A program made the translations under genes and the position numbers. A DNA stretch of 64,000 nucleotides from Haloterrigena gelatinilytica (GTDB lineage: Archaea > Halobacteriota > Halobacteria > Halobacteriales > Natrialbaceae): the NCBI RefSeq assembly GCF_013342145.1, contig NZ_JABUQZ010000001.1:1364001-1428000 (forward strand), given 5' to 3'. Each line of letters begins with the position of its first letter. Position 1 is the stretch's first letter. Below are positions 1 through 64,000 of the stretch, in pieces. The notes under the pieces were generated by a model that saw only the letters and a list, made by a program, of their open reading frames with translations, searched no databases and was not told the origin of the DNA.

Positions 1-1
1 G

Positions 2-751
2 ACGCACAACAACCCGCTGCATCCGGACGACGAACGGGCCGAGCGGGCGGACACGGAACTGCGCGAGGCGATCGAGCTGGCCGCTCAGCTCGACGTCGAC
101 GCCGTCACCTGTTTCTCCGGCCTCCCCGCCGGGGGGCCGAACGACGAAGTCCCCAACTGGATCACGGCCCCTTGGCCGCCGGAACACGATGAGGCGCTCG
201 AGTACCAGTGGGAGCAAGCGGTGGCCTACTGGAGCGACCTCAACGAGTACGCCGACGAGCACGGCGTCGATATCGCGATCGAGATGCACCCGAACATGCT
301 GGTCTACGAGCCCCACGGGATGGCCCGACTGCGCGAGGAGACGGGCGAGCGCATCGGGGCGAACTTCGATCCGTCCCACCTCTACTGGCAGGGGATCACG
401 ATCACCGACGCGATCCGCTATCTCGGCGAGCGCGACGCGATCCACCACGTCCACGCCAAGGACACCAAGATCTACGACGCCCAGGCCCGCGAGAAGGGGG
501 TCCTCGATACGACCGCCTACGACGACGAGCCGAACCGCTCGTGGCTCTTCCGCTCGGTCGGCTACGGCCACGGCGAGGGTCACTGGAAGGACATCGTCTC
601 GACGCTGCGGATGGTCGGCTACGACGGCGCGCTGAGCATCGAACACGAGGACTCGCTGACCAGCTCTCGGGAGGGCCTCGAGAAGGCGGTCGACCTGCTC
701 GAGCGAGCGGTCTTCGAGACGGAGCCGGGCGAAGCCTACTGGGCCGACTAG
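2..751 (+). CDS. Sugar phosphate isomerase/epimerase, 5'-truncated by window edge
   Basis: The reading frame is open from base 2, so the N-terminus lies outside the window; about 249 residues are visible. The protein looks like a xylose-isomerase-like TIM barrel: successive strands carry the acidic and histidine metal-ligand positions expected of the family, seen as IEMHPN, NFDPSHLYWQG, HVHAKDTK and, near the C-terminus, SIEHED. Such enzymes isomerise or epimerise sugars or inositol derivatives in the cytoplasm with a divalent metal. The exact substrate cannot be told. It converges on the HalOD1 gene, with 30 bp between the two stops. Confidence 0.85.
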   Translation, partial: THNNPLHPDDERAERADTELREAIELAAQLDVDAVTCFSGLPAGGPNDEVPNWITAPWPPEHDEALEYQWEQAVAYWSDLNEYADEHGVDIAIEMHPNMLVYEPHGMARLREETGERIGANFDPSHLYWQGITITDAIRYLGERDAIHHVHAKDTKIYDAQAREKGVLDTTAYDDEPNRSWLFRSVGYGHGEGHWKDIVSTLRMVGYDGALSIEHEDSLTSSREGLEKAVDLLERAVFETEPGEAYWAD

Positions 752-781
752 GAGGGCGGTCCTCGCGCCTCGAGTGCGTGC

Positions 782-1084
782 CTAGTCCTCCAGCGAGAAC
801 TCGATGGAGCCGTCGGCGACCGATCGATCGTTGACGTCGACGCGACCGTCGCTGGAGACCGTGATCTCGTACCCCTCGTACTCGAGGACGACCCGTGCGG
901 TCGTCGACCCGGCTGCGGGCTGGAACAGTCGGTCTAGCGCCTCGGGGTTGACCACGGCGTACAGCGGCTCGTATGCCGGCGGTTCGACGTCGGTGACGTC
1001 GACGCCCTCGTGGGCGGCGATCGCCTCGATGACGGCCTGGCTGGGTGCCACCGCATCGGACGACGGGTCGGACGAAGCGGACAT
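782..1084 (-). CDS. HalOD1 output domain protein
   Basis: A 100-residue protein starting MSASSDPSSD. The core (SQAVIEAIAAHEGVDVTDVE, then PLYAVVNPEALDRLF and VVLEYEGYEITVSSDGRV) matches the small haloarchaeal HalOD1 output domain, normally found alone or attached to sensor proteins; its biochemical role is not established. An upstream in-frame start would add 23 residues with unlike composition (MRVLCHEGLRAA), so the ATG at 1084 is preferred. It is a single gene reading towards the sugar isomerase. Confidence 0.75.
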   Translation of the reverse strand: MSASSDPSSDAVAPSQAVIEAIAAHEGVDVTDVEPPAYEPLYAVVNPEALDRLFQPAAGSTTARVVLEYEGYEITVSSDGRVDVNDRSVADGSIEFSLED

Positions 1085-1255
1085 AGCCGTCGCTACACCG
1101 AACGGCCCGATAAGCGTAGCGGCTCTCAAACCCTCGTGACAAAGTACCCGCACAACCCGTCAAACGACGGTATTTTGCGGTTCTGAAATCCGCCGTCGGA
1201 TATCGTCTGACGAAATCGGCGGTCCGAACGGACGTCGCCGGGCGACGCCGGGCGA

Positions 1256-1693
1256 CTACTCGGCGGCCTCCGGACGAATGAACCGATCGACCGCGGTCCG
1301 GAACTGCGGGCTCACCTGATACCAGAGCCAGCAGCTGACGCCCGCGGCGATCAGCGACGTGGCGACGATCCCGAACGTCGCCACCAGATAGGCCGTCGAG
1401 CCCTCGCCGCCGACCGCGAACACGTTCGCCGGGTTCTCGTGAACGAAGAAGAAGTAGCAGACGAACCACGCGGTCGGCAACAACGCGCCCACGAGCAACG
1501 GGGCTCCGTAGATGTAGTTTCGCAGCCAGATCAATCCGAGTGCAACCAGGGGGCCGACGACGCCGACGACCAGCAGAAAGGCGGGCTGGCCCTGCGTAAA
1601 CGTCGCGCCCACTGATGACTGGGCGAGGGCGAACAACCCCATGATGACGTAGTACGTCAGTACCGGGACCGTGACGATGAGTCGGGGATCCAC
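1256..1693 (-). CDS. Small four-helix membrane protein, unknown function
   Basis: A 145-residue protein with four hydrophobic segments at about residues 7-25, 40-58, 65-85 and 100-125, and a short charged C-terminus (RTAVDRFIRPEAAE). No catalytic or transport motif is visible. It stands alone, with about 170 bp to the HalOD1 gene downstream and about 290 bp of upstream sequence in which I see no gene. Family not recognised; a haloarchaeal conserved membrane protein is the most that can be said. Confidence 0.7.
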   Translation of the reverse strand: MDPRLIVTVPVLTYYVIMGLFALAQSSVGATFTQGQPAFLLVVGVVGPLVALGLIWLRNYIYGAPLLVGALLPTAWFVCYFFFVHENPANVFAVGGEGSTAYLVATFGIVATSLIAAGVSCWLWYQVSPQFRTAVDRFIRPEAAE

Positions 1694-1981
1694 GTACTAC
1701 GATGGCGACCTGTTCGTCTTAACCGTTATTACCATCGTTCCGATAGGTTCGGCGGCGGCCTGTGACGAGACGCAGTTGGGAGTTCCGTCTCCTCCCGAAC
1801 GATCCGTCGACCGAACGGTGTAATTCGAGACGGTTCGCCGTCGTTCGCCGGTGTCCGACGGCGGTAAGCGCCGCATTACGTCGCGGCTGACCGTGGGTAT
1901 TGGGACCGCATTCCTATCATATCTCGTGTCATTCACGGTAACAAGATCATAACGAAACCGAATACGGTGGGACCGCTGCGT

Positions 1982-2176
1982 ATGCGAGGTCAGGGGAGAC
2001 CGAACCGGGAGTCGGTATCGGTGGGACTGCGAATCGTCCTCGAGACTGTCTTCGGCCGCGACGACGGTGGGACGATCGTCGAGGAGTGTCGGCGCTGCGG
2101 GACGACCCGCGAGCTAGACGGCGTGTCCTGTCCGACCTGTGGCTGCGACGGCGTCGCGCGGTACCGCATCGAGTGA
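1982..2176 (+). CDS. Zinc-ribbon microprotein
   Basis: A 64-residue protein with two CxxC knuckles (CRRCGTTRE and CPTCGCDG) separated by 13 residues, which is the layout of a zinc ribbon. The N-terminal half is basic (MRGQGRPNRESVSVG). A GTG five codons upstream is possible, but the ATG at 1982 gives the more usual start. Small haloarchaeal zinc ribbons of this kind are thought to mediate protein or nucleic-acid contacts; no partner is evident. The gene faces mptE tail to tail. Confidence 0.7.
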   Translation: MRGQGRPNRESVSVGLRIVLETVFGRDDGGTIVEECRRCGTTRELDGVSCPTCGCDGVARYRIE

Positions 2177-2280
2177 CGAACGCGCTCGACTGTACTCACT
2201 AGTCCGGCCGTCGACGACTGAACGACCGCCGCCGAGCGCTGTCCAGACGGTCCGCCATCCGCCGTCGTTCGAACGGGCCG

Positions 2281-2979
2281 TCACTCGACGGGCAGGGCGC
2301 TCGTCTCGATCGCGTCCCGCCGGCCGTCCAGCACCGAGAAGCGCTCGTCGCGCCGCGACTCGAGCCAGTAGAGCAGTCGCTCGGCCCACTCGAGTTTGCG
2401 CGCTTTGGGCGAGTCGACGGCGGGGTCCTCGAGGTCCCACCCGACGAAGGCGAGTTCCGCGGCGCCGAGGTGGTCGGCGAGGAAGGCCGCGCGGTCGCCG
2501 TCGGTGAACCCCCCGAAGTTCCGGACCGGGCCGCGCGGCGCGGCCTGCGTCGTCGGGAGGACGAACTCGCCCGCGCAGTCGGGGACGACGTCGCGAACGA
2601 GAGGAACGTTGTCGCCGTGGGCGTGGACCGCGACCGTCGTCTCCGCGCCGGTCAACCGACGGACGGTCTCGGGGTTCTTGTCCAGATCCGTCACCATGCA
2701 GTCGGCGTCGATCCCGTTCGCCGCAAGCGTGTCGACCGCCGTCGAAGCCGCGACGACGGCGTCGGCCGCCCGCGCCCGCTCGAGGGCCGACGCCGACTCG
2801 AGGGACGGGCCGGCGCCGGCGACCGCCACCGTGGCGTCCCGAAGGCTCGAGAGGCGGTCGAGATCGAAGTCGTCGGTCAGCGAAGCCAGGACGTCGCGGG
2901 CTCGTTCGTCGCCGGTTCGATCGTAGCCGAAGTCGCGACAGATGGCCTCGTAGACGGGCTCCCACTCGTCGAACTCCAT
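2281..2979 (-). CDS. mptE: 6-hydroxymethylpterin diphosphokinase MptE-like protein
   Basis: A 232-residue protein of the DUF115/MptE family. It would transfer pyrophosphate from ATP to 6-hydroxymethyl-7,8-dihydropterin (the FolK reaction), giving the substrate of dihydropteroate synthase. Visible support: the glycine-rich motif VAVAGAGPSLE at about residues 50-60, the following VVAASTAVDTL, and MVTDLDKNPE with acidic positions that could bind metal, then HAHGDN. Location beside folP, two genes in the same pathway on the same strand about 200 bp apart, supports the call. It probably has its own promoter, because a structured element separates it from folP. Confidence 0.85.
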   Translation of the reverse strand: MEFDEWEPVYEAICRDFGYDRTGDERARDVLASLTDDFDLDRLSSLRDATVAVAGAGPSLESASALERARAADAVVAASTAVDTLAANGIDADCMVTDLDKNPETVRRLTGAETTVAVHAHGDNVPLVRDVVPDCAGEFVLPTTQAAPRGPVRNFGGFTDGDRAAFLADHLGAAELAFVGWDLEDPAVDSPKARKLEWAERLLYWLESRRDERFSVLDGRRDAIETSALPVE

Positions 2980-3073
2980 AGTCGTACTGGCGGCCGGAGT
3001 CCTATCGGTGTTCGGACTCGTCGCTGGCCGATACGGACCGTCGGCCCGGTCGAGTCGTCACTGGTCGACGTAA

Positions 3074-3149
3074 GGCCACAATAATTCCGTGTTGTGGGCC
3101 GGGAGTCGCCTCCAAAGTACCCCTACCCGGGAGGCCGCCCGGCGTCCAC
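3074..3149 (-). ncRNA. Candidate structured small RNA downstream of folP
   Basis: A gene-free stretch between folP and mptE folds strongly. Stem parts are 3094-3097/3146-3149 (GTGG/CCAC), 3098-3103/3138-3143 (GCCGGG/CCCGGC) and 3108-3113/3130-3135 (GCCTCC/GGAGGC), with a 16-nt loop. An alternative hairpin pairs 3074-3081 with 3092-3100, competing with the outer stem. On the minus strand a TTATA box is centred 25 bp before the first stem base, the standard archaeal promoter distance. On the plus strand the stem is followed by CTCTTTTT, so an opposite-strand transcript or a terminator role is the alternative. RNA family not recognised; not a tRNA (no T-arm). Confidence 0.4.
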
Positions 3150-3171
3150 TCCCTCTTTTTGAAGCATGCGG

Positions 3172-3176
3172 TATAA
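3172..3176 (-). promoter_or_regulatory. TATA-like box before the candidate small RNA
   Basis: Read on the minus strand the sequence is GAAAGCTTATACC, with an A-rich BRE-like GAAAG directly upstream. It begins 9 bp after the folP stop codon and its centre is 25 bp from the first base of the folded element. It could alternatively serve mptE, but that start is about 195 bp away. Confidence 0.4.
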
Positions 3177-3184
3177 GCTTTCTC

Positions 3185-4375
3185 TTACTCAAGCATTTGT
3201 GCGAGCGACTCCCCGACCGAAGACAGGTCTCCGTCTTCGTCGCGAAGACACGTTTTGACGGCGGAAATTCCGGTTACCGAACCGACGATCAATACCTGGT
3301 TATTGGTACCACGATACACGGACGCGTCGGCGTCGTCGACGATCGACCGAATGCGGTCCCGATCCTCGCTCCGGAGTCCCTCAATCTCGATCGCGAGCGC
3401 GTACCAGTCGTCGGCGACGGCGGGATCGACGCCGCGTTCGTCGAGGTACGCGCGCAGTTCTCGACTCGAGTGCACGTCGAGTCGGGTCACCGAGAGGTCG
3501 TCGACGGTCCGCGAGCGTTCGCTGAACGCGTCGCCGATCAGGGCCGCGTCCCGCGTCTCGGCGACGTCGTGGGTCCTGATCACGTGCGCGCCGCGCTCGA
3601 CGGCCATCGACGTGGCCGCGAGGCTGACCGGGAGCCGCTCGTCGGTCTCGCGGCCGGCGATCTCGCCGAGGAAGTTCTTCCGGTTGATCGAGACCAGCAT
3701 CGGCCGGTCGAGCGCGCGGAACTCGCGCAGTCGGCGGAAGGTCTCGCGGTCGTCCTCGAGGGTCTGGGCCTCGCTCCAGCCGCCGAAGGCGGGGTCGACG
3801 ATCGTCTTGTCGGTCAGGCCGTTCTGCTTGAGGGCCTCGTAGACCTGATCGACGTAGTCGGCCCGCTCGGCCCAGTCCGCCGACTTGCGCGCGGCCCAGT
3901 CCGTTTCCTCCACGGCCCCCGGCCGCTCGAGGTTCGGCGGACTGGCCATCTTCGCGACGGCGACGTCGTGCTCCTCGCAGACGGTCGGCATCTCCGGATC
4001 CGCGAAGCCGGCGATGTCGTTGACCATGTCGAACCCCTTCGAGAGGGCCGCGTCGGCCACTTCGGCGTAGCGGGTCTCGATCGAGAAGACGGCGTCCCCG
4101 GAGACGCTCTCGATCGTCTCGAGGGCGACGTGGAGGCGATCGAGTTCCTCGTCCGCGGAGAGCACGTCGAACCGTTTGTTCGCCGACTCGAGACCGATGT
4201 CGACGATATCGGCGCCGGCGCCGATGAGTTCCTCGTCGACGTATCGGGCCGCCTCGCCGGGGTCGTCGTAGACGCTGGGATCGTAGGGGGACTCCTCGCT
4301 GACGTTCAACACGCCCATAATGCGGGGCGGGTGGTCGTCACCGATCCCCAGCCCCGCAGCGTCGACGTTGTGCAT
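3185..4375 (-). CDS. folP: Dihydropteroate synthase family protein, divergent
   Basis: A 396-residue protein. The first about 270 residues form the pterin-binding TIM barrel: IMGVLNVSEESPYDP corresponds to the family's N-terminal signature, AGADIVDIGLES to the following strand, SIETRYAEVADAALS to the SVDT segment, then MVNDIAGF and IVDPAFGGW, and SINRKNFLG for the terminal pterin loop. The usual STRPG loop after DIG.ES is replaced by ANKRF, and SVDT by SIET. An extra C-terminal part (about residues 280-396) follows. It would join p-aminobenzoate or a related amine to hydroxymethylpterin diphosphate. It lies 88 bp after orc1 and upstream of mptE. Confidence 0.8.
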   Translation of the reverse strand: MHNVDAAGLGIGDDHPPRIMGVLNVSEESPYDPSVYDDPGEAARYVDEELIGAGADIVDIGLESANKRFDVLSADEELDRLHVALETIESVSGDAVFSIETRYAEVADAALSKGFDMVNDIAGFADPEMPTVCEEHDVAVAKMASPPNLERPGAVEETDWAARKSADWAERADYVDQVYEALKQNGLTDKTIVDPAFGGWSEAQTLEDDRETFRRLREFRALDRPMLVSINRKNFLGEIAGRETDERLPVSLAATSMAVERGAHVIRTHDVAETRDAALIGDAFSERSRTVDDLSVTRLDVHSSRELRAYLDERGVDPAVADDWYALAIEIEGLRSEDRDRIRSIVDDADASVYRGTNNQVLIVGSVTGISAVKTCLRDEDGDLSSVGESLAQMLE

Positions 4376-4463
4376 ACCCGATCTGAGGAGAGGAAACGGA
4401 AATGACCCCCGGTTCCGGCGTATTCGGCGACCGGGCGATGCAGAAATCGTTCTCGGTGTGCAA

Positions 4464-5705
4464 CTACGCAGCGTCGTCGCCGTCGTCCTCGAGGACGGCG
4501 AGCCGCGAGTCCCGCAAGAGCACCTTCTTGACGATCGAGGGGTTCTCGAGCAGTCGGTGTTTGGCGTGGGCGCCGCGGCCGCGTCCGCGACCCTCGCGTT
4601 CGGACTGGATCACGTTGAGAAAGTTCTGTTCCTGAAGGATTTCCTGAACGCGCCGCTCGGAGAGCACGTCGAAGTCGAGTTGGAGGGCGACCTCCTTGTA
4701 CTGGTTGTAGATGATCTTCGTCGGGAACTCCTTCTCCGTGCTGTTCTCGGTCAGCAGCGTCAGCGAGTAGAGAATGGCCTTGGCCTGCTGGGGCGAGCCC
4801 TCGATGAGTTCGTTGAAGCGGTCGGCCTCGGTCTTCTCCTTGGCGTCGCGGACGTGGTCGGCGGTGACCCGCGTCGCGTTCTGTTTCTTCGCGATGCGAC
4901 CGGCGTTGCGGAGGATGTCGATCGCCTTGCGGGCGTCGCCGTGTTCCTGGGCCGCCAGCGCCGCCGTGAGGGGAATGACGTCGTCCGAGAGCACGCCGTC
5001 GTGGAAGGCGTCGCGCCGCTTCTCCAAGATTTCGACGAGTTGGTTGGCGTCGTACGGCGAGAAGACGAGTTCGTCGCGAGAGAGACTGGATTTGACGCGT
5101 TCCGAGAGGTGGTCGGGAAAGTCGATCTTGTTGGAGATGCCGATGATGCCGATACTCGAGTCCGAGATGCGCCGGTTTTCTCCCGCACGGGAGAGCTTCC
5201 GGAGGACTTCGTCGTCCTCGAGCATATCGATCTCGTCTAAGATGACGATGGTGACGTCGGTGCAGTGGTCGATCGCCTGCCAGAGTCGCTTGTAGTAGTC
5301 GCCGGTGCCGAGGCCGCGATCGGGGACGGAGACGCCGCTCCGATCGGGTTCGTTGACGATCTGGGCGATCGTCTTCACGATCGACGCCTCGGTGTTTTGC
5401 TCGCCGCAGTCGATGAAGGCGTACTTGACGGTGATGTCGTCGCGCTGTGCTTCGGAAATCACCCGCTGGGTGATCGAACGGGAGATGAGCGACTTGCCGG
5501 TTCCGGTCTTGCCGAAGATGAACAGGTGGTTGGGTTCGCTCCCGAAAATAGCCGGGTTCAGGGCGTCCGCAACCCGTTGCATCTGCTCGTCGCGCCCGAC
5601 GATCCGATCCGGACCGGGCAGGTGCGTAATCTCGAGCAGGCGCTCGTCGGCGAAGACCGGATCGTCGTACCGAAAGAGCGGGTCTCGATCGTCGTTTGCG
5701 GACAT
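4464..5705 (-). CDS. orc1: Orc1/Cdc6 replication initiator
   Basis: A 413-residue AAA+ initiator that binds origin-recognition boxes and loads MCM. Walker A is GKTGTGKS at residues 65-72, Walker B is VTIVILDEID at 151-160, and GIIGISNKIDF follows as the sensor-1 strand. The C-terminal winged helix spans about residues 325-400 and contains a basic patch (EREGRGRGRGAHAKHR). The ATG at 5705 is chosen because the upstream extension is not haloarchaeal coding sequence and runs into the origin. A TATA-like TTTATTTC element (about 5737-5744) lies at the right distance for a short 5' leader. The adjacent origin repeats identify it as the initiator for that origin. Confidence 0.95.
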   Translation of the reverse strand: MSANDDRDPLFRYDDPVFADERLLEITHLPGPDRIVGRDEQMQRVADALNPAIFGSEPNHLFIFGKTGTGKSLISRSITQRVISEAQRDDITVKYAFIDCGEQNTEASIVKTIAQIVNEPDRSGVSVPDRGLGTGDYYKRLWQAIDHCTDVTIVILDEIDMLEDDEVLRKLSRAGENRRISDSSIGIIGISNKIDFPDHLSERVKSSLSRDELVFSPYDANQLVEILEKRRDAFHDGVLSDDVIPLTAALAAQEHGDARKAIDILRNAGRIAKKQNATRVTADHVRDAKEKTEADRFNELIEGSPQQAKAILYSLTLLTENSTEKEFPTKIIYNQYKEVALQLDFDVLSERRVQEILQEQNFLNVIQSEREGRGRGRGAHAKHRLLENPSIVKKVLLRDSRLAVLEDDGDDAA

Positions 5706-5875
5706 TGCGGTACCCCGTGCCTTCCCGCTGGATTGAAATAAAGGTATGGAGATCGCTCGCGGATGTAAATACCGACTGAATAGGCCTATGACGGCCGCGA
5801 GTACCCGTATCGTCGGAACTGACAGGAGACGGCGGCCTCGCGCTTCTAACGGCGGCGGCGACTCGAGCGTGTCAA

Positions 5876-5904
5876 ACACCGACACCCCCGTCGCGGATGT
5901 AACG
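5876..5904 (-). repeat. Origin-recognition box copy B (degenerate)
   Basis: It shares ACACCCCCGTCGCG and TGTAACG with the long box at 6048-6078 and has the same orientation. It differs in the outer CACAC tract (GACACC). Confidence 0.7.
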
Positions 5905-6047
5905 CTGACATCGGTCAACCGCCGAACTTCGATCCGCCGCCGAAGTCGGGAGAACCGAGGACAGACATCACGAGAGTGAGAAGAATCCGTCCGAGAGCCG
6001 GGAAAGCGGGTGATCTTGCCCCCTGTGCGACGCACGTCTGACGCGGA

Positions 6048-6078
6048 GGGGACACACACCCCCGTCGCGTTTGTAACG
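6048..6078 (-). repeat. Origin-recognition box copy C
   Basis: A 31-bp element beginning GGGGACACACACCCCCGTCG. Its reverse complement occurs at 6201-6231 with one mismatch (GTCGCG against ATCGCG). The two point towards each other across 122 bp. Confidence 0.88.
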
Positions 6079-6147
6079 GGAAAGGTGGGGAGGGGGTTGC
6101 AGAATTATTCCGGATTTCGACGAGATTCGAGGCACTGACCCGCCGAA

Positions 6148-6175
6148 TTTACATCCGCGACACAGGTGTGTTCCA
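6148..6175 (+). repeat. Origin-recognition box copy D (degenerate)
   Basis: TTTACATCCGCGA followed by GGTGTGTTCC: the same order of TTACA, CGCGA and GGTGTG blocks as the box at 6201-6231, with the G tract broken. It lies between the two strong boxes. Confidence 0.55.
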
Positions 6176-6200
6176 CGAAGAGACCCCCACACCTAGACGG

Positions 6201-6231
6201 CGTTACAAACGCGATGGGGGTGTGTGTCCCC
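6201..6231 (+). repeat. Origin-recognition box copy E
   Basis: A 31-bp element containing GTTACAAACGCGATGGGGG followed by TGTGTGTCCCC. It is the inverted partner of the box at 6048-6078. Confidence 0.88.
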
Positions 6232-6391
6232 TCAACGACTCGGATGAGACACGATCGCTCGAGGACGAACTGGTTCAGAACCGCTCAGAGAGTCCACACC
6301 ATCGGAAAACGCGGATTCAGCGAACGCCAGCGAGCCAACCAACTCCAAAAAATACGGATCGAACAGATCTCCAGACCGTCTTAGACGCCGT

Positions 6392-6452
6392 CTAGACTAA
6401 GATCTAGAATAGTTCTAGATCTAGTTCTAGCTAGTCTAGTAACGTGGTCTAG
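6392..6452. repeat. Cluster of eight CTAG tetranucleotides beside the origin
   Basis: CTAG starts at 6392, 6404, 6415, 6421, 6427, 6431, 6436 and 6449; a ninth at 6193 abuts the box at 6201. At this GC content one CTAG per roughly 300 bp is expected by chance, and CTAG is usually under-represented in prokaryotes. The surrounding DNA is the most AT-rich of the origin region. Confidence 0.95.
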
Positions 6453-6728
6453 TAATACTAAAGGTTATTTGATAACAGGTAGGATAGAGTTCGTTATCAG
6501 CGTGATCCCCCAAGGCGGAGTAACCGTCGTTCCGAACGTAACCGCTGGACCTCCCGAACGCGTCCCTTTTGCCACCGTAGCGGATAGTCGAGGTATGATC
6601 GACGCGTCCCTCGAGTCGCCGCCCTCTCAGTCCGTCGACCCGAGCCGTGGACTCCCGTACCGACGTGTGCGAACGGACGGAACCGAAACGGATACACGAC
6701 TCCTCGAGCCGATATCCGCCATCGAACG

Positions 6729-7508
6729 ATGACTCCCGAACCGCCCGCCGCCGAACCGCCGTCCGATCGGACCCCGCCAGCGGTCGCCGTCGTCGACGCC
6801 CAGTTCCCGGGCAACGTCGGTACCATCGCTCGAGCGATGAAGAACTTCGGATTCGAGGACCTCCTGCTGGTCGATCCGCCGGAACTCGATCCCGACGGGG
6901 AGGCCTACGGATTCGCGGGTCACGCCCGGGAGGACGTGCTTCCGAACGCGACGGAGATCTCGTTCGACCGGCTCGTCGCGGAGTATCACACGATCGGCTG
7001 TACGGCGGTCACCAACGAGGACGACCGGAGTCACGTCCGGTTCCCGTTCTCGACGCCCGCGGACCTCGCGGAGCGACTGCCGACCGTCGAGGCGCCGACG
7101 GCGCTGGTCTTCGGCCGCGAACGCGTCGGGCTGACGAACGAGGAACTCGCCCGCATCGACGAGATCTGTTCGATCCCGGCCAGCGCCGAGTACCCCGTCC
7201 TCAACCTCGGCCAGGCCGCGACGATCACGCTGTACGAACTGCGCTCGCTGGCCCTCGACGACGACGAGACCCAGCTACCGGACGTCGAACGCGTCCGCGC
7301 CCCCGAACCGACGGTCGATCGCCTCTACGATCAGTGGGCGGCCCTCCTCGGCGAGATCAACCATCCCGAAGAGAAACGCGACAAGACGATGCGGATGCTC
7401 CGGCGCGTGTTCGGCCGCGCGGATCTGACCGAACGCGAGGCGAACACGCTGCTCGGCATCCTTCGGCGGGCGACCGAACGACCCGCCGAGAACCGAGGCC
7501 GCGAGTAA
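6729..7508 (+). CDS. trmJ: tRNA 2'-O-ribose methyltransferase TrmJ
   Basis: A 259-residue SPOUT (SpoU/TrmH) methyltransferase. The three family motifs are present: PGNVGTIARAMKNFGF near residue 28, LVFGRERVGLTNEEL near 125, and NLGQAATITLYELRSL near 158, which form the knotted SAM site. The C-terminal helical extension (DKTMRMLRRVFGRADL) is typical of TrmJ, which methylates nucleotide 32 in the tRNA anticodon loop; archaeal members act on C32 and some others on U32. The gene reads away from the origin and is followed by a convergent gene. Confidence 0.9.
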   Translation: MTPEPPAAEPPSDRTPPAVAVVDAQFPGNVGTIARAMKNFGFEDLLLVDPPELDPDGEAYGFAGHAREDVLPNATEISFDRLVAEYHTIGCTAVTNEDDRSHVRFPFSTPADLAERLPTVEAPTALVFGRERVGLTNEELARIDEICSIPASAEYPVLNLGQAATITLYELRSLALDDDETQLPDVERVRAPEPTVDRLYDQWAALLGEINHPEEKRDKTMRMLRRVFGRADLTEREANTLLGILRRATERPAENRGRE

Positions 7509-7576
7509 CGGCCTCGAGACGAGCTTCGAGAAGAGCAATTCGGACGCGAATCCGACGGATCGTCGAGTCGGACGTC

Positions 7577-8236
7577 TTACCGGGATTCGGCCGCCGCGGT
7601 CTCGCGTTCGGTCGTTCGAGACGGTTCTTCCCTGGCGACTAACTGACCCGTCTCGGTGACGGTTCCGACCCAGCCGCACTCGGGGCAGGCGAACAGCCCC
7701 TGACCGTCGATCAGCGAGGCGCCGCAGTCCGGACAGTCGTCGGTCCCCGAATCCGCGGCCGCCGTCTCTTCGGGTTCGCCGCCGAGCGGCGTGGGAAGCT
7801 CCCCGGTTCGGAGCGCGGCGATGGCCTCGTCGGTCGTGTACGTCTCGTCGGCGTCCTCGTCGGTGTGGGGGAACACGCCGACCAGTTCGTCGTCCGCGTA
7901 GAGTTCGAGACAGAGCATCGGCATGATCAGCACGTCGGTCGTCTCGCCGCTGATCTGGTTGGTCGCGGTGCGCTCCCGGAACGGCGGTCGGATGCTCACG
8001 CCTCGGCGGTCCGCCCACCCCTCGAAGCGCTCGACGCTCTCGAGGGCTTCCCGATAGGGCGTGTCGTCGGTCAGCGTGACCTCCTTGGGCCAACTGCGCA
8101 ACAGCAGGTCGTCGACAGCGCCCTCGGACTCACAGGCGCGGAGGGTCTCGACCTGCCTGTCGACCGGCTCGAGCAGCAGCGGCGCTCGAACGTGGCAGAC
8201 GGCGGTGATCTCGGTTTCGTGTGTCGCTGGCGTCAT
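7577..8236 (-). CDS. Haloarchaeal protein with C-terminal zinc ribbon, HTH-type annotation likely
   Basis: A 219-residue protein. The N-terminal part (ITAVCHVRAPLLLEPVDRQV and onward, residues about 8-125) resembles a haloarchaeal family often labelled as HTH domain-containing. The C-terminus holds a clear zinc ribbon, CPDCGASL...CPECGWVG, at about residues 168-190, after an acidic linker. A regulatory or nucleic-acid-associated role fits but is inferred. It converges on trmJ, and its upstream neighbour is the EamA gene on the same strand. Confidence 0.6.
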   Translation of the reverse strand: MTPATHETEITAVCHVRAPLLLEPVDRQVETLRACESEGAVDDLLLRSWPKEVTLTDDTPYREALESVERFEGWADRRGVSIRPPFRERTATNQISGETTDVLIMPMLCLELYADDELVGVFPHTDEDADETYTTDEAIAALRTGELPTPLGGEPEETAAADSGTDDCPDCGASLIDGQGLFACPECGWVGTVTETGQLVAREEPSRTTERETAAAESR

Positions 8237-8389
8237 TGGTTCGGTGTTCGTCCGACCAACGTGTGAACTGATAAAGATTACCGACGCCGCAGATATCCGA
8301 CACTAGCCATCCAGCGAGACTGTTCGTCTCTGTCGAAATTCGGCGATCGTCGGAATCGGACGACCACCCTCCGTCGCCGACGTACGTTC

Positions 8390-9343
8390 CTACTTCGAGG
8401 TCGCAGTCGAGCGCGTTTCGAGCGCCGACCGCAGCAGCGCCCGGAGCGCGCCGCGCTTGATGATGGCGAAGCCCGCGAGGATCGTCACCAACCCGAGGAG
8501 CATCACCGAATCGACGACGTAGCCGAGCGCGATCCAGCTGACGCCCATCGCGACGACCGGTTCCGCGTAGCTGACCAGACTGACCTGCGTCGCTCCGCTT
8601 CGATCGAGCAGTTCGAAGTAGAGCAGGAACGCGAACACGCCGGAGACGAGCGTCAGATAGCCGTAGGAGACCAGCGCCGACAGGGTCGGATCGATCGTCG
8701 CGACCGATTCGCCCCGGAGGGCCGCCCAGCCCAACAGCACCGCGCCGCCGACGAGCATCGACCAAGCCTGGAGCGTCTCGAGCGGGAGCTCCGAGTCGAT
8801 CGGTCGCACGAACACGCTGCCGAGGGCGAACGCGACGGCCGAGGCGAACACCAGCGCGGCCCCGACGGTGACGTCGTCGCCGAGCGATCCCGGGGACGGC
8901 TGGACTACGGCGATGACGCCGACCAGCCCGAGCACGAAGCCGACGACGCCGCCGAGCGAGAGCCGTTCCTCCGGAAGGACGAGGCCGGCGAACGCCGCCG
9001 TGAGGATCGGGGCCGTACTGACGAGCGTCGCCGCGACCGCGCCCGAGACGTGCAGTTCGCCGAGGTACAACAGCCCGTGATAGAGCGCGATGACGAAGAC
9101 GCCGGCGACGCTTACCGCCAGCCACTCCGCTCGGCTTCGCGGCCGCGTGCGATCGGTCACGACGGTCGCGTACCCGAAGACGATCGCGCCGGCGACCGCG
9201 TAGCGGAGCCCGGCGAACAGCAGCGGCGGCACGTGTTCGAGACCGACCTCGATCGCGACGAACGACGTTCCCCAGCACAGCGCTAGCATCGAAAAGAGCA
9301 CCGCTTCGCGGTACCCGCTCGGCACCGAATCGAACAGTTTCAT
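8390..9343 (-). CDS. EamA/DMT superfamily transporter
   Basis: A 317-residue membrane protein with ten predicted helices in two repeated EamA halves. The first half carries the signature stretch LALCWGTSFVAIEVGLEHV; the second half opens with FASAVAFALGSVFVRPI. Such proteins export metabolites, often amino acids or purines; the substrate is unknown. A TAAATATAG box at 9364-9372 is centred 25 bp before the ATG, so the mRNA is probably leaderless. It is divergent from an Lrp/AsnC regulator, a common pairing for amino-acid exporters. Confidence 0.88.
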   Translation of the reverse strand: MKLFDSVPSGYREAVLFSMLALCWGTSFVAIEVGLEHVPPLLFAGLRYAVAGAIVFGYATVVTDRTRPRSRAEWLAVSVAGVFVIALYHGLLYLGELHVSGAVAATLVSTAPILTAAFAGLVLPEERLSLGGVVGFVLGLVGVIAVVQPSPGSLGDDVTVGAALVFASAVAFALGSVFVRPIDSELPLETLQAWSMLVGGAVLLGWAALRGESVATIDPTLSALVSYGYLTLVSGVFAFLLYFELLDRSGATQVSLVSYAEPVVAMGVSWIALGYVVDSVMLLGLVTILAGFAIIKRGALRALLRSALETRSTATSK

Positions 9344-9424
9344 ATCCGCTTCGGAAATCGTCGCTATATTTAGGCTCTTCTACAAGCGAGCGGATTTTCC
9401 TGGATTGAAAACCACACATATGGA

Positions 9425-9495
9425 TGTCTTCCGAGTACCCATCCACGACTGGCACCAATGTTGTAGATAACTCCAATTACTTCGGTCGGAAGACA
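9425..9495. promoter_or_regulatory. Spaced perfect inverted repeat between EamA and Lrp genes
   Basis: TGTCTTCCGA (9425-9434) is perfectly inverted as TCGGAAGACA (9486-9495). Both arms lie in the 180-bp divergent promoter region. The spacing of arm centres, 61 bp, is close to six helical turns, which suits a multimeric Lrp-type regulator, but no binding evidence exists. Confidence 0.45.
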
Positions 9496-9523
9496 CATCC
9501 CGCTACCCGACCAACCCTCGTTC

Positions 9524-10012
9524 ATGGCCATCGACGAACGCGACGTGCGCCTGCTGAAGGCGATCGCCGAACTCGAGACGGGGAGCCCGGAACGGCTCCA
9601 CGAGGCGACCGGCATTCCGGTCTCGACGATCCACTACCGGCTCAACAACCTCCGAGAGGAGGGGATCATCGCGAACGATCGCTACGAGATCGACCTCGAG
9701 GAACTCGGACTCGGCGTCACCGTCTTGGTCGAAGTTCACGCCGACTATCAGGGGTCGTACGAGGAGTTCGCGGACCGACTGCTGACCGTCGAGGGGGTTA
9801 CGAACGTCTACTTCACGATGGGGGAGACCGACTTCATCGTCGTCGCTCGACTGAGCGGCAGCGAGATGGTCGAACGGTTGATCGCCGAGTTCGAGCAGCT
9901 CGAGGGCGTCGAGCGGACCGACTCGACGTTCGTCATCTCGGCGATCGAGGAACGGGACGCGCTCCAGAGCTACGAGTTGGAGACGCTGCTCGAGGAGCTA
10001 ACCGACGAGTGA
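9524..10012 (+). CDS. Lrp/AsnC family transcriptional regulator
   Basis: A 162-residue protein. The N-terminal helix-turn-helix covers about residues 5-50 (LLKAIAELETGSPERLHEAT, then STIHYRLNNLREEGII). The C-terminal RAM/ligand-binding domain follows from about residue 65 (VTVLVEVHADYQGSYEEFAD) with the glycine-containing EGVTNVYFTMGETDFIV. These proteins sense amino acids and act locally or globally. Position opposite the EamA exporter suggests that it controls that gene and itself. Confidence 0.9.
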   Translation: MAIDERDVRLLKAIAELETGSPERLHEATGIPVSTIHYRLNNLREEGIIANDRYEIDLEELGLGVTVLVEVHADYQGSYEEFADRLLTVEGVTNVYFTMGETDFIVVARLSGSEMVERLIAEFEQLEGVERTDSTFVISAIEERDALQSYELETLLEELTDE

Positions 10013-10055
10013 GAATCGACTGGACTCGAATTGAGACGGACTCGAGGCGTGGTTC

Positions 10056-11924
10056 CTACGCGCGCTTCTGGATCTCCTCGCGGAGCAGTTCGCTCACGAG
10101 GTCGCCGTCGGCCTTGCCGCGCAGGGCGCCCATGCACTCGCCCATGAGGCCCGAGAACGCCTGCATCCCTTCTTCTTCGACCTGTTCCTCGTTGCGCTCG
10201 ACGACCTCGGCGATGGCGTCGCGGACCTCTTCCTCGTCGGCGCCCCCGAGGCCGGCTTCTTCGGCCGCCTCTTCGGCGGTCCGGTCCGGATCTTCGGCCA
10301 GCGCGGTCAGCAGGTCCGGCACGCCCTCGTTGGGGAGGTCGCCGCTCTCGGCCATCGCGAAGACGCCCTCGAGGTGCTCCCGCTCGAGGTTCTCGACGGG
10401 GACGTCGTCCCGTCGGAGTTCGGTCAGCGTCGACTCGAGGGTCGACGCCGCGAGCGTCGGATCGACACCGTCGGCGACGACGTCCTCGAACAGCGGCATG
10501 TACTCGCCGTAGGCGACCTGCTCGGCCAGCCCCTCGCCGAGGCCGTACTCGTCCCGGTAGCGCTCGACCTTCTCGGTGAGCAGTTCGGGCTCGGGAACCT
10601 CGCTCGGATCGGGTTCGACCGGCGGCACGTCCGTCTCGGGGTACATCCGCGCCGCACCCGGGAGCGGACGGAGGTAGCGGGTCGTCCCGTCGTCGTTCGC
10701 GTCGCGTGTCTCCTCGGGGACGCCCTCGAGGGCGGTCGCGGCGCGCTCGGCGGCGGCGTCGATGGCCGCCTCGGCGACGTCGGTGTCGGCGGCGACGATG
10801 GCGACGGCGTCCTCGGACCCGGCGCCGACGGCCTCGCGCAGGTCGTCGACCTCGCCTTCCGTCACGCCGTAGGCCGGCAGTTCGTCCGTGTGGAAGATCC
10901 CGCCGGTGCCGTGGCGCTTGGCGTGATCGGAGAGTTCGGTCCCCAGACGACGGTCGGGGGCGATCTCGCGGCCGACGATTCCGTCGAAGCCGTAGAGCGG
11001 CACCGCCATCACGGACCCGCCGGAGTTCAGCGCGCCCGCGATCACGCCGCTTTCCGTCTCCGCGAAGACGTCCGTCACGTCCTGTACCTCGCCCACGGAG
11101 GCCTCGCGCTCTGCTAACTCCGCGGCGATGTCGACGAGTTCGGCCTGCCGGCCGACCTCGTTGCGGACGATGTCGTCGATGTCGTCGAGACTCTGGACGC
11201 CCTTGATCTCGACGCGGGCGCCCTCCTCGATGGAGACGTTGACGTCCTGGCGGATCGTCCCGAGCCCGCGCTTGACCTTCCCCGTCGAGCGCAGGAGCAT
11301 CCCGATCCGCTCGGCGGCCTCGAGGGCCTGCTCAGGCGTCGAGATGTCCGGGCTGGTGCCGATCTCGACCAGCGGAATCCCGAGCCGGTCGAGGCTGTAG
11401 CGCACGCCCGAATCGGTCTCTTCGACGCGCTGGGCGCTCTCCTCTTCGAGCAGCATGTCCTCGATTCCAACGGCACCCTCGCTGGTCTCGATCTCGCCCT
11501 CGGTGGCGATCAGCGTCGAGCGCTGGAACCCCGTCGTGTTCGAGCCGTCGACGACGATCTTGCGCATCACGTGGGCCTGATCGACCGGTTTCATATCCAT
11601 GAGCTGGGCGATCTCGAGGGCCGTCTCGAGGGCCTCCGCGTCCAACTCGTGGGGCGGTTCGTCGTCCTCCTCGACGAGACAGGTCGTGTCGTACGCGAGG
11701 TACTCGAACTCGCGGTCGACCTTGCTCTCCTCCAAGGCGGCCTGGTCGATCTCGCCCAGTTCGCTCCGCGTCGGGTGGAGGTAGCGCGTGAAGCTGCGCG
11801 TCGACTCCTCCGGTTCGCGGAGCTCGGTCGGACACTGGCAGAACAGCTTCGTCGCCGTGTCGAGTTGCTGGTGGATCTCCAGCCCGGCGACGAGTCCGAG
11901 CTCGTCGTAATCGTACTCGCTCAT
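10056..11924 (-). CDS. gatE: Glutamyl-tRNA(Gln) amidotransferase subunit E
   Basis: A 622-residue subunit of the archaeal GatDE enzyme that converts Glu-tRNA(Gln) to Gln-tRNA(Gln). The GatB-type signature GLEIHQQLDTATKLFCQCP is at the N-terminus and includes the Cys positions of the zinc site. The archaeal-specific AspRS-like insertion follows in the middle, and the tail domain with HLEGVFAMAESGDLPNEGV lies at the end. The ATG at 11924 is chosen because it yields the canonical MSEYDYDELGLVAG start; the upstream extension is arginine-rich shadow sequence. gatD is not in the window. Confidence 0.95.
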   Translation of the reverse strand: MSEYDYDELGLVAGLEIHQQLDTATKLFCQCPTELREPEESTRSFTRYLHPTRSELGEIDQAALEESKVDREFEYLAYDTTCLVEEDDEPPHELDAEALETALEIAQLMDMKPVDQAHVMRKIVVDGSNTTGFQRSTLIATEGEIETSEGAVGIEDMLLEEESAQRVEETDSGVRYSLDRLGIPLVEIGTSPDISTPEQALEAAERIGMLLRSTGKVKRGLGTIRQDVNVSIEEGARVEIKGVQSLDDIDDIVRNEVGRQAELVDIAAELAEREASVGEVQDVTDVFAETESGVIAGALNSGGSVMAVPLYGFDGIVGREIAPDRRLGTELSDHAKRHGTGGIFHTDELPAYGVTEGEVDDLREAVGAGSEDAVAIVAADTDVAEAAIDAAAERAATALEGVPEETRDANDDGTTRYLRPLPGAARMYPETDVPPVEPDPSEVPEPELLTEKVERYRDEYGLGEGLAEQVAYGEYMPLFEDVVADGVDPTLAASTLESTLTELRRDDVPVENLEREHLEGVFAMAESGDLPNEGVPDLLTALAEDPDRTAEEAAEEAGLGGADEEEVRDAIAEVVERNEEQVEEEGMQAFSGLMGECMGALRGKADGDLVSELLREEIQKRA

Positions 11925-12096
11925 TGGCGGCCACTCGGAGGCGGAGGGGTAAAAAACCGTCCAGTTACGGCCGGACCGACGGCGGCCCCGTTCCGCCGGG
12001 ATTCGGTTTCGCGGCGTCGGTCGCGTGTTCGTTCTCCCGGGAGGCTCGCGCGTGCCGATCGACTTAATAGCGCGTTTCGACGTATGCTTCCGTACG

Positions 12097-12909
12097 ATGG
12101 GGAAACGGGACCGATTCAACGGGGACGCGGAGGTACTGTATCATCGCGCGGTGAGAACGCCGTTGCCGAACCTCAAGGCCGAGCGGGTATTCCACGAGAA
12201 CATGATGACCGTCGCGGCGGCCCGCGAGCGGAAGGCGGACCTGCTCGCCGATCCCGACGTCCCGCTCCTGGACGCCTATGAGGCGGAACTCGAGCGCGTC
12301 GCTGAGAGTTTCGAGCGGCGGCTTCGCCGGATCGTCGGCGACGACTACCGAGCGGTCGCCAGGGCGTACCACCGCGGCGAGCGCGACGATCGACTCGGGG
12401 CGATCGCCGCCTATTACGTCGAGGGGCTGTGGCGCATCCAACAGCGGACGACCGTGACGGACATGTTGTTCTCGCCGCTCATCCTTCGCTACCCCGATAG
12501 CTTCACGACGAATATCCGATTCGCCGGCAGCTACACCACGCCGAAATCGATCCGCTACGAGTCGCCGGAGCACTCGTCGGAAGCGTTGACCGACGATCAC
12601 GCGGAGACCTACTACAGGGAGAGCGTCTACACGCAACAGTGCGCGGCGGAGTACCTCAGGGAAACGGCGGCGCTCATCCGCGAAGCGTTTCCCAACCCCG
12701 ACGAAACGGGCTTCGAGGAGCGCAAGTACGGCGGTATCGTCTCCGCGGGCGGTCGGCGCGGATCGGAATTCTCCGCGATGCTCGAGCGCGTCGAGCCCGA
12801 TCCCGATCGCTTCTCGGAACCGATCGACGAGCCGACGCTCGTCGAAGCGGGGCCGGAAGCGAGACGGACGGAACGAGCGCTCCGCCTCGAGGGGGAGATC
12901 GTCGGCTGA
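12097..12909 (+). CDS. Conserved protein of unknown function
   Basis: A 270-residue soluble protein without signal peptide or membrane helix. The start is set by a TTAATAG element at 12064-12070, about 30 bp before the ATG, giving an almost leaderless mRNA. Composition is helical and charged (LEAELERVAESFERRLRRIV type), with a central aromatic-rich part around YYVEGLWRIQQRTTVTDMLF. I do not recognise the family and see no catalytic motif. It is divergent from gatE, with 172 bp between starts. Confidence 0.65.
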   Translation: MGKRDRFNGDAEVLYHRAVRTPLPNLKAERVFHENMMTVAAARERKADLLADPDVPLLDAYEAELERVAESFERRLRRIVGDDYRAVARAYHRGERDDRLGAIAAYYVEGLWRIQQRTTVTDMLFSPLILRYPDSFTTNIRFAGSYTTPKSIRYESPEHSSEALTDDHAETYYRESVYTQQCAAEYLRETAALIREAFPNPDETGFEERKYGGIVSAGGRRGSEFSAMLERVEPDPDRFSEPIDEPTLVEAGPEARRTERALRLEGEIVG

Positions 12910-12972
12910 CCGCCGCGGTGCAGTCGCACGAGCAAGCCCAACGGCTACGCCCCGCTGTCCGCTCACTCGAGT

Positions 12973-13119
12973 ATGGTCAGACTCTCCACGATCGTGATCC
13001 TGCTCGCGATCGTCCTCGGTATCGGTCTCATCCCGATCCCCGTCATCCCCGGCGTCGGCATCGTCGTCGGGATCTCGGGGATCGTGATCGGAATCATCCT
13101 CCGCGTCCTCGGACACTGA
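12973..13119 (+). CDS. 48-residue hydrophobic membrane microprotein
   Basis: ATG at 12973 to TGA at 13119, 48 codons with strong haloarchaeal third-position GC. The product is almost entirely Ile/Val/Leu/Gly/Pro: two hydrophobic spans (STIVILLAIVLGIGLI and VGIVVGISGIVIGIILRVL) joined by a Pro-Ile-Pro-Val-Ile-Pro-Gly turn, ending in RVLGH. It fits a two-helix hairpin in the membrane. It lies 63 bp after the preceding unknown gene and could be cotranscribed with it. Function unknown. Confidence 0.55.
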   Translation: MVRLSTIVILLAIVLGIGLIPIPVIPGVGIVVGISGIVIGIILRVLGH

Positions 13120-13218
13120 GCGCAGTCGCTCGAGGATCCTGCTGAAACGTTCGCACTCGACACTCGAGGGTGATCACGCCGAACGAGCGGAGACCAGACC
13201 GCGACTCCGCTCGTTCGA

Positions 13219-13770
13219 TCACTCGCTTGAGTTCTCGTCCGCCGACTCGTTGCCCTCCGTTCCGTGTTCGTGTCCCTCGTGTTCGTGGGGCGCCAAGTCG
13301 AATCCCTGGCCCAGTTCGACGTCGCCGCGCATCGCCTCGGGATGGTACTCGCAGTAGTACTCCGCGGCGTCCTCGCTCGCTTCGAACGTCATCGACACCG
13401 CCTCGCCCGCTTCCTCCGAGGAATCGGACTCCTCGAGTTCCTCGCCGTCCTCGGTCTCGATGATCAGTTCGTGTTCGGCGCCGTCGACGTTGATCCAAAC
13501 CAATTCGTACTCCGTCCCCGCCGCGAGGTCCAGCGTCGGGTTCTCCTCGCCTTCGATCTCCTCGGGCGCGATGCCGTACCAGTACTCGCTCCGGCCGGCG
13601 AGGATGATCGGTCTCCGGTCGGCGTCGTCACCCGTGCCCTCGTGAGCGTCCCCGTCGCTCTCGTTACTCTCGTTCTCTTGGGCGGTCGCCGCAGTCGCCA
13701 GTCCGCTCGCGGCGGCCGTCGCACCGATGAGCCGCAGCGCCGTCCGTCGGGTCGGATCGTAATCGCTCAT
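13219..13770 (-). CDS. Exported cupredoxin-like (halocyanin/plastocyanin fold) protein
   Basis: A 183-residue protein with a Tat signal (TRRTALRLIGATAAASGLAT, residues about 7-26) followed by an acidic linker. The mature domain has the cupredoxin pattern: an early His-containing strand (DGAEHELII) and a late type-1 copper loop (EYYCEYHPEAMRGDV: Cys, His, Met). It would carry electrons or bind copper outside the membrane. The C-terminus is His/Glu-rich (HEHEGHEHG), possibly metal-binding. There is no lipobox cysteine, so it is probably secreted or loosely held. Confidence 0.82.
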   Translation of the reverse strand: MSDYDPTRRTALRLIGATAAASGLATAATAQENESNESDGDAHEGTGDDADRRPIILAGRSEYWYGIAPEEIEGEENPTLDLAAGTEYELVWINVDGAEHELIIETEDGEELEESDSSEEAGEAVSMTFEASEDAAEYYCEYHPEAMRGDVELGQGFDLAPHEHEGHEHGTEGNESADENSSE

Positions 13771-14224
13771 GTGGTTGCGAGATCCCGCGGCCGGAGAAAA
13801 AGCCACGCACCCGTCTCTCGAGAAACGACGTTCTGCGTCCGGTTAGAGCGCGGTTTGCGCGCGAAACTGTGCTAAACTATCTCTAGCTCGGAGAAACGGC
13901 CGCGATTTCCGCTCGAGCGCGTGCGCGTTTCAAGCCTCGAGGGCACCCTCGGCCGACTGCGGGATCGTTCGGCGTCTCCCCGTGATCGCCTTCGGGCCGA
14001 CTGCGAGTTACCGATCGCTCGGTCTTCCGTCCGAAACTAATGTCAACACCAAATCAAATAATGGACGATATTGGCGAGAGTATCGAACGGTTCGGCTTCA
14101 CACCGAACTCTAGTCAAGTGAATTAGGTAGTAGGGAGGGCCGTCCCACTAAATACGTTCCCGAGTCTGAATATCTTCTAATTGAGGCCCAAAAGCAATAT
14201 ATAAGGGTGAAATTTGCCCGGACA
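13771..14224. other. 454-bp intergenic region
   Basis: No gene of normal haloarchaeal composition is seen. A 21-codon open frame starts at 14061 but has no other support. The right end holds the TATATAA promoter (14198-14204) of the acyltransferase gene. GC falls from left to right, matching the lower-GC start of that gene. Confidence 0.6.
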
Positions 14225-15340
14225 ATGTCCGATCGCATCTACAGCATAGATGCAATGCGCATCATTGCGATGGCGTTTATTATCACAATACACACAGACC
14301 CGTTCAGAGGGATCGGTGCGCACGGCAATATCCTCAACTTCGTTATAGATTCGTCGGCGCGGTTCGCGGTGCCGTTCTTTTTCGTAACGTCCGGATACTT
14401 GTTCGCCCGCAAGATCGCTCGCCGCGATCCGGTCGAGTATTTCGCCGAGCGAGCGGCGACGATTTCGTCGATCTACGCGTTCGGACTGTTGCTCTCTGCG
14501 CCGGTGTTCCTCGCGGGGTGGGTCGTCCGCGCCGGTCTCGAGAACCGAGACATCGCGAGCACCGTCGTGCTCAAACTGACCGAGTTCGTCTCGCCGCTCG
14601 CGCTCCTGTACTACGGCAATTCGGTGAGCGAGATCCTCTGGTTCCTTCCGGCGCTGCTCTTCTCGCTCGCGATCATCTGTTCGTTCGTCGTCTTCGGCGC
14701 CACGAAATACCTGGTTCCGATTTCGCTCGGCCTCCACGTCGTCGGCCTCCTCGGATCGAGCTACACGATGTTCGTGGACGTTCCGTTCGAAGTCAGAGAC
14801 GCGCTGTTCTTCGGATTCTTTTACACCAGCCTGGGGTACGCGCTCCACTCGAGCGAGTGGCGACCGAGTGCCGATCGAAGCGCGCTCTTTCTCGGCGCGA
14901 CCGTCCTCTTCGGCGCGCTCCACCTGGGCGAACGATACGTTCTGGGATACGTCGTGACGGACGAGACGTTGGGTCACGGCGTCTACACGTCGAGTTACAC
15001 GATCGCGACGGCGCTGGTCACGCTCTCGCTGTTCCTGTTTCTCCTGTCGCGTCCGACGCTCGGCGCGCGGACGCCGCTCCCCGCGTGGGGGAAGTACGCC
15101 GTCGGCGTTTACGTCGCACATCCCGCCGTTCTGTTCGCGCTCGAGACCGCGGCCGAGGTGCTCGAGGGACTGGGGTACGAGGTTCAAACCACGCTCCTGT
15201 GGCACTTCGCGTTGACGCCGGCGACCTTCTTCGGAGCCTTGCTCGTCTACGTCACAGCACACCGCGTCGGCGCGATCGAGATCGGCGGCTCCCACCTCCC
15301 GAGCGTCCGATCGATCGGGAAGTACGTGCAGCGCCAGTAG
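14225..15340 (+). CDS. Acyltransferase 3 family membrane protein
   Basis: A 371-residue protein with about ten membrane helices. It opens with the family hallmark of an early Arg in the first helix and a following His (SIDAMRIIAMAFIITIHTDP). FFFVTSGYLFARKI matches the second conserved segment, and WGKYAVGVYVAHP the C-terminal one. Acyltransferase-3 proteins move acyl groups, often acetyl, onto extracellular sugars or lipids. A GTG at 14207 lies inside the expected leader; the TATATAA centre is 24 bp before the ATG at 14225, so that ATG is used and the mRNA is leaderless. No glycan genes are adjacent. Confidence 0.85.
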   Translation: MSDRIYSIDAMRIIAMAFIITIHTDPFRGIGAHGNILNFVIDSSARFAVPFFFVTSGYLFARKIARRDPVEYFAERAATISSIYAFGLLLSAPVFLAGWVVRAGLENRDIASTVVLKLTEFVSPLALLYYGNSVSEILWFLPALLFSLAIICSFVVFGATKYLVPISLGLHVVGLLGSSYTMFVDVPFEVRDALFFGFFYTSLGYALHSSEWRPSADRSALFLGATVLFGALHLGERYVLGYVVTDETLGHGVYTSSYTIATALVTLSLFLFLLSRPTLGARTPLPAWGKYAVGVYVAHPAVLFALETAAEVLEGLGYEVQTTLLWHFALTPATFFGALLVYVTAHRVGAIEIGGSHLPSVRSIGKYVQRQ

Positions 15341-15376
15341 GCGTCGACGTCGTCGCGGTCGGCCTCACCGGCCGGT

Positions 15377-16843
15377 TCAGTCGTTCGAGGACTCGGCCGA
15401 CACGCCCGCACTCGAGTCGCCGTCCGACGAACTCGAGTCGGTCTCCGACGAGTCGAAATCGACGACCGAGCGCGCCGATTCCGATCCGCTTTCGAGCGCG
15501 CTCCGGATCGCCTCGAGGATCGTCTCCGGGGTCGCCACGAGCCCCCGCTTCCGTTCCGGAGACGCAGTCGGTCCCGCTCGAGACGAATCGTCTTCCGCCC
15601 GCGTCGCGATGACGACCGCGTCGGCCGCCGCCTCGACCGACTCGAGGAGCCGCCGCGTCCCCGCGCCGTCGGATTCGAACACGCTCTCGGTCACGACCGT
15701 CGCGTCGGCGTTCCGAACGCGATCCTCGAACGCCGTCAGATCGGCCGGCGAGAGCGACTCGAACGGCGCCACCTCGAGGCGATCGATCTCGAGCGAGCGA
15801 GCGGTTTCGGCCGCCGTATCGCCGCTCGTGACGGGGCCGACGGAAACGTCGAACTCCGCTCCCGCCGTCGCGAGTCGGGCGACGACGCCCGCGGCGGCCT
15901 GTCCGGTCCCGAGGACGTGGACGCGAACGCGACGGTCGGGTCCGTCCTCGCTGCGGACCTCGACTCCGGCGTCGTTCGGGAACGCCGTCACCGTCTCCGT
16001 CCCCGTGATCGGATTCCGCGTCACTGCTGCGGTCGCGTCGAAGACGTCCGAAAGCGACTCGCCGGTGAGGACGTCCGCCGGCAGTCCGTTCCGATAGACC
16101 TCGCCGTCGGCGAGCATCACCAGCCGGTCGCAGTAGCGCGCGGCCAGCTCGAGGTCGTGGATCGCCGCGCAGACGGTCCGGCCCTCCGCGACCAGCTCGC
16201 GGACCAACTCGAGGGTCTCGAGCTGGTGGTTGACGTCGAGGCTCGCCGTCGGTTCGTCGAGCAGCATGACCGGCGTCGCCTGCGCGATGGCCCGCGCGAG
16301 CACGACCCGCTGGCGCTGGCCCCCGCTGACCTCGTCGATCGGTCGGTCCGCCAACTCGGCGGTGCGGGTGCGCTCGAGGGCCCGTTCGACTACCGCGCGA
16401 TCCTCGGGCGTCGGTCCCGAGAACCGCGAGCGGTGGGGGTGTCGCCCCATCTCGACGACGTCGCGAACGGGGAAGGAAAACGACAGCGTCGTGTCCTGCG
16501 GGACGACCGAGACCAACTGACTCGAGCGCTTCGAGGGGACGTCGTGGACGTCGACGCCGTCGACGGTGACCGTTCCCGAATCCGGCTCGAGCGCGCCGCT
16601 GAGTAGCCGCAGGAGGGTCGTCTTCCCGGCGCCGTTGGGACCGACGAAGCCGACGAACTCGCCGGGATCGACGGTCAGCGAGACGTCCTCGAGCACCGTG
16701 AGGTCGCCGAAGGAACGCGAGACGCCGTCGACGGCGATCGACGCCGACTCGACGGACGATTCGGGTTCGGGATCGGGATCGGGATCGACGGGTGGGTCCC
16801 GATTGGTGCCGTCGCCGCGCTCGCCGTTTTCGAAGCCCCTCAC
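15377..16843 (-). CDS. btuD: Cobalamin/iron-type ABC transporter ATPase with C-terminal extension
   Basis: A 488-residue protein. The ATPase domain (about residues 30-260) has Walker [10 protein letters not shown], signature [17 protein letters not shown] and Walker [13 protein letters not shown], as in BtuD/FhuC/FecE importers. The extra C-terminal domain of about 200 residues starts at [20 protein letters not shown], has a Rossmann-like look and ends in a Ser/Asp-rich tail. The GTG start at 16843 overlaps the btuC stop by 4 bp, so translation is coupled. The N-terminal linker is a [10 protein letters not shown] repeat. Cobalamin is the usual substrate in haloarchaea with this layout; iron siderophores are the alternative. 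Confidence 0.88.
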
Positions 16844-17970
16844 ACCGAATGCACCTCCCGGCGGGTCAGCAGGAACAGGAAGAAGGGCGCGCCGAGCGCG
16901 GCCGTGATGATGCCCACGGGAACGATCGGCGTGTCGATCGCGGGGCCGACGGGCAGCGGAAGCGTTCCGAGCCGCGCGATCGTGTCGGTCGCGACCAGAA
17001 ACGACGCGCCGGCGAGGGCGCTGGTGGGCAACAGAATCCGGTGGTCGGGACCGACGAGCAGCCGCATGATGTGGGGCACGACGAGGCCGACGAAGCCGAT
17101 GACGCCGGCGACGGCGACGCCGGCCGCGGTGACGAGACTCGCGAGCGCGAGCAGGAGGAGTTTGGTCCGCTCGACGTCGACGCCGAGGTGGTGAGCGTCC
17201 TCCTCGCCCAGCAGGAGGACGTTCAGGTCCCGGGCGTAGGCCAGCAAGATCGTCACGCCGACGACCGTCACCGGGAGCGCGAACTTCACGTCGCCCCACG
17301 TGCTGTTGCTGAGGTGTCCCATCATCCAGACGACGGCCTGGCGGAGGTCGTCGCCGCTGTGGACGAGCATGTACGAGATCATCGCGCCGAGAAACGCCTG
17401 GACGGCGACGCCGGCCAACAGGAGCGTCGCGACCGGCGTCCGGCCGCCCTCGGTCGCGATCGCGTAGACGAGAAACGCCGTCCCCAGCGCGCCGACGAAC
17501 GCCGAGAGGTGGAGGCTCCCGAACGGGACCAGCGCCGGGAACGCGATCGCCGCGACCGCGCCCGCCGCGGCCCCCGACGAGACGCCGATGATCGACGGAT
17601 CGGCCAGCGGATTTCTGAAAAAGCCCTGCATCACCGTTCCCGCGGTCGAAAGCGAGATCCCGACCGTGGCGGCGAGGACGATTCGAGGCAGCCGAATGTC
17701 CGCGACGATGATCTGGTGGGACGACCGCACGTCGAACGAGAAGAGCGGCGCGTACTCGAGGCCGGGGACCGGAACCCCGATGCCGAGTCCGGGGATCGTC
17801 GCGCTCTCGACCGCGAGTCCGACGGGAACGGCGATCGCGTTGAGGACGGCCATCGCGACCGTCGTCGGCTCGATCCGGACCGAACCGAGCGCGGCGCTGG
17901 CGACGACGACGGTCGCCAGCAGCGCGATCAAGCCGGTCGACCACGCGACGACGCGGCCTCGCTGGTACAT
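16840..17970 (-). CDS. btuC: BtuC/FecCD-family ABC permease
   Basis: A 376-residue permease with about ten helices. Family landmarks are [40 protein letters not shown] and [19 protein letters not shown], all standard in BtuC-type type-II importers. The ATG at 17970 is preferred over a TTG three codons upstream. The gene is translated together with btuD and is divergent from the binding-protein gene btuF, with 60 bp between starts, so all three parts of the importer are present. Confidence 0.92.
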
Positions 17971-17976
17971 GGGTCT

Positions 17977-17988
17977 CAACCACGGTTG
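17977..17988. promoter_or_regulatory. Inverted repeat in the btuC/btuF divergent promoter
   Basis: CAACC and GGTTG arms separated by 2 bp, immediately before the btuC start. The intergenic space is only 60 bp and must hold both promoters. It may be an operator for coordinated control, although the short arms make chance possible. Confidence 0.3.
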
Positions 17989-18030
17989 GTTTAGGCAAAT
18001 ATTTGTTGAAGTACCCCCAGAACTCGAGGT

Positions 18031-19104
18031 ATGCGAACTGTATTATCCGTTTTCGTTGTGATGCTCGTTGCTACTGCAGCGTTCGCCCCGGCCGCAGTTG
18101 CCGGGAGCAGCGCCACCGCCGTCGGCACGGACGGTACGTCGGCACAACAGGACGCCGACCTCGACTGTGAGTACCCGATCGAACTCACCGACGCGACCGG
18201 CGAAACAGTCACGATAGACGAACCGCCCGAAGAGATCGTCGCGTTACAGCCCAGCGACGCCCAGACGACCTACGCGATCGGCGCCGAAGACAAGGTCGTC
18301 GGGATGCCGATCAGCCAGTACACGGACTACCTCGAGGTCGAGGACCACGCGACCGATATCAGCGAAGACGACGGATCGAGCGTCGACACCGAGCAAGTGA
18401 TCGACCTCGAGCCGGACGTGGTGATCGCGGCCAACACGGCGCTGTATCAGGAGGGTCTGATCGAGCAGCTCCGCGACGAAGCGGGCCTGACCGTCTACGT
18501 CGTCGACGAGGCGACGTCGATCGACGACGTCTACGACAACGTCGCCGTGACCGGACAGCTCGCCGGCGAATGTGAGGGTGCGAACGACACGATCGAGGAG
18601 ATGGCGGAGCGCCTCGACGATGTCGAGCCGGACGCCGACGAGTCGCCGACCGCGTACTACGCGATGGGCGACGACGGGACCACGGCCGGTCCGGGAACGT
18701 TCAACCACGACGTGCTGGAAGCCGCCGGACTCGAGAACATCGCCGAGGAGGCCGGCGTCGAGGGCTGGGGCGAGATCGATCCCGAGTCGGTCGTCGACGC
18801 GGATCCGGATCTAATCGTCTACCCGGACTACCAGGACGAACCGCCCGTTCCCGACGCCGTCGAGTCGACGACGGCGTATCAGAACGGGAACACCGTCGCG
18901 GTCAACGACAACTTCATGAACCAGCCCGGGCCGATGATCGTCGAGACGGTCGAAACCCTCGCGCAGGCCGCCGAAGAACAGGCGGCAGAAGAGGAGGACG
19001 AGACGAGCGCTGACGGTGAGGAGGACACGATCCCCGGCTTCGGGGCTCCCGTCGCGGTCGCCGCGGCGCTCGCCGGCGTCGGCATCCTCGCGCGTCGTCG
19101 ATAA
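18031..19104 (+). CDS. btuF: Cobalamin-type ABC transporter substrate-binding protein, PGF-CTERM
   Basis: A 357-residue exported binding protein. An N-terminal Sec signal (about residues 1-24) precedes a BtuF-type helical-backbone domain ([55 protein letters not shown]). The C-terminus, after an acidic linker, is [17 protein letters not shown] followed by RRR, a PGF-CTERM signal for archaeosortase-dependent cleavage and lipid attachment. The protein would therefore be anchored at its C-terminus instead of by an N-terminal lipobox. It delivers substrate to the divergent btuCD products. Confidence 0.92.
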
Positions 19105-19179
19105 CCGCCGAACCGCAACCGCCGTCCCCGGCGCCCCGTTTTGAAAAGCATTTACCCGTCGGACTGCCGAGATGAGTGT

Positions 19180-19461
19180 ATGGTCGAAAACGTCATCTGG
19201 CCCGCCTATCTCGACGCGAACCGAACCCGCTCGGAGGGACGGCGCGTCTCGCAGGACCTCGCGGTCGAAGAGCCGTCGGTCGACGAAATCGCGAAAGCCG
19301 TCCAGCAGATCGGCTACGACGCCACGATCGAGCGGGACAAGGCCTACTCTCGAGAGCACTGGGCCGACCGCGGCCGGGTCGTCGTCCGCGGCGCCGACGA
19401 CTCGACGAAAAACGACCTCGTTCAAGCCGTCGCGGCGTACGTCGTCGCGATGCGCGACTGA
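19180..19461 (+). CDS. srp19: Signal recognition particle subunit SRP19
   Basis: A 93-residue protein opening [20 protein letters not shown], the conserved SRP19 start, followed by the RNA-contact helix-loop ([19 protein letters not shown]) and [15 protein letters not shown]. It binds SRP RNA helices 6 and 8 and prepares the SRP54 site for membrane targeting. The ATG at 19180 is chosen on homology. It is followed by gar1 after 1 bp, so the two form an operon. Confidence 0.95.
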
Positions 19462-19462
19462 C

Positions 19463-19717
19463 GTGCGCCGGATCGGCTCCGTCGTCCGCACCGCACAGGG
19501 ACTGGCCGTCCTGCGGGCGGAGGACACCGACGACGGATCGAACGACGGCGATCGCTTCCGCGACGAGATCGGAACGTCGGTTCTCGACGACTCCCTCGAG
19601 TCGGTCGGTCGCGTCGTCGACGTCTTCGGTCCGGTCGACCGCCCGTATCTCGCGGTGACGCCGGACGACGACGTCCACCTGCCGTCGCTCGTCGGGTCGA
19701 CGCTGTACGCGCGGTAA
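19463..19717 (+). CDS. gar1: H/ACA ribonucleoprotein subunit Gar1
   Basis: An 84-residue protein with a GTG start 1 bp after the srp19 stop. It is a small beta-barrel of the Gar1 type: RIGSVVRTAQGLAVLRA for the first strands, SLESVGRVVDVFGPVDRPYL for the conserved core (V-G-x-V-x-D-V-F-G-P-V) and an ending LVGSTLYAR. Gar1 joins Cbf5, Nop10 and L7Ae in guide-RNA-directed pseudouridylation. Coupling to srp19 is seen in other haloarchaea. The gene is short and the start is non-ATG, so automated calling may miss it. Confidence 0.9.
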   Translation: MRRIGSVVRTAQGLAVLRAEDTDDGSNDGDRFRDEIGTSVLDDSLESVGRVVDVFGPVDRPYLAVTPDDDVHLPSLVGSTLYAR

Positions 19718-19811
19718 CGCTACCCCCGTCTCGGCCCCGAGCCGTCGATTCTTCGAGCCGCCTCGAGGGGAGAGGAAAACACCCATAGGAGGCGGGTGCG
19801 AACCGCGGGCT

Positions 19812-20900
19812 ATGAACGATCGGACGCGAGTCCTTCTCGCCGTCGGATTGACGGTCGCGCTCTTTCTGAGCGTCCAACTCGGCGCGCTGGCGCTGGTCGA
19901 ACCCTTCTACGAGGGCGGCCACCAGTCCGTCGAGAACCCCGACGATCCGACCAACAGTCTCGTCTACTTCGGTATCATTCTCGTCGCGACCGCGCTCATG
20001 CTCGTCACCATCAAGTACGACGTCGAGTGGCTCATCAAGGCCATGATCATCGGCGTCAGCGTGATGATCTCGTGGTACGTCTTCGCCGAACTCGTCCCGT
20101 CCGTGGTCACCGTGGGCTCGGTCAACGTCGTCGCCGCGGCCGCCGCCGTGGCCGTCGGCGGCGCCCTCCTGCTCTATCCCGAGTGGTACGTCATCGACAT
20201 CACGGGCGTCGTGATGGGCGCCGGCGCGGCCGCCCTGTTCGGCATCAGCTTCGGGCTCCTGCCCGCGCTGCTGTTGCTGACCGTCCTCGCGGTCTACGAC
20301 GCGATCAGCGTCTACGGCACCGAGCACATGCTGGACCTCGCCGAGGGCGTGATGGCGCTCAAGATCCCCGTCGTCCTCGTCGTCCCGACGACGCTCTCCT
20401 TTTCCTACCTCGACCCCGAGAGCACCGAGGGCGTCGTCGACGGCCACGAAGAGACCGACGCTGGAAGTGATACCGGCGACCCGAGCAGCGTCGACGACTC
20501 GAGTCCGACCGCCGCCTCGAGCACCGACGGCGGGCCGCGTCCGGACGACACAGCGGCGGCGGACGAGACCGACGCCGACCCGGCGGCCGACGGGGACGAC
20601 GCCCTCGAGCGCGACGCCCTCTTCATCGGGCTCGGCGACGCCGTCATTCCGACGGTCCTCGTCGCGAGCGCGGCGTACTTCCTCGAGGTCGGGACGCTCG
20701 ACGTCCCCGTAATCGCGTTGAACGTTCCGGCGCTGGGCGCGCTGCTCGGCACGATCGCCGGCCTGCTCGTGCTCATGTACATGGTCCTCAAGGGCCGACC
20801 CCACGCGGGACTGCCGCTGCTCAACGGCGGTGCGATCGCCGGCTACCTCGTCGGCGCGCTCGCGAGCGGGCTCTCGCTGGCGGCGGCGCTGGGACTCTGA
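19812..20900 (+). CDS. Presenilin/signal-peptide-peptidase-like intramembrane aspartyl protease
   Basis: A 362-residue protein with about nine helices. The first catalytic motif is Tyr162-Asp163 in LAVYDAISVY; the second is GLGD at 273-276 (Asp276). The third element, normally PAL, reads PLL in LPLLNGG (334-340). An acidic, Ser/Thr-rich cytoplasmic loop of about 65 residues (203-266) separates helices 6 and 7. It would cleave membrane-embedded substrates such as signal-peptide remnants. It is a single gene, followed at distance by a convergent lipoprotein gene. Confidence 0.88.
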   Translation: MNDRTRVLLAVGLTVALFLSVQLGALALVEPFYEGGHQSVENPDDPTNSLVYFGIILVATALMLVTIKYDVEWLIKAMIIGVSVMISWYVFAELVPSVVTVGSVNVVAAAAAVAVGGALLLYPEWYVIDITGVVMGAGAAALFGISFGLLPALLLLTVLAVYDAISVYGTEHMLDLAEGVMALKIPVVLVVPTTLSFSYLDPESTEGVVDGHEETDAGSDTGDPSSVDDSSPTAASSTDGGPRPDDTAAADETDADPAADGDDALERDALFIGLGDAVIPTVLVASAAYFLEVGTLDVPVIALNVPALGALLGTIAGLLVLMYMVLKGRPHAGLPLLNGGAIAGYLVGALASGLSLAAALGL

Positions 20901-20999
20901 TCGCGTCGACGGGAGCGCCGGTCACGAGGCTTCTATTCCGCGGAAAAACGAATCGCGCTGAATCGCATCGTCGCGGATCGATTACGTGGTCCGCTCGAG

Positions 21000-21701
21000 T
21001 TACTCGTCGCCGTCCTCGAGTTCGACGTCCACGTCGTCGCCGTGCTGGATCCCGGCGGTCATGGTATCGGCGCGATCCTGCTCGGACTCCATCGGAACGT
21101 TCTCGTCGTCGGGATAGACGGCGACGACGACGACGTGATCGCCGCCGTGTTCGGCCCGGGCGACGTCGACGTAGACGTCGACTTCGGTTTCGCCCTGCAG
21201 CGTCGCCGCCCCCTCCCACGTGTCGAACCGCACCGCCGCGTCGAGGCCGTCGATCTCGTCTTTGGTGATGGCCCGGCCGCCGATATTGTCGCCGACCTCG
21301 AGGCCCTCGTACTGTCCCTGCAGGTAGTCGACGAGTTCGGCCTTGGACATCTCCCCGACGGGATTGAACTCCTCGCCGGCGACGGAGACCTGCGGCGTCG
21401 AGACGAGCGCGAAGACGCCCGCTTTCGTGTCGGAGCCGAAGGCGTCAAGGGGCAGTTCGATCGTCCGCGTGTACTCGGTGATGTAGTTCGTGACTTCGAC
21501 CGACTCGCCGGCGAACTCGCGCTCTTCGACGAGTTCCTCGGTTCCCTGGTACTCGTAGCCGGCCTCCCCGGCCGCGTCCTCGCTGACGCGGATCGGCGAG
21601 GCTTCGAACGTCGTGGCGTCGTCGATGAGATCGCTGAGACAGCCCGCTGAGACGCCGACGGCGCCGGCGGCGGCCGCGGCAACGAATCGTCGTCGATTCA
21701 T
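21000..21701 (-). CDS. DUF6517-type Tat lipoprotein
   Basis: A 233-residue protein. The Tat signal MNRRRFVAAAAAGAVGVSAG ends in a lipobox cysteine (SAGC at about residue 21), so the mature protein is probably lipid-anchored outside the membrane. The mature part matches the haloarchaeal DUF6517 pattern (FEASPIRVSEDAAGEAGYEY, then LVSTPQVSVAGEEFNPVGEM). Function unknown. The ATG at 21701 is chosen because it places the twin Arg correctly; an upstream start would bury it. Confidence 0.82.
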   Translation of the reverse strand: MNRRRFVAAAAAGAVGVSAGCLSDLIDDATTFEASPIRVSEDAAGEAGYEYQGTEELVEEREFAGESVEVTNYITEYTRTIELPLDAFGSDTKAGVFALVSTPQVSVAGEEFNPVGEMSKAELVDYLQGQYEGLEVGDNIGGRAITKDEIDGLDAAVRFDTWEGAATLQGETEVDVYVDVARAEHGGDHVVVVAVYPDDENVPMESEQDRADTMTAGIQHGDDVDVELEDGDE

Positions 21702-21757
21702 ACTATTCTGGTCGACCGTACTCTGAAGCATAAATTTCGTGGTCTTCGTCACGTCGT

Positions 21758-21781
21758 GGAACGGGAACGGGAACGGGAACG
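21758..21781. repeat. Hexamer tandem repeat (GGAACG)x4
   Basis: Four exact GGAACG units in the space between cysS and the DUF6517 gene. They lie upstream of the lipoprotein gene start by about 57 bp. Possible length-variable spacer. Confidence 0.9.
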
Positions 21782-21830
21782 ACGGACGCCGGCGTCGGCA
21801 TCGACGGTTCGCAGGGTGTCCGGCCGACCG

Positions 21831-23324
21831 TTACTCGCCGGAGGGGAGCCGATAGGTCGCGCCGTCGTCGGTGTCCTGGACCTCGATACCAAGCGCCTGC
21901 AGTTCGTCGCGCAGGTCGTCGGCGCGCTCGTAGTTGCCCGCCTCGCGTTCGCGCTCGCGGACCTCGAGGACGAGGTCGACGACGTCGCCCGCGAGGTCGG
22001 CCGTCCCGGTCGTCTCGCCGGCGAAGGAAAGCCCGAGCACGTCGCCGAGTTCCTCGAGGGCGTCGACGGCGTCCCGGAGGCCCCGATAGTCGTACTCCGC
22101 GCGGTCCTCGAGGTGGGCGTTGATCGCCGTCGCGATCTCGAGCAACGCGGACTGGGCCTCGCGCGTGTTGAAGTCGTCGTTCATCGCCGCGACGAACGCG
22201 TCGCGGGCCGTCTCGATCTCCTCGCGGAACGACGCGTCCTCGACTTTCGTCCGCGCGTCGGGGGAGTCGACCGCCTCGACCGCGGCCTCGTAGGCGCGCT
22301 CGAGGCGGTCCCAGCGTTCCTCGGCCTCGGCGATCGTCTCGTCGGAGTAGAGCTGTTTGCTGTTGTACGAGCCCGCGGTCAGGAACGTCCGCAGGACGTT
22401 CGTTCCCCACCGGTCGACCGCGTCGTCGACGGTGACGAAGTTCCCCAGACTCGAGGACATCTTCTCGTCGTCCATCTGGAACAGCTCGCAGTGGAGCCAG
22501 TAGTTCGCGAACGCCTGGCCGGTCGCGGCCTCGGACTGGGCGACCTCGTTCTCGTGGTGGGGGAAGACGAGGTCCCGTCCCCCGACGTGGATGTCCAGCG
22601 TCTCGTCTAAGTGGGTCATGCTCATCGCCGAGCACTCGATGTGCCAGCCGGGTCGGCCCTCGCCCCACGGCGACTCCCAGGTCTCGCCCGCGGGCGGGTC
22701 GGCGCCGTGCTCGACGCCCTCGTGGCGGTGTTCTTCGACCGCGCTCTCGTCGACGGCGCCGGCCTTCCAGAGCGCGAAGTCCGCCGGGTGGCGCTTCTCC
22801 GAGCGCTCGTCCGGATCGCCCTGGGACTCGATCTCGTCGAGTTCCTGGTTCGAGAGCTTGCCGTACTCCTCGAAGCTCGTCACGTCGAAGTAGACCGAGC
22901 CGTTGGACTCGTAGGCGTAGCCCTCCTCGACCAAGGTCTCGACGAGGTCGATGATCTCGGGAATGTGCTCGGAGACGCGGGGGTAGACCTCGGCCCGCAG
23001 GAGGTTCAGCGATCGCATGTCCGCGAGGGTGCGCTCGATGTAGGTCTCGGCGACGCCGAGTTCGTCCTCGCCCAGCTCGTCCTCGCCGACGCGGGCGACG
23101 ATCTTCTCGTTGATGTCGGTGAAGTTCTCGACGTGACGCACGTCGTAGCCGAGGTACTCGAGCCAGCGGTGCATGACGTCGACGTGGACCCACGACCGCG
23201 CGTGGCCCAGGTGGGGCGGGTCGGAGACCGTCAGGCCACAGTAGTACAGCAGGACGCTCTCGGGATCCCGTGGCTCGAACGGCTCCTTCTCGCCCGTCAA
23301 CGTGTTCGTCACGTGCAGGGTCAT
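21831..23324 (-). CDS. cysS: Cysteinyl-tRNA synthetase
   Basis: A 497-residue class I synthetase. The HIGH motif is PHLGHARSWVH and the KMSKS motif is DEKMSSSLGN. Zinc-ligand positions are visible as YYCGLTVSDP, WHIECSAMS and HHENEVAQSE. The C-terminal DALR-like anticodon region is shorter, ending EVQDTDDGATYRLPSGE. It charges tRNA(Cys). The ATG at 23324 gives the typical start MTLHVTNTLTGEKEPFEP. Confidence 0.96.
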   Translation of the reverse strand: MTLHVTNTLTGEKEPFEPRDPESVLLYYCGLTVSDPPHLGHARSWVHVDVMHRWLEYLGYDVRHVENFTDINEKIVARVGEDELGEDELGVAETYIERTLADMRSLNLLRAEVYPRVSEHIPEIIDLVETLVEEGYAYESNGSVYFDVTSFEEYGKLSNQELDEIESQGDPDERSEKRHPADFALWKAGAVDESAVEEHRHEGVEHGADPPAGETWESPWGEGRPGWHIECSAMSMTHLDETLDIHVGGRDLVFPHHENEVAQSEAATGQAFANYWLHCELFQMDDEKMSSSLGNFVTVDDAVDRWGTNVLRTFLTAGSYNSKQLYSDETIAEAEERWDRLERAYEAAVEAVDSPDARTKVEDASFREEIETARDAFVAAMNDDFNTREAQSALLEIATAINAHLEDRAEYDYRGLRDAVDALEELGDVLGLSFAGETTGTADLAGDVVDLVLEVREREREAGNYERADDLRDELQALGIEVQDTDDGATYRLPSGE

Positions 23325-23453
23325 TAGCGACACTTCCCCCGGCCGGAAGTTAAACCGTGTCATCTACACACGGCGGAGCTAGGGCCGCGACGCGGGGTCT
23401 GCCTCGCGTCCACCCTCGAAGCCGACTACCCTCCCGGCCGATCGATCACCGGA

Positions 23454-24020
23454 CTACCGTTCGCTCGAGGCCGCCGCCGGAACGCGCTCGAGGGCGTCCT
23501 CGATCGTTCGCAGCGCCATCGCGCCGTCACGGCGGTCGACGACGACGACCAGCGAGCCGTCGCCGACGGCGGCCGCGACGGGTTCGGTGTCATCGATCGA
23601 GAGCGCTTGGAGCGCCGTCGCGAGGGCCCGCGAGTCGACGGCCCCCGTCGCGACGATTGCGGTCAGACTCCCGTCTCCGTTCCGCGGACCGAACGTCGTG
23701 CCGCCGACCGTCAGCAGCCCCGGTTCGGAGTCGCCGTCGTCCGTCCCAGTCGCTTCGCCGTCGCCCCGTTCGCCGCGCCCGCTCCCGTCGTCGAGAGCGG
23801 CGATTCCGCTCTGCATCCGAACTCTGGCGTCCCTTGAGCCCGTGTCGTACGCCGGCAACTCCTCGGCGTAGCGGCGCAGCGCCGTCGCCACCGCGTCGGT
23901 CCCCTCGTCGACGTCCAGATACCGGGCGGCGGCGGTGTAGTTGACGACGCCTGCCCGTAACGCGGCCCGGAGGAACGGCCGTCGATCGACCGCCCGGCGC
24001 GTCTCGGCTGCCAGTGACAT
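23454..24020 (-). CDS. Haloarchaeal protein of unknown function (DUF7523-like)
   Basis: A 188-residue soluble protein starting MSLAAETRRAVDRRPFLRAA. The first about 60 residues are a small helical domain (ALRAGVVNYTAAARYLDVDE) resembling regulator-type N-termini. A Gly/Asp linker follows, and the last 90 residues (SLTAIVATGAVDSRALATAL...SLVVVVDRRDGAMALRTIE) show two beta-alpha-beta units that look ACT-like. Ligand and function are unknown. The gene lies upstream of cysS on the same strand and is divergent from the BolA gene. Confidence 0.65.
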   Translation of the reverse strand: MSLAAETRRAVDRRPFLRAALRAGVVNYTAAARYLDVDEGTDAVATALRRYAEELPAYDTGSRDARVRMQSGIAALDDGSGRGERGDGEATGTDDGDSEPGLLTVGGTTFGPRNGDGSLTAIVATGAVDSRALATALQALSIDDTEPVAAAVGDGSLVVVVDRRDGAMALRTIEDALERVPAAASSER

Positions 24021-24152
24021 ACCACCGACAGCGGGTGGAGCGGGTATAAAACAGGGGGTCACACGCCCGTTCGAAGCGCCGCGGGCGTCCGTTCCCGTCG
24101 GGGACGAGCGCGGACCGCCGTGTTTTTGCCTCGAGCGCCCGTCGTTTCGACC

Positions 24153-24407
24153 ATGCAACCGGCAGACGTCGAGGAACTCATCGAATCGAACCTCGAGGAC
24201 GCGGAGGCGGAGGTCACGCACGCGCGAGACGAACACGACGACGACCACCTCGCGGCGACGGTCGTTTCGCCCGCGTTCGAGGGCCAGCCGCTGGTCCAGC
24301 AACACCAGCAGGTCTACGACGCCCTCGACGGCCACATGACGACGGACATCCACGCCCTCGAGCTGTCGACCTACACACCCGAGGAATACGAGGAGTACGA
24401 GGGCTAA
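24153..24407 (+). CDS. BolA-family protein
   Basis: An 84-residue protein with the BolA fold pattern: an N-terminal helix (ADVEELIESNLEDAEAEV), the strands (HLAATVVSPAFEGQPLVQQH) and the conserved QHQQVYDALDGHM with the His expected to take part in Fe-S cluster binding with monothiol glutaredoxins. The function in archaea is unproven; iron-sulfur handling is the family expectation. It is the first gene before the PH-domain gene cluster, 95 bp upstream and in the same direction. Confidence 0.85.
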   Translation: MQPADVEELIESNLEDAEAEVTHARDEHDDDHLAATVVSPAFEGQPLVQQHQQVYDALDGHMTTDIHALELSTYTPEEYEEYEG

Positions 24408-24502
24408 CGACGGGTTACCATGGCTGGCGCTCTCCCGACCGTCGGCCGCGCCGTCGAACCGCCGAACCCCAGTTTTATCCGCCGTTCCTGAAAGATACCC
24501 GT

Positions 24503-24964
24503 ATGGAATCGCTTCACCCCCGCGTTCGACTCCTCTGGATCGCCCAGGGGGCGCTCGCGGCGATCGCGCTCGGCGTCGGACTCGCGGCCGTCGACCGGTG
24601 GGTCGTCGACGTTCCGACGATCGCCCTCGGCGTCGTCGTCGCGTTCGGCGTCGTCCTCGGCGTCGCCTACGCCGTCCGGCGCTACGGCGTCTGGCGGTTC
24701 GAGATCGAGTCGGACGCGCTCTACCTCGAACGGGGCGTCGTCACCTTCGTCGAGACCGCGGTCCCGTTCGTCCGGGTCCAGCACGTCGACACGCAGTTCG
24801 GCCCCGTCGAACGCGTCTTCGGCCTCTCGAGCGTGGTCGTCTACACCGCGGGCTCGCGGAACGCCGACGTTCGCATTCCGGGGCTGACCCCGGAGCGCGC
24901 CGAGAAGATCCAGGATACGCTCCGCCAACTGGCCACCGAGAGCGACGCCACCGACGCCGTCTGA
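24503..24964 (+). CDS. PH domain-containing membrane protein, YdbS type (copy 1)
   Basis: A 153-residue protein with two N-terminal membrane helices (residues about 12-60) and one bacterial-type PH (bPH2) domain: FEIESDALYLERGVVTFVET, VPFVRVQHVDTQFGPVERVF, LSSVVVYTAGSRNADVRIPG. It is the small partner of the three-domain protein encoded 5 bp downstream. In Bacillus the YdbS/YdbT pair has been linked to resistance to secreted antimicrobials; in archaea nothing is established. It is nearly identical in layout to the copy at 26756-27217. Confidence 0.88.
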   Translation: MESLHPRVRLLWIAQGALAAIALGVGLAAVDRWVVDVPTIALGVVVAFGVVLGVAYAVRRYGVWRFEIESDALYLERGVVTFVETAVPFVRVQHVDTQFGPVERVFGLSSVVVYTAGSRNADVRIPGLTPERAEKIQDTLRQLATESDATDAV

Positions 24965-24969
24965 CCGCG

Positions 24970-26706
24970 ATGAACCGTCTGCACCCACTCAGCGCGGCCG
25001 CGTACGCCCTCCAGTACGGATTCCTCTGGCTGTCGGTCGCGTCGATCCTCACGCTCCTCCTCGGCGGGATCTTCGACGCGATCGAGTCGGCCTGGGTTCC
25101 CATCGCCGCGCCGGTGGGCCTCGTCGTCGGAGCGGCCTACGGAATCGCCTACTACTACCGGTTCGAGTACGGCATCACTCCGGACACGTTCGACGTCGCC
25201 TCGGGGGTGCTCGCCCGCCGATCGCGCGAAATCCCGTACGAACGCATCCAGAACGTCGACGTCCGACAGGGCGTCTTTCAACGACTGCTCGGCCTCGCCG
25301 TCGTCTCCATCGAGACCGCCGGCGGCGGCAGCACCGAGGCCGCGCTGAACTTCGTCAGCGAATCGGAGGCCACCCGGCTCCAACACCAGATCCGCACGCG
25401 AACCGCCGAGGTGAAAGACCGCCGGCGCGGGCGCGGACGGTCCGACGCGTCGGCGACCGACGAGCGGAGCCCTGCGACCGACGAGGCCTCGAGCGACGCC
25501 GAGGCCGAGCGGACGAACGCCGCGACCGACCTCGACGAACCGGCGCCCGACGCCGACGGACCGACGGCGGAACCCGAGTCGACGGACGATACGACAACGA
25601 GCGATTCGGAACCGGTCTCAGCCGGTCGCGACCGCGTCGCCGGACCCGACCCGCGGGGACCGCGTCGACAGCACCTGTTCGCACTCGAGGCGCGGGAACT
25701 CCTGCTCTACTCGTTTACGTCGTTCCGCCCCGCCGCCGTCGCGGCCCTGCTGGGGTTGTTCTTCCTCGCGACCGACCTCGCCATCGAACTGCTCGTGAGC
25801 GCCGCGCGGCCGTTCGGCGGTCCAGCGACGCTGGGCGAGGGGTCGACCGCCAGCTACGGAATCCTCACGGTGGTGTCGATCGTCAACGGCGTCGTCTCCG
25901 CGTACGTGCTGAGCGTCGTCTACACGTTCGCCGCCTACTACGACTTCCGACTCGGTCGGGCCGGCGGGGACTTCGTCTACGAGCGCGGGCTGCTCCAGCG
26001 CTACAGCGGCTCGATCCCCGTCGAGAAGGTGCAGTCGGTGACGGTGACCGCCAACCCGCTCCAGCGACTGATCGGATACGCCGGACTGTGGGTCGAAACG
26101 GCCGGCTACGGGCCCGAGAGCGACAGCGGGGGCAGCCAGTCGGCCGTGCCCCTGGCGGAACAGGGTCGCGTCCATCGGTTCACCGAGACGCTCACCGGCG
26201 TCGAATCGCCGCGGTTTAGAAGCCCGCCGACGACGGCGCTCCGACGGTATCTCGCCCGGTACGCAATCGTCGCAACGCTCGTCGTCGCGGCCGCGTTCGC
26301 CGTCGCGCAGTTTACCGCCCTCGAGCGCTGGTACGCCGCCGCCGTCGTCTTCGTCGCGGTCCCGCCCGCGGCCTTCCTGAAGTACGTCAACCTGGGCTAC
26401 TACGTCGGCGAGGACCACCTCGTCGTCCGACGGGGCTTCTGGAAGCGACGGACGACCGTGATCCCTTACTACCGGATCCAGACGGTCTCGACGCGGCGGT
26501 CGATCTTCCAGCGTCGCCTCGGGCTCGCGTCGCTGGTCGTCGACACGGCGAGTTCGCGCAGTTTCTACTGGACGTCGCCGACGATCTACGACGTCGACCT
26601 CGAGGACGCGCGCGACGTTCACGGCACCGGCCGAAAACGCCTCCAGACGGCCCTTCGCGAGCGCGCCCGAGCCGACGACAGCGGGCTGACGATCGACTTT
26701 ACGTGA
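24970..26706 (+). CDS. Triple PH-domain membrane protein, YdbT type (copy 1)
   Basis: A 578-residue protein with six membrane helices in three pairs, each followed by a bPH2 domain. Domain 1: FEYGITPDTFDVASGVLARR to SIETAGGGSTEA (about residues 65-130). Domain 2: DFVYERGLLQRYSGSIPVEK to GLWVETAGYG. Domain 3: DHLVVRRGFWKRRTTVIPYY to VVDTASSRS near the C-terminus. An acidic, low-complexity linker of about 80 residues separates domain 1 from the second helix pair. It probably forms a complex with the upstream YdbS-type protein. Function inferred only from family. Confidence 0.88.
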   Translation: MNRLHPLSAAAYALQYGFLWLSVASILTLLLGGIFDAIESAWVPIAAPVGLVVGAAYGIAYYYRFEYGITPDTFDVASGVLARRSREIPYERIQNVDVRQGVFQRLLGLAVVSIETAGGGSTEAALNFVSESEATRLQHQIRTRTAEVKDRRRGRGRSDASATDERSPATDEASSDAEAERTNAATDLDEPAPDADGPTAEPESTDDTTTSDSEPVSAGRDRVAGPDPRGPRRQHLFALEARELLLYSFTSFRPAAVAALLGLFFLATDLAIELLVSAARPFGGPATLGEGSTASYGILTVVSIVNGVVSAYVLSVVYTFAAYYDFRLGRAGGDFVYERGLLQRYSGSIPVEKVQSVTVTANPLQRLIGYAGLWVETAGYGPESDSGGSQSAVPLAEQGRVHRFTETLTGVESPRFRSPPTTALRRYLARYAIVATLVVAAAFAVAQFTALERWYAAAVVFVAVPPAAFLKYVNLGYYVGEDHLVVRRGFWKRRTTVIPYYRIQTVSTRRSIFQRRLGLASLVVDTASSRSFYWTSPTIYDVDLEDARDVHGTGRKRLQTALRERARADDSGLTIDFT

Positions 26707-26755
26707 GCCGCGACGATCCCGAGATTTTATTGAACAGCACTAACACTTTTCGGAT

Positions 26756-27217
26756 ATGGAAGCCCTCCATCCCCGCATCAGACTCTTCTGGATCGCGAAG
26801 GGAGCGATCGGCGCGATCGCTCTCGGCGTCGTGCTCGCGGCCGTCGATCAGTGGGTGACCGACGTTCCGACCGCCGCGATCGCCGCCGTCGTGCTCCTCG
26901 GCCTCGGCCTCGGAATCGCGTACGCGGTACAGCTCTACCGGGTCTGGCAGTACGAAGTCCAGTCCGACGCGCTCTACCTGGAACGGGGTGTCCTCACGTT
27001 CGTCGAGACCTCGGTGCCGTTCGTTCGCGTCCAGCACGTCGACACGCAGTTCGGGCCGATCGAGCGCGCCCTCGGGCTCTCGAGCGTGGTCGTCTACACG
27101 GCGGGCTCCCGGAACGCGGACGTCCGCATTCCGGGGCTGACCCCCGACCGAGCGCGCGACCTGCAGGATACGCTTCGCAAACTGGCCGTCGAAAGCGAGG
27201 CCGACGATGGCGTCTGA
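26756..27217 (+). CDS. PH domain-containing membrane protein, YdbS type (copy 2)
   Basis: A 153-residue paralogue of the protein at 24503-24964, with the same length and the same order of segments (MEALHPRIRLFWIAKGAIGA; VPFVRVQHVDTQFGPIERAL; SSVVVYTAGSRNADVRIPGL). Most differences are conservative. It lies 49 bp after the end of the first pair, and its stop overlaps the start of the next gene by 11 bp. The arrangement shows a tandem duplication of a two-gene unit, with both copies intact. Confidence 0.88.
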   Translation: MEALHPRIRLFWIAKGAIGAIALGVVLAAVDQWVTDVPTAAIAAVVLLGLGLGIAYAVQLYRVWQYEVQSDALYLERGVLTFVETSVPFVRVQHVDTQFGPIERALGLSSVVVYTAGSRNADVRIPGLTPDRARDLQDTLRKLAVESEADDGV

Positions 27218-28850
27218 GACGAACCGTCTCCACCCGCTCAGCGGGGCGATGATGGCCGTTCGGCGGGGCGTCACCGGACTCTCGATTCCCGTGTTCCTCA
27301 CGGGAATCGTCCCGACCGCCCTCGGCATCGACGCCGACTTGGCCGTCGACCTCCTGTTCGTCCTCGCTCCGCTCGGCTTCGTCGTCGGCGTCGGCTACGG
27401 CCTCGCGTACTACTACCGCTTTACGTACGCGCTCACGGCGGACACGTTCGACGTGACGTCGGGAGTATTCTCCCGGCGCGCCCGCGAGATTCCGTACCGC
27501 CGCGTCCAGAACGTCGACGTCTCGCAGGGGATCGTCCAGCGACTGCTCGGCCTCGCCGCCGTCTCGATCGAGACCGCCGGCGGCGGCAGCACCGAGGCGA
27601 CGCTGCGGTTCGTGAGCAGCGACGAGGCCGATCGCGTCCGCTCGGAAATCCGACGGCGAACGGCCGCGCTCGACGACGCGAGCGACGCGGCCGAGGGGTC
27701 CGCGGCGCCCGATTCGGTCTCCGAGACCGCCGACGAGGACGTCGTAGAGCCCCAGCGCGACAATGACGCCGCTCGAGGCGATCGATCGACGACGCTCCTG
27801 TTCGAACTGGAGGTCGGCGAACTGCTGGTCTACGCCGCGACGGCGTTTCGGTGGGGCGCCGCTGTCTTCCCGATTCTGCTGGTGACCCTGTTTCTGGACG
27901 CCGATTCGGGTGCGGGCTTCGTTCCCGACTTCGTCTTCGAGACCGCCCGGGCGGTCGGCGGTCCCGAATCGATCGACGGGGCCCCGGTCAACGCGCTCCT
28001 CATTCTGGCCGCGGTCGCCGCGCTGCAGTGGTTCGTCGCCACGTACGTCGCCAGCGCGCTCTACACGATCGTGAACTACTACGGGTTCCGGCTCGGCCGG
28101 CAGGGGAACGATCTGCTCTACGAGCGCGGGCTGCTCCAGCGCTACAGCGGCTCGATCCCGACCGACAAGATTCAGTCGGTGACGGTGACCGACAACCCGC
28201 TCCAGCGGCTGGTCGGCTACGCCGGCCTCTGGGTCGAGACCGCCGGCTACGGACCGGAGAGCGCCGGCGGGAATCAGTCGGCCGTTCCGATGGCCGCCGA
28301 ATCGCGGATCTATCGCTTCGCGACGGCGCTGACCGGCGTCGACCGCCCCGACTTTCGCGGCGCGTCGCCGCTTGCCCGACGTCGGTACCTCGTGCGCTAC
28401 TCGCTGCTGGCCGTCGGCGTCGTCGCCCTCGCCTTCGGAGCCAGTCGAGTGACGGGCCTCGAGCGCTGGTATCTCGCCGCGGTCGCCGTCGCGGCGGCGC
28501 CGCCCGCCGCGCACCTGAAGTACGTCAACATCGGCTATCACGTCGGGGACGATCACATCGTGATCCGGCGCGGGTTCTGGCGACGGCGGACGACGGTTAT
28601 TCCCTATTACCGCGTGCAAACGATCTCGACGCGGCGGTCGATCTTCCAGCGCCGCCTCGGACTCGCGTCGCTGGTCGTCGATACGGCCAGCTCCCAGACG
28701 TTCTCCTGGTCGGAACCGACGATCGAGGACATCGATCTCGAGACGGCGCGGACGCTCCACGAAACCTGCGGCGAGCGACTGCAGACGGCCTTGCGCGAGC
28801 GTGCCGGAGACGACGTCGGGCTCTCGGTGGAGCCCGGCGACCGATCGTGA
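27207..28850 (+). CDS. Triple PH-domain membrane protein, YdbT type (copy 2)
   Basis: A 547-residue paralogue of the protein at 24970-26706, with the same three helix-pair/bPH2 units (TYALTADTFDVTSGVFSRRA; DLLYERGLLQRYSGSIPTDK; DHIVIRRGFWRRRTTVIPYY). The linker after domain 1 is shorter and diverged, whereas the PH domains are strongly conserved. Overlap with the upstream small gene by 11 bp indicates coupled translation. Retention of both pairs suggests division of labour, not recent accident. Confidence 0.88.
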   Translation: MASETNRLHPLSGAMMAVRRGVTGLSIPVFLTGIVPTALGIDADLAVDLLFVLAPLGFVVGVGYGLAYYYRFTYALTADTFDVTSGVFSRRAREIPYRRVQNVDVSQGIVQRLLGLAAVSIETAGGGSTEATLRFVSSDEADRVRSEIRRRTAALDDASDAAEGSAAPDSVSETADEDVVEPQRDNDAARGDRSTTLLFELEVGELLVYAATAFRWGAAVFPILLVTLFLDADSGAGFVPDFVFETARAVGGPESIDGAPVNALLILAAVAALQWFVATYVASALYTIVNYYGFRLGRQGNDLLYERGLLQRYSGSIPTDKIQSVTVTDNPLQRLVGYAGLWVETAGYGPESAGGNQSAVPMAAESRIYRFATALTGVDRPDFRGASPLARRRYLVRYSLLAVGVVALAFGASRVTGLERWYLAAVAVAAAPPAAHLKYVNIGYHVGDDHIVIRRGFWRRRTTVIPYYRVQTISTRRSIFQRRLGLASLVVDTASSQTFSWSEPTIEDIDLETARTLHETCGERLQTALRERAGDDVGLSVEPGDRS

Positions 28851-29001
28851 GTCCCCGCGCCGACACCGCGTTCGAGTCGGCGGCCGACGTCGCTGCGGTG
28901 CCGCGTGAGATCACGACGTTTTTGCCCCGACCGTTCGACTCGCAGAGTATGGCTTCAGCCGGCATCGACCGAGCAATCGCGGAGCGCAACCGGGGGCGGT
29001 C

Positions 29002-29709
29002 ATGATCAGCGACGCGCTTCGGTACCCGGTCAGCGACGCCCTCGGACGAGCGGCGCTGCTCAGGTGCGGCGTCAGCGTCGTCGCGCTCGCGGTCGGGGTG
29101 CGGTACGCGGTCGCGGTCGCGCCGTCGGTCGTCGCGCTCGTTCCCGCGGCCGTCGCGTTCGTCGGCGCCGTCGTCCTCTTCGGCACGGCGGCCGTCATCC
29201 TCGGATCGGACGACCGACGACCGTTGCCGTCCGTTCGGGCGGTCGTCCGCCCCGGCCTCGAGGCGCTCGCCTTGTCGGTCGTCGTCCTCGTCCCGGCGAT
29301 CGCCCTGCTGACGCGATCGCTGATCGAGACGCCGGCGGCGCTCGCACAAGAGAACGGCGCGGGGCTGGGACTGTTCTCGCTCGTCTCCTCGACGATCGCG
29401 ATCTTCTTCTTCGTCGCGTGTGCGTACGCGTATCCGGCCGCCGTGGCCGCGAGCGTCTCGACCGGACGACTGCGCGCGGCCGCCGAGGCGGAGACGGTAC
29501 TGCCCGCGTTGACCGATCCGACGTACTTCCTGCGGTGGACCGTCGGATTTTCGTTCGTCGTGGTCGCGGCGTGGCTCGTCGCGATAGCCGTCAGTCGTGG
29601 CGACGTGCTGGGGTTGCTCGCCGCGGGGGTCGCCGCCTACGCCGTCGTCGCGGGCGCCCGCGCCGTCGGCGTCGGCTACGCTCGAGCGTCGGGCGGCGGG
29701 CCGAGATAG
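29002..29709 (+). CDS. Multispanning membrane protein, DUF4013-like
   Basis: A 235-residue protein with about five helices. The opening MISDALRYPVSDALGRAALL resembles the start of DUF4013 membrane proteins, and the helices are Val/Ala-rich. There are no catalytic residues to point to. It follows the PH-domain cluster by 151 bp in the same direction; a 16-codon open frame (28948-28998) ends inside that gap and overlaps the start by a TGATCA context, but is too short to defend as a gene. Confidence 0.6.
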   Translation: MISDALRYPVSDALGRAALLRCGVSVVALAVGVRYAVAVAPSVVALVPAAVAFVGAVVLFGTAAVILGSDDRRPLPSVRAVVRPGLEALALSVVVLVPAIALLTRSLIETPAALAQENGAGLGLFSLVSSTIAIFFFVACAYAYPAAVAASVSTGRLRAAAEAETVLPALTDPTYFLRWTVGFSFVVVAAWLVAIAVSRGDVLGLLAAGVAAYAVVAGARAVGVGYARASGGGPR

Positions 29710-29793
29710 GAACGGCCGATCGAACGTCGAGCCGTCTCGAGAGAAGGAGTCGCTATCACCGGTCTCGAGAACCGGCGGGTCGATCGTCGTCGA

Positions 29794-30966
29794 TCAGATG
29801 TTCGGCGCTCGAGGCTCGCTGCTCTCGACGCGGCGGTTGTGGAGCGCCTCGTTGGTTTTCCCGTCGAAGACGTGAATCGCGTCCTCGGGGATGTGTGCGA
29901 CCACGCTGTCGCCGGCTTCGATCCGGCTCATCCCGTCGATCGTCACGATGGCCGTCTCGCTTCCGTCCTCGCCGAGATCGAGGTAGACGATGTTCTCGTC
30001 GCCGGTCGGTTCGACGACGGTGACCGTCGCGGGGACGGTGTGGCCGTCCGCGCGCCGAGGGTTGCCGTCGCTGTGTTGGATGTCGATATCCTCCGGCCGC
30101 ACGCCGAGGACGAGATCGCTCCGGTCGCCGATCGCCGTCGCGATGTCGTCCGAGACGGCGTACTCGAGGTTCCCGCCGACGAGAACGGCTCCGTCGCCGT
30201 CCGCGTCGCGGCGCGTGACGTCGAAGAAGTTCATCGCCGGCTCGCCGATGAAGTCCGCCACGAACGCGTTCGCTGGTTCGTGGTAGCACTCGAGGGGCGT
30301 GCCGACCTGCTGCAGTTCGCCGTCGTTGAGGATGGCGATCCGGTCGCCCATCGTCATCGCTTCCGTCTGGTCGTGCGTGACGTAGACCGTCGTCGTCTCG
30401 AGTTGCTCCTGGAGCTGCTGGAGCTCGGTCCGCATCTGCGCGCGGAGCTTGGCGTCTAAGTTCGAGAGGGGTTCGTCCATCAGGAAGACGGCCGGCTCCC
30501 GGACGATCGCGCGGCCGAGCGCGACCCGCTGTTGCTGGCCGCCGGAGAGCTCTTCGGGCTTCCGGTCCAGCAGGGGATCGATCCCCATCATCTTGGCGGT
30601 CTCTTCGACTCGGGTGGCGATCTCGTCGTCCGAGAGGTCGGTGGACTCCTCGAGTCCGAACGCCATGTTCTCCCGCACGGTCATGTGCGGGTACAGCGCG
30701 TAGGACTGGAACACCATCGCGATGTTTCGCTCCTTCGCCGGCAAGTCGTTGATCACCCGGTCGTCGAGGCGAATCTCGCCGTCCGTGATCGACTCGAGTC
30801 CCGCGATCATTCGCAGCGTCGTCGACTTGCCACAGCCCGAGGGGCCGACGAGGACGAGGAACTCCCCGTCCTCGATGTCGATCGATACGTCGTTGACGGC
30901 GACGATCTCGTTGCCGTCGTCTTCCGTGAATACTTTTCGTACGTCGTCGAGTTGGGTTTCTGCCAT
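29794..30966 (-). CDS. Sugar ABC transporter ATPase, MalK/UgpC/MsmX type
   Basis: A 390-residue protein. The ATPase domain has Walker A GPSGCGKSTT, signature LSGGQQQRVALGRAIVRE, Walker B VFLMDEPLSNLD and switch His in VYVTHDQTEAM. The C-terminal about 150 residues form the OB-fold (TOBE) regulatory domain (FIGEPAMNFFDVT, LGVRPEDIDI), as in carbohydrate and polyol importers. It is the last gene of a four-gene operon, 40 bp after the second permease. The sugar is not deducible. Confidence 0.93.
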   Translation of the reverse strand: MAETQLDDVRKVFTEDDGNEIVAVNDVSIDIEDGEFLVLVGPSGCGKSTTLRMIAGLESITDGEIRLDDRVINDLPAKERNIAMVFQSYALYPHMTVRENMAFGLEESTDLSDDEIATRVEETAKMMGIDPLLDRKPEELSGGQQQRVALGRAIVREPAVFLMDEPLSNLDAKLRAQMRTELQQLQEQLETTTVYVTHDQTEAMTMGDRIAILNDGELQQVGTPLECYHEPANAFVADFIGEPAMNFFDVTRRDADGDGAVLVGGNLEYAVSDDIATAIGDRSDLVLGVRPEDIDIQHSDGNPRRADGHTVPATVTVVEPTGDENIVYLDLGEDGSETAIVTIDGMSRIEAGDSVVAHIPEDAIHVFDGKTNEALHNRRVESSEPRAPNI

Positions 30967-31006
30967 CGTCAGAGCCTCCGGTTTCGTACCAGTAGTCGTC
31001 GGTCGG

Positions 31007-31936
31007 TCATGTCTGTACCCCCTCCGCGAACTTGTCGGCGAACAGCACGTAGACGAGCAGCGTGGGGAGCGCCGTGATGAACGCGCCCGCCATCCGAAGC
31101 GGGTAGTCCGTTCCCTCGAGCGACTGGCCGAGCCCGGACAGGATGAGGGTCGCGGACGCGGCCGGGTCGTTGGTGCTCCCGATGATCGTCAGCGAGAACA
31201 GGAACTCGTTCCAGATCTGGGTGAACTGGAAGATGAACACGACCGCGAACATCGGGATCGACAGCGGGAGGACGATCCGTTGGTAGACCCGCCAGATCGA
31301 CGCGCCGTCGAGTCGCGCGGCCTCGATCATCTCCTCGGACATCGTCTTGTACTGCGACCGGAACAGCAGCGTCACGATCGGAATCCCGTAGGCCGTGTGC
31401 GTGATGATCAACTCGAGGATCGTCGCGTAGTGCGGCTCGAGCAGCGGGAGGCCCCACAGGAACGAGAGCCGCGTGCCCAGTTGCATGTACTGGCTCCAGA
31501 ACTGGAAGAGCGGGACGATCACCGCCTGATACGGGACGAAGATGCCCGCGATGAACAGCGACAGCACGGCGATCTGCCCTCGCCAGTCGACGAGCGTCAG
31601 CCCGTAGGCGGCCATGCTGCCCAAGATCGCACACAGGATCGTCGAGGGGATGGTGAACAGCATGCTGTTGACCATCCCGGGCGCGAGGAAATCGAACGCG
31701 ACCTGCCACTTCTCGAACGTGATCCAGCTTCCGGTAGTGGGCGGAAGGAAGGGCATGGTATTATCGAGTCCCGCCGACGTTTTGATCGACGTCACGAGTC
31801 CGGACTCGATCGGGATCAGGTAGAACCCGACGAGGCCGGCCAGCGTCGCGTACAGCCCGATCTGGCCGATCGAAATCCCGCCGGTCTCGTGGTCTGTCGA
31901 CGTCGCCTGCTCGGTGGTGACTGATTGTTCGCTCAT
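31007..31936 (-). CDS. Sugar ABC transporter permease, MalG type
   Basis: A 309-residue permease with six helices. The EAA loop reads MSEEMIEAARLDGASIWRVY (about residues 195-214), the coupling site to the ATPase. The N-terminal about 25 residues are polar (MSEQSVTTEQATSTDHETGG). The ATG at 31936 overlaps the preceding permease stop by 4 bp, so translation is coupled and the two form the membrane heterodimer. Confidence 0.93.
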   Translation of the reverse strand: MSEQSVTTEQATSTDHETGGISIGQIGLYATLAGLVGFYLIPIESGLVTSIKTSAGLDNTMPFLPPTTGSWITFEKWQVAFDFLAPGMVNSMLFTIPSTILCAILGSMAAYGLTLVDWRGQIAVLSLFIAGIFVPYQAVIVPLFQFWSQYMQLGTRLSFLWGLPLLEPHYATILELIITHTAYGIPIVTLLFRSQYKTMSEEMIEAARLDGASIWRVYQRIVLPLSIPMFAVVFIFQFTQIWNEFLFSLTIIGSTNDPAASATLILSGLGQSLEGTDYPLRMAGAFITALPTLLVYVLFADKFAEGVQT

Positions 31937-32943
31937 AGGTTCCCCCGCTTGTATTGATTGTACAGGTACGGCGCGATGACCGCCAGCGACAGCACGAACA
32001 ACATGAGCGCGATCGACGATCCGTACGCCCACTCTGCTCGACCGAACGACTCGCGGACCATCTTGGTCGCCAGAATGTCGGCCCCGCGGCGAGGTCGGTA
32101 ACCGTCGAAGGTCGCGTACAGGAAGTCGAAGGCCTTCAGCGCGAACAGCACTAACACGACGGATGCGCTGACCGTCGCCGGCCGTAACTGCGGAACGATT
32201 ACGCGCCAGTACATCCGAAGCGTGCTCGCTCCGTCGACTCGTGCGGCCTCGTACTGGTCGTTCGGGATCGACCGGAGCGCTGCGAGGTAGATGATCATCG
32301 TGTACCCGCTGAACTGCCAGACGAGCGCGAAGATCACCGCTCCCAACACGAGTTTGGGACTCCCGAGCCAGCGATAGGGGCCGAGGCCGAAGAGCCCGAT
32401 GAACTGGTTGACGATGCCGTTGTTCACGTTGTACATCCACCGCCAGAACTGGGCCGTGACGATGAACGAGAGGGCGAACGGCAGGAGGTAGATCGTTCGA
32501 AACGACCTGCTGAACCGGATCTCACGGTCGAGCAGCAGCGCGAGGAGCAGGCCGACGACCAGACACACGAGCGTGAATCCCACGAGCAGGACGAACGTGT
32601 TTCGCGTCGCCGCCCACATCCCCGGATCGTCCAGCATCGCCCGGTAGTTGTGCAGCCCGAGGTTGCTGTAGTCCGGATCGCCGAATCCGGAGTACTCCGT
32701 CAGCGAGAGCAGGAGGTTCCAACCGATGGCGGCGTAGACGAAAAAGCCCATCAGCAGGAACGGCGGCAGCCAGAACGGCGACGACTGCACGATATCGCTG
32801 TCGAGCCAGCGTCGAAGTGTCGAGCGCTCCTCGCTCGTCCCCCCGTCAGTCACGACGCGTCGCTCGCGACTCGTCCGTTCGCTTTCGGAGTCCTCGACCC
32901 GGGTACGCCGGACGCTACGCAGTAATGCTAAAAAACGTTTCAT
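31933..32943 (-). CDS. Sugar ABC transporter permease, MalF type
   Basis: A 336-residue permease with six helices. The EAA loop is IPNDQYEAARVDGASTLRMY. The extended charged N-terminus (about 50 residues, Arg/Glu-rich) precedes the first helix (FWLPPFLLMGFFVYAAIGWN). It lies 14 bp downstream of the binding-protein gene and overlaps the MalG-type gene. Confidence 0.93.
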   Translation of the reverse strand: MKRFLALLRSVRRTRVEDSESERTSRERRVVTDGGTSEERSTLRRWLDSDIVQSSPFWLPPFLLMGFFVYAAIGWNLLLSLTEYSGFGDPDYSNLGLHNYRAMLDDPGMWAATRNTFVLLVGFTLVCLVVGLLLALLLDREIRFSRSFRTIYLLPFALSFIVTAQFWRWMYNVNNGIVNQFIGLFGLGPYRWLGSPKLVLGAVIFALVWQFSGYTMIIYLAALRSIPNDQYEAARVDGASTLRMYWRVIVPQLRPATVSASVVLVLFALKAFDFLYATFDGYRPRRGADILATKMVRESFGRAEWAYGSSIALMLFVLSLAVIAPYLYNQYKRGNL

Positions 32944-32957
32944 GTTTGTGGGACGAG

Positions 32958-34226
32958 TTAGACGGAGTCCATGAACCCGCTCGTTGCACCGTCGACGTCA
33001 TAGGGGTCCGCGAAGTTGTTGTTGAGGACGCCCTCGAGGTCGTCCTGGGTGGTCGGATTCACGGCGAGACCGTGTGCGAGCGTCGGCGGCTTCTCCGACA
33101 CGTTATCGAAGTCGTCGATCGTGTCCGTGAGGTAGGCGTTGAACTCGTCGGTAGGCACGTCCGTCAGCGTCGGAATCGATCCCTTGTACTGGTTGAACGC
33201 GACCTGCGCTTCTTCGGACCCGACGAACTGGAGCCAGGTCGCGGTATCGTCCGGCGTCGGATTGTCGCTCGGGTAGATGAACGAGTCGATGTGGAGGGTG
33301 TAGTAGTCCTCCGTCCCGGGGTACTGGATCGCGTCCCAGTCGGTGCCGTACTCGAGGTCGCGGTCGTCCGCGATGTATGCGCCGGCGGCCCAGTTGCCCT
33401 GGTGGATGAACGCGGCGTCGCCGCTCATGATGTCCTGGTTGACCTCGGTGAAGTCGACGGAGGCCGCGTCGTTGTTGATGTAACCGAGGATCTCTTCGAG
33501 CTTCTCGAAGGTGTCGCGGACGGCGCTCTCGTCGCCGTTGCCTTCGATGAAGTTCATGTAGGCCTCGTAGCCGTGTTCGCCGAGCATCGTCTGGGCCCAC
33601 GTCTGGAGGATACACCACGGCTCGAGCGAGAACGCGAACGGCGTCGCGTCGGTCTCCGACTCCACGGCGTCCAGCGCGTCGATCAGCGCGTCGGCGCTGT
33701 CGATCGAACTCGGATCGACGCCGGCGCTCTCGAGGACCTCGACGTTGTAAAAGAGGTCGTTCAGGCGGTGGGAGCCGAGCGGAACCGCCGAGAAGCCGCC
33801 GTTGTGCTGGCAGAGTTCGACCGCTTCCTCGACGTGGGCGTCCTTCAGGTCGGCCTCGTCCCACACCTCCGACTCGATGTCGCCGACCGCATCTCCGTAC
33901 AGTTCGAGGTTCGCGCCGGGCCATCCGGCGAACGAACTCGGCGGATCGTTCCCCTGGAGTCGGTTACGAACCGTGTTGTCGAGGTTTTCGTTGCCGCCGC
34001 CGCCGATCGGGTTCTCGTCGTAGTCGACGTCCGAGTGCTCTTCCTCGAACGCCGAGAAGAGCGCGTCAGCGGCCTCTTTCCCGTCGCCGCCGGTCCATCC
34101 GTGAAGGACTTCGAGCGTACTGCCGCCACCGCCGGTACAGCCCGCGAGGGCGGTTACACTCGCCGTTCCTGCTATACCCGCACCCTTGAGAATCGTTCGA
34201 CGTGATAGGTTGTTACCGTCGGCCAC
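32958..34226 (-). CDS. Extracellular solute-binding protein, sugar ABC importer, Tat lipoprotein
   Basis: A 422-residue binding protein with a GTG start. The Tat/lipoprotein signal is SRRTILKGAGIAGTASVTAL with the lipobox Cys in LAGC at about residue 29, then a Gly spacer. The mature part is a MalE-like family 1 binding protein (LEVLHGWTGGDGKEAADALF, FAGWPGANLELYGDAVGDIE, AAFIHQGNWAAGAYIADDRD). It is the first gene of the operon; an AT-rich promoter with direct repeats lies directly upstream. Confidence 0.92.
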   Translation of the reverse strand: MADGNNLSRRTILKGAGIAGTASVTALAGCTGGGGSTLEVLHGWTGGDGKEAADALFSAFEEEHSDVDYDENPIGGGGNENLDNTVRNRLQGNDPPSSFAGWPGANLELYGDAVGDIESEVWDEADLKDAHVEEAVELCQHNGGFSAVPLGSHRLNDLFYNVEVLESAGVDPSSIDSADALIDALDAVESETDATPFAFSLEPWCILQTWAQTMLGEHGYEAYMNFIEGNGDESAVRDTFEKLEEILGYINNDAASVDFTEVNQDIMSGDAAFIHQGNWAAGAYIADDRDLEYGTDWDAIQYPGTEDYYTLHIDSFIYPSDNPTPDDTATWLQFVGSEEAQVAFNQYKGSIPTLTDVPTDEFNAYLTDTIDDFDNVSEKPPTLAHGLAVNPTTQDDLEGVLNNNFADPYDVDGATSGFMDSV

Positions 34227-34237
34227 AGTGAATCACA

Positions 34238-34282
34238 CATAATTAATAGTCCATACCCCCCTTAATAGTTTCCATAATTAAT
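34238..34282 (-). promoter_or_regulatory. AT-rich promoter with direct repeats upstream of the sugar importer operon
   Basis: CATAATTAAT occurs at 34238-34247 and again at 34273-34282, and TTAATAGT at 34243-34250 and 34262-34269, in DNA far more AT-rich than its surroundings. The units are half-palindromic (ATTAAT). Together they hold the operon's TATA element and probably an operator for a sugar-responsive regulator. Confidence 0.5.
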
Positions 34283-34436
34283 TACATTCTGAGTGAATCT
34301 GCTAAGCCGGCTGACGAATACCTTGCGGGCTGGCGATACCACGCTCAGATAGGGCGATCCGATCCCCCGGTATTCAGCACCGTGTCTCGGACGTATACCG
34401 GTGGATTTTACGCACCCGCCGGTCAACCCTCCGCAC

Positions 34437-35846
34437 ATGAGTGAGGACTACAGAGTCGAACGCGACAGCCTCGGCGAGATGCAGGTACCCGCGGACGCCT
34501 ACTGGGGCGCCCAGACCCAACGCGCTATCCAGAACTTCCCGATCTCGGGAATCTCGTTCAGCCGTCGGTTCATCCGCGGGCTCGGCGTCGTCAAGAAGGC
34601 CGCCGCGCAGGCCAACCGCGATCTGGACCTGATCGACGACGACGTCGCCGAAGCGATCGTCGAGGCGGCCGACGAGGTCATCGCCGGCGAGCACGACGAC
34701 CAGTTCCCGGTCGACGTCTTCCAGACCGGTTCCGGCACCTCCTCGAACATGAACGCCAACGAGGTCATCGCCAACCGCGCCGCCGAGCTCATGGGCAGCG
34801 AAATCGGCGACCGCGTCGTCCACCCCAACGACCACGTCAACTACGGCCAGTCCTCCAACGACGTCATCCCGACCGCGATGCACGTCGCCTCCCTCGAGGC
34901 CGTCGAGAAGGACGTCATTCCCGCCCTCGACACGCTCCGCGAGGCCTTAGAGGAGAAAGAAGAGGAGTTCGACGACGTCGTGAAAACGGGCCGGACCCAC
35001 CTGCAGGACGCGACGCCCGTAACCCTGGGCCAGGAGTTCTCCGGCTACCGAACGCAGGTCGAGAAGGGGCTCTCGCGGGTCGACAAGGTCCGCGAACACC
35101 TCGCGGAACTCGCGCTGGGCGGCACCGCGACCGGAACGGGACTGAACACCCACCCCGAGTTCCCCGGCCGCGCCGCCGAGTACATCACCAAGGAGACCGG
35201 CGTCCAGTTCCGAGAGGCCGACAACCACTTCGAGGCCCAGGCCGCCCACGACGCGATGTCCGAGGCCCACGGCGCCCTGCGCGTCGTCGCTGGCTCGCTG
35301 AACAAGATCGCCAACGACCTGCGACTGCTCGCCTCCGGCCCCCGTAACGGCCTCGGCGAGATCGAACAGCCCGAGAACCAGCCCGGCTCCTCGATCATGC
35401 CCGGCAAGATCAACCCCGTCGTCGCCGAGGCCGTCAACCAGGTCCACAAGCAGGTCGTCGGCAACGACGCCGCCGTCTCCGCCGGCGCCGCCGAGGGCCA
35501 GATCGACCTCAACCTCTACAAGCCCGTGCTCGCGCACAACTTCCTCGAGTCGGCCGAACTCATCTCGAACGCGAGCCAGGTCTTCGCCGAGCGCTTCGTC
35601 GCGGAACTCGAGGCCAACGAGGAGTACTGCGCCGAGCGCGTCGAGGAGTCGATGGCGATGGCCACCTCGCTGAACGTCCACATCGGCTACGACAAGGCCA
35701 GCGAGGTCGCCAAGACCGCGCTCAAGGAGGACAAGACCGTTCGCGAGGTCGTCCTCGAGAAGGGCTACTTAGACGAGGAGGAGGCCGACGAGGTCCTCGA
35801 CCCCCGAAAGATGACCGAGCGCGGTATCCTCGGTCAGGACGACTGA
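34437..35846 (+). CDS. fumC: Fumarate hydratase class II
   Basis: A 469-residue TCA-cycle enzyme interconverting fumarate and malate. The fumarase/aspartase signature GSSIMPGKINP is in the third quarter, preceded by SGPRNGLGEIEQPENQ; TGSGTSSNMNANEV and GRTHLQDATPVTLGQE are the other conserved regions, the last holding the catalytic His. It starts with MSEDYRVERDSLGEMQVPAD. Aspartase is the alternative within this superfamily, but FumC fits the overall sequence. A TTTTA element about 25 bp before the ATG suggests a leaderless mRNA. Confidence 0.94.
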   Translation: MSEDYRVERDSLGEMQVPADAYWGAQTQRAIQNFPISGISFSRRFIRGLGVVKKAAAQANRDLDLIDDDVAEAIVEAADEVIAGEHDDQFPVDVFQTGSGTSSNMNANEVIANRAAELMGSEIGDRVVHPNDHVNYGQSSNDVIPTAMHVASLEAVEKDVIPALDTLREALEEKEEEFDDVVKTGRTHLQDATPVTLGQEFSGYRTQVEKGLSRVDKVREHLAELALGGTATGTGLNTHPEFPGRAAEYITKETGVQFREADNHFEAQAAHDAMSEAHGALRVVAGSLNKIANDLRLLASGPRNGLGEIEQPENQPGSSIMPGKINPVVAEAVNQVHKQVVGNDAAVSAGAAEGQIDLNLYKPVLAHNFLESAELISNASQVFAERFVAELEANEEYCAERVEESMAMATSLNVHIGYDKASEVAKTALKEDKTVREVVLEKGYLDEEEADEVLDPRKMTERGILGQDD

Positions 35847-35894
35847 GGCGATCCGGTACGCTCTTTCGATCGAATCGACTCGGATTCGGCCGGT

Positions 35895-36326
35895 TCAGGG
35901 GCGAGCGATCAGTACCGACGTATCGACGGATCGAACGACGCGATCGGTCGTACTTCCGAGGAGGCGTTCTTTCACGCCCGACTGGCCGCTTGCGCCCATA
36001 ACTACGATATCGATCCCGCTTTCAGCGGTGTACTCCGCGATCACCTCGTGGGGATCGCCCTCCCGTGTGACGCGCTCGTGACTCACTCCCGCCCGTTCGG
36101 CCCGGCTCGTGGCCTCGTCGAGCGCCGATTCGGCCTCGTCCTCGAGCGTCTCGGTGAGCTGGGGAGCGATGCTCCCGGATGCACCCGCGGACATTTCCGT
36201 GCCCACGTCGATGACGTGGAGGAAATGAACCGTCGTCGCGTCACCCTCGGCGATCGCGACGGCCTGCTCGACCGCCGCCGTGCTCGAGTCGCTCCCGTCG
36301 GTCGGAACCAGAATAGCGTCGTACAT
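35895..36326 (-). CDS. Universal stress protein, UspA family
   Basis: A 143-residue single-domain UspA protein: MYDAILVPTDGSDSSTAAVE at the start, VHFLHVIDVGTEM in the second strand, and the ATP-binding pattern IVMGASGQSGVKERLLGSTT (G-x2-G-x9-G-S/T) near the C-terminus, so probably the nucleotide-binding subtype. The Met at 36326 is chosen because the upstream 47 residues are unlike the family. It converges on fumC. Confidence 0.9.
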   Translation of the reverse strand: MYDAILVPTDGSDSSTAAVEQAVAIAEGDATTVHFLHVIDVGTEMSAGASGSIAPQLTETLEDEAESALDEATSRAERAGVSHERVTREGDPHEVIAEYTAESGIDIVVMGASGQSGVKERLLGSTTDRVVRSVDTSVLIARP

Positions 36327-36414
36327 GGCTGTCGCGTTCACGGCCGCGAGGAAAAAGCGAACGCGCGCAGTCGCGTGGCAGAAAGCTGCGATCCGGAACG
36401 GGATCGACGGACGA

Positions 36415-37491
36415 TCAGCGATCGACCGGCTCGAGCTCTGCCTCGTCGATCGGGTCCTCGATATCACCCATCACCGCCTCGAGCAGGTCGGTCACGGTCA
36501 CCAGCCCGACGACCTCACCGTCTTCGATCACCAGCGCGAGTTCCTGATTCTCGGCCTGGAACTGGTCGACCGCGTCGCTGACGTCCGCGTCGGGTGAGAG
36601 CGTCATCGGTGGCGCCGCTAGCTCGGTGAAGTCGATATCGCCCTCGGCCAACTCCTCGCGGTGTCTGAGGAAAATCGGTGTGTAGACGATCCCGCGGAAG
36701 TCAGTCAGTTCATCGCCGACCAGCGGATACCGCGTCTGCGGTCGCTCCTCCATCTTCCGGAAGTTCTCCTCGGTATCGGCTTCGGTCGACAGTGTGACGA
36801 TTTCCTCGGGCGGCACCATCAGTTCGCTGATGGACTGTTCGCCGATCTGAAACGCGTTCATCACCTCCTCGCGGCGTTCCTCCGAGAGATCGCCCTCTTG
36901 GAGGACCGAACCGAGCCGGTTCCGGAGATCTGCCCGGGACTCGATGACGTCCTCTTCGGTCTCGAGCCACGCGCCGGTCATCTCGATCCCGAAGAGTTTC
37001 AGCGTCAGTTTCGCGATGCCGTCGCCGAGCGTGATGACCGGAGAAATCAGCCAGTGGAACCAGTACAGCGGTGCGGCACCGTACCGACAGACCATCCGCG
37101 AGCGTTCGACGCCCAGATACGTCGGCGTCTGTTCGCCGTGGGTCAGGTGGACGAGGTTGATGATCAGGAAGGCGATGATCGCCCCGCTCCCGACCGAGGC
37201 CAGTACCGTGTTCTCGAACAACGGTTCGAAGATGGCCGCCAGCGCGGGTTCGGCCACGATCCCGACGGCGATACTCGAGGCCGTGATACCCACCTGACAC
37301 GTCGTCAAGTAGAGTTCGAGGTCGTCGGTCATCGCCCACGCCCGCTCCAGTTTGGGGTTGCCGCCGACGAATTCCTCCTCCGTGAACTGTCGCGCACGGG
37401 TCAGCGCGAACTCGATGGCGACGAAGAAGGCGTTCGCCAGAATGAGCAAGACGCCTGCGAACAGTCGCCCACCGATGACGAGCGAGTTCAT
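36415..37491 (-). CDS. CBS/DUF21 membrane protein (CorC/HlyC-like ion transport family)
   Basis: A 358-residue protein. The N-terminal DUF21 (CNNM) membrane domain has three to four helices with the family turn VAIEFALTRAR and TCQVGITASSIAVGIVAEPA. A CBS pair follows (about residues 210-340, IGEQSISELMVPPEEIVTLS ... LALVIEDGEVVGLVTVTDLL). Such proteins are tied to magnesium or cobalt efflux. The C-terminal CorC_HlyC domain common in bacterial relatives is missing; the protein ends soon after the second CBS motif. Confidence 0.88.
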   Translation of the reverse strand: MNSLVIGGRLFAGVLLILANAFFVAIEFALTRARQFTEEEFVGGNPKLERAWAMTDDLELYLTTCQVGITASSIAVGIVAEPALAAIFEPLFENTVLASVGSGAIIAFLIINLVHLTHGEQTPTYLGVERSRMVCRYGAAPLYWFHWLISPVITLGDGIAKLTLKLFGIEMTGAWLETEEDVIESRADLRNRLGSVLQEGDLSEERREEVMNAFQIGEQSISELMVPPEEIVTLSTEADTEENFRKMEERPQTRYPLVGDELTDFRGIVYTPIFLRHREELAEGDIDFTELAAPPMTLSPDADVSDAVDQFQAENQELALVIEDGEVVGLVTVTDLLEAVMGDIEDPIDEAELEPVDR

Positions 37492-37790
37492 TACTTCGGC
37501 TTTGACTCTCCGCACACAAATCGCTCGGGGAAATTATGGCCGAGCGAAATCAGAACTACCGATCGTACTACCAGTGATGTGACACCGTTTCAGTGGCCGC
37601 GTTCACAGGGAACACTGTTCGGTCGATTTACCAACCGACGGAATACTCGAGACCGAGTAATCACCCCGTTCGGTCTGTCTTTTTTCCCGATCATTCGCCG
37701 GCAAATCGGGGTATCGAAGCCGTATCAGGCCGTTATCTAGCGGAATAAAAAACCCAAGCAGTTTTGGCGAATGCTCGCGTCTGACGAAAT

Positions 37791-38027
37791 ATGCACACCT
37801 GTCGCAACTGCAACCAGTCGTTCCAAACCGAACTCGACCTCGAACTCCACCGCGATACGTGTCGAAAGGGACAACTCCTCTGTCAGGTATGCGGCGAACG
37901 ATTCCGGGAGGGCGACGCCACGCAGGACGGATGGCACTACGAGTGCCCGAACGAGGACTGTGACGGCGAGGGGCTCACGGCCGACCTGTATCGCGTCGAA
38001 GACGTTCGAACGACGACGACGCACTGA
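37791..38027 (+). CDS. Small C2H2-type zinc-finger protein
   Basis: A 78-residue protein. It opens with a C2H2 finger variant (MHTCRNCNQSFQTELDLELH followed by RDTC) and continues with two CxxC pairs (CQVCGERF and CPNEDCDGEG), giving at least two zinc sites. Short zinc-finger proteins of this type are numerous in haloarchaea and affect motility or biofilm in a few studied cases. It is isolated, with 299 bp of gene-free sequence upstream. Confidence 0.78.
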   Translation: MHTCRNCNQSFQTELDLELHRDTCRKGQLLCQVCGERFREGDATQDGWHYECPNEDCDGEGLTADLYRVEDVRTTTTH

Positions 38028-38624
38028 GACCGAGCGACGACCTCGGTTCACTCTCGTTTTCCGACTGGAAACCGGCTGCGACTCGTGTTCCGTGTGCACG
38101 ATCAGGGTGTCACGTGTGTTCATGCGACGGCTGACTCGCGGACCCCTCGATTTTGTCGTTGATTTCGTCAGTGGCGTCGTATGGCCTCGAGAGCGGGGTC
38201 GCTCCTCGACTCGACCCAACGATCGTCCGATCGGGCCTCGAGTTTCGTCGTCGGATGGATCGACGAGCCTGTTCCGGAGTTCAATGCCTGACTCGAGCAC
38301 AGAGACGAATTTCCCGGATCTGGCGGGTGCAATCCAGCGGTTCCATCGGATCAACGGGACGATCGAAACCGGCTGTAGCCGTTGCTACCCTCGAAGCGGG
38401 TTGTATCGCCGGCGGTGTTCGGTAGGCCACGTTCTTCGCGTGATTATAAACTTACAAATGAAACTAGAAAATTCCCGAGCTGACGACTCAATATTCGGTG
38501 CGAAGGCTGGACGAGATCGAATTAACGACTGTAGATTGGTCTCCTGTATGACAAGTAGTGCGAAAACACAAAAAATCAACAGAGCAACCGCTATCCAATC
38601 GGAGAACCCGGAGTGAGAAAAGCG
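38028..38624. other. 597-bp region without recognised gene
   Basis: The left part is GC-rich without a convincing coding frame. From about 38430 base composition drops, marking the left end of the transposase-bearing insertion; the repeat ends of the element were not identifiable by eye. Confidence 0.6.
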
Positions 38625-40409
38625 TTACCCGAACTCCCGTAGGAAGTCGCCCAACGCTCGGACAAACGTCTTCGCCGTAATCACTGGCGGCGACCGGATC
38701 GGCTCGTCGAGTGCGACCTTGATCAGATAGTCTGTGAGCCGCCACAGATTATAGATCAGCGTCGACAACGCGAAGTTACACAGCCGAAGCCGGTAGTCCG
38801 TCGACGACGTCTTCGGCATGAAGTCCTTGATCGACTTGTACTGGTTCTCGATATCCCAGCGCCGACTGTACCCGTTCACGATACTCCGAATCTCCTCGGG
38901 TTCAACGCGGTCTTCATTCGTCACGAACACCGCGTACTTCCCCTCGGCATCGTCACTCGTGCTCGGCGCGTACAGGAACTCTGCCTCGTGATGCACCTCG
39001 CCATCGATTCCGAACGGAACGTCGTGCTTGACAACTGCGTCCGCCGTCGGATGCTCCTGAATATCTTGAATCGCTGCCAAGTCATCCTCGTACGTCGGCA
39101 CTGGGGAGAGGTACGTGAGCCCGCGTTCGTGAACATCTGCGTACACGCGATTGACGTAGAATCCACGGTCGAACATCACCATGTCCAGGTCGACGAACTG
39201 CTCGGCCCGGTCAAGCAACCGACTTACTAAGTCGGCTTTCGAGTACGATGGAGAGTCGTCGGGTTCCCACGCAGAGTCCTCTTTCACTGGCTCGATGCCG
39301 AGTACAATCGGTGCGTGGTCCCCGACTAAGGTGATCGTCGCGTACTTGTATCCACGCTTGTACTCGCCACCTTTCTTGTACCCACTCACCATCTTCGGAT
39401 AGTTCGGCTTCGCGATCCCTGCCTCCTTGTCCTCCCACGGCCAGACGTGGAACTGCTTGTGCGTGATGTCGATCGCTGCGACGGTCTCCCGAGAGTCGAA
39501 GGGATCGTCACCACGGATCGAGTTGATGATGTTTTCCGTCGCGGCGTTGAACGCTGTCATAATTGCGTCCCGAATCCGGTCGATTTCGGGCATCGAATCA
39601 TCGTCCTCGAAGTTCTCGAACGTGAGCTGGCCGTCCGAGTCTTTGGGCGTGGCTATCTTCTTGATTGCCCGTAGGAAGGTCGAGTCGTCGCAGATGAGTT
39701 CGTCGTCGGTGAGCCAGCCGTACTCGGCTTCTGAATGAGCACTACCGTTGTTCGCGCAGATGCTCGCGAACATATCCAGCATTACCTCGTCGGAGTACGT
39801 CTTGTGGGCTGCTCGGTGCGTGTCGAACTCAGGGATGACGTGTTTTCGAGCGAGCGTCAGCGTCTTCTGGGCCTTCTCCTTCTTGTACTCATTCGCGCTT
39901 TGTGACTCCTCCTCAGCGTCGGCTGGGACTGATGGGACGAGCCCTTCTGTGAGGACACCGTTGTCGAGAGCAACTTGTCGGACGCCAGCAACCGTCCGAT
40001 TGAGGACTTCCTGAGTATCCTCGCTGAACTGCGCGTGCGTGTACGAAAGCTGTTGTTGAGTCGGTGTGTTCGCGAGATCGGTAATATCGAGGTGGAAGCT
40101 CTTGACTAAGCTCGGCTCCCGGCCAAGTCGTTGCGCTAACTCGTTCTGTGAGATACCGCGAATCCCTTTGAACAGGAGCGTACGAAACATTTCGTCGGTT
40201 CCGAAGCTAACGCGGTTCTGATCGCGCGCATCCTCAAGATTGTCGACAGGGATCGAAAGCTGACGAATGACATCCCAGAGGTGATCCTCCTGCTCACAAA
40301 GCGCCTCTGCGTGGATAACGATCGAATCAGCAACGCCTGAAGGAGTAGGTGAGATAAATCTACCTCTGGAGAGAGTTGCCAGTCTGGTAGCACGAATGCC
40401 ACCAGCCAT
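38625..40409 (-). CDS. IS4-type DDE transposase
   Basis: A 594-residue transposase. The IS4-family YREG-type signature is visible as YSRRWDIENQYKSIK (Y-2-R-3-E-6-K), which supplies the catalytic Glu. Earlier Asp candidates are AAIDITHKQ and MVMFDRGFYVNRVY. The N-terminal part contains a helix-turn-helix-like GISQNELAQRLGREPSLVKS. The gene is intact, so the element may be active; the first about 20 residues may not be translated. Terminal repeats and target duplication were not found in the 200 bp on either side. Confidence 0.88.
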   Translation of the reverse strand: MAGGIRATRLATLSRGRFISPTPSGVADSIVIHAEALCEQEDHLWDVIRQLSIPVDNLEDARDQNRVSFGTDEMFRTLLFKGIRGISQNELAQRLGREPSLVKSFHLDITDLANTPTQQQLSYTHAQFSEDTQEVLNRTVAGVRQVALDNGVLTEGLVPSVPADAEEESQSANEYKKEKAQKTLTLARKHVIPEFDTHRAAHKTYSDEVMLDMFASICANNGSAHSEAEYGWLTDDELICDDSTFLRAIKKIATPKDSDGQLTFENFEDDDSMPEIDRIRDAIMTAFNAATENIINSIRGDDPFDSRETVAAIDITHKQFHVWPWEDKEAGIAKPNYPKMVSGYKKGGEYKRGYKYATITLVGDHAPIVLGIEPVKEDSAWEPDDSPSYSKADLVSRLLDRAEQFVDLDMVMFDRGFYVNRVYADVHERGLTYLSPVPTYEDDLAAIQDIQEHPTADAVVKHDVPFGIDGEVHHEAEFLYAPSTSDDAEGKYAVFVTNEDRVEPEEIRSIVNGYSRRWDIENQYKSIKDFMPKTSSTDYRLRLCNFALSTLIYNLWRLTDYLIKVALDEPIRSPPVITAKTFVRALGDFLREFG

Positions 40410-40650
40410 TATTGTGATTCTGTGAAGAGTACATCAGGTGAATACCAGAATTTCAGTATGAATTGGAGCGCGAGATTGGTCCGGTAGTGTATCCGATCAT
40501 CTACTTAGATCATATTGATGCGAGGACATGAAGGGTTAGGGGAGCTGTACCCTAAGAATTGGTCGAGGCCAAGAATCAATGCGGACCCAAAATAGGTATG
40601 AGTTTGAATATAGTTTGATTTATACCAGTAGTTGAAATAAGAAGGGCACG

Positions 40651-41199
40651 ATGGGACGAGACGAGTTGGAGAAGTTCCTCCGGAAGAAAGGTGCGGCAGA
40701 ACTCATCACGGAGATCGGACGAGGAACGGCGACGTTCAAAGCGCTCGTTGATGCGGTTTCGATTAGTTCCTCAACGGTTTCCTCACGGCTCTCTGAGGGG
40801 GTTGAGAAAGACGTGTACAAAGTCGCTCATGCTCCAACGGAACACGGGACAGAAAAGCGGTACGGGCTCACAATTCTTGGACGTCGCGTGTACGACTGGG
40901 CAGAGAATACAGAATACGTGCGGAAGGTTCGAGAGCTGCGTCGCGTCCGCCACGAACGGGATACGGCGTTTGAGCAGATGATTGGACGAGTCACTCGGGA
41001 TATGGAGATCCTCAAAATGGTGACTGACCTGGACCCACAACACGATCTTCCGCCTGAAATGCCAGAGGGTGCCTCCATCGTTCCTAAGGAACCATCAAAG
41101 GAGGAGCGGAGAAAGGCTCGAGATAGACGCTTGGAAGAGAGCCTCCAACCAATCGAAGAGGTCGAAAGAAACACTGAGACAGAAGATAATGAAGAGTAG
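40651..41199 (+). CDS. Winged-helix transcriptional regulator (HxlR/ArsR-like)
   Basis: A 182-residue protein. The N-terminal winged helix covers about residues 5-80 (LRKKGAAELITEIGRGTATF, then SISSSTVSSRLSEGV as recognition helix, and GTEKRYGLTILGRRVYDWAE as the wing). The C-terminal half is a charged helix (DTAFEQMIGRVTRDMEILKM) and an acidic tail. A TTTATACC box (40619-40626) is 25-30 bp before the ATG. Codon use is less GC-rich than in the flanking core genes. Target unknown. Confidence 0.75.
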   Translation: MGRDELEKFLRKKGAAELITEIGRGTATFKALVDAVSISSSTVSSRLSEGVEKDVYKVAHAPTEHGTEKRYGLTILGRRVYDWAENTEYVRKVRELRRVRHERDTAFEQMIGRVTRDMEILKMVTDLDPQHDLPPEMPEGASIVPKEPSKEERRKARDRRLEESLQPIEEVERNTETEDNEE

Positions 41200-41617
41200 C
41201 AGTAATTGGTGACGCGGGTTCTTTGTTCAGAATCTCTATATTCTATTGACCTCGAGGATGACGTTAGACCCTGTCCACGAACAATCCCCTAGAGAGGAGT
41301 GGTAGCAGTTGTTCATATGCCATTCAATCCTTGTCCTAACAGTAGATAGTAGCACGGTTTCTTTATTCAGGGTAACTCGCGAAACTCGCGGTAAGTATAG
41401 CCGAAGAACAGAGCAGAACAGGCGTCTATCGGAAGCCAGTTTCACCTTCATACTATGAAAATATCCCTGGCTTATAATCAGCTCACCGCGGTAGCGAGTG
41501 ATGCAGTGTCCACGTGTCCAGGTTGGGGTAGTGGGTATCCTTCAGTCTATGCGGGTTGAGACGCGCAGTTCGATTCTCGCACCGGGACTCGCTGTCTGAA
41601 CGGTGCGTAGTTGCCGT
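41200..41617. other. 418-bp region without recognised gene
   Basis: Moderate-GC DNA with no frame of coding quality on either strand. It lies between the winged-helix gene and a response-regulator remnant, so it may be decayed sequence. Confidence 0.5.
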
Positions 41618-41860
41618 TCAGTCAGGACAAGGAGTTACCGTAGAAGCCCAGTCCGCTCGCATAACTGCTAACCGGAACTTCTCGAACGACCGAATTACCT
41701 CAACAAACTCGCCGGGGTCAGCCGGTTTTTCGAGGATTGCATCCTCGTCTGCATCGTGGTTGAGGTCATGGGCTTCAATTAGGTCTTCATCTATTCCAGT
41801 CGGGACAATCACCGGAATGTCATCCAGTTCGGAGTGGAGTTTGACTTCGTGTAGAACGTC
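41618..41860 (-). pseudogene. Response-regulator receiver domain remnant
   Basis: Translation of the minus strand from 41860 gives DVLHEVKLHSELDDIPVIVP followed by TGIDEDLIEAHDL, ILEKPADPGEFVEVIRSFEK and FRLAV. This matches the C-terminal half of haloarchaeal REC domains: the hydrophobic strand IPVIV, the Thr/Ser after it, the conserved Lys-Pro, then the last helix. The N-terminal half with the phosphorylated Asp is absent, and an in-frame TAA lies directly upstream. It is therefore a fragment of a phosphorelay regulator, probably broken by insertion or deletion in this region. Confidence 0.7.
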
Positions 41861-41899
41861 TTAACCGAAATCACGTAATTCAGAGGGATCTATAATTTA

Positions 41900-42685
41900 C
41901 TAAAGGAGCGGATCGCCATTGGCCCACAGTTGTTGGAAGTACTTCTCAAACTCTTCGACCACCTTCGAATCTTTAATTCCGACTACTCCAATCCGATCGT
42001 CACCGGATACTGGATGTGGGAGGTCAATTGTCGTCTCTACTTGATCGATCACATCGAAAGAGAGTACGACATCAGAAATGGTTCTGACAGTTACATCCAC
42101 CGACCGCTCGTCAATTAGGCACGGGAATCTGTCAGGGAGTTCGGTGACTACCTTTTTACTAAATAGTAGATCAACTGTGACATCTGGGTTAGCGCCCTCG
42201 AAAAGGGCCTCAACTTCAGTTCGGAAGGTATCCCAGGTGGAATTTTCATAGGGGGTTCCAATGACTGCGTGAACGAAATCCTCCGCAGTCCGCATGTGTT
42301 GCTGAAAAGCCGTGCTCATCTCATCACTCCCGAGCGATCCGTGCCAGAAACTACTCTCGATAGGTGGTGTCGGCAGAAGGTTCGAACGGACCGTTTCAGC
42401 TCTCTCTCGATAGCGATTCCACTCTTGAGTGAGTTCGTATGTCCTCTCAGCCAGAAGTCTCTCAACGACGATTTCTGGTTGTACAGCGACGTACTGTTTT
42501 GGATCGTTTGACTGCGTCCGGATCAGTTTGCGAGCTTCAAGGCCATTGAGTACATCATAGATACGGCCTTTCGGAACGTCACTAATATCAGAGAGTTCGG
42601 TCGCAGTTACTGGTCCTGTCACCAGTAGCGCCCGATATACCTTCTCTTCGTAACTTGAGAGTCCCAGTTCGCTCAATTCTGTCAT
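41900..42685 (-). CDS. TrmB-family transcriptional regulator
   Basis: A 261-residue protein. The N-terminal TrmB winged helix spans about residues 5-75 (LGLSSYEEKVYRALLVTGPV, TELSDISDVPKGRIYDVLNG, LEARKLIRT). The rest is a sensor domain with a coiled segment (TYELTQEWNRYRERAETV) and a strand-rich half. TrmB proteins answer to sugars or other metabolites. A TTACAAT element centred near 42712 is 27 bp before the ATG at 42685, giving a leaderless mRNA. It is divergent from the flavoprotein gene, which it may control. Confidence 0.85.
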   Translation of the reverse strand: MTELSELGLSSYEEKVYRALLVTGPVTATELSDISDVPKGRIYDVLNGLEARKLIRTQSNDPKQYVAVQPEIVVERLLAERTYELTQEWNRYRERAETVRSNLLPTPPIESSFWHGSLGSDEMSTAFQQHMRTAEDFVHAVIGTPYENSTWDTFRTEVEALFEGANPDVTVDLLFSKKVVTELPDRFPCLIDERSVDVTVRTISDVVLSFDVIDQVETTIDLPHPVSGDDRIGVVGIKDSKVVEEFEKYFQQLWANGDPLL

Positions 42686-42898
42686 AAGTATCGTTGTACG
42701 TCCAAACGAATTGTAAGTGCTGTTCTGTCTCCATAGCCTCACACCACTTCCATATTAGATACTAGAATAATTTCTGATCAGTGCCGTCTATGAGATTGGA
42801 TTGGAATCTGCGAGGTAGGAGTGCAGATTAGAACAAACTGAAAGTGGCACTGTGTTCCAACACCCTTTCGACCGCTTCTGGGTATTTGTATATCAGAA

Positions 42899-44119
42899 AT
42901 GAATAATCGCTACGACGTGATAATCGCTGGTGCGGGCCCAGCAGGGGCGCAGTGTGCGCGAGATCTAGCCGAGCGTGGCTACGATGTGGTCGTCTTAGAG
43001 ACCGAAGCAGAGGACGAGTTCCCGGCACAGAGCAACAAATCCACAGGCGGCACCTTCGCATCAATGATGACCTCCTTCGGTATCCCCGACGACGTGGTCA
43101 TGCACGCGACTGATTCAGTAGTTCTTGAATCCCCCAACAACTATCTCATCCAAAATCAGCCGGGGTTCATTCTGGAATTTGTCGAATTCAAAGAATTCCT
43201 TGTAGAGGATAGCCGTAATAAAGGGGCAGAATATCGCTTTGACGCCCGTGTAAGAGATCCGATCATGAAAGATGGGGATGTCGTTGGCGTCCGATACAAT
43301 GGTGACGAGGAGATCTACGCAGAGATCATCATCGATGCTACGGGGCCAGCTGCGCCGTTGGCCAAAAGCTTAGGTATCGTCGATCTTGAGCGCACAAATC
43401 ACGCGATTGGTATCGAATACCAATTTGAGGGAATCAACCTCACTCATCCCGAATACGCCGACCTTGCTGACGCGATGATGCTACAGCTAAATCACGAGTA
43501 CGCTCCCGGTGGATATTCTTGGATCTTCCACACTGGTGAGGACACGGCAAAAGTTGGCGTCTGTTTTATTCAAAACGAGCGTTATCGAGAGCACGCCATC
43601 AAGAATCGAACTGTGGACGGTTACCTCGAACACTGGCTTGATACTGATCCACGTTTTGAGAACGCTAAACGAATTTCTGAGACACAGGTTCGTGGCTCCG
43701 CACATATCCAGCCGCCAGGGTCAATGAGTACTACATCATTCATGGCGATTGGCGATACAGTCCCATCGATCGATCCCGTCTGGGGTGAAGGTGTGTATAA
43801 GTGTATGAAGTCGGCTCGTGCAGCCGCGATGACTGTCGATCGCTGTCTCACTGGCTCGGTGGATACATCTACGAGAGCGATGGCGGTCTACGACGATCTC
43901 TGGCATGAGCAGGTCGCATCCCAACAAGAACGCCGTCTGATGATGACCAAACTGCTGTATCTCGCACCAAATGAACGGTACGATCAGCTCATGCGGGATC
44001 TGAACGAGGTCAGCGGAGACACCCTCTCAGCGATCAACAACGGAAATATGCGTGATATCGTCAAATTATTTTATCCCAGTGACTTGCCTCTTCTCTGGAA
44101 ATACTGGAGAGAAACGTGA
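42899..44119 (+). CDS. Geranylgeranyl reductase-family FAD-dependent oxidoreductase
   Basis: A 406-residue flavoprotein. The FAD-binding Rossmann motif is IIAGAGPAGAQCARDLAERG at the N-terminus with the Glu ending the second strand (VVVLE). PGGYSWIFH near residue 203 is the substrate-side motif of geranylgeranyl reductases (P-x2-Y-x-W-x-F), and FMAIGDTVPSIDPVWGEGV is the second FAD motif. Family members saturate isoprenoid chains of archaeal lipids or quinones. Sequence and setting differ from a housekeeping lipid reductase, so the substrate is open. Base composition is low-GC for this genome. Confidence 0.82.
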   Translation: MNNRYDVIIAGAGPAGAQCARDLAERGYDVVVLETEAEDEFPAQSNKSTGGTFASMMTSFGIPDDVVMHATDSVVLESPNNYLIQNQPGFILEFVEFKEFLVEDSRNKGAEYRFDARVRDPIMKDGDVVGVRYNGDEEIYAEIIIDATGPAAPLAKSLGIVDLERTNHAIGIEYQFEGINLTHPEYADLADAMMLQLNHEYAPGGYSWIFHTGEDTAKVGVCFIQNERYREHAIKNRTVDGYLEHWLDTDPRFENAKRISETQVRGSAHIQPPGSMSTTSFMAIGDTVPSIDPVWGEGVYKCMKSARAAAMTVDRCLTGSVDTSTRAMAVYDDLWHEQVASQQERRLMMTKLLYLAPNERYDQLMRDLNEVSGDTLSAINNGNMRDIVKLFYPSDLPLLWKYWRET

Positions 44120-44189
44120 ACTGTGTGGCGCTGTATCCACTTCTTACTCGGTTGCTCTTTAGGAGGGTCTTAGACCTATTTTCGATAAA

Positions 44190-44373
44190 CTACTTGCCCA
44201 CGAATAGTTCGCGTTTGAGGTTGTTCTCTAAGTCACTGTACTTACCGCTGGTTCACGATCGCCTGTCCGACGCTGGTGAATTTCTCGGACACCACGCTCA
44301 CGACAACTGCGTGTGCATACCGATCGGTTCGAACACCATGTGGTAGAATAGCATCTAGTATTACAGCCATCAT
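44190..44373 (-). pseudogene. Possible frameshifted small-gene remnant
   Basis: On the minus strand, frames joined by one -1/+1 shift near 44245 give about 60 residues of plausible protein (MAVILDAILPHGVRTDRYAH ... VSEKFTSVGQAIV, then KYSDLENNLKRELFVGK). No family is recognised and chance is a real alternative. It lies in the 304-bp gap between the flavoprotein gene and the next regulator. Confidence 0.2.
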
Positions 44374-44390
44374 AGCATACCTTAATATAA

Positions 44391-44400
44391 TTTATATATC
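44391..44400 (+). promoter_or_regulatory. TATA box of the regulator-tyrS operon
   Basis: TTTATATATC centred 28 bp before the ATG at 44424, preceded by an A/T-rich BRE-like stretch (TTAATATAA). It predicts a leaderless transcript. Confidence 0.65.
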
Positions 44401-44423
44401 CTCGGTGAATAAGCTGAGATGGT

Positions 44424-44747
44424 ATGGTCGAGCAAACCATAATTGACCGTCTTGAGAAAGAGGTCGATGTTCTCGATCGGCATTTAGAGGTATTTGTCCT
44501 CGTATCGCAGGCCGAACCAATTGGTATCGTCAAATTATCTACCCAGACTGGTCTCCCGCACCACAAGGTTCGGTACTCGCTGCGTGTTCTTGAGGAACAA
44601 GAACTCATCGAACCGTGTTCAGCAGGTGCAACGACGACGGATCATGCCAAAGAATTCGTCGAGACGCTAAACGACGATCTGTCGACTATGATCGACGCAT
44701 TGGATACTATGAGGATTTCTGGATCAAAGGAGTTGAAATCTGTATGA
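44424..44747 (+). CDS. Small winged-helix regulator coupled to tyrosyl-tRNA synthetase
   Basis: A 107-residue protein. The central part (LEVFVLVSQAEPIGIVKLST, QTGLPHHKVRYSLRVLEEQE, LIEPCSAGATTTDHAKEF) is a winged helix of the haloarchaeal small-regulator kind. A short helix pair at each end (IIDRLEKEVDVLDRHL) suits dimerisation. Its stop codon overlaps the tyrS start (ATGA), so the two proteins are made together. This tie suggests that it senses or controls tyrosine or tRNA charging, but no target site is known. Confidence 0.78.
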   Translation: MVEQTIIDRLEKEVDVLDRHLEVFVLVSQAEPIGIVKLSTQTGLPHHKVRYSLRVLEEQELIEPCSAGATTTDHAKEFVETLNDDLSTMIDALDTMRISGSKELKSV

Positions 44748-45727
44748 ATACCTACGAGTTACTCACCCGGAACACTGAGGAAGTCGTTACTGAGCAAGAG
44801 GTACGTGAACTCGCCGATGATCCGGCAGACAAACGAGTCTACGTCGGCTACGAACCATCCGGTGTCCTCCACCTCGGTCACCTTCTGACGGCGAATAAAC
44901 TCATTGACGCGCAGGAAGCGGGGATGGATGTTGTAGTCCTGCTTGCAGATGTTCACGCACATCTCAACGGGAAGGGCAGTTTCGAGGAGATTCACGAGAC
45001 AGCGGAGCGAATGAAGGCACAGTTCGCCGCGTACGGCCTCAATGAGAACAATACTGAATACGTCTACGGATCTGACTTCCAGCTTGAAGCGTACTACTCG
45101 CTCGATCTGCACGAACTCGGCGTCTCGACGACGCTCAACCGCGCCCAACGAGCGGTTGCCGAACTCCAAAGTGGTGACACCGCAACGGTGAGCCATACAG
45201 TGTACCCCTTGATGCAGGTCCTCGATTTCGAATTCCTCGGCATCGACCTCGCTGTCGGCGGAACCGACCAGCGGAAAGTACACATGCTCGCCCGGGAGAA
45301 ACTGCCGGAGCTGGGATACGAGGTGCGACCGTGTTTGCACACGCCCATCCTCGCCGATCTCGAAACTGGCGAAGGAAAGATGTCGTCAAGCGAGGGGACG
45401 ACGATCTCGATGGAGGATTCCACTGCGGACCTCAAGCGAAAGATCGAGTCGGCGTTTTGTCCTCCAACCCGTGATCCCGAGGGCGACCGCGAGAACCCCG
45501 TCCTACAGTTGTTCGAGTACTACGTGTTTCCGCGGTTCGAGTCGGTGACCGTGAGACGGCCCAAGAAGTACGGTGGAAATCGGACATACGAGCGCTACGA
45601 TGACCTCGCGGCGGCGCTCGAATCCGGAGAATTGCATCCAGCTGATGCCAAAGAGACAGTAGCTGGCTATCTCGATGAACTGATCGCTCCAGGTCGGGAG
45701 AAACTCCGCGAACTAACGAGCGAATAG
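44744..45727 (+). CDS. tyrS: Tyrosyl-tRNA synthetase
   Basis: A 327-residue archaeal-type class I synthetase. The HIGH motif is HLGH at 43-46, KMSSS is at 212-216, and the tyrosine-pocket residues known in the archaeal enzyme are all in place (Tyr36, Tyr154, Gln158, Asp161, Gln176). The enzyme should therefore be active on tyrosine. It lies in a mobile-looking region with lower GC and is cotranslated with a regulator, which is not expected for the housekeeping copy. Whether a second tyrS exists elsewhere in the genome cannot be seen here. Confidence 0.93.
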   Translation: MNTYELLTRNTEEVVTEQEVRELADDPADKRVYVGYEPSGVLHLGHLLTANKLIDAQEAGMDVVVLLADVHAHLNGKGSFEEIHETAERMKAQFAAYGLNENNTEYVYGSDFQLEAYYSLDLHELGVSTTLNRAQRAVAELQSGDTATVSHTVYPLMQVLDFEFLGIDLAVGGTDQRKVHMLAREKLPELGYEVRPCLHTPILADLETGEGKMSSSEGTTISMEDSTADLKRKIESAFCPPTRDPEGDRENPVLQLFEYYVFPRFESVTVRRPKKYGGNRTYERYDDLAAALESGELHPADAKETVAGYLDELIAPGREKLRELTSE

Positions 45728-47790
45728 GTCGAAGTCGTTCAGTTCGCAGTTCTACTGATCAGGCGATTCGCTTCTCGCAATCCTGCAAGTAAGCTACGAC
45801 TCAAACCCGATCCTCCGTGATGGAGTAGTGACAACAGCTCAGATCAAAACTAGATTTCTCTGCAAAGCGGACCAAGAACCCGATATTCGCTCTATTTACT
45901 CTTGAGTACTGGGTGTCGACCAGCTCTTCCAAAGCACTGAATTAATTTAGAGTCTATGAGAATTGTCGCTTGATTGGTGGTTTGTAGGAAACCAAACGCA
46001 GGATCTGTGGTAGGCGTCTTCCGGACATTCAGTATAGCGCTATAGGATTTATCCGTCCCCCCTCGTCCAGACTGTGAGATGAGATACTATACCGCAATTA
46101 CCCGTTCATCGAATCCCACAACCGCTTCAGTGCCACCGATTCGATCGCTTGACTGACCCGAGACCGACTGCGAATCGTTGTCCGTCCATTCGCGTACGGG
46201 TTCGAAGCTTACCGTTGCCATCGGAGAATTCAGTTCGCCGATCGCAGTCGGTCCTCGAGTTTCGCGAGGCTCCTCGCTCGACGGGCCGGTTGCCGTTCGT
46301 GAACGCGTTGGCGTCACAGGGGACGAGTGGGCGGTCGACTGCTGGGCTCGAGATAGTTGAGCACGGGCAGCCGAAACGGTATCGCGGTCGAGCAGGCTGT
46401 CTCGAGAACGCGTGCAGCGGTTCACACCGCGGGTTCACGCCGTCCGATAGCGTGATATGCGGGCTCGAGTGCGTGCACTGCGGCCACGGACATCACGCTG
46501 ACGACACAAGTAACAGCGCGGAAATTTCTAGCTGCCGCCGGGCGATGTCTGGCGGCCGCGAAGAATACGGGCTGCAGATGACTCGCTGCCATCCCAGTTC
46601 TTCGATCCCGCTTGGCTCGAGGTCGCATCGCGATTTCCGAACGCAACCGGAACGGAATCGACGGCCGCGCTCTCGAATTCTCGAAGAGTCCGGCAACGAG
46701 ACCTCGAGCGCAGGCGAACGAGCGTATGTGCTCGTGAGCGGAGGGCCACGCTGACTCCTCCCGAACAGTCTGGGTCGATTGGGCGATCTGTTGGTGCCGG
46801 GAGTAGCAGCGAACCTCGTTTATCGACCGTCCGATACAGCCCGCCCGTGAGCCAGTGAGGTTCGGTTGGATCTACGAGCAATCGTCACGCGGTTCGGGAC
46901 GGTCTCGTGCCCAGTAAAGCGGTCCCATCGTCTCAGGTCCGTTCCGCTCACGTCGCTCTCCCTGCCGACGGTTCACGTCCGTGCTTTCGTCTTGAGCTGC
47001 CGCTGAGTCCGTTTTCTCGAGACACCAGTCCAGCCATCGAATCCAATTCGCACGTCGAAAGCGACAGCGACGGCGGCCGATTACCGACTTCTGGGAACTG
47101 CCCAGCGATCCCACATTCCGCGGGAGACGTGAACGGGACTATCCGGTACGCGGATGTTGCACAGTTGGGGACTCCACCATCCGCCGTTCGACGTGCGTCT
47201 CTCCTCCAATCACGGGGACCGGTCGCGACCGAGAACGACCGCCGACCTCATTCGGTTGGTTCGGAACGGGTGGCCTCGAGTGAAATTGAGCACCGTCTCT
47301 CGGACTCGAGTAGCCCTACCACGTCACGAGTTTCCGTTCGGTTCCTCTCGGTCCCCGTTTGCGGAGGGACGGGACGTCGTGACAAGGGGACCCCGATCGT
47401 GTCTCCTCGCTCGGTCCGGCCGATACCTCGAGTCGACTCCGACTAGGGATCGACGGTAGTGCGTGACCGTCACCGATCTGGTAGCCATCCATCCGATGAC
47501 ATATCACGTTACCCACTCACACGCCACTATTATATTAGAAATCTAATTATTTCCCGGCGGAAGAAATACATTCTGGAACCCTGTTTTCGAGTCCTAACCC
47601 CAAGGGTCTGACCCGGGAGAATGCCGTTCAAATTTTGCCGGTTCTGGTTCAGATTCGGAGCCGAACGAACTCCGATTCGGATCAGTTCGTCGACCCTCTC
47701 GATACGAACCGCTCGTTCATGTTGCTCTTCTATCCTTTCGTTCTCTCTGCTCCTCGGCACCCCGTTCTGACTATTTCTTTATTCTCAGTA

Positions 47791-47823
47791 GTGGGACTAC
47801 AGTGGGTGATTTCGAAGTCCCAC
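47791..47823. repeat. Perfect 8-bp inverted repeat upstream of the recombinase operon
   Basis: GTGGGACT (47791-47798) and AGTCCCAC (47816-47823), separated by 17 bp. It lies 114 bp before the DUF5805 start. Confidence 0.65.
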
Positions 47824-47870
47824 ACATACAAATAATGCTACTGGATGCGCGTTATCGGGGTCCCTCGAGT

Positions 47871-47892
47871 ACAAATAAATGCCCTTATTTGT
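47871..47892. promoter_or_regulatory. 8-6-8 palindrome, dif-like or operator site
   Basis: ACAAATAA (47871-47878), a 6-bp centre ATGCCC, then TTATTTGT (47885-47892). A further direct ACAAATAA half-site lies at 47828-47835. It sits 45-66 bp before the ATG of the DUF5805 gene that precedes a tyrosine recombinase. The layout suits either a recombinase core site or a ribbon-helix-helix operator. Confidence 0.5.
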
Positions 47893-47936
47893 GAATGTGG
47901 GATAGATTGATGTGGTTCCGCTGAGAGCCACCCCGT

Positions 47937-48326
47937 ATGGCCGACGACGAACGAGTCGCCGTCAAGACCTACGTGCCGCGGTACCAGAAAGAGCTCTGGG
48001 AAGCCCAGGCCGAGGAACTCGAGATGAGTCAAAGCGAGTTCGTCCGAACGATGGTACAGGCGGGACGCACGTCTTACGAGATACCGACGGACGGGACGAC
48101 CGAGCAGGGTGGCTCCGACGCCGGCGCCACCGGTGGCGCCGACCTCGCGGATCGAATTCTCGAGGTGCTCCAGCGCCGCGGCGTTCTCGACTGGGACGAT
48201 CTCGTCGACGCCTTAGTCGACGACGTCGAAGCCGACCTCGACGCGGAACTCCAGCGGTTACAGGACGAAAATCGGATCCGCTACAGCGGTCGCGACGGCG
48301 GCTACGTGGTGACCGACGATGAGTGA
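47937..48326 (+). CDS. DUF5805 ribbon-helix-helix-like protein
   Basis: A 129-residue protein. The N-terminus (ERVAVKTYVPRYQKELWEAQ, then ELEMSQSEFVRTMVQAG) has the strand-helix-helix pattern of ribbon-helix-helix DNA-binding proteins. After a Gly/Ser linker the C-terminal half (LADRILEVLQRRGVLDWDDL ... LQDENRIRYSGRDGGYVV) looks like a winged helix. It overlaps the recombinase start by 8 bp, so it probably acts as its accessory or regulatory factor. This pairing is recurrent in haloarchaea to my knowledge. Confidence 0.78.
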   Translation: MADDERVAVKTYVPRYQKELWEAQAEELEMSQSEFVRTMVQAGRTSYEIPTDGTTEQGGSDAGATGGADLADRILEVLQRRGVLDWDDLVDALVDDVEADLDAELQRLQDENRIRYSGRDGGYVVTDDE

Positions 48327-49356
48327 GGGCCGTCAGGAGACGAACACGGTCGAATACTTCCTGCAGGACATCGAGCACCACGGTCGAAACGAACGGACCG
48401 CAGCGGCCTACGAACGGGTCCTCTCGGACTACGAAGCGTTCCTCACCGAGCGGTTCGAGAAGACGCCGCCGGAGGCGAGCTACCGGGACTGCATGGCCTG
48501 GGTGCACGAACTCCGGACCACGCACTCCGAAAGCACCGTGGCGACGTACGCCTCGTATCTCAACCGGTTCTACAGCTACCTCGAGCGGGTCGGACACACC
48601 GACGAGAACCCGATGACGGTCGTCTTAGAGGAGATGAACGAGTCGATCGAGTCGAACCCGACCCGACGCGACGTGACGCTGCCCGAGATGCGGTCGTTCG
48701 TCGGGGAGATTCGCCATCCGCTGCATCGAGCCATCGTAACGACGCTGCTGAAGACCGGGATCAGGGCCGGAGAGCTCTGCAATCTGGATTTGATCGACCT
48801 CCACCTCGATCACGAGGCTCAGACCTGGCAGCCGCGGGCCCACATCGCCGGCCGCCCGGATTCGCTGTTTATCGCGACCGAGCACACCTACGGACGCGAA
48901 TCCGGCGGCGAGCGGCGGACGGCGTCGAACAAACGGAAACGCGAGACCGTCGTCCCGATCGACGAGGAATTGAAGGCGGTGTTGCTCCGATGGCTCGCCG
49001 TGCGTCCGGATACGCCCGCGAGCGCGCCGTCAGCCCCTGCGACGGGGCCGCTGTTCGTCGGTACCGCCGATAGCTGGGGCGAGCGACTCACGCCGGATAT
49101 CGTCCACCACGTGGTCGAAGGGTACGCGAGGGACCGCGGCTGGTACCGCACCGGCGGCGGCGCCGCGGAGAACGTGACGCCCCACTACTTCCGGCACTTC
49201 TTCACGACTCACCTCCGCGATCGGACGGGCGACCGCGGGATCGTCCAGTACCTCCGGGGCGACGTCGCCAGCGACGTGATCGACACCTACACCCACAACT
49301 GGGGCGATCGCGTCCGGGAAACCTACCTCGAGCACATCTACTCCGTGATGCCCTGA
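48319..49356 (+). CDS. Tyrosine recombinase, XerC/D-like
   Basis: A 345-residue recombinase. The N-terminal SAM-like/core-binding domain covers about residues 10-110 (NERTAAAYERVLSDYEAFLT). The catalytic domain has Arg149 (TGIRAGELC), a Lys in the beta hairpin near 205-209 (NKRKRET), His289-x-x-Arg292 (HYFRHFF) and the nucleophile Tyr324 (VIDTYTH). The full catalytic set suggests activity. It could be a chromosome-dimer resolvase or an old integrase; there is no adjacent tRNA or attachment duplicate to decide. Codon use is core-like. Confidence 0.9.
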   Translation: MSEGRQETNTVEYFLQDIEHHGRNERTAAAYERVLSDYEAFLTERFEKTPPEASYRDCMAWVHELRTTHSESTVATYASYLNRFYSYLERVGHTDENPMTVVLEEMNESIESNPTRRDVTLPEMRSFVGEIRHPLHRAIVTTLLKTGIRAGELCNLDLIDLHLDHEAQTWQPRAHIAGRPDSLFIATEHTYGRESGGERRTASNKRKRETVVPIDEELKAVLLRWLAVRPDTPASAPSAPATGPLFVGTADSWGERLTPDIVHHVVEGYARDRGWYRTGGGAAENVTPHYFRHFFTTHLRDRTGDRGIVQYLRGDVASDVIDTYTHNWGDRVRETYLEHIYSVMP

Positions 49357-49617
49357 GACCGGCCGTCCTGCAGCAGCGGCTAGCTATCGTGGCGATTGTC
49401 CGCTGGCGGCTGCTACCGGCGAATCGCGTCCTCTGATCGAGATGATGGCTCAAATTTACTACTATGGTAGTTGTCTCTACTGTCCGAAACCAGCCTGATA
49501 AACCGCATCTCGCTATATCTAATTGGCGCTGATCGAAACCGAACCTTCGATCCTCGATATTCGGAAAATCGAACGCGAGACCGCCATATGCGTCCGTCCG
49601 GAGAAGCAGCCGTCGAG

Positions 49618-50553
49618 TCAGGTCTCGACCGCGAGTTCCGTCTCGAGGTCGGCGCCGTTCAACAGCGCCCGAACGGCCGCCGCGGTGTCGGTCACTTCCG
49701 GTTTCGTCTCGAGCAGGACGGTCTCGCTGGGGAACAGTTGTTCGCCCAGCAGGAGGCCGTGCTCCCGGGCCGTCGATCCCGTCACGGTCAGGTAGACCCC
49801 GAGTCCGGTGTCGGCGATCGCGGCTTCCTCTTCGCGACCCTCGACGGGGTACTCGAAGCCGACGCCGTCGAGGGTTCGGGTGCCGAGGACGGCCTGGACG
49901 AGCCGCTCGTACCGCGGTTCGATACACAGCGGCCCCTCGTAGGACTCGAGGAACGACCGGTCGAGCGAGTCGCCCGACGGGGCGACGTCGGGCGTGGCCA
50001 TCAGCGTGTGGTAGACGGTGTCGCCGAGACCGGTGACCACGCGGACGTCCGTGTCCGCGGGGTCGATCCGGGCGTTGATATCGGCGATCCGATCCAGCGG
50101 CTCCGGGCGGAGTTCGACGACCTCCTCGAGAATGAGATCGGCGCTGTCGAACCCGAGCGCGAACTCGTGAGTCCGCAGCGCTCGAAACGGTTCCTCGCGG
50201 CCGATCAACTGGATGGCCGCGTCGTCGGGGACGCCGTCGACGCCCTCGAGCGGGATCGTGACGCTGTCGAAGACGATCCGGCGGGGTTTCCCGGCGCGAT
50301 CGTCGCGCAACAGGGTGTACTCCGGTTCGGTGCGATCGTCGACGGCGCTGTAGTCGGCGAGACGATGGTACACGTGTTCTTCGGCGCCGGGTTCAGAATC
50401 GACTTTTCCCTTCGTGACCGCCTTCTCGTGGCGGAGCGTCGACGTGATATCGTCCGCGAGCTCCGGGACGTCGAGTCGACGCGCGAGTCGGTCCAGCACC
50501 GACTCGAGGGGTCGTCCTTTCCGTGGCACTGCGATCGGGATCGTCTCGCCCAT
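49618..50553 (-). CDS. HisG-like (ATP phosphoribosyltransferase fold) protein of unknown function
   Basis: A 311-residue protein starting MGETIPIAVPRKGRPLESVL, like the IAVPNKGR opening of HisG. Near the C-terminus EEEAAIADTGLGVYLTVTGS recalls the phosphoribosyl-pyrophosphate loop region of HisG (A-D-x-I-V-D-x-T-x-T-G), and SADLILEEVVEL the two-lobe hinge region. Similarity is partial and the length is that of the long HisG form. It may be a paralogue with another ligand. It is 63 bp downstream of the acidic coiled-coil gene, on the same strand. Confidence 0.5.
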   Translation of the reverse strand: MGETIPIAVPRKGRPLESVLDRLARRLDVPELADDITSTLRHEKAVTKGKVDSEPGAEEHVYHRLADYSAVDDRTEPEYTLLRDDRAGKPRRIVFDSVTIPLEGVDGVPDDAAIQLIGREEPFRALRTHEFALGFDSADLILEEVVELRPEPLDRIADINARIDPADTDVRVVTGLGDTVYHTLMATPDVAPSGDSLDRSFLESYEGPLCIEPRYERLVQAVLGTRTLDGVGFEYPVEGREEEAAIADTGLGVYLTVTGSTAREHGLLLGEQLFPSETVLLETKPEVTDTAAAVRALLNGADLETELAVET

Positions 50554-50616
50554 CGCTCCGTTCTCGACCGCCAACGGATAAACGAGTTGCGTTTCCAGCA
50601 GAACGGCGAGCGCGGG

Positions 50617-52449
50617 TTACTCCGAGAACATCGAGCCGAGCTGGTCGCGCCAGTCCTGAATGTCCGTAACCTCGGCGCGGACGTCCTCGATGTCGTCCTC
50701 GAGGTCGTCGACCTCGCCCTCGAGCTCGTCGACGTCGTCGGCGACCTCGTCGAGATCGTCCGAAACGCCCTCGACGTCCGCTTCGACCGTTTCGACGTCC
50801 CCCTCGAGTTCGGTCACGTCGGTCGAGAGCTCGTCGACGTCTCCGTCGACGGCCGCAACGTCGTCCTCGAGGTCGCCAACCACGCTCTCGACGGCCGTCA
50901 CGTCCTCGGAGACCGCGTCGAGATCGGTCTCGACGTCGTCGAGCCGTCCCTCGTTGTCCTCGACTCGAGTTCCCATCGCGTCGAACTCGTCTTCGAGCGC
51001 CGCGAGATCCGACTGGAGCTCCTCGATGAGCTGCTCGCCGGTGCCGTTCTCCTCGAGGAACGATTTCAGGGCGTCGGCGTAGGCGAGAACCTCCTCGACG
51101 CGCGACTGGAGGTGGTCGACCTTCGCGATTTCCGGCCCCGACGGCTCGAGGTCGAGCGCGGAGCGAAGGGCCGTCAGATCGTCGTCCTCGAGTTCGTCCT
51201 CGCGAATCTCGGTTGCGAGACGGGCGCCGATCGATCCCTCGACGGACGCGACGGACTCGGGTTCCGCGTCGTCGGCGTCCGCTGTCGACGTCGGGGCGGG
51301 GGCCGTCTCGGCGTCGGATTCGCTCGCTTCCGCCTCGCCGTCCTCGAGCGGGGTCGCCGCGTCGTCGGTTTCGTCCGACTCCGCCTCGAGCGCGTCCTCG
51401 TCGTCGACCTCACCAGTAGTCTGGTCGTCCGCTTCGTCGTCCTCGTCGGTCACGTTCGGCTCGGAAGCGTCGGCGTCCGGTTCGTCGCTCTCCTCGGCTC
51501 CGAGGTCGATCTCCGGGGCACCGTCGTCGTCGTCGTCCGCCTCATCGGCGCCGGCCGCGGCGGCCTCGAGATCGAGTTCGATCTCGGGTTCGTCGCCGTC
51601 GTCTTCGGCCGCCGCAGGCTCCTCGACGGTCTCGCCGGTCTCGTCGGTTCCGAGGTCGATTTCGACGCCCGCGTCCTCGTCGTCGGTATCCGCAGCCGTC
51701 TCTTCGGTACCGGGAATCTCCTCTTCCTCGAAGCCGAGGTCGATATCCGGCGCGTCGTCGGCGTCGTCCTCGTCGACGACCGAGTCGTCGGGTTCGGGAT
51801 CGACGTCGTCGAGGTCCAGATCGAGGCCGGACGACTCGTCGACGGAGTCGTCTTCGGCGGTCTCGTCCTCGACGTCGTCAGCATCGTCTTCCTCGGCCCC
51901 GGCGGCGTCGACCTCGGTATCGTCGGTCTCAGCGTCCGCGGCGTCGTCGTCCGCCTCGAGGCCGGGTACCGACTTCGAGTCGCCGGCGATCATGTCCTTG
52001 ACGGGTTGATTCCGGTCTTCGGAGACGATATTGCCGATGACGTCGTCGTCGACTTCCTCGGCCTCGGAGTCGCTCTCGGCGTCGGAGCTGACCTCGACCA
52101 GTTCCGGCTTCGTCAGGAACTCGGCGGCCTCGCTCTCGTCGTCGATTCGGATGCCGTAGACCGTTACGAGCCGTTCGTTCGCGTCGAGACTGCCGGTGAA
52201 CTCGACGTGGTTGTCCTGGAACGCGGTCCAGTCGTCGCTGTGATACTCGGGGTGGAACCCGACCTTGTCCATCGGGAACGATTCCGGGATCTCCTCGGAG
52301 AGACGAAACTCGACCTGATCCTCGCGCTCCGATTCGATCTCGAACCGGATGGCGGGGACGGGAAACTCGTCCGCCGCAAACGTCTTCCGAACGGACAACC
52401 CGTCGGCGCTGACTTCGACTTCGTCGTCCGTGTCGGCGGTGCTACTCAT
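50617..52449 (-). CDS. Long acidic coiled-coil protein, unknown function
   Basis: A 610-residue protein in three parts. Residues 1-120 form a globular beta-rich domain (SVRKTFAADEFPVPAIRFEI, YGIRIDDESEAAEFLTKPEL). Residues about 120-400 are extremely Asp/Glu-rich with repeated short units such as EIDLG and DIDLG. Residues about 440-605 are a heptad-rich coiled coil (DDVETDLDAVSEDVTAVESV), ending IQDWRDQLGSMFSE. There is no signal or membrane helix. The layout suggests a structural or scaffold protein; function is not known. Confidence 0.75.
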   Translation of the reverse strand: MSSTADTDDEVEVSADGLSVRKTFAADEFPVPAIRFEIESEREDQVEFRLSEEIPESFPMDKVGFHPEYHSDDWTAFQDNHVEFTGSLDANERLVTVYGIRIDDESEAAEFLTKPELVEVSSDAESDSEAEEVDDDVIGNIVSEDRNQPVKDMIAGDSKSVPGLEADDDAADAETDDTEVDAAGAEEDDADDVEDETAEDDSVDESSGLDLDLDDVDPEPDDSVVDEDDADDAPDIDLGFEEEEIPGTEETAADTDDEDAGVEIDLGTDETGETVEEPAAAEDDGDEPEIELDLEAAAAGADEADDDDDGAPEIDLGAEESDEPDADASEPNVTDEDDEADDQTTGEVDDEDALEAESDETDDAATPLEDGEAEASESDAETAPAPTSTADADDAEPESVASVEGSIGARLATEIREDELEDDDLTALRSALDLEPSGPEIAKVDHLQSRVEEVLAYADALKSFLEENGTGEQLIEELQSDLAALEDEFDAMGTRVEDNEGRLDDVETDLDAVSEDVTAVESVVGDLEDDVAAVDGDVDELSTDVTELEGDVETVEADVEGVSDDLDEVADDVDELEGEVDDLEDDIEDVRAEVTDIQDWRDQLGSMFSE

Positions 52450-52534
52450 GAGGCCAACGTTACCACAGCATTACTATAAAGGATACGGACAATATCAGAT
52501 CTGGTTAACGAATTCGGCGCCCGGCGACGGCGAT

Positions 52535-53365
52535 CTAGAGATCGAGCCGATCGCCGATTTCGACGATCTCCAGTTCCCGCGGGTAGTCGAAGCTTCTGGC
52601 GTGGTGGTGGAGGACTTTCGGGTCGGAGGTGAGTCGCTTCCACATGTCCCAGTGACTCGGCAGCAGTCGCTCGAGTTCGAGCGCCTCGGCGGCCTCGACG
52701 ATCTGGTTCTCGTCGTTGTACCAGCGCGTCCGCTCGGGCTCGCCGGTCTCCTTGTCGGGGATCATTCCGACGGTGCCGAACGCGAGGATCCCGAGGTCGA
52801 TGTCGTACTCTTCGCCGAGTCGCTCGAACTCGTCGCTCGGCTTCGTATCACCGCCGTGGAAGATCGTTCCGTCCTCGTGTTCGAAGACGTAGCTGACCGG
52901 CTGGGTCGAGTCGGGGTCGTGGGCCGCCTCGACGTGGACCGTGAACTCGCCGATCTCGAACGTGTCGCCCTCGCTCACGTCGACGAACTGGTCGTCGTCG
53001 AGGTCCCACTCGTCGGTCCAGTTCTCCTCGCGAGTCACCGCGAGGCTGTCGTCGGGCGCGTAGAAGGACGCGTCCGTCGACTCGAGGATCGGCGCCTGGC
53101 TCTCGCCGTGGACGTGGTCGGAGTGTTCGTGGGTCGCGAGCACGGCGTCGGCCTCGGTGACGTCTTCGGGATCGAACGGAACGGGAATCATCCGGATCGT
53201 CCGCGGCGGGGTGCCCAGGCCGAGATACGGATCGATGTAGACCGTCGTCCCCTCGCGTCCCTTGAGGACGAAGCCGTTGCAGCCGAGATACCAGATCCCG
53301 ACGCTATCGGGCGAGGCGTCTTCGATGTCGCGGACGAGCCAGTCTCCCCAATCGCTTTGAACCAT
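52535..53365 (-). CDS. Metallo-beta-lactamase-fold hydrolase
   Basis: A 276-residue protein. The metal-binding signature is ATHEHSDHVHGE (H-x-H-x-D-H), followed by a second His (VEAAHDPDS), an Asp in IFHGGDTKPS, and a late His (LLPSHWDMWK). The overall layout resembles UlaG/lactonase-type members, which hydrolyse cyclic sugar phosphates or lactones in the cytoplasm. Substrate unknown. The gene is 85 bp upstream of the acidic coiled-coil gene, same strand. Confidence 0.88.
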   Translation of the reverse strand: MVQSDWGDWLVRDIEDASPDSVGIWYLGCNGFVLKGREGTTVYIDPYLGLGTPPRTIRMIPVPFDPEDVTEADAVLATHEHSDHVHGESQAPILESTDASFYAPDDSLAVTREENWTDEWDLDDDQFVDVSEGDTFEIGEFTVHVEAAHDPDSTQPVSYVFEHEDGTIFHGGDTKPSDEFERLGEEYDIDLGILAFGTVGMIPDKETGEPERTRWYNDENQIVEAAEALELERLLPSHWDMWKRLTSDPKVLHHHARSFDYPRELEIVEIGDRLDL

Positions 53366-53565
53366 GTGCCAGGGTGGGAGGACCGACTGGGTAAGTGTTA
53401 TTGTCTCGACGGACGCGAGCCGACGCGAGTCTAACGGGGAGCGGAAGCCGGAAACGAAGAGTAATCGGTGGTGTCGCGATCGAAACGGGACGATCGGTGC
53501 GAGCTTTCGGGTCGCTGTGCGGCGTTGTCGACCGTCTCGAGGGTACCGTCGACGGCGCAGACTCG

Positions 53566-54777
53566 CTACAGCGGAATCCCGAACGCGTCGGTCTCGTCGG
53601 TTGCGTCCCGGCCGTCGAGTCGCGAGCCCAGCAGCTGTCGCATGAGCACGACGAGCCCGTTCCCCGGTCCCTCGCCGAGGATCGCCGTCTCGTCGTACTC
53701 GTCGCCGCCGGCCGGCGTTCCGAAGGTTCCGAGCATCACCGCCTCGCGATCGGCGAACACGAGCCGACCGACCGATTCGCCGTTCGCCGGCAGGTCGAGC
53801 CAGTCGAGCTGGGGTTCCCAGAGGGTCGCCTCCGGCGCCCGCTCGCGGACGAGTTCGCGCACGCGCGGATCGCTCGAGCCGACGTAGACGTCGACGCCCC
53901 GGTCGATCGCGTCCTCGACCCGACGGATGCAGCCCTCTTCGAGCAGCCCCGTCGTCGTGAACATCATGAACAGTTCGTCGTCGGCCCGCTCGCACAGCGA
54001 CTGGCCGGTCGCGATGATTCGATCGCGACCCTCGAGCGTGCGAACGCCCTCGTCGGTCGCCGATCGGTCGTCATCGGCGTCGCGGTCGTCCGCAGTCTCG
54101 CCCGCGCCGTCCTCTCGGGTCTCGAGCCACTCGATGCGGAGGTCCGGGTGGCCCTCGTAGGAGACGGTCTCGCTCTCACTGTCGTAGCCGATCAGCCCGG
54201 CGTCGTTCAGCAGCGGGAGGTGGACGTGGCGCAGCGAGAGTCGAACCTCGTCGACGCGCTCCTGGGACACCTCGCGCTCGGCCGTCCCGTCCTCACGGGC
54301 CGCGACGTCTCGAGCGAGCGTCTCGGCCGTGATCGGGTGGTACTGGTTGGCCAGCACGGTGAGGATCGTCCGTCGTCGCGCATCGGCGAGCGCGGCGAAC
54401 AGCCCGTCGAGATCGGTCTCGTAATCGGTCCTTTCGCGCCCGAGGAGGGCCACGAGTTCGGCGTCGTCGAACAGCGGGTGGTCGGCCGCGACGAGTCGGT
54501 CGTCGTCCGTCTCGACGAGGACGCCGGCCTCGAGCAGGGCGGGCAGGACGCGGTGGGTACAGTCGAGGCGCGCGCGCCGGTGGTCGTCCTCGGAGACTTC
54601 CGCGAGCGGTTTATCGTCGGTTACCGCCGCGAGCTCGTAGGCGAGATCCGTTTTCGCGATTCCGTCCGGCGATCGCTCGCGGACGATCCGAAGGGCTTCG
54701 CGACGGGTTCCGTCCGCAAGCGCGTCGAAAACCTCGTCTTGAGACGTCGATCGGCCGCTGACACCAGGATTACTCAT
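53566..54777 (-). CDS. Transcriptional regulator with two DUF7344 winged-helix domains and a TrmB-C-like sensor
   Basis: A 403-residue protein. Two copies of a winged-helix unit lie in tandem: DEVFDALADGTRREALRIVR (about 15-95) and LDGLFAALADARRRTILTVL (about 120-210). After an acidic linker the C-terminal part (DRIIATGQSLCERADDELFM, then RRVEDAIDRGVDVYVGSSDP and VGRLVFADREAVMLGTFG) resembles the phospholipase-D-like sensor domain of TrmB-type regulators. A perfect inverted repeat lies 38 bp upstream of the start, a possible autoregulatory site. Confidence 0.75.
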   Translation of the reverse strand: MSNPGVSGRSTSQDEVFDALADGTRREALRIVRERSPDGIAKTDLAYELAAVTDDKPLAEVSEDDHRRARLDCTHRVLPALLEAGVLVETDDDRLVAADHPLFDDAELVALLGRERTDYETDLDGLFAALADARRRTILTVLANQYHPITAETLARDVAAREDGTAEREVSQERVDEVRLSLRHVHLPLLNDAGLIGYDSESETVSYEGHPDLRIEWLETREDGAGETADDRDADDDRSATDEGVRTLEGRDRIIATGQSLCERADDELFMMFTTTGLLEEGCIRRVEDAIDRGVDVYVGSSDPRVRELVRERAPEATLWEPQLDWLDLPANGESVGRLVFADREAVMLGTFGTPAGGDEYDETAILGEGPGNGLVVLMRQLLGSRLDGRDATDETDAFGIPL

Positions 54778-55082
54778 CAACTACTGGTCTGTGTTAGTGG
54801 GGCTAAAGAACTGCTCCAAACCACTTTGGAATCAGTACGAGATTACCCATGTTTCGCTGAATATCTCCGCTAGAAGTCTAAATTCCCGTTAATAGTAGTA
54901 CGGTATTTCGATATCAGCTCCATACTATGACGTTTGGTACTGTACGTCACCCTCGCGGGACTATCGTGAGCGAAACGTTTTATCGGTAATTACCCGATCT
55001 CCCCTGCGATCGACTGCCACGTGAGACGCCGTCGAGTGCCGGGATAACGTTGACGACGCTTTCTCGCGGGAACACATATTGC
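54778..55082. other. Divergent promoter region, 305 bp
   Basis: AT-rich DNA between the DUF7344 regulator and the superoxide dismutase gene. It holds both promoters, including TTTAGCCCC on the minus strand, the inverted repeat at 54815-54830, and a TTTTATCGG-type element near 54979 on the plus strand. No gene is seen. Confidence 0.55.
54815..54830. promoter_or_regulatory. Perfect inverted repeat upstream of the DUF7344 regulator
   Basis: TCCAAA-CCAC-TTTGGA: 6-bp arms, 4-bp centre, located just upstream of the likely TATA position of the minus-strand gene. It suits a dimeric winged-helix regulator. Confidence 0.45.
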
Positions 55083-55871
55083 ATGTCAAACGGCCAATTG
55101 GATTCCGGATTCCGACGACGAAACGTCTTAGAAACGATCGGCGGCACGGCCGCTATCGCGTTGCTCGGTACGGGTGCGACGACGGTACCGGCGGCCGCGG
55201 ACGACGATGAGGCAGCCGTAACCGGGCGTCATCCGCGATATCGACTGCCCGACCTCCCGTACGCGTACGACGCGCTCGAGCCGCACATCGACGAGCGGAT
55301 CATGGAGCTCCACCACAGCGAACACCACCAGTCGTACGTCGACGGCGCGAACGCGGCACTCGAGGCGTTCGAATCGATGCGATCGGCCGGCGAGTTCGAC
55401 GGAGTCCGGGCCGCGAAGCGCGACTTCTCGTTCAACCTCTCCGGCCACGTCAACCACACCGTCTTCTGGGAGAGCATGAGCCCCGACGGCGGCGGCGCTC
55501 CCGAGGGCGACCTCGCGGCGGCGCTCGAGTCGCAGTTCGGCTCGTTCGAGGCGTTCCAGGCGGAGTTCACCGCGACCGCGAACGCGGTCGAGGGCGACGG
55601 CTGGGCGATGCTGTTCTACGAACCGCTGGCCGACGCGCTCGTCGTCGGACAGGTCGAGGACCAGAACGAACTCGCCCACCAGCGCGCGGTGCCGATCCTC
55701 GCGCTCGACGTCTGGGAGCACGCCTATTACCTCCAGTACGAGAACGATCGCGAGGCCTACGTCGAGGCGTGGTGGAACGTCGTCGACTGGGGCGGCGTCG
55801 GGAAGCGATACGAACTGCTCACGGAGACGGCCGGGACCGAACTCGAGGCCGATGGGGTGCGATCTAGCTGA
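55083..55871 (+). CDS. Exported manganese/iron superoxide dismutase
   Basis: A 262-residue protein. A Tat-type signal (GFRRRNVLETIGGTAAIALL, residues about 9-28, ending near PAAAD) precedes a complete Mn/Fe-SOD: ELHHSEHHQSYVDGANAALE with the first His ligand, LSGHVNHTVFWESMSP with the second, and the DVWEHAYYLQYEND signature with the Asp and His ligands. It would detoxify superoxide outside the cell membrane. Cytoplasmic haloarchaeal SODs lack this leader. The ATG at 55083 is chosen so that the twin-Arg region is near the N-terminus. Confidence 0.9.
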   Translation: MSNGQLDSGFRRRNVLETIGGTAAIALLGTGATTVPAAADDDEAAVTGRHPRYRLPDLPYAYDALEPHIDERIMELHHSEHHQSYVDGANAALEAFESMRSAGEFDGVRAAKRDFSFNLSGHVNHTVFWESMSPDGGGAPEGDLAAALESQFGSFEAFQAEFTATANAVEGDGWAMLFYEPLADALVVGQVEDQNELAHQRAVPILALDVWEHAYYLQYENDREAYVEAWWNVVDWGGVGKRYELLTETAGTELEADGVRSS

Positions 55872-55905
55872 AGAGCGGAGAACCGAGACACGGGACTGAG
55901 GCCGC

Positions 55906-56955
55906 CTACCAGGTTCCGTGGAACGTGTCGAAGGAGAGATCCTCGAGGGACTTGTTGCCGACGGCGATCTCGTACTCGCCGGGCGTGAGCATCGGCTTGT
56001 GGAACTGCGGGCCGTCGTCGGTCGTGATCCGCGGACAGCCGGTGTTGACGAACGCGTCCATGTCGAAGTTGCGCAGGCGGTCCGGCGTCACCTCGTCCAT
56101 CGTGATGAGGTAGGCGTCGTCGTTGTCGTCGAGGATCTCCTGGGCCTGCTCCCAGCGGCCCTGGCCGATCTTGGTACAGAAGATGACGCCCCACTTCTCG
56201 GCGTCCATCGCGCGGTGGACGGCGCCGTACCGCTGTTTCATGAACTTCTCGGTGTCGGCGACGGTGACGACGTTGTTGACGGGGTCGGCGATGACGACGT
56301 GCTTGTCGGGGTATTCCATCGCCAAGCCCAGGGGATGGAACTTTCCGCCGCCGACGTAGAGGACCTGATCCGCCGGCACGTCCGCGCTCGCGTAGTTACA
56401 GCCGAGCACCTGCCCCTCGTGGGTCAGCCGCTCGTCGCCGCGACGGCTGTGGACGTCGTAGCCCCGTTCCTCGAGGAACTCGCTCATCTCCTCGTAGCGG
56501 TTCATGTGCTGGGCCGTCGTCACGAGACCGACGTCTTCGGTCTCCTCGGGCGGCTCCAGGGTATCGAGGGCCTCCTCCATGATCGGCGTGACCTCGACGT
56601 TCGAGAACAGCGGCACGTAGATCACCTTGTCCGTGTTCTTCATCGGCGAGTGGCCGAAGTGGACGAACACGTCGGTGCGCTTCATCAGATAGGTGTCGAG
56701 GTCGCAGGCGCCGTAACAGGGCTGACCCGAGAGCATGAACGTCACGTCGTCGTCGGACAGTTCGCGGAGGTCGTCGGCGACGGCCGGGCCGCGCCGTTTC
56801 AGTCCCTCCGGGAACTGCAGGCCGACCTTCTTCGCGTCCCGCTCCTCGATGGCTTCGACGATCTGCTCGAGTTCGTAGTCCCACTCGCGGTCGTGTTTGA
56901 GCTGCATTCCGGTGTTCCGGAGGTCCCCCTCGGTGTACTCCGACTCCTGACTCAT
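55906..56955 (-). CDS. dph2: Diphthamide biosynthesis enzyme Dph2
   Basis: A 349-residue archaeal Dph2, a non-canonical radical-SAM enzyme. It transfers the 3-amino-3-carboxypropyl group of S-adenosylmethionine to a His of elongation factor 2. The cluster-binding cysteines are spread over three repeats as in the family: Cys80/Cys84 (GQPCYGACDLD), Cys186 (LGCNYAS) and Cys307 (NTGCPRI). It is a single gene, convergent with the SOD gene and separated from the DUF7139 gene by a divergent region of about 250 bp. Confidence 0.94.
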   Translation of the reverse strand: MSQESEYTEGDLRNTGMQLKHDREWDYELEQIVEAIEERDAKKVGLQFPEGLKRRGPAVADDLRELSDDDVTFMLSGQPCYGACDLDTYLMKRTDVFVHFGHSPMKNTDKVIYVPLFSNVEVTPIMEEALDTLEPPEETEDVGLVTTAQHMNRYEEMSEFLEERGYDVHSRRGDERLTHEGQVLGCNYASADVPADQVLYVGGGKFHPLGLAMEYPDKHVVIADPVNNVVTVADTEKFMKQRYGAVHRAMDAEKWGVIFCTKIGQGRWEQAQEILDDNDDAYLITMDEVTPDRLRNFDMDAFVNTGCPRITTDDGPQFHKPMLTPGEYEIAVGNKSLEDLSFDTFHGTW

Positions 56956-57204
56956 TATCCGTCATAGCGGCCACGGACGTAAAACGGCCGCGCTTTTCGA
57001 CCCGTCGTCGGACGGCCCCAAGCGGGGTCCGTCGGCGGCGATACTGAGACCGTGATACGGGAGTGGGTGCACGTTCCCGTGCGGGCGCGTGAAAGAGAAC
57101 AAGTCGGTCGCGATCGGTGGCGCCGATGTGACCGCAGCACCCCGCTGAAACGGATTGGTTTCGCGACCCAACAGTCATAGTACTGGAGTATAAACGGGGT
57201 GCTA

Positions 57205-58104
57205 ATGTCAGCGGAACAGTCTCCAGACGGATTTCTCTTCGACCTCTACCGTCGGTACATCGGCGAGCCGGAGGATCGAACCGACGTCTACGTCGGCTTC
57301 GGTCTGTTTCTCGGCGGCATCGGCCTGGCAAGCATCGCGCTGTTGCTCTTTCTGTGGAGCAGTACGTTCGAAGCCCGCAGCGCGGCCCACATAACGTGGG
57401 CCGAACCCGCGTACGGTATCGTCATGATCGCGCTCCCGCTTCTCATGCTGGGGATCGTGGTCTTGCTCCCCTCCGAGCGCCGGGTGCTGTACACGTCGAT
57501 AGCGGGCGTCGCCGTTACGCTCGTGGCCGTCGTCGGCTTCCTGTACGCCTACCCCGACGACTGGAACGGTTACGGAGCCGACTACACGGCGCAGGTCGTC
57601 GCGATTTACGCGATCGGTCTCGCCGGCCTGACGGCGTCGACCGGCGCGGCGCTGATCGCCCACTACCTCGATATGGCCCAGCGCGTCCAGGCCGTCGAAA
57701 CTGACGACGAGGACGAGGAGGACGAACTCACCGACGCCGACGTTCGGGGCGACATCGACGAGGCGATGGAGGACGTCGAACTCTCCTGGGGCGGCGTCCA
57801 GAAGACCGAACACAAGCGTCTGAGTTTCTCCGAGGACGAGTTGGACGAGGTCTCGATCGACGCCGACGCCGGGACGAAGACGACCCGTTCGACCGGCGTC
57901 GACGCGCAGGTCGCCGGACTCAAGGGACTGAAAGGCGGCGAGACGAAGACGACCACCTCGCAATCGACGGTCGACGATCAGACGGCGAAACTGAAGGAAC
58001 TCCGCGAGCAACAGCGGGCCGAGGAGATGGCGACGGCCGACGACGACGGCTCGCCGCTGTCCGGCCTGCTCGCCCGGTTGCGTCAACTGCTGGGTCAAGA
58101 GTAA
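57205..58104 (+). CDS. DUF7139 four-helix membrane protein with acidic cytoplasmic tail
   Basis: A 299-residue protein: a short N-terminal head (DGFLFDLYRRYIGEPEDRTD), four membrane helices between about residues 27 and 155, and a long acidic tail. Motifs in the tail (LSWGGVQKTEHKRLSFSEDE and the GLKGLKGGETKTTTSQSTVD stretch) suggest protein-binding segments rather than pure linker. Function unknown. The gene directly precedes the actin homologue in the same direction, 98 bp apart, making a link to the cytoskeleton or to cell shape plausible. The start ATG at 57205 is chosen over one two codons upstream. Confidence 0.78.
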   Translation: MSAEQSPDGFLFDLYRRYIGEPEDRTDVYVGFGLFLGGIGLASIALLLFLWSSTFEARSAAHITWAEPAYGIVMIALPLLMLGIVVLLPSERRVLYTSIAGVAVTLVAVVGFLYAYPDDWNGYGADYTAQVVAIYAIGLAGLTASTGAALIAHYLDMAQRVQAVETDDEDEEDELTDADVRGDIDEAMEDVELSWGGVQKTEHKRLSFSEDELDEVSIDADAGTKTTRSTGVDAQVAGLKGLKGGETKTTTSQSTVDDQTAKLKELREQQRAEEMATADDDGSPLSGLLARLRQLLGQE

Positions 58105-58170
58105 TCCTTCGCTACCCAAAGTTAAAATATTCTTACTACCACGTAGTTTGAGATGTAAGGAATTCACATA

Positions 58171-58180
58171 GATTTATAAT
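58171..58180 (+). promoter_or_regulatory. TATA box of the actin homologue gene
   Basis: GATTTATAAT, centred 28 bp before the ATG at 58203; predicts a leaderless transcript separate from the DUF7139 gene. Confidence 0.7.
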
Positions 58181-58202
58181 CCGTGGGCCACCTTGGCCAA
58201 CT

Positions 58203-59231
58203 ATGGCGAAAGGCCTAGACGTTGGAACGATGAACATCCTGTCAGCACAACAGGATGGGAACGATACGGTATTCGTGCAGCAGCGTAACTCCTTCGTGGA
58301 AATCGAGTACTCGGATATGGCCGAGCAAATGCTCTCGCGGAGCGAAGTTCTTCATATCCGGAAGGACGACAAGGTGTACGTCGTCGGCGACGACGCACTC
58401 AATTTCGCGAACATTTTCAACAAGGAGACCCGCCGACCGATGAAACACGGGATCCTCTCGAACGACGAGAAGAGCGCGATCCCGATGATGAAGCTCATCA
58501 TCGAGCAGGTCGTCGGCGAGCCCGCGTATCCGGACGAGAAGCTCTACTTCTCTTCCCCGGCGGATCCGATCGACTCGGACCTCTCGACGCTGTACCACCA
58601 GAAGACGATCGAGTCGTTCCTCGACGACATGGGATACGACTCCGAACCGATCAACGAAGGGATGTCCGTCATCTACAGCGAACTCGCGGACAACAACTTC
58701 ACCGGACTGGGCATCAGCTTCGGCGCCGGCATGACGAACGTCTGCCTGGCCTACTACGCGGTGCCCGTCATGAAGTTCTCCGTCGCCCGCGGCGGCGACT
58801 GGGTCGACGAGCAGGCCGCCCGCGCGACGGGCACGCCCGTCGACAAAGTCACCTCCATCAAGGAGGACGACTTCGAACTCGACTTCACGACCGACGTCGG
58901 CGGCGTCGAGGGCGCGCTCTCGATCTACTACGAGAACCTGCTCGACTACGTCATCGAGAACATCGTCAAGGAAGTCGACGAGGAGGACGTCGAGGAAGGA
59001 CTGGACGTCCCCGTCGTCGTCACCGGCGGCACCTCGAGCCCCAGCGGCTTCGAGGCGCTGTTCCGTGACCACTTAGAGGACGCGAACATTCCGTTCTCGA
59101 TCAGTGGCGTGACCCACGCGAACGAACCCCTCTACAGCGTCGCACGCGGTGGCCTCGTCGCCGCCCGATCCGACGAGGACGTCGACCACGAGGCCGACGA
59201 CGACGTCGAAGCGGAAGCCGAAGCCGAATAA
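58203..59231 (+). CDS. Actin homologue of the salactin/volactin type
   Basis: A 342-residue ParM/MreB-fold protein. The phosphate-1 loop is GLDVGTMN at residues 4-11, phosphate-2 is [14 protein letters not shown] near residue 172, connect/adenosine region [14 protein letters not shown] near 282. It ends in an acidic tail ([19 protein letters not shown]). Homologues in Halobacterium (salactin) and Haloferax (volactin) polymerise dynamically and influence partitioning or cell shape. The overall pattern with an FtsA/ParM-like core but no SHS2 domain fits that group. Confidence 0.88.
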
Positions 59232-59322
59232 CTCGTCCCCCCGTTCTTTCCGTTCGATTCTCCCCCAGAGCCCGTCGTATCGACGCACTCGGCTCGAGTT
59301 CGACGGCCCCCCCTACCGGCGG

Positions 59323-59505
59323 TCAACTCTCGTAAAACCGGTTGAACGCGTCGCGCCAGGATTCCGGCTCTTCCCCCTCGCGGATGTGGTCGACGGGGAT
59401 GTCCGCGAATCCACAGTGGGGACACATGGTCGTCGAGACGTCGCCCAACGAGAGTTCCTCGAGCGAGCCCTGACACCGTGGACAGTTCATATCCGACTCA
59501 CTCAC
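59323..59505 (-). CDS. Zinc-ribbon microprotein (transcription-factor-like)
   Basis: A 60-residue protein with CPRCQGSLEE and CPHCGFAD, two CxxC knuckles 18 residues apart, then a short helix (EPESWRDAFNRFYES). The start may be the GTG at 59505 or the ATG at 59490 (MNCPRC). It converges on the actin homologue gene. Confidence 0.75.
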   Translation of the reverse strand: MSESDMNCPRCQGSLEELSLGDVSTTMCPHCGFADIPVDHIREGEEPESWRDAFNRFYES

Positions 59506-59653
59506 ACGGACTCTCCTTAACTCTATTCGAAACTATCACGAAAAAGTATATTTCGGCCGCCGGCAGCGCCGACTCGTCGTCGAGCGAACGGACGCTATAT
59601 TACTACTGGACATTTACAAAGGTTTTTGTATGCAACTAGTGTATCCCCTCGCA

Positions 59654-60055
59654 ATGAGCACGTCATCGTCTCCCGAACTCGAATCGACGATCGACCGCTG
59701 TCGACCCGCCGACGCCACCCCCGTCACGCTCGAGGCCGAGTCGCTGGAGTCGACGGCGCCGGAGTACCTGCGCGATCTGAAACGCGAACTCACCGACGAG
59801 GCCCTGGTTCCGGCCCGCCTCTCCGTCGACGCCTGTTTCGACGAGGACTGCTCGCTGGCGACCCAGGACGAGATCGACCGCGTGCGCGGCTACGTGCGGG
59901 CGGGATCGTTCCTCGGCGTCGGGAGCGTGACGGTCCGCGTCGACGACGTCGCCGATCCGGAGAAGGTCCGCCCCGCGCTCGCGGCCTGTGCCGAACGGGC
60001 CGAACGCGAAGGGCTCGCGCTCGAACTCGAGGGGCCTATTACGATCGACGCCTAA
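59654..60055 (+). CDS. Small conserved haloarchaeal protein of unknown function
   Basis: A 133-residue protein with strong haloarchaeal codon bias. It opens MSTSSSPELESTIDRCRPAD and has an alternating helix-strand make-up (EYLRDLKRELTDEALVPARL, VGSVTVRVDDVADPEKVRPA, LALELEGPITIDA) that suggests a small alpha/beta domain. No motif is recognised. An in-frame ATG at 59630 is possible. It precedes the METTL5-type methyltransferase by 9 bp, so the two are likely an operon and perhaps act together. Confidence 0.65.
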   Translation: MSTSSSPELESTIDRCRPADATPVTLEAESLESTAPEYLRDLKRELTDEALVPARLSVDACFDEDCSLATQDEIDRVRGYVRAGSFLGVGSVTVRVDDVADPEKVRPALAACAERAEREGLALELEGPITIDA

Positions 60056-60064
60056 CGCGTCGGC

Positions 60065-60703
60065 ATGTCAGGGCCGTCGCGGCGGACGCTCGCTCGAGCG
60101 CTCGAAGCGCTCGCCGATTTCGCCGATCCGTCACCCGCCCTCGAGCAGTATCTCACGCCGCCGGAGATCGCCGCCCACATCGCCCACCAGGCGCGCATGC
60201 AGGGCGATCTCGAGGGGTGGACCGTCGATCTCGGGACCGGAACCGGGATGCTCGCGATCGCCGCCTCGCTGGCCGGCGCCGAGGGCGTCGTCGGGATCGA
60301 CGTCGATCCCGAGGCCCTCGCGCTGGCCCGGACCAACGCCGCCCGGATCGACGAGGCGGGCAAAGACGGTCCGCTCGAGTGGATCCGCGGCGACGCTGCC
60401 GAACCGCCGCTGTCGCCGCCCGTCGACGGCGACGTCACCGTTCTCTCGAACCCGCCCTTCGGCGCCCAGCGCGGGAACCGCCACGCCGACCGCGAGTTCC
60501 TCGAGACCGCCCGCTCGATCGCGACCGTCTCCTACACGATCCACAACGAGGGCAGCCAGGAGTTCGTCGAGTCGTACGCGGCCGACGCCGGCGCCGACGT
60601 GACCCACGCGTTCCGGGCCGAGTTCCCGATCGCGAAGCGCTTCGAGTTTCACACCGAGGCGGAGGCGACGCTCGAGGCGGAAGTGTTCCGGATCGAGTGG
60701 TGA
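60065..60703 (+). CDS. METTL5-type SAM-dependent RNA methyltransferase
   Basis: A 212-residue methyltransferase. SAM motif I is VDLGTGTGMLAIAASLAG (about 54-71), the acidic loop is GIDVDPEALAL, and the catalytic N-P-P-F motif, typical of N6-adenine enzymes, is NPPFGAQRGNRHAD at 129-142. The early EQYLTPPEIAAHIA segment is the marker of the METTL5 group, which in eukaryotes methylates an adenine of small-subunit rRNA. Target in archaea not shown. It is cotranscribed with the preceding small gene. Confidence 0.88.
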   Translation: MSGPSRRTLARALEALADFADPSPALEQYLTPPEIAAHIAHQARMQGDLEGWTVDLGTGTGMLAIAASLAGAEGVVGIDVDPEALALARTNAARIDEAGKDGPLEWIRGDAAEPPLSPPVDGDVTVLSNPPFGAQRGNRHADREFLETARSIATVSYTIHNEGSQEFVESYAADAGADVTHAFRAEFPIAKRFEFHTEAEATLEAEVFRIEW

Positions 60704-60789
60704 GTGGCTGATTCGTAACGGGAGATATTCGCGTCTGTACTGAAGCCGTATGTTCAGCAGAGAACACTGAAAAGAAGCGTTCTGCTATC

Positions 60790-61060
60790 GTGGCAACAGG
60801 GAGTTGCCACGCCCTCCCCACCCGATTCGCTCGTTTCATCTGCTCACGGGCGCTTCGCGCCCGTTCGCATGGTCTGCGGGACCTTCGGTCCCGCACCACT
60901 CGCTCATCCACTGGAAGACGCTTCGCGCCTTCCAAGCTGCTGAAAATCGGAGATTTTCGCATCACGAGACGGCTTCGCCGTCTCGAACGACTTCGTTCGT
61001 TTCACTCACGAAGACCTCGCACGAGTTTCGACTGCGGTTCGCCGGTAGCTCACCGCAGTC
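60790..61060. repeat. Run of eight stem-loops, mostly with TTC apices
   Basis: Hairpins in order: 60790-60810 (8 bp), 60846-60864 (8 bp), 60875-60895 (9 bp), 60913-60933 (5+3 bp with one mismatch), 60942-60958 (7 bp), 60965-60985 (9 bp), 60984-60999 (6 bp) and 61030-61060 (9 bp, 13-nt loop). Four have a CTTCG-type centre, such as GGGCGCTTCGCGCCC and GACGGCTTCGCCGTC. The stems differ in sequence, so this is structure conserved without sequence. It fills the space between two convergent genes. A 158-codon open frame across it is probably a by-product. Confidence 0.8.
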
Positions 61061-61119
61061 CAGCGCGCGCCACTGCACGTCGGATGATCGAATAGGAACG
61101 GTAACGCCTCTGTCTACCG

Positions 61120-62370
61120 TTAGGCCTCGAGGTGCTCGAGTCGGGCGTACCGACCCGCCCGCCAGCCCGTCAGGAGCGCGACGACGGTCCCGACGACGAT
61201 CGCCAGGGCGAACCCGACGGCGTACACCTCGAGGGGCGTCCGCAGGAGCGACTCGAAGCCGACGACCGTCGCCGTGAGGCGGTTGAGTCCGCGCGTGAGC
61301 AACGGCGTCGCGGCGAGGCCGACGACTCCGCCCAGCAGCCCGATGACCAGCCCCTGGACGCCGATCGTCCCCGCGAGGACCCACCGCGAGAGGCCGACCG
61401 CCCGGAGCGCGGCGAGTTCGTCCCGCTGCTGGTAGGCCACGAGGGCGAACAGGTTGACCGTCAGGACGATGCCGCCGACCAGCGAGAGCCCGACCAGCGT
61501 CGCGCCGCTGGCGAGGACGAGCGGCCGTTCTTCGACCATCGACCCGATCTGCTCGTCGCTCGTGCGGACGTCGTAGCCCGGATACGCCGCGTCCAGGTCC
61601 TCGGCGACGGCGTCGCGGTCGGCCCCCTCCTCGACGCTGGCCGTGACGAACGTCGCCCGGTCGGTGCCGGTCGTTCCGGCGACCGCCTGCAGGTCAGTCA
61701 GCGGCACCGTCTCGACGTCCGTGCCGAGGAACTGCGAGTAGTAGGAGGCGATGCCGACGACGGTGAACTCGTTGTCTCGGGCCGTCTGGCGGCTGGTCCC
61801 GACGGAGACCGTATCGCCGACCGAGACGCCCAGCGACTCGGCCGTGCCGGGATCGAGCACGATCTCCTCCGTCGTCGGCTCGCTCGGCCGGTCGGCGGCG
61901 GAGTAGTTGCCGTCCGAGTGGTTCATCTCGGTCTCGAACCCGCCGCCGGCCTCGAAGTCGAAGCCGTCGTGGGTCTCGTGGACCCCGACCGCCGACGTCC
62001 GCACCGCGTCGTCGCCCGTCGCGACGTAGAGTTCGTGCATCGCGATCGGCGAGGCGGAGCTGACGTCGTCGCGTTGGGTCATCTCGGCCGACATCGCGTG
62101 GGCGTCGACGATCGGGTTCGCCGTGTCGCTGGATTCGGGATCGATCGATTCGCTCGTGACCCAGATGTCCCGGCCGGCGTTCTCGAGGCCGTTCTCTCCC
62201 GTTTCGACGACGCCGACGCCGAGACTCGCCAGTAGCGTCACCGACAGCACGGCAAGCGCCACCGCGAGGACGGTCAGCGCGGTCCGACCGGGCGAGCGGC
62301 GAAGCTGTGCGAACGCCAACCCGACGACGGCCCGCGTTCGGACCGCCGCGCGGCGCAGTCGCGGGCTCAT
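61120..62370 (-). CDS. ABC transporter permease, MacB/LolC type
   Basis: A 416-residue permease: one N-terminal helix (RTALTVLAVALAVLSVTLLA), a long extracellular MacB-like periplasmic core domain (about residues 60-280), then three C-terminal helices of the FtsX domain (TLVGLSLVGGIVLTVNLFAL, QRDELAALRAVGLSRWVLAG). Such systems move lipids, lipoproteins or drugs, or transmit mechanical signals. It overlaps the upstream permease by 4 bp and ends the operon. Confidence 0.88.
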   Translation of the reverse strand: MSPRLRRAAVRTRAVVGLAFAQLRRSPGRTALTVLAVALAVLSVTLLASLGVGVVETGENGLENAGRDIWVTSESIDPESSDTANPIVDAHAMSAEMTQRDDVSSASPIAMHELYVATGDDAVRTSAVGVHETHDGFDFEAGGGFETEMNHSDGNYSAADRPSEPTTEEIVLDPGTAESLGVSVGDTVSVGTSRQTARDNEFTVVGIASYYSQFLGTDVETVPLTDLQAVAGTTGTDRATFVTASVEEGADRDAVAEDLDAAYPGYDVRTSDEQIGSMVEERPLVLASGATLVGLSLVGGIVLTVNLFALVAYQQRDELAALRAVGLSRWVLAGTIGVQGLVIGLLGGVVGLAATPLLTRGLNRLTATVVGFESLLRTPLEVYAVGFALAIVVGTVVALLTGWRAGRYARLEHLEA

Positions 62371-63641
62371 CGCCCCACCTCCGTCAGGACGGACGTGCGA
62401 GCCGCGACGACCAGCGGGTAGGGGACGGCCACCAGTCCCGCGACGAGCGCGACGGCGACCGCGTAGGGAACGAACAGCGGATGGAGTTCGGCGACGGCGC
62501 CCGGCGCGACGGTCGCGCTGGCGATCCGGTTGACGGCGTAGATCCCGCCCGCGCCGAGCGCGACTCCCACGAGCGCACCGCCGAGGGTCGTCAACAGCGT
62601 CGAGACGGCGACGATGGCGAGCCGACTGCGCGTCGTGAAGCCGACCGACTCGAGGACGGCCAGCGTCCGCCGGTCCTCGTTGACGGTCATCCCCATCGTC
62701 GTCGCGACGAACGAGGCGCAGATCGCCACGCCGACGATCAGCGCGAGCAGGCTCGTCGCGAAGGCCAGTTCGTCCTCGAACAGCGTTGCGGGGTTCGTTC
62801 GATCGACCGACTGGACCGTCGCCTCGGGATAGGCGTCGGCGGCGGCCGACTCCGCGGCGGCGTCGTCGCCCCACACCAGCACCTGATCGGCCAGTTCGCC
62901 GTCGGACGCCCCGGTCAGCGCCTGCAGTTCGCTCAGGTGGATCAGCCCGACCGGCGTCTCGGTCTCGCCGTCGCCGGCCGTCTCGACCGCCGCGACCGTC
63001 GACGACGGCGCCGCGCCGTCGGGCAACTGCTCGCCGCCCGGCGTGAGCTCGTCGCCGGCCTCGGCCTCGAGTCGATCCGCCGCGGCCGCCGAGAGCACGA
63101 TCTCGCCCCGGCGCGGGCCGTCGTACGAGCCGTCGGCGTAGTGGGGATCGCCGGACTCGAGTTCGTCCGTCGGAAGCCCGGCGACGGTGCGGGAGGCGTC
63201 GTCGGGGACGACGCCGACGAGCAGGATGCGCTTCGACTCGCCGTCGGCCGACTCGAGCGCGACCGGTTCGACGAGCACCGGGGAGGCGTGGCCGACGCCG
63301 TCCCGATTCCGGATCCGCTCGGCGCGCGCGTTGGCCTCGCCGAGCTGGGACTTCTCGACGCCGTCGACCGCCGCGAGGGAGTCGCTTTCCGCGGGAGCGA
63401 CGCGGACGTCGGCGTCGTCCTGGTCGACGGTGGCGCCGTCGGCGAGCCCCAGCGCGATCCCGGTGACGACGATCAGGAGAGCGATGGTCAGCGCGACGGC
63501 GGCCGTCGTCGCCGCGAGCCGTCGCGATCTAGTCCCCGTCGCGCGCTTCCAGAGGCGGACGACCGAGACGGTGACGACCCCCCACCAGCGAGCGCGGCGA
63601 CTGCCCGCGGTCGTCGTCTCGAACCGATCGTCACCTGCCAT
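62367..63641 (-). CDS. ABC transporter permease, MacB/LolE type
   Basis: A 424-residue second permease with the same plan: an N-terminal helix (LAATTAAVALTIALLIVVTG), extracellular domain with conserved VGVVPDDASRTVAG-like segments, and a C-terminal FtsX domain (LLALIVGVAICASFVATTMG, RRTLAVLESVGFTTRSRLAI). It pairs with the permease at 61120-62370 to make a heterodimer. Its start lies 11 bp inside the end of the ATPase gene. Confidence 0.88.
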   Translation of the reverse strand: MAGDDRFETTTAGSRRARWWGVVTVSVVRLWKRATGTRSRRLAATTAAVALTIALLIVVTGIALGLADGATVDQDDADVRVAPAESDSLAAVDGVEKSQLGEANARAERIRNRDGVGHASPVLVEPVALESADGESKRILLVGVVPDDASRTVAGLPTDELESGDPHYADGSYDGPRRGEIVLSAAAADRLEAEAGDELTPGGEQLPDGAAPSSTVAAVETAGDGETETPVGLIHLSELQALTGASDGELADQVLVWGDDAAAESAAADAYPEATVQSVDRTNPATLFEDELAFATSLLALIVGVAICASFVATTMGMTVNEDRRTLAVLESVGFTTRSRLAIVAVSTLLTTLGGALVGVALGAGGIYAVNRIASATVAPGAVAELHPLFVPYAVAVALVAGLVAVPYPLVVAARTSVLTEVGR

Positions 63642-64000
63642 CGTCGACCACCCGCCCGTCGCGAAGCGTGACCACGCGGTCGGCGACGGCCAGCGTCGAG
63701 TCGTCGTGGGAGGCGACCAGCACGGTCCGGTCGCGTCCGATGTCCGTCAGGAGGTCGAGCACGTCCGCGCCGGTCGCCGTGTCGAGCTCTCCCGTCGGCT
63801 CGTCGGCGACGATCACGTCCGGATCCGTCACCAGCGCCCGAGCGATCGCGACGCGCTGGCGTTCGCCGCCGCTGAGTTCGCCCGGAGAGTGGTCGATCCG
63901 GTCCCCGAGGCCGACCTGCTCGAGCAGCGACTTGGCCCGCTCGCGTCGCGTCGATCGGCCGATCCCGGCCTGGACGAGGGGGAGGGCGACGTTCGCGCGG
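63631..64000 (-). CDS. ABC transporter ATPase, LolD/MacB type, truncated by window edge
   Basis: The C-terminal 122 residues are visible. The signature is LSGGERQRVAIARALV, Walker B is VIVADEPTGELD, and the switch His is in VLVASHDDSTLAVADRV. The Q-loop/Walker A part lies to the right of the window. It drives the two permeases encoded downstream; all three overlap and form one operon. Confidence 0.93.
   Translation of the reverse strand, partial: RANVALPLVQAGIGRSTRRERAKSLLEQVGLGDRIDHSPGELSGGERQRVAIARALVTDPDVIVADEPTGELDTATGADVLDLLTDIGRDRTVLVASHDDSTLAVADRVVTLRDGRVVDDGR

Follow-up and report, generated by a model that had tools for sequence, protein, structure and literature searches.

Why should eight CTAG sites be packed into 61 bp beside a replication origin of Haloterrigena gelatinilytica, in a genome where this tetranucleotide is otherwise scattered? 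The cluster was pointed out in a sequence-only reading of a 64,000-nucleotide stretch (C1:1364001-1428000, hereafter the window) of the 4.55-Mb genome, in which it was likened to the GATC cluster at the Escherichia coli origin. Its density, its attachment to the origin, the nature of the conserved unit and the possible functions were examined.

The array and its place at oriC1

Eight sites were indeed found, starting at 6392, 6404, 6415, 6421, 6427, 6431, 6436 and 6449 in the window, with start-to-start spacings of 12, 11, 6, 6, 4, 5 and 13 bp. CTAG is depleted in the window as a whole, with 36 occurrences versus 104 expected from dinucleotide shuffles. The number expected per 61 bp is 0.19 from the local base composition, matching the earlier estimate of about 0.2, and 0.034 from the window's own rate. 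When the 91-bp region itself was simulated with an order-1 Markov model, eight CTAG came up once in 2000 trials. Only seven places in the genome have three CTAG in succession with gaps of at most 14 bp. The oriC1 array is the densest of the genome, the runner-up having 6 CTAG per 61 bp; many equally dense clusters elsewhere, considered beforehand as an observation that would speak against a special status, were not encountered in this genome, where there are a few weaker arrays away from origins. The features of the locus are as follows.

4464-5705, minus strand: orc1/cdc6 initiator gene (TIGR02928; Cdc6_lid and Cdc6_C domains)
5881-5902, minus strand: ORB 1 of oriC1 (repeat search and matrix scan)
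6055-6076, minus strand: ORB 2 of oriC1 (repeat search and matrix scan)
6149-6170, plus strand: ORB 3 of oriC1, inverted relative to ORB 2 (repeat search and matrix scan)
6193-6196, no strand: ninth CTAG, isolated, 10 bp before ORB 4
6203-6224, plus strand: ORB 4 of oriC1 (repeat search and matrix scan)
6392-6452, no strand: CTAG array of eight sites (site count; orthologous arrays in 89 origins)
6729-7508, plus strand: TrmJ-family tRNA/rRNA methyltransferase gene, a neighbour outside the element (the array is separable from the gene)

The locus thus consists of orc1/cdc6, four ORBs in the orientation <<>>, the array about 167 bp past ORB 4, and trmJ. The orc1 copies adjoining the array in relatives are 89-100% identical, and the closest named match of TrmJ is that of Haloterrigena salina (98%). 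In a matrix scan of the 89 origins, <<>> ORBs followed by the array were found in 88, with 355 ORBs before the array and none beyond it. The last ORB and the array are separated by 46-963 bp (median 165 bp). In Haloarcula hispanica, the minimal oriC1 has been narrowed to AT-rich DNA flanked by two inverted ORBs (PMC3936714); ORB 2 and ORB 3, the inner pair, are its counterpart here. Judged by homology, the minimal origin would leave out the array.

The ninth CTAG, described earlier as touching an origin box, is present next to ORB 4. Close Haloterrigena relatives have one CTAG about 200-250 bp before the array, so that the site at 6193 looks kept within Haloterrigena. An isolated CTAG at most 12 bp from an ORB exists in only 21 of the 89 genomes. 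The intergenic region matched no Rfam family, and a scan for sigma-70-type promoters returned one weak match overlapping the array, which is not meaningful in an archaeon.

Attachment of the array to the origin

The trmJ regions of 123 Natrialbaceae genomes were gathered and orc1 was located in each, an array being counted when at least three CTAG were present. Where orc1 adjoins trmJ, an array was found in 83 of 86 genomes, so that the absence from orthologous origins that would have spoken against the sequence-only reading is clearly not seen. In 81 of the 83 the array lies between orc1 and trmJ, at most 1.7 kb upstream of trmJ, and in the other two (G036 and G083) it is found just 3' of trmJ. 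Upstream of trmJ genes without an adjoining orc1, there was no array in any of 37 genomes (81/86 versus 0/37, Fisher p ~2e-26). In two genomes without an adjoining orc1 (G033 and G079), an array lies downstream of trmJ, with orc1 at the opposite end of the contig record. Insertions have moved trmJ 2-3 kb off in three genomes (G011, G064 and G098), and the array is still 670-750 bp from orc1. When orc1 is located elsewhere, the array was recovered 500-700 bp upstream of it in five genomes, with six sites in G007, seven in G008, four in G110 and three each in G099 and G113; it was not found at the relocated orc1 of G048, G049, G084 and G122, which have the CTAG methylase presented below. The origins of G090 and G091, also with the methylase present, have CTAG pairs only.

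Because synteny breaks and relocations leave the array with the origin, it is an element of the origin and not of trmJ. The oriC1 array is a conserved origin feature across the Natrialbaceae, as the reading had supposed. A working role in controlling the origin is very likely, since the place of the array is kept in almost all relatives while the surrounding letters change. In other families, most oriC1-type origins are without an array; arrays were found in G414 (seven sites), G369 (five), G291 (four), G367 and G238 (three each).

Arrays also occur at other origins. Dense triples (gaps of at most 6 bp) were counted in the 19 genomes whose matches were listed in full, yielding 37 distinct places, of which 14 are at oriC1. 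Eleven of the remaining 23 lie at most 2 kb upstream of another orc gene, several types being represented, versus about 0.6% expected near orc genes from random placement. Two genomes without a close oriC1-type Orc1, G001 and G006, have 9-16 CTAG near another type of orc. In G006 (L329:3990-4182), sixteen CTAG are gathered in about 190 bp upstream of the other-type orc, a total that exceeds that of the window array. In the present genome, CTAG also occurs 368, 373, 384 and 435 bp before a second orc gene (C1:2186372-2187568); these sites lie in AT-rich DNA enclosed by inverted copies of TTTCACTCTGAACGAGGGG. Eleven of the genome's 13 orc-type genes have no array.

In named records, Orc4-type plasmid origins have scattered CTAG and no dense array. 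Plasmid records from Haloterrigena, Halobacterium and Halorubrum repeatedly show one CTAG near -73 and one near -480 to -500 relative to the Orc4-type match (L342-L346). Five CTAG, at 682-718 bp, accompany an oriC1-type copy on a Natrinema record. The 987-kb Natrinema thermotolerans record CP031304.1 (696416-703639, L340), labelled as a plasmid, holds trmJ, oriC1, orc1 with a five-CTAG array and a homologue of the CTAG methylase; it may be a chromid or a piece of the chromosome.

Dense CTAG also occurs away from origins. The chief example is the second-densest array of this genome, nine CTAG in 97 bp at C1:2118227-2118323 (L324:3978-4074; L338). No orc gene is nearby; the array lies between the 3' end of a winged-helix gene and the 5' end of a gene for a DUF1616 membrane protein, and is conserved in G024.

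The CTAG word as the conserved unit

The median array of the 89 origins has five sites in 39 bp. Altogether, CTAG was counted 494 times versus 17.2 expected from the base composition, an increase of about 29-fold that is inflated as the arrays were picked for CTAG. The depletion of other words is less affected by this choice: TTAA was found 4 times and AATT 5 times versus 51 expected for each, which is about 10-fold depleted. ATAT was found 25 times versus 51 expected. AGCT and GTAC are 2-3 fold increased, partly because these words adjoin CTAG. CTAG sites directly follow one another (CTAGCTAG) in 28 cases. Simple AT-richness as the cause of the array is contradicted by the TTAA and AATT counts.

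On either side, the base next to CTAG is A or T in 86% of cases, and a longer binding motif was rejected, nothing being specified in the 89 arrays beyond these A/T flanks. The spacing of starts is irregular, usually 4-13 bp with a peak at 5-6. Helical phasing at 10.5 bp is weak (0.102 versus a null of 0.084, sd 0.012; 10 of 200 random sets reached at least this value). Arrays from different genera do not align beyond CTAG. Between sister species, 77% of CTAG words are retained versus 36% of linker 4-mers, and the per-base mismatch is 9% in CTAG versus 19% in linkers; both comparisons lean towards CTAG, as the alignments were anchored by CTAG words. The selected unit is CTAG, usually A/T-flanked, with the spacing and the other letters free.

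Most genera have about 50-640 dense GATC triples per genome, and genera g2 and g7 have 2-28; the use of GATC differs sharply inside the family.

Methylase, earlier reports and possible functions

A homologue of the CTAG methylase is encoded at C1:1064301-1065587 (PF01555); Pfam PF06175, tried as the methylase family, gave no matches. The homologue is 49.5% identical over 328 residues to a methylase of plasmid pFZ1, the gene of which adjoins that of an MjaI-family endonuclease. Plasmid pFZ1 carries the CTAG system MthZI; by homology, the protein encoded here is predicted to be CTAG-specific. Homologues are present in 111 of 111 well-assembled genomes of the family, in agreement with the earlier statement that an orphan CTAG methyltransferase is common in haloarchaea, and in 41 of 41 genomes from other orders, chosen for an Orc1 match. 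Among these 111 and 41 genomes, none was found that lacks the methylase and has an intact oriC1. HVO_0794 is the CTAG methylase of Haloferax volcanii, and its family has been reported in 174 of 217 haloarchaeal genomes (PMC6471742). N4-methylcytosine was measured on 97.0% of CTAG in Natrinema versiforme and 98.7% in N. pallidum (PMC6696651); the loci of both species carry origin arrays (L096 and L067).

Clusters of this kind were already reported in 2016, and the idea of control by methylation is not new. Blow et al. 2016 (PMC4752239) looked for conserved clusters of orphan-methylase motifs; in haloarchaea, CTAG was found clustered beside orc1/cdc6, at several of the origins of a genome. The text of that paper prints CATG in places, and the figure legend CTAG. 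The clusters correlate with the methylase, and a role in replication was proposed. The array corresponds to these clusters (Fig. 6D of that paper) in its motif, its non-coding location upstream of orc1/cdc6, its occurrence at more than one origin of a genome, its retention between species and its link to an orphan CTAG methylase, a homologue of which is present here. The earlier clusters were described as motif density over 50 kb, whereas the present array is resolved to the base and placed relative to the ORBs. Its anatomy, its separation from trmJ, the distribution over several origins and the off-origin exceptions are new here. In Haloferax volcanii, increased CTAG density was reported at oriC2 only (Ouellette et al. 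2018, PMC5867850). A survey of haloarchaeal origins that included Haloterrigena does not mention CTAG (Wu et al. 2012, PMC3528665). Blow et al. also described clusters of TTAA in Arthrobacter and of CTCGAG in Nocardia at dnaA origins, which are likewise clusters of orphan-methylase motifs, but bacterial, with other motifs and other enzymes. A non-ORB element is known at oriC1 of H. hispanica, where a G-rich inverted-repeat enhancer tunes the origin (PMC3936714); unlike the array, it lies inside the ORB pair, is G-rich and consists of a single inverted repeat.

The best explanation, unproven and with about an even chance of being right, is that the array controls the origin in cis through its methylation state. 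The array would pack targets of the orphan N4-cytosine methyltransferase (Zim/HVO_0794 family) into the most easily opened DNA beside the ORBs. Passage of the fork would leave all its sites hemimethylated together. This state might be read by a protein, or might act directly on strand opening, and would set whether and when the origin fires again. The direct variant draws on general knowledge of melting; a literature search on the effect of N4-methylcytosine on duplex stability gave no usable source.

A more specific version is proposed tentatively and appears rather doubtful. The array would be an archaeal counterpart of Dam/SeqA, an independently arisen methylation-timed switch in which arrays of N4-methylcytosine sites, placed in the weakest DNA of each regulated origin, turn hemimethylated upon firing and block or retard re-initiation; the array would move with the orc-type origin used by each lineage. 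SeqA is bacterial, and to our knowledge no reader of hemimethylated DNA has been described in archaea. The analogy with the E. coli origin holds in part. Both have dense palindromic methylase sites, an AT-rich origin and an orphan methylase, and the array is, as the analogy implies, a conserved origin array of low stability. The modified base differs (N4-methylcytosine versus N6-methyladenine), and the analogy is weakened on two points, because the oriC1 array falls beyond the two inverted ORBs by which the minimal oriC1 of H. hispanica is delimited (PMC3936714), and because H. volcanii from which the CTAG methylase and other RM genes were removed had no growth defect (PMC5867850).

Alternatively, the array could be a binding site for a DNA-bending or CTAG-recognising protein, such as an initiator co-factor, a segregation protein or an anchoring protein, with methylation irrelevant or only permissive. 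This reading ranks second in probability but is unlikely. In its favour, the sites are dense, conserved and position-tolerant with only a short core conserved, distances of 50-960 bp from the last ORB are tolerated as they would be for an enhancer or an anchoring site, off-origin arrays exist, and CTAG kinks under repressors (PMC6471742). Abutting sites without fixed spacing and with little phasing are awkward for one dimer per site, and the core is precisely the site that a universal methylase recognises.

Few orphan methylases of Halobacteria are as conserved as the CTAG methylase, the role of which has been stated to be open (PMC6471742). An array that is resolved to the base, kept as a site count rather than as a sequence, and attached to the origin offers a direct object for testing this role. 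If the methylation state matters, archaea would have their own epigenetic control of replication; otherwise, the array points to a new origin factor that binds CTAG.

The array could also be a duplex-unwinding element to which CTAG merely supplies weak TA steps. In agreement with the earlier description of the stretch as AT-rich, with a possible effect on melting, the array overlaps the least stable 60-bp window of the 1750-bp region in 84 of 89 origins, and shuffling the bases of the arrays makes them more stable (mean z 3.5). The array of this genome's second origin sits between inverted ORBs, the expected place of an unwinding element; at oriC1 the ORB pair does not enclose the array in 88 of 89 cases, and in H. 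hispanica the inner AT-rich stretch is all that the minimal oriC1 requires (PMC3936714). Melting alone fails to explain the choice of word, because CTAG is half G+C and the better-melting TTAA, AATT and ATAT are depleted or not enriched. As the full explanation, unwinding is therefore improbable; easy opening could be a property of the array as well.

That the array is a promoter or operator of trmJ or orc1 is suggested by its location between the two genes, usually 150-400 bp before trmJ, but is refuted as a general explanation and retains hardly any probability, as the array does not follow trmJ wherever it goes (0/37 without orc1; 3' of trmJ in G036 and G083), it lies anywhere between 508 and 1618 bp from orc1, and arrays precede quite different orc genes. 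Equally far-fetched is a neutral relic spared at origins while CTAG was purged elsewhere by repair bias or avoidance: the genome-wide depletion of CTAG (found here and in PMC6471742) fits, but the arrays are far above their own base-composition expectation rather than merely undepleted, and CTAG outlasts the linkers in sister species.

Elsewhere in the window, positions 38000-48000 form a low-GC island (about 50-58% versus 65%). Judged from their translations only, its open reading frames include a transposase-like one (38625-40409) and a tyrosyl-tRNA-synthetase-like one (44615-45727), and a tyrosine-recombinase-like frame, named in the same way, lies by the island at 48319-49356.
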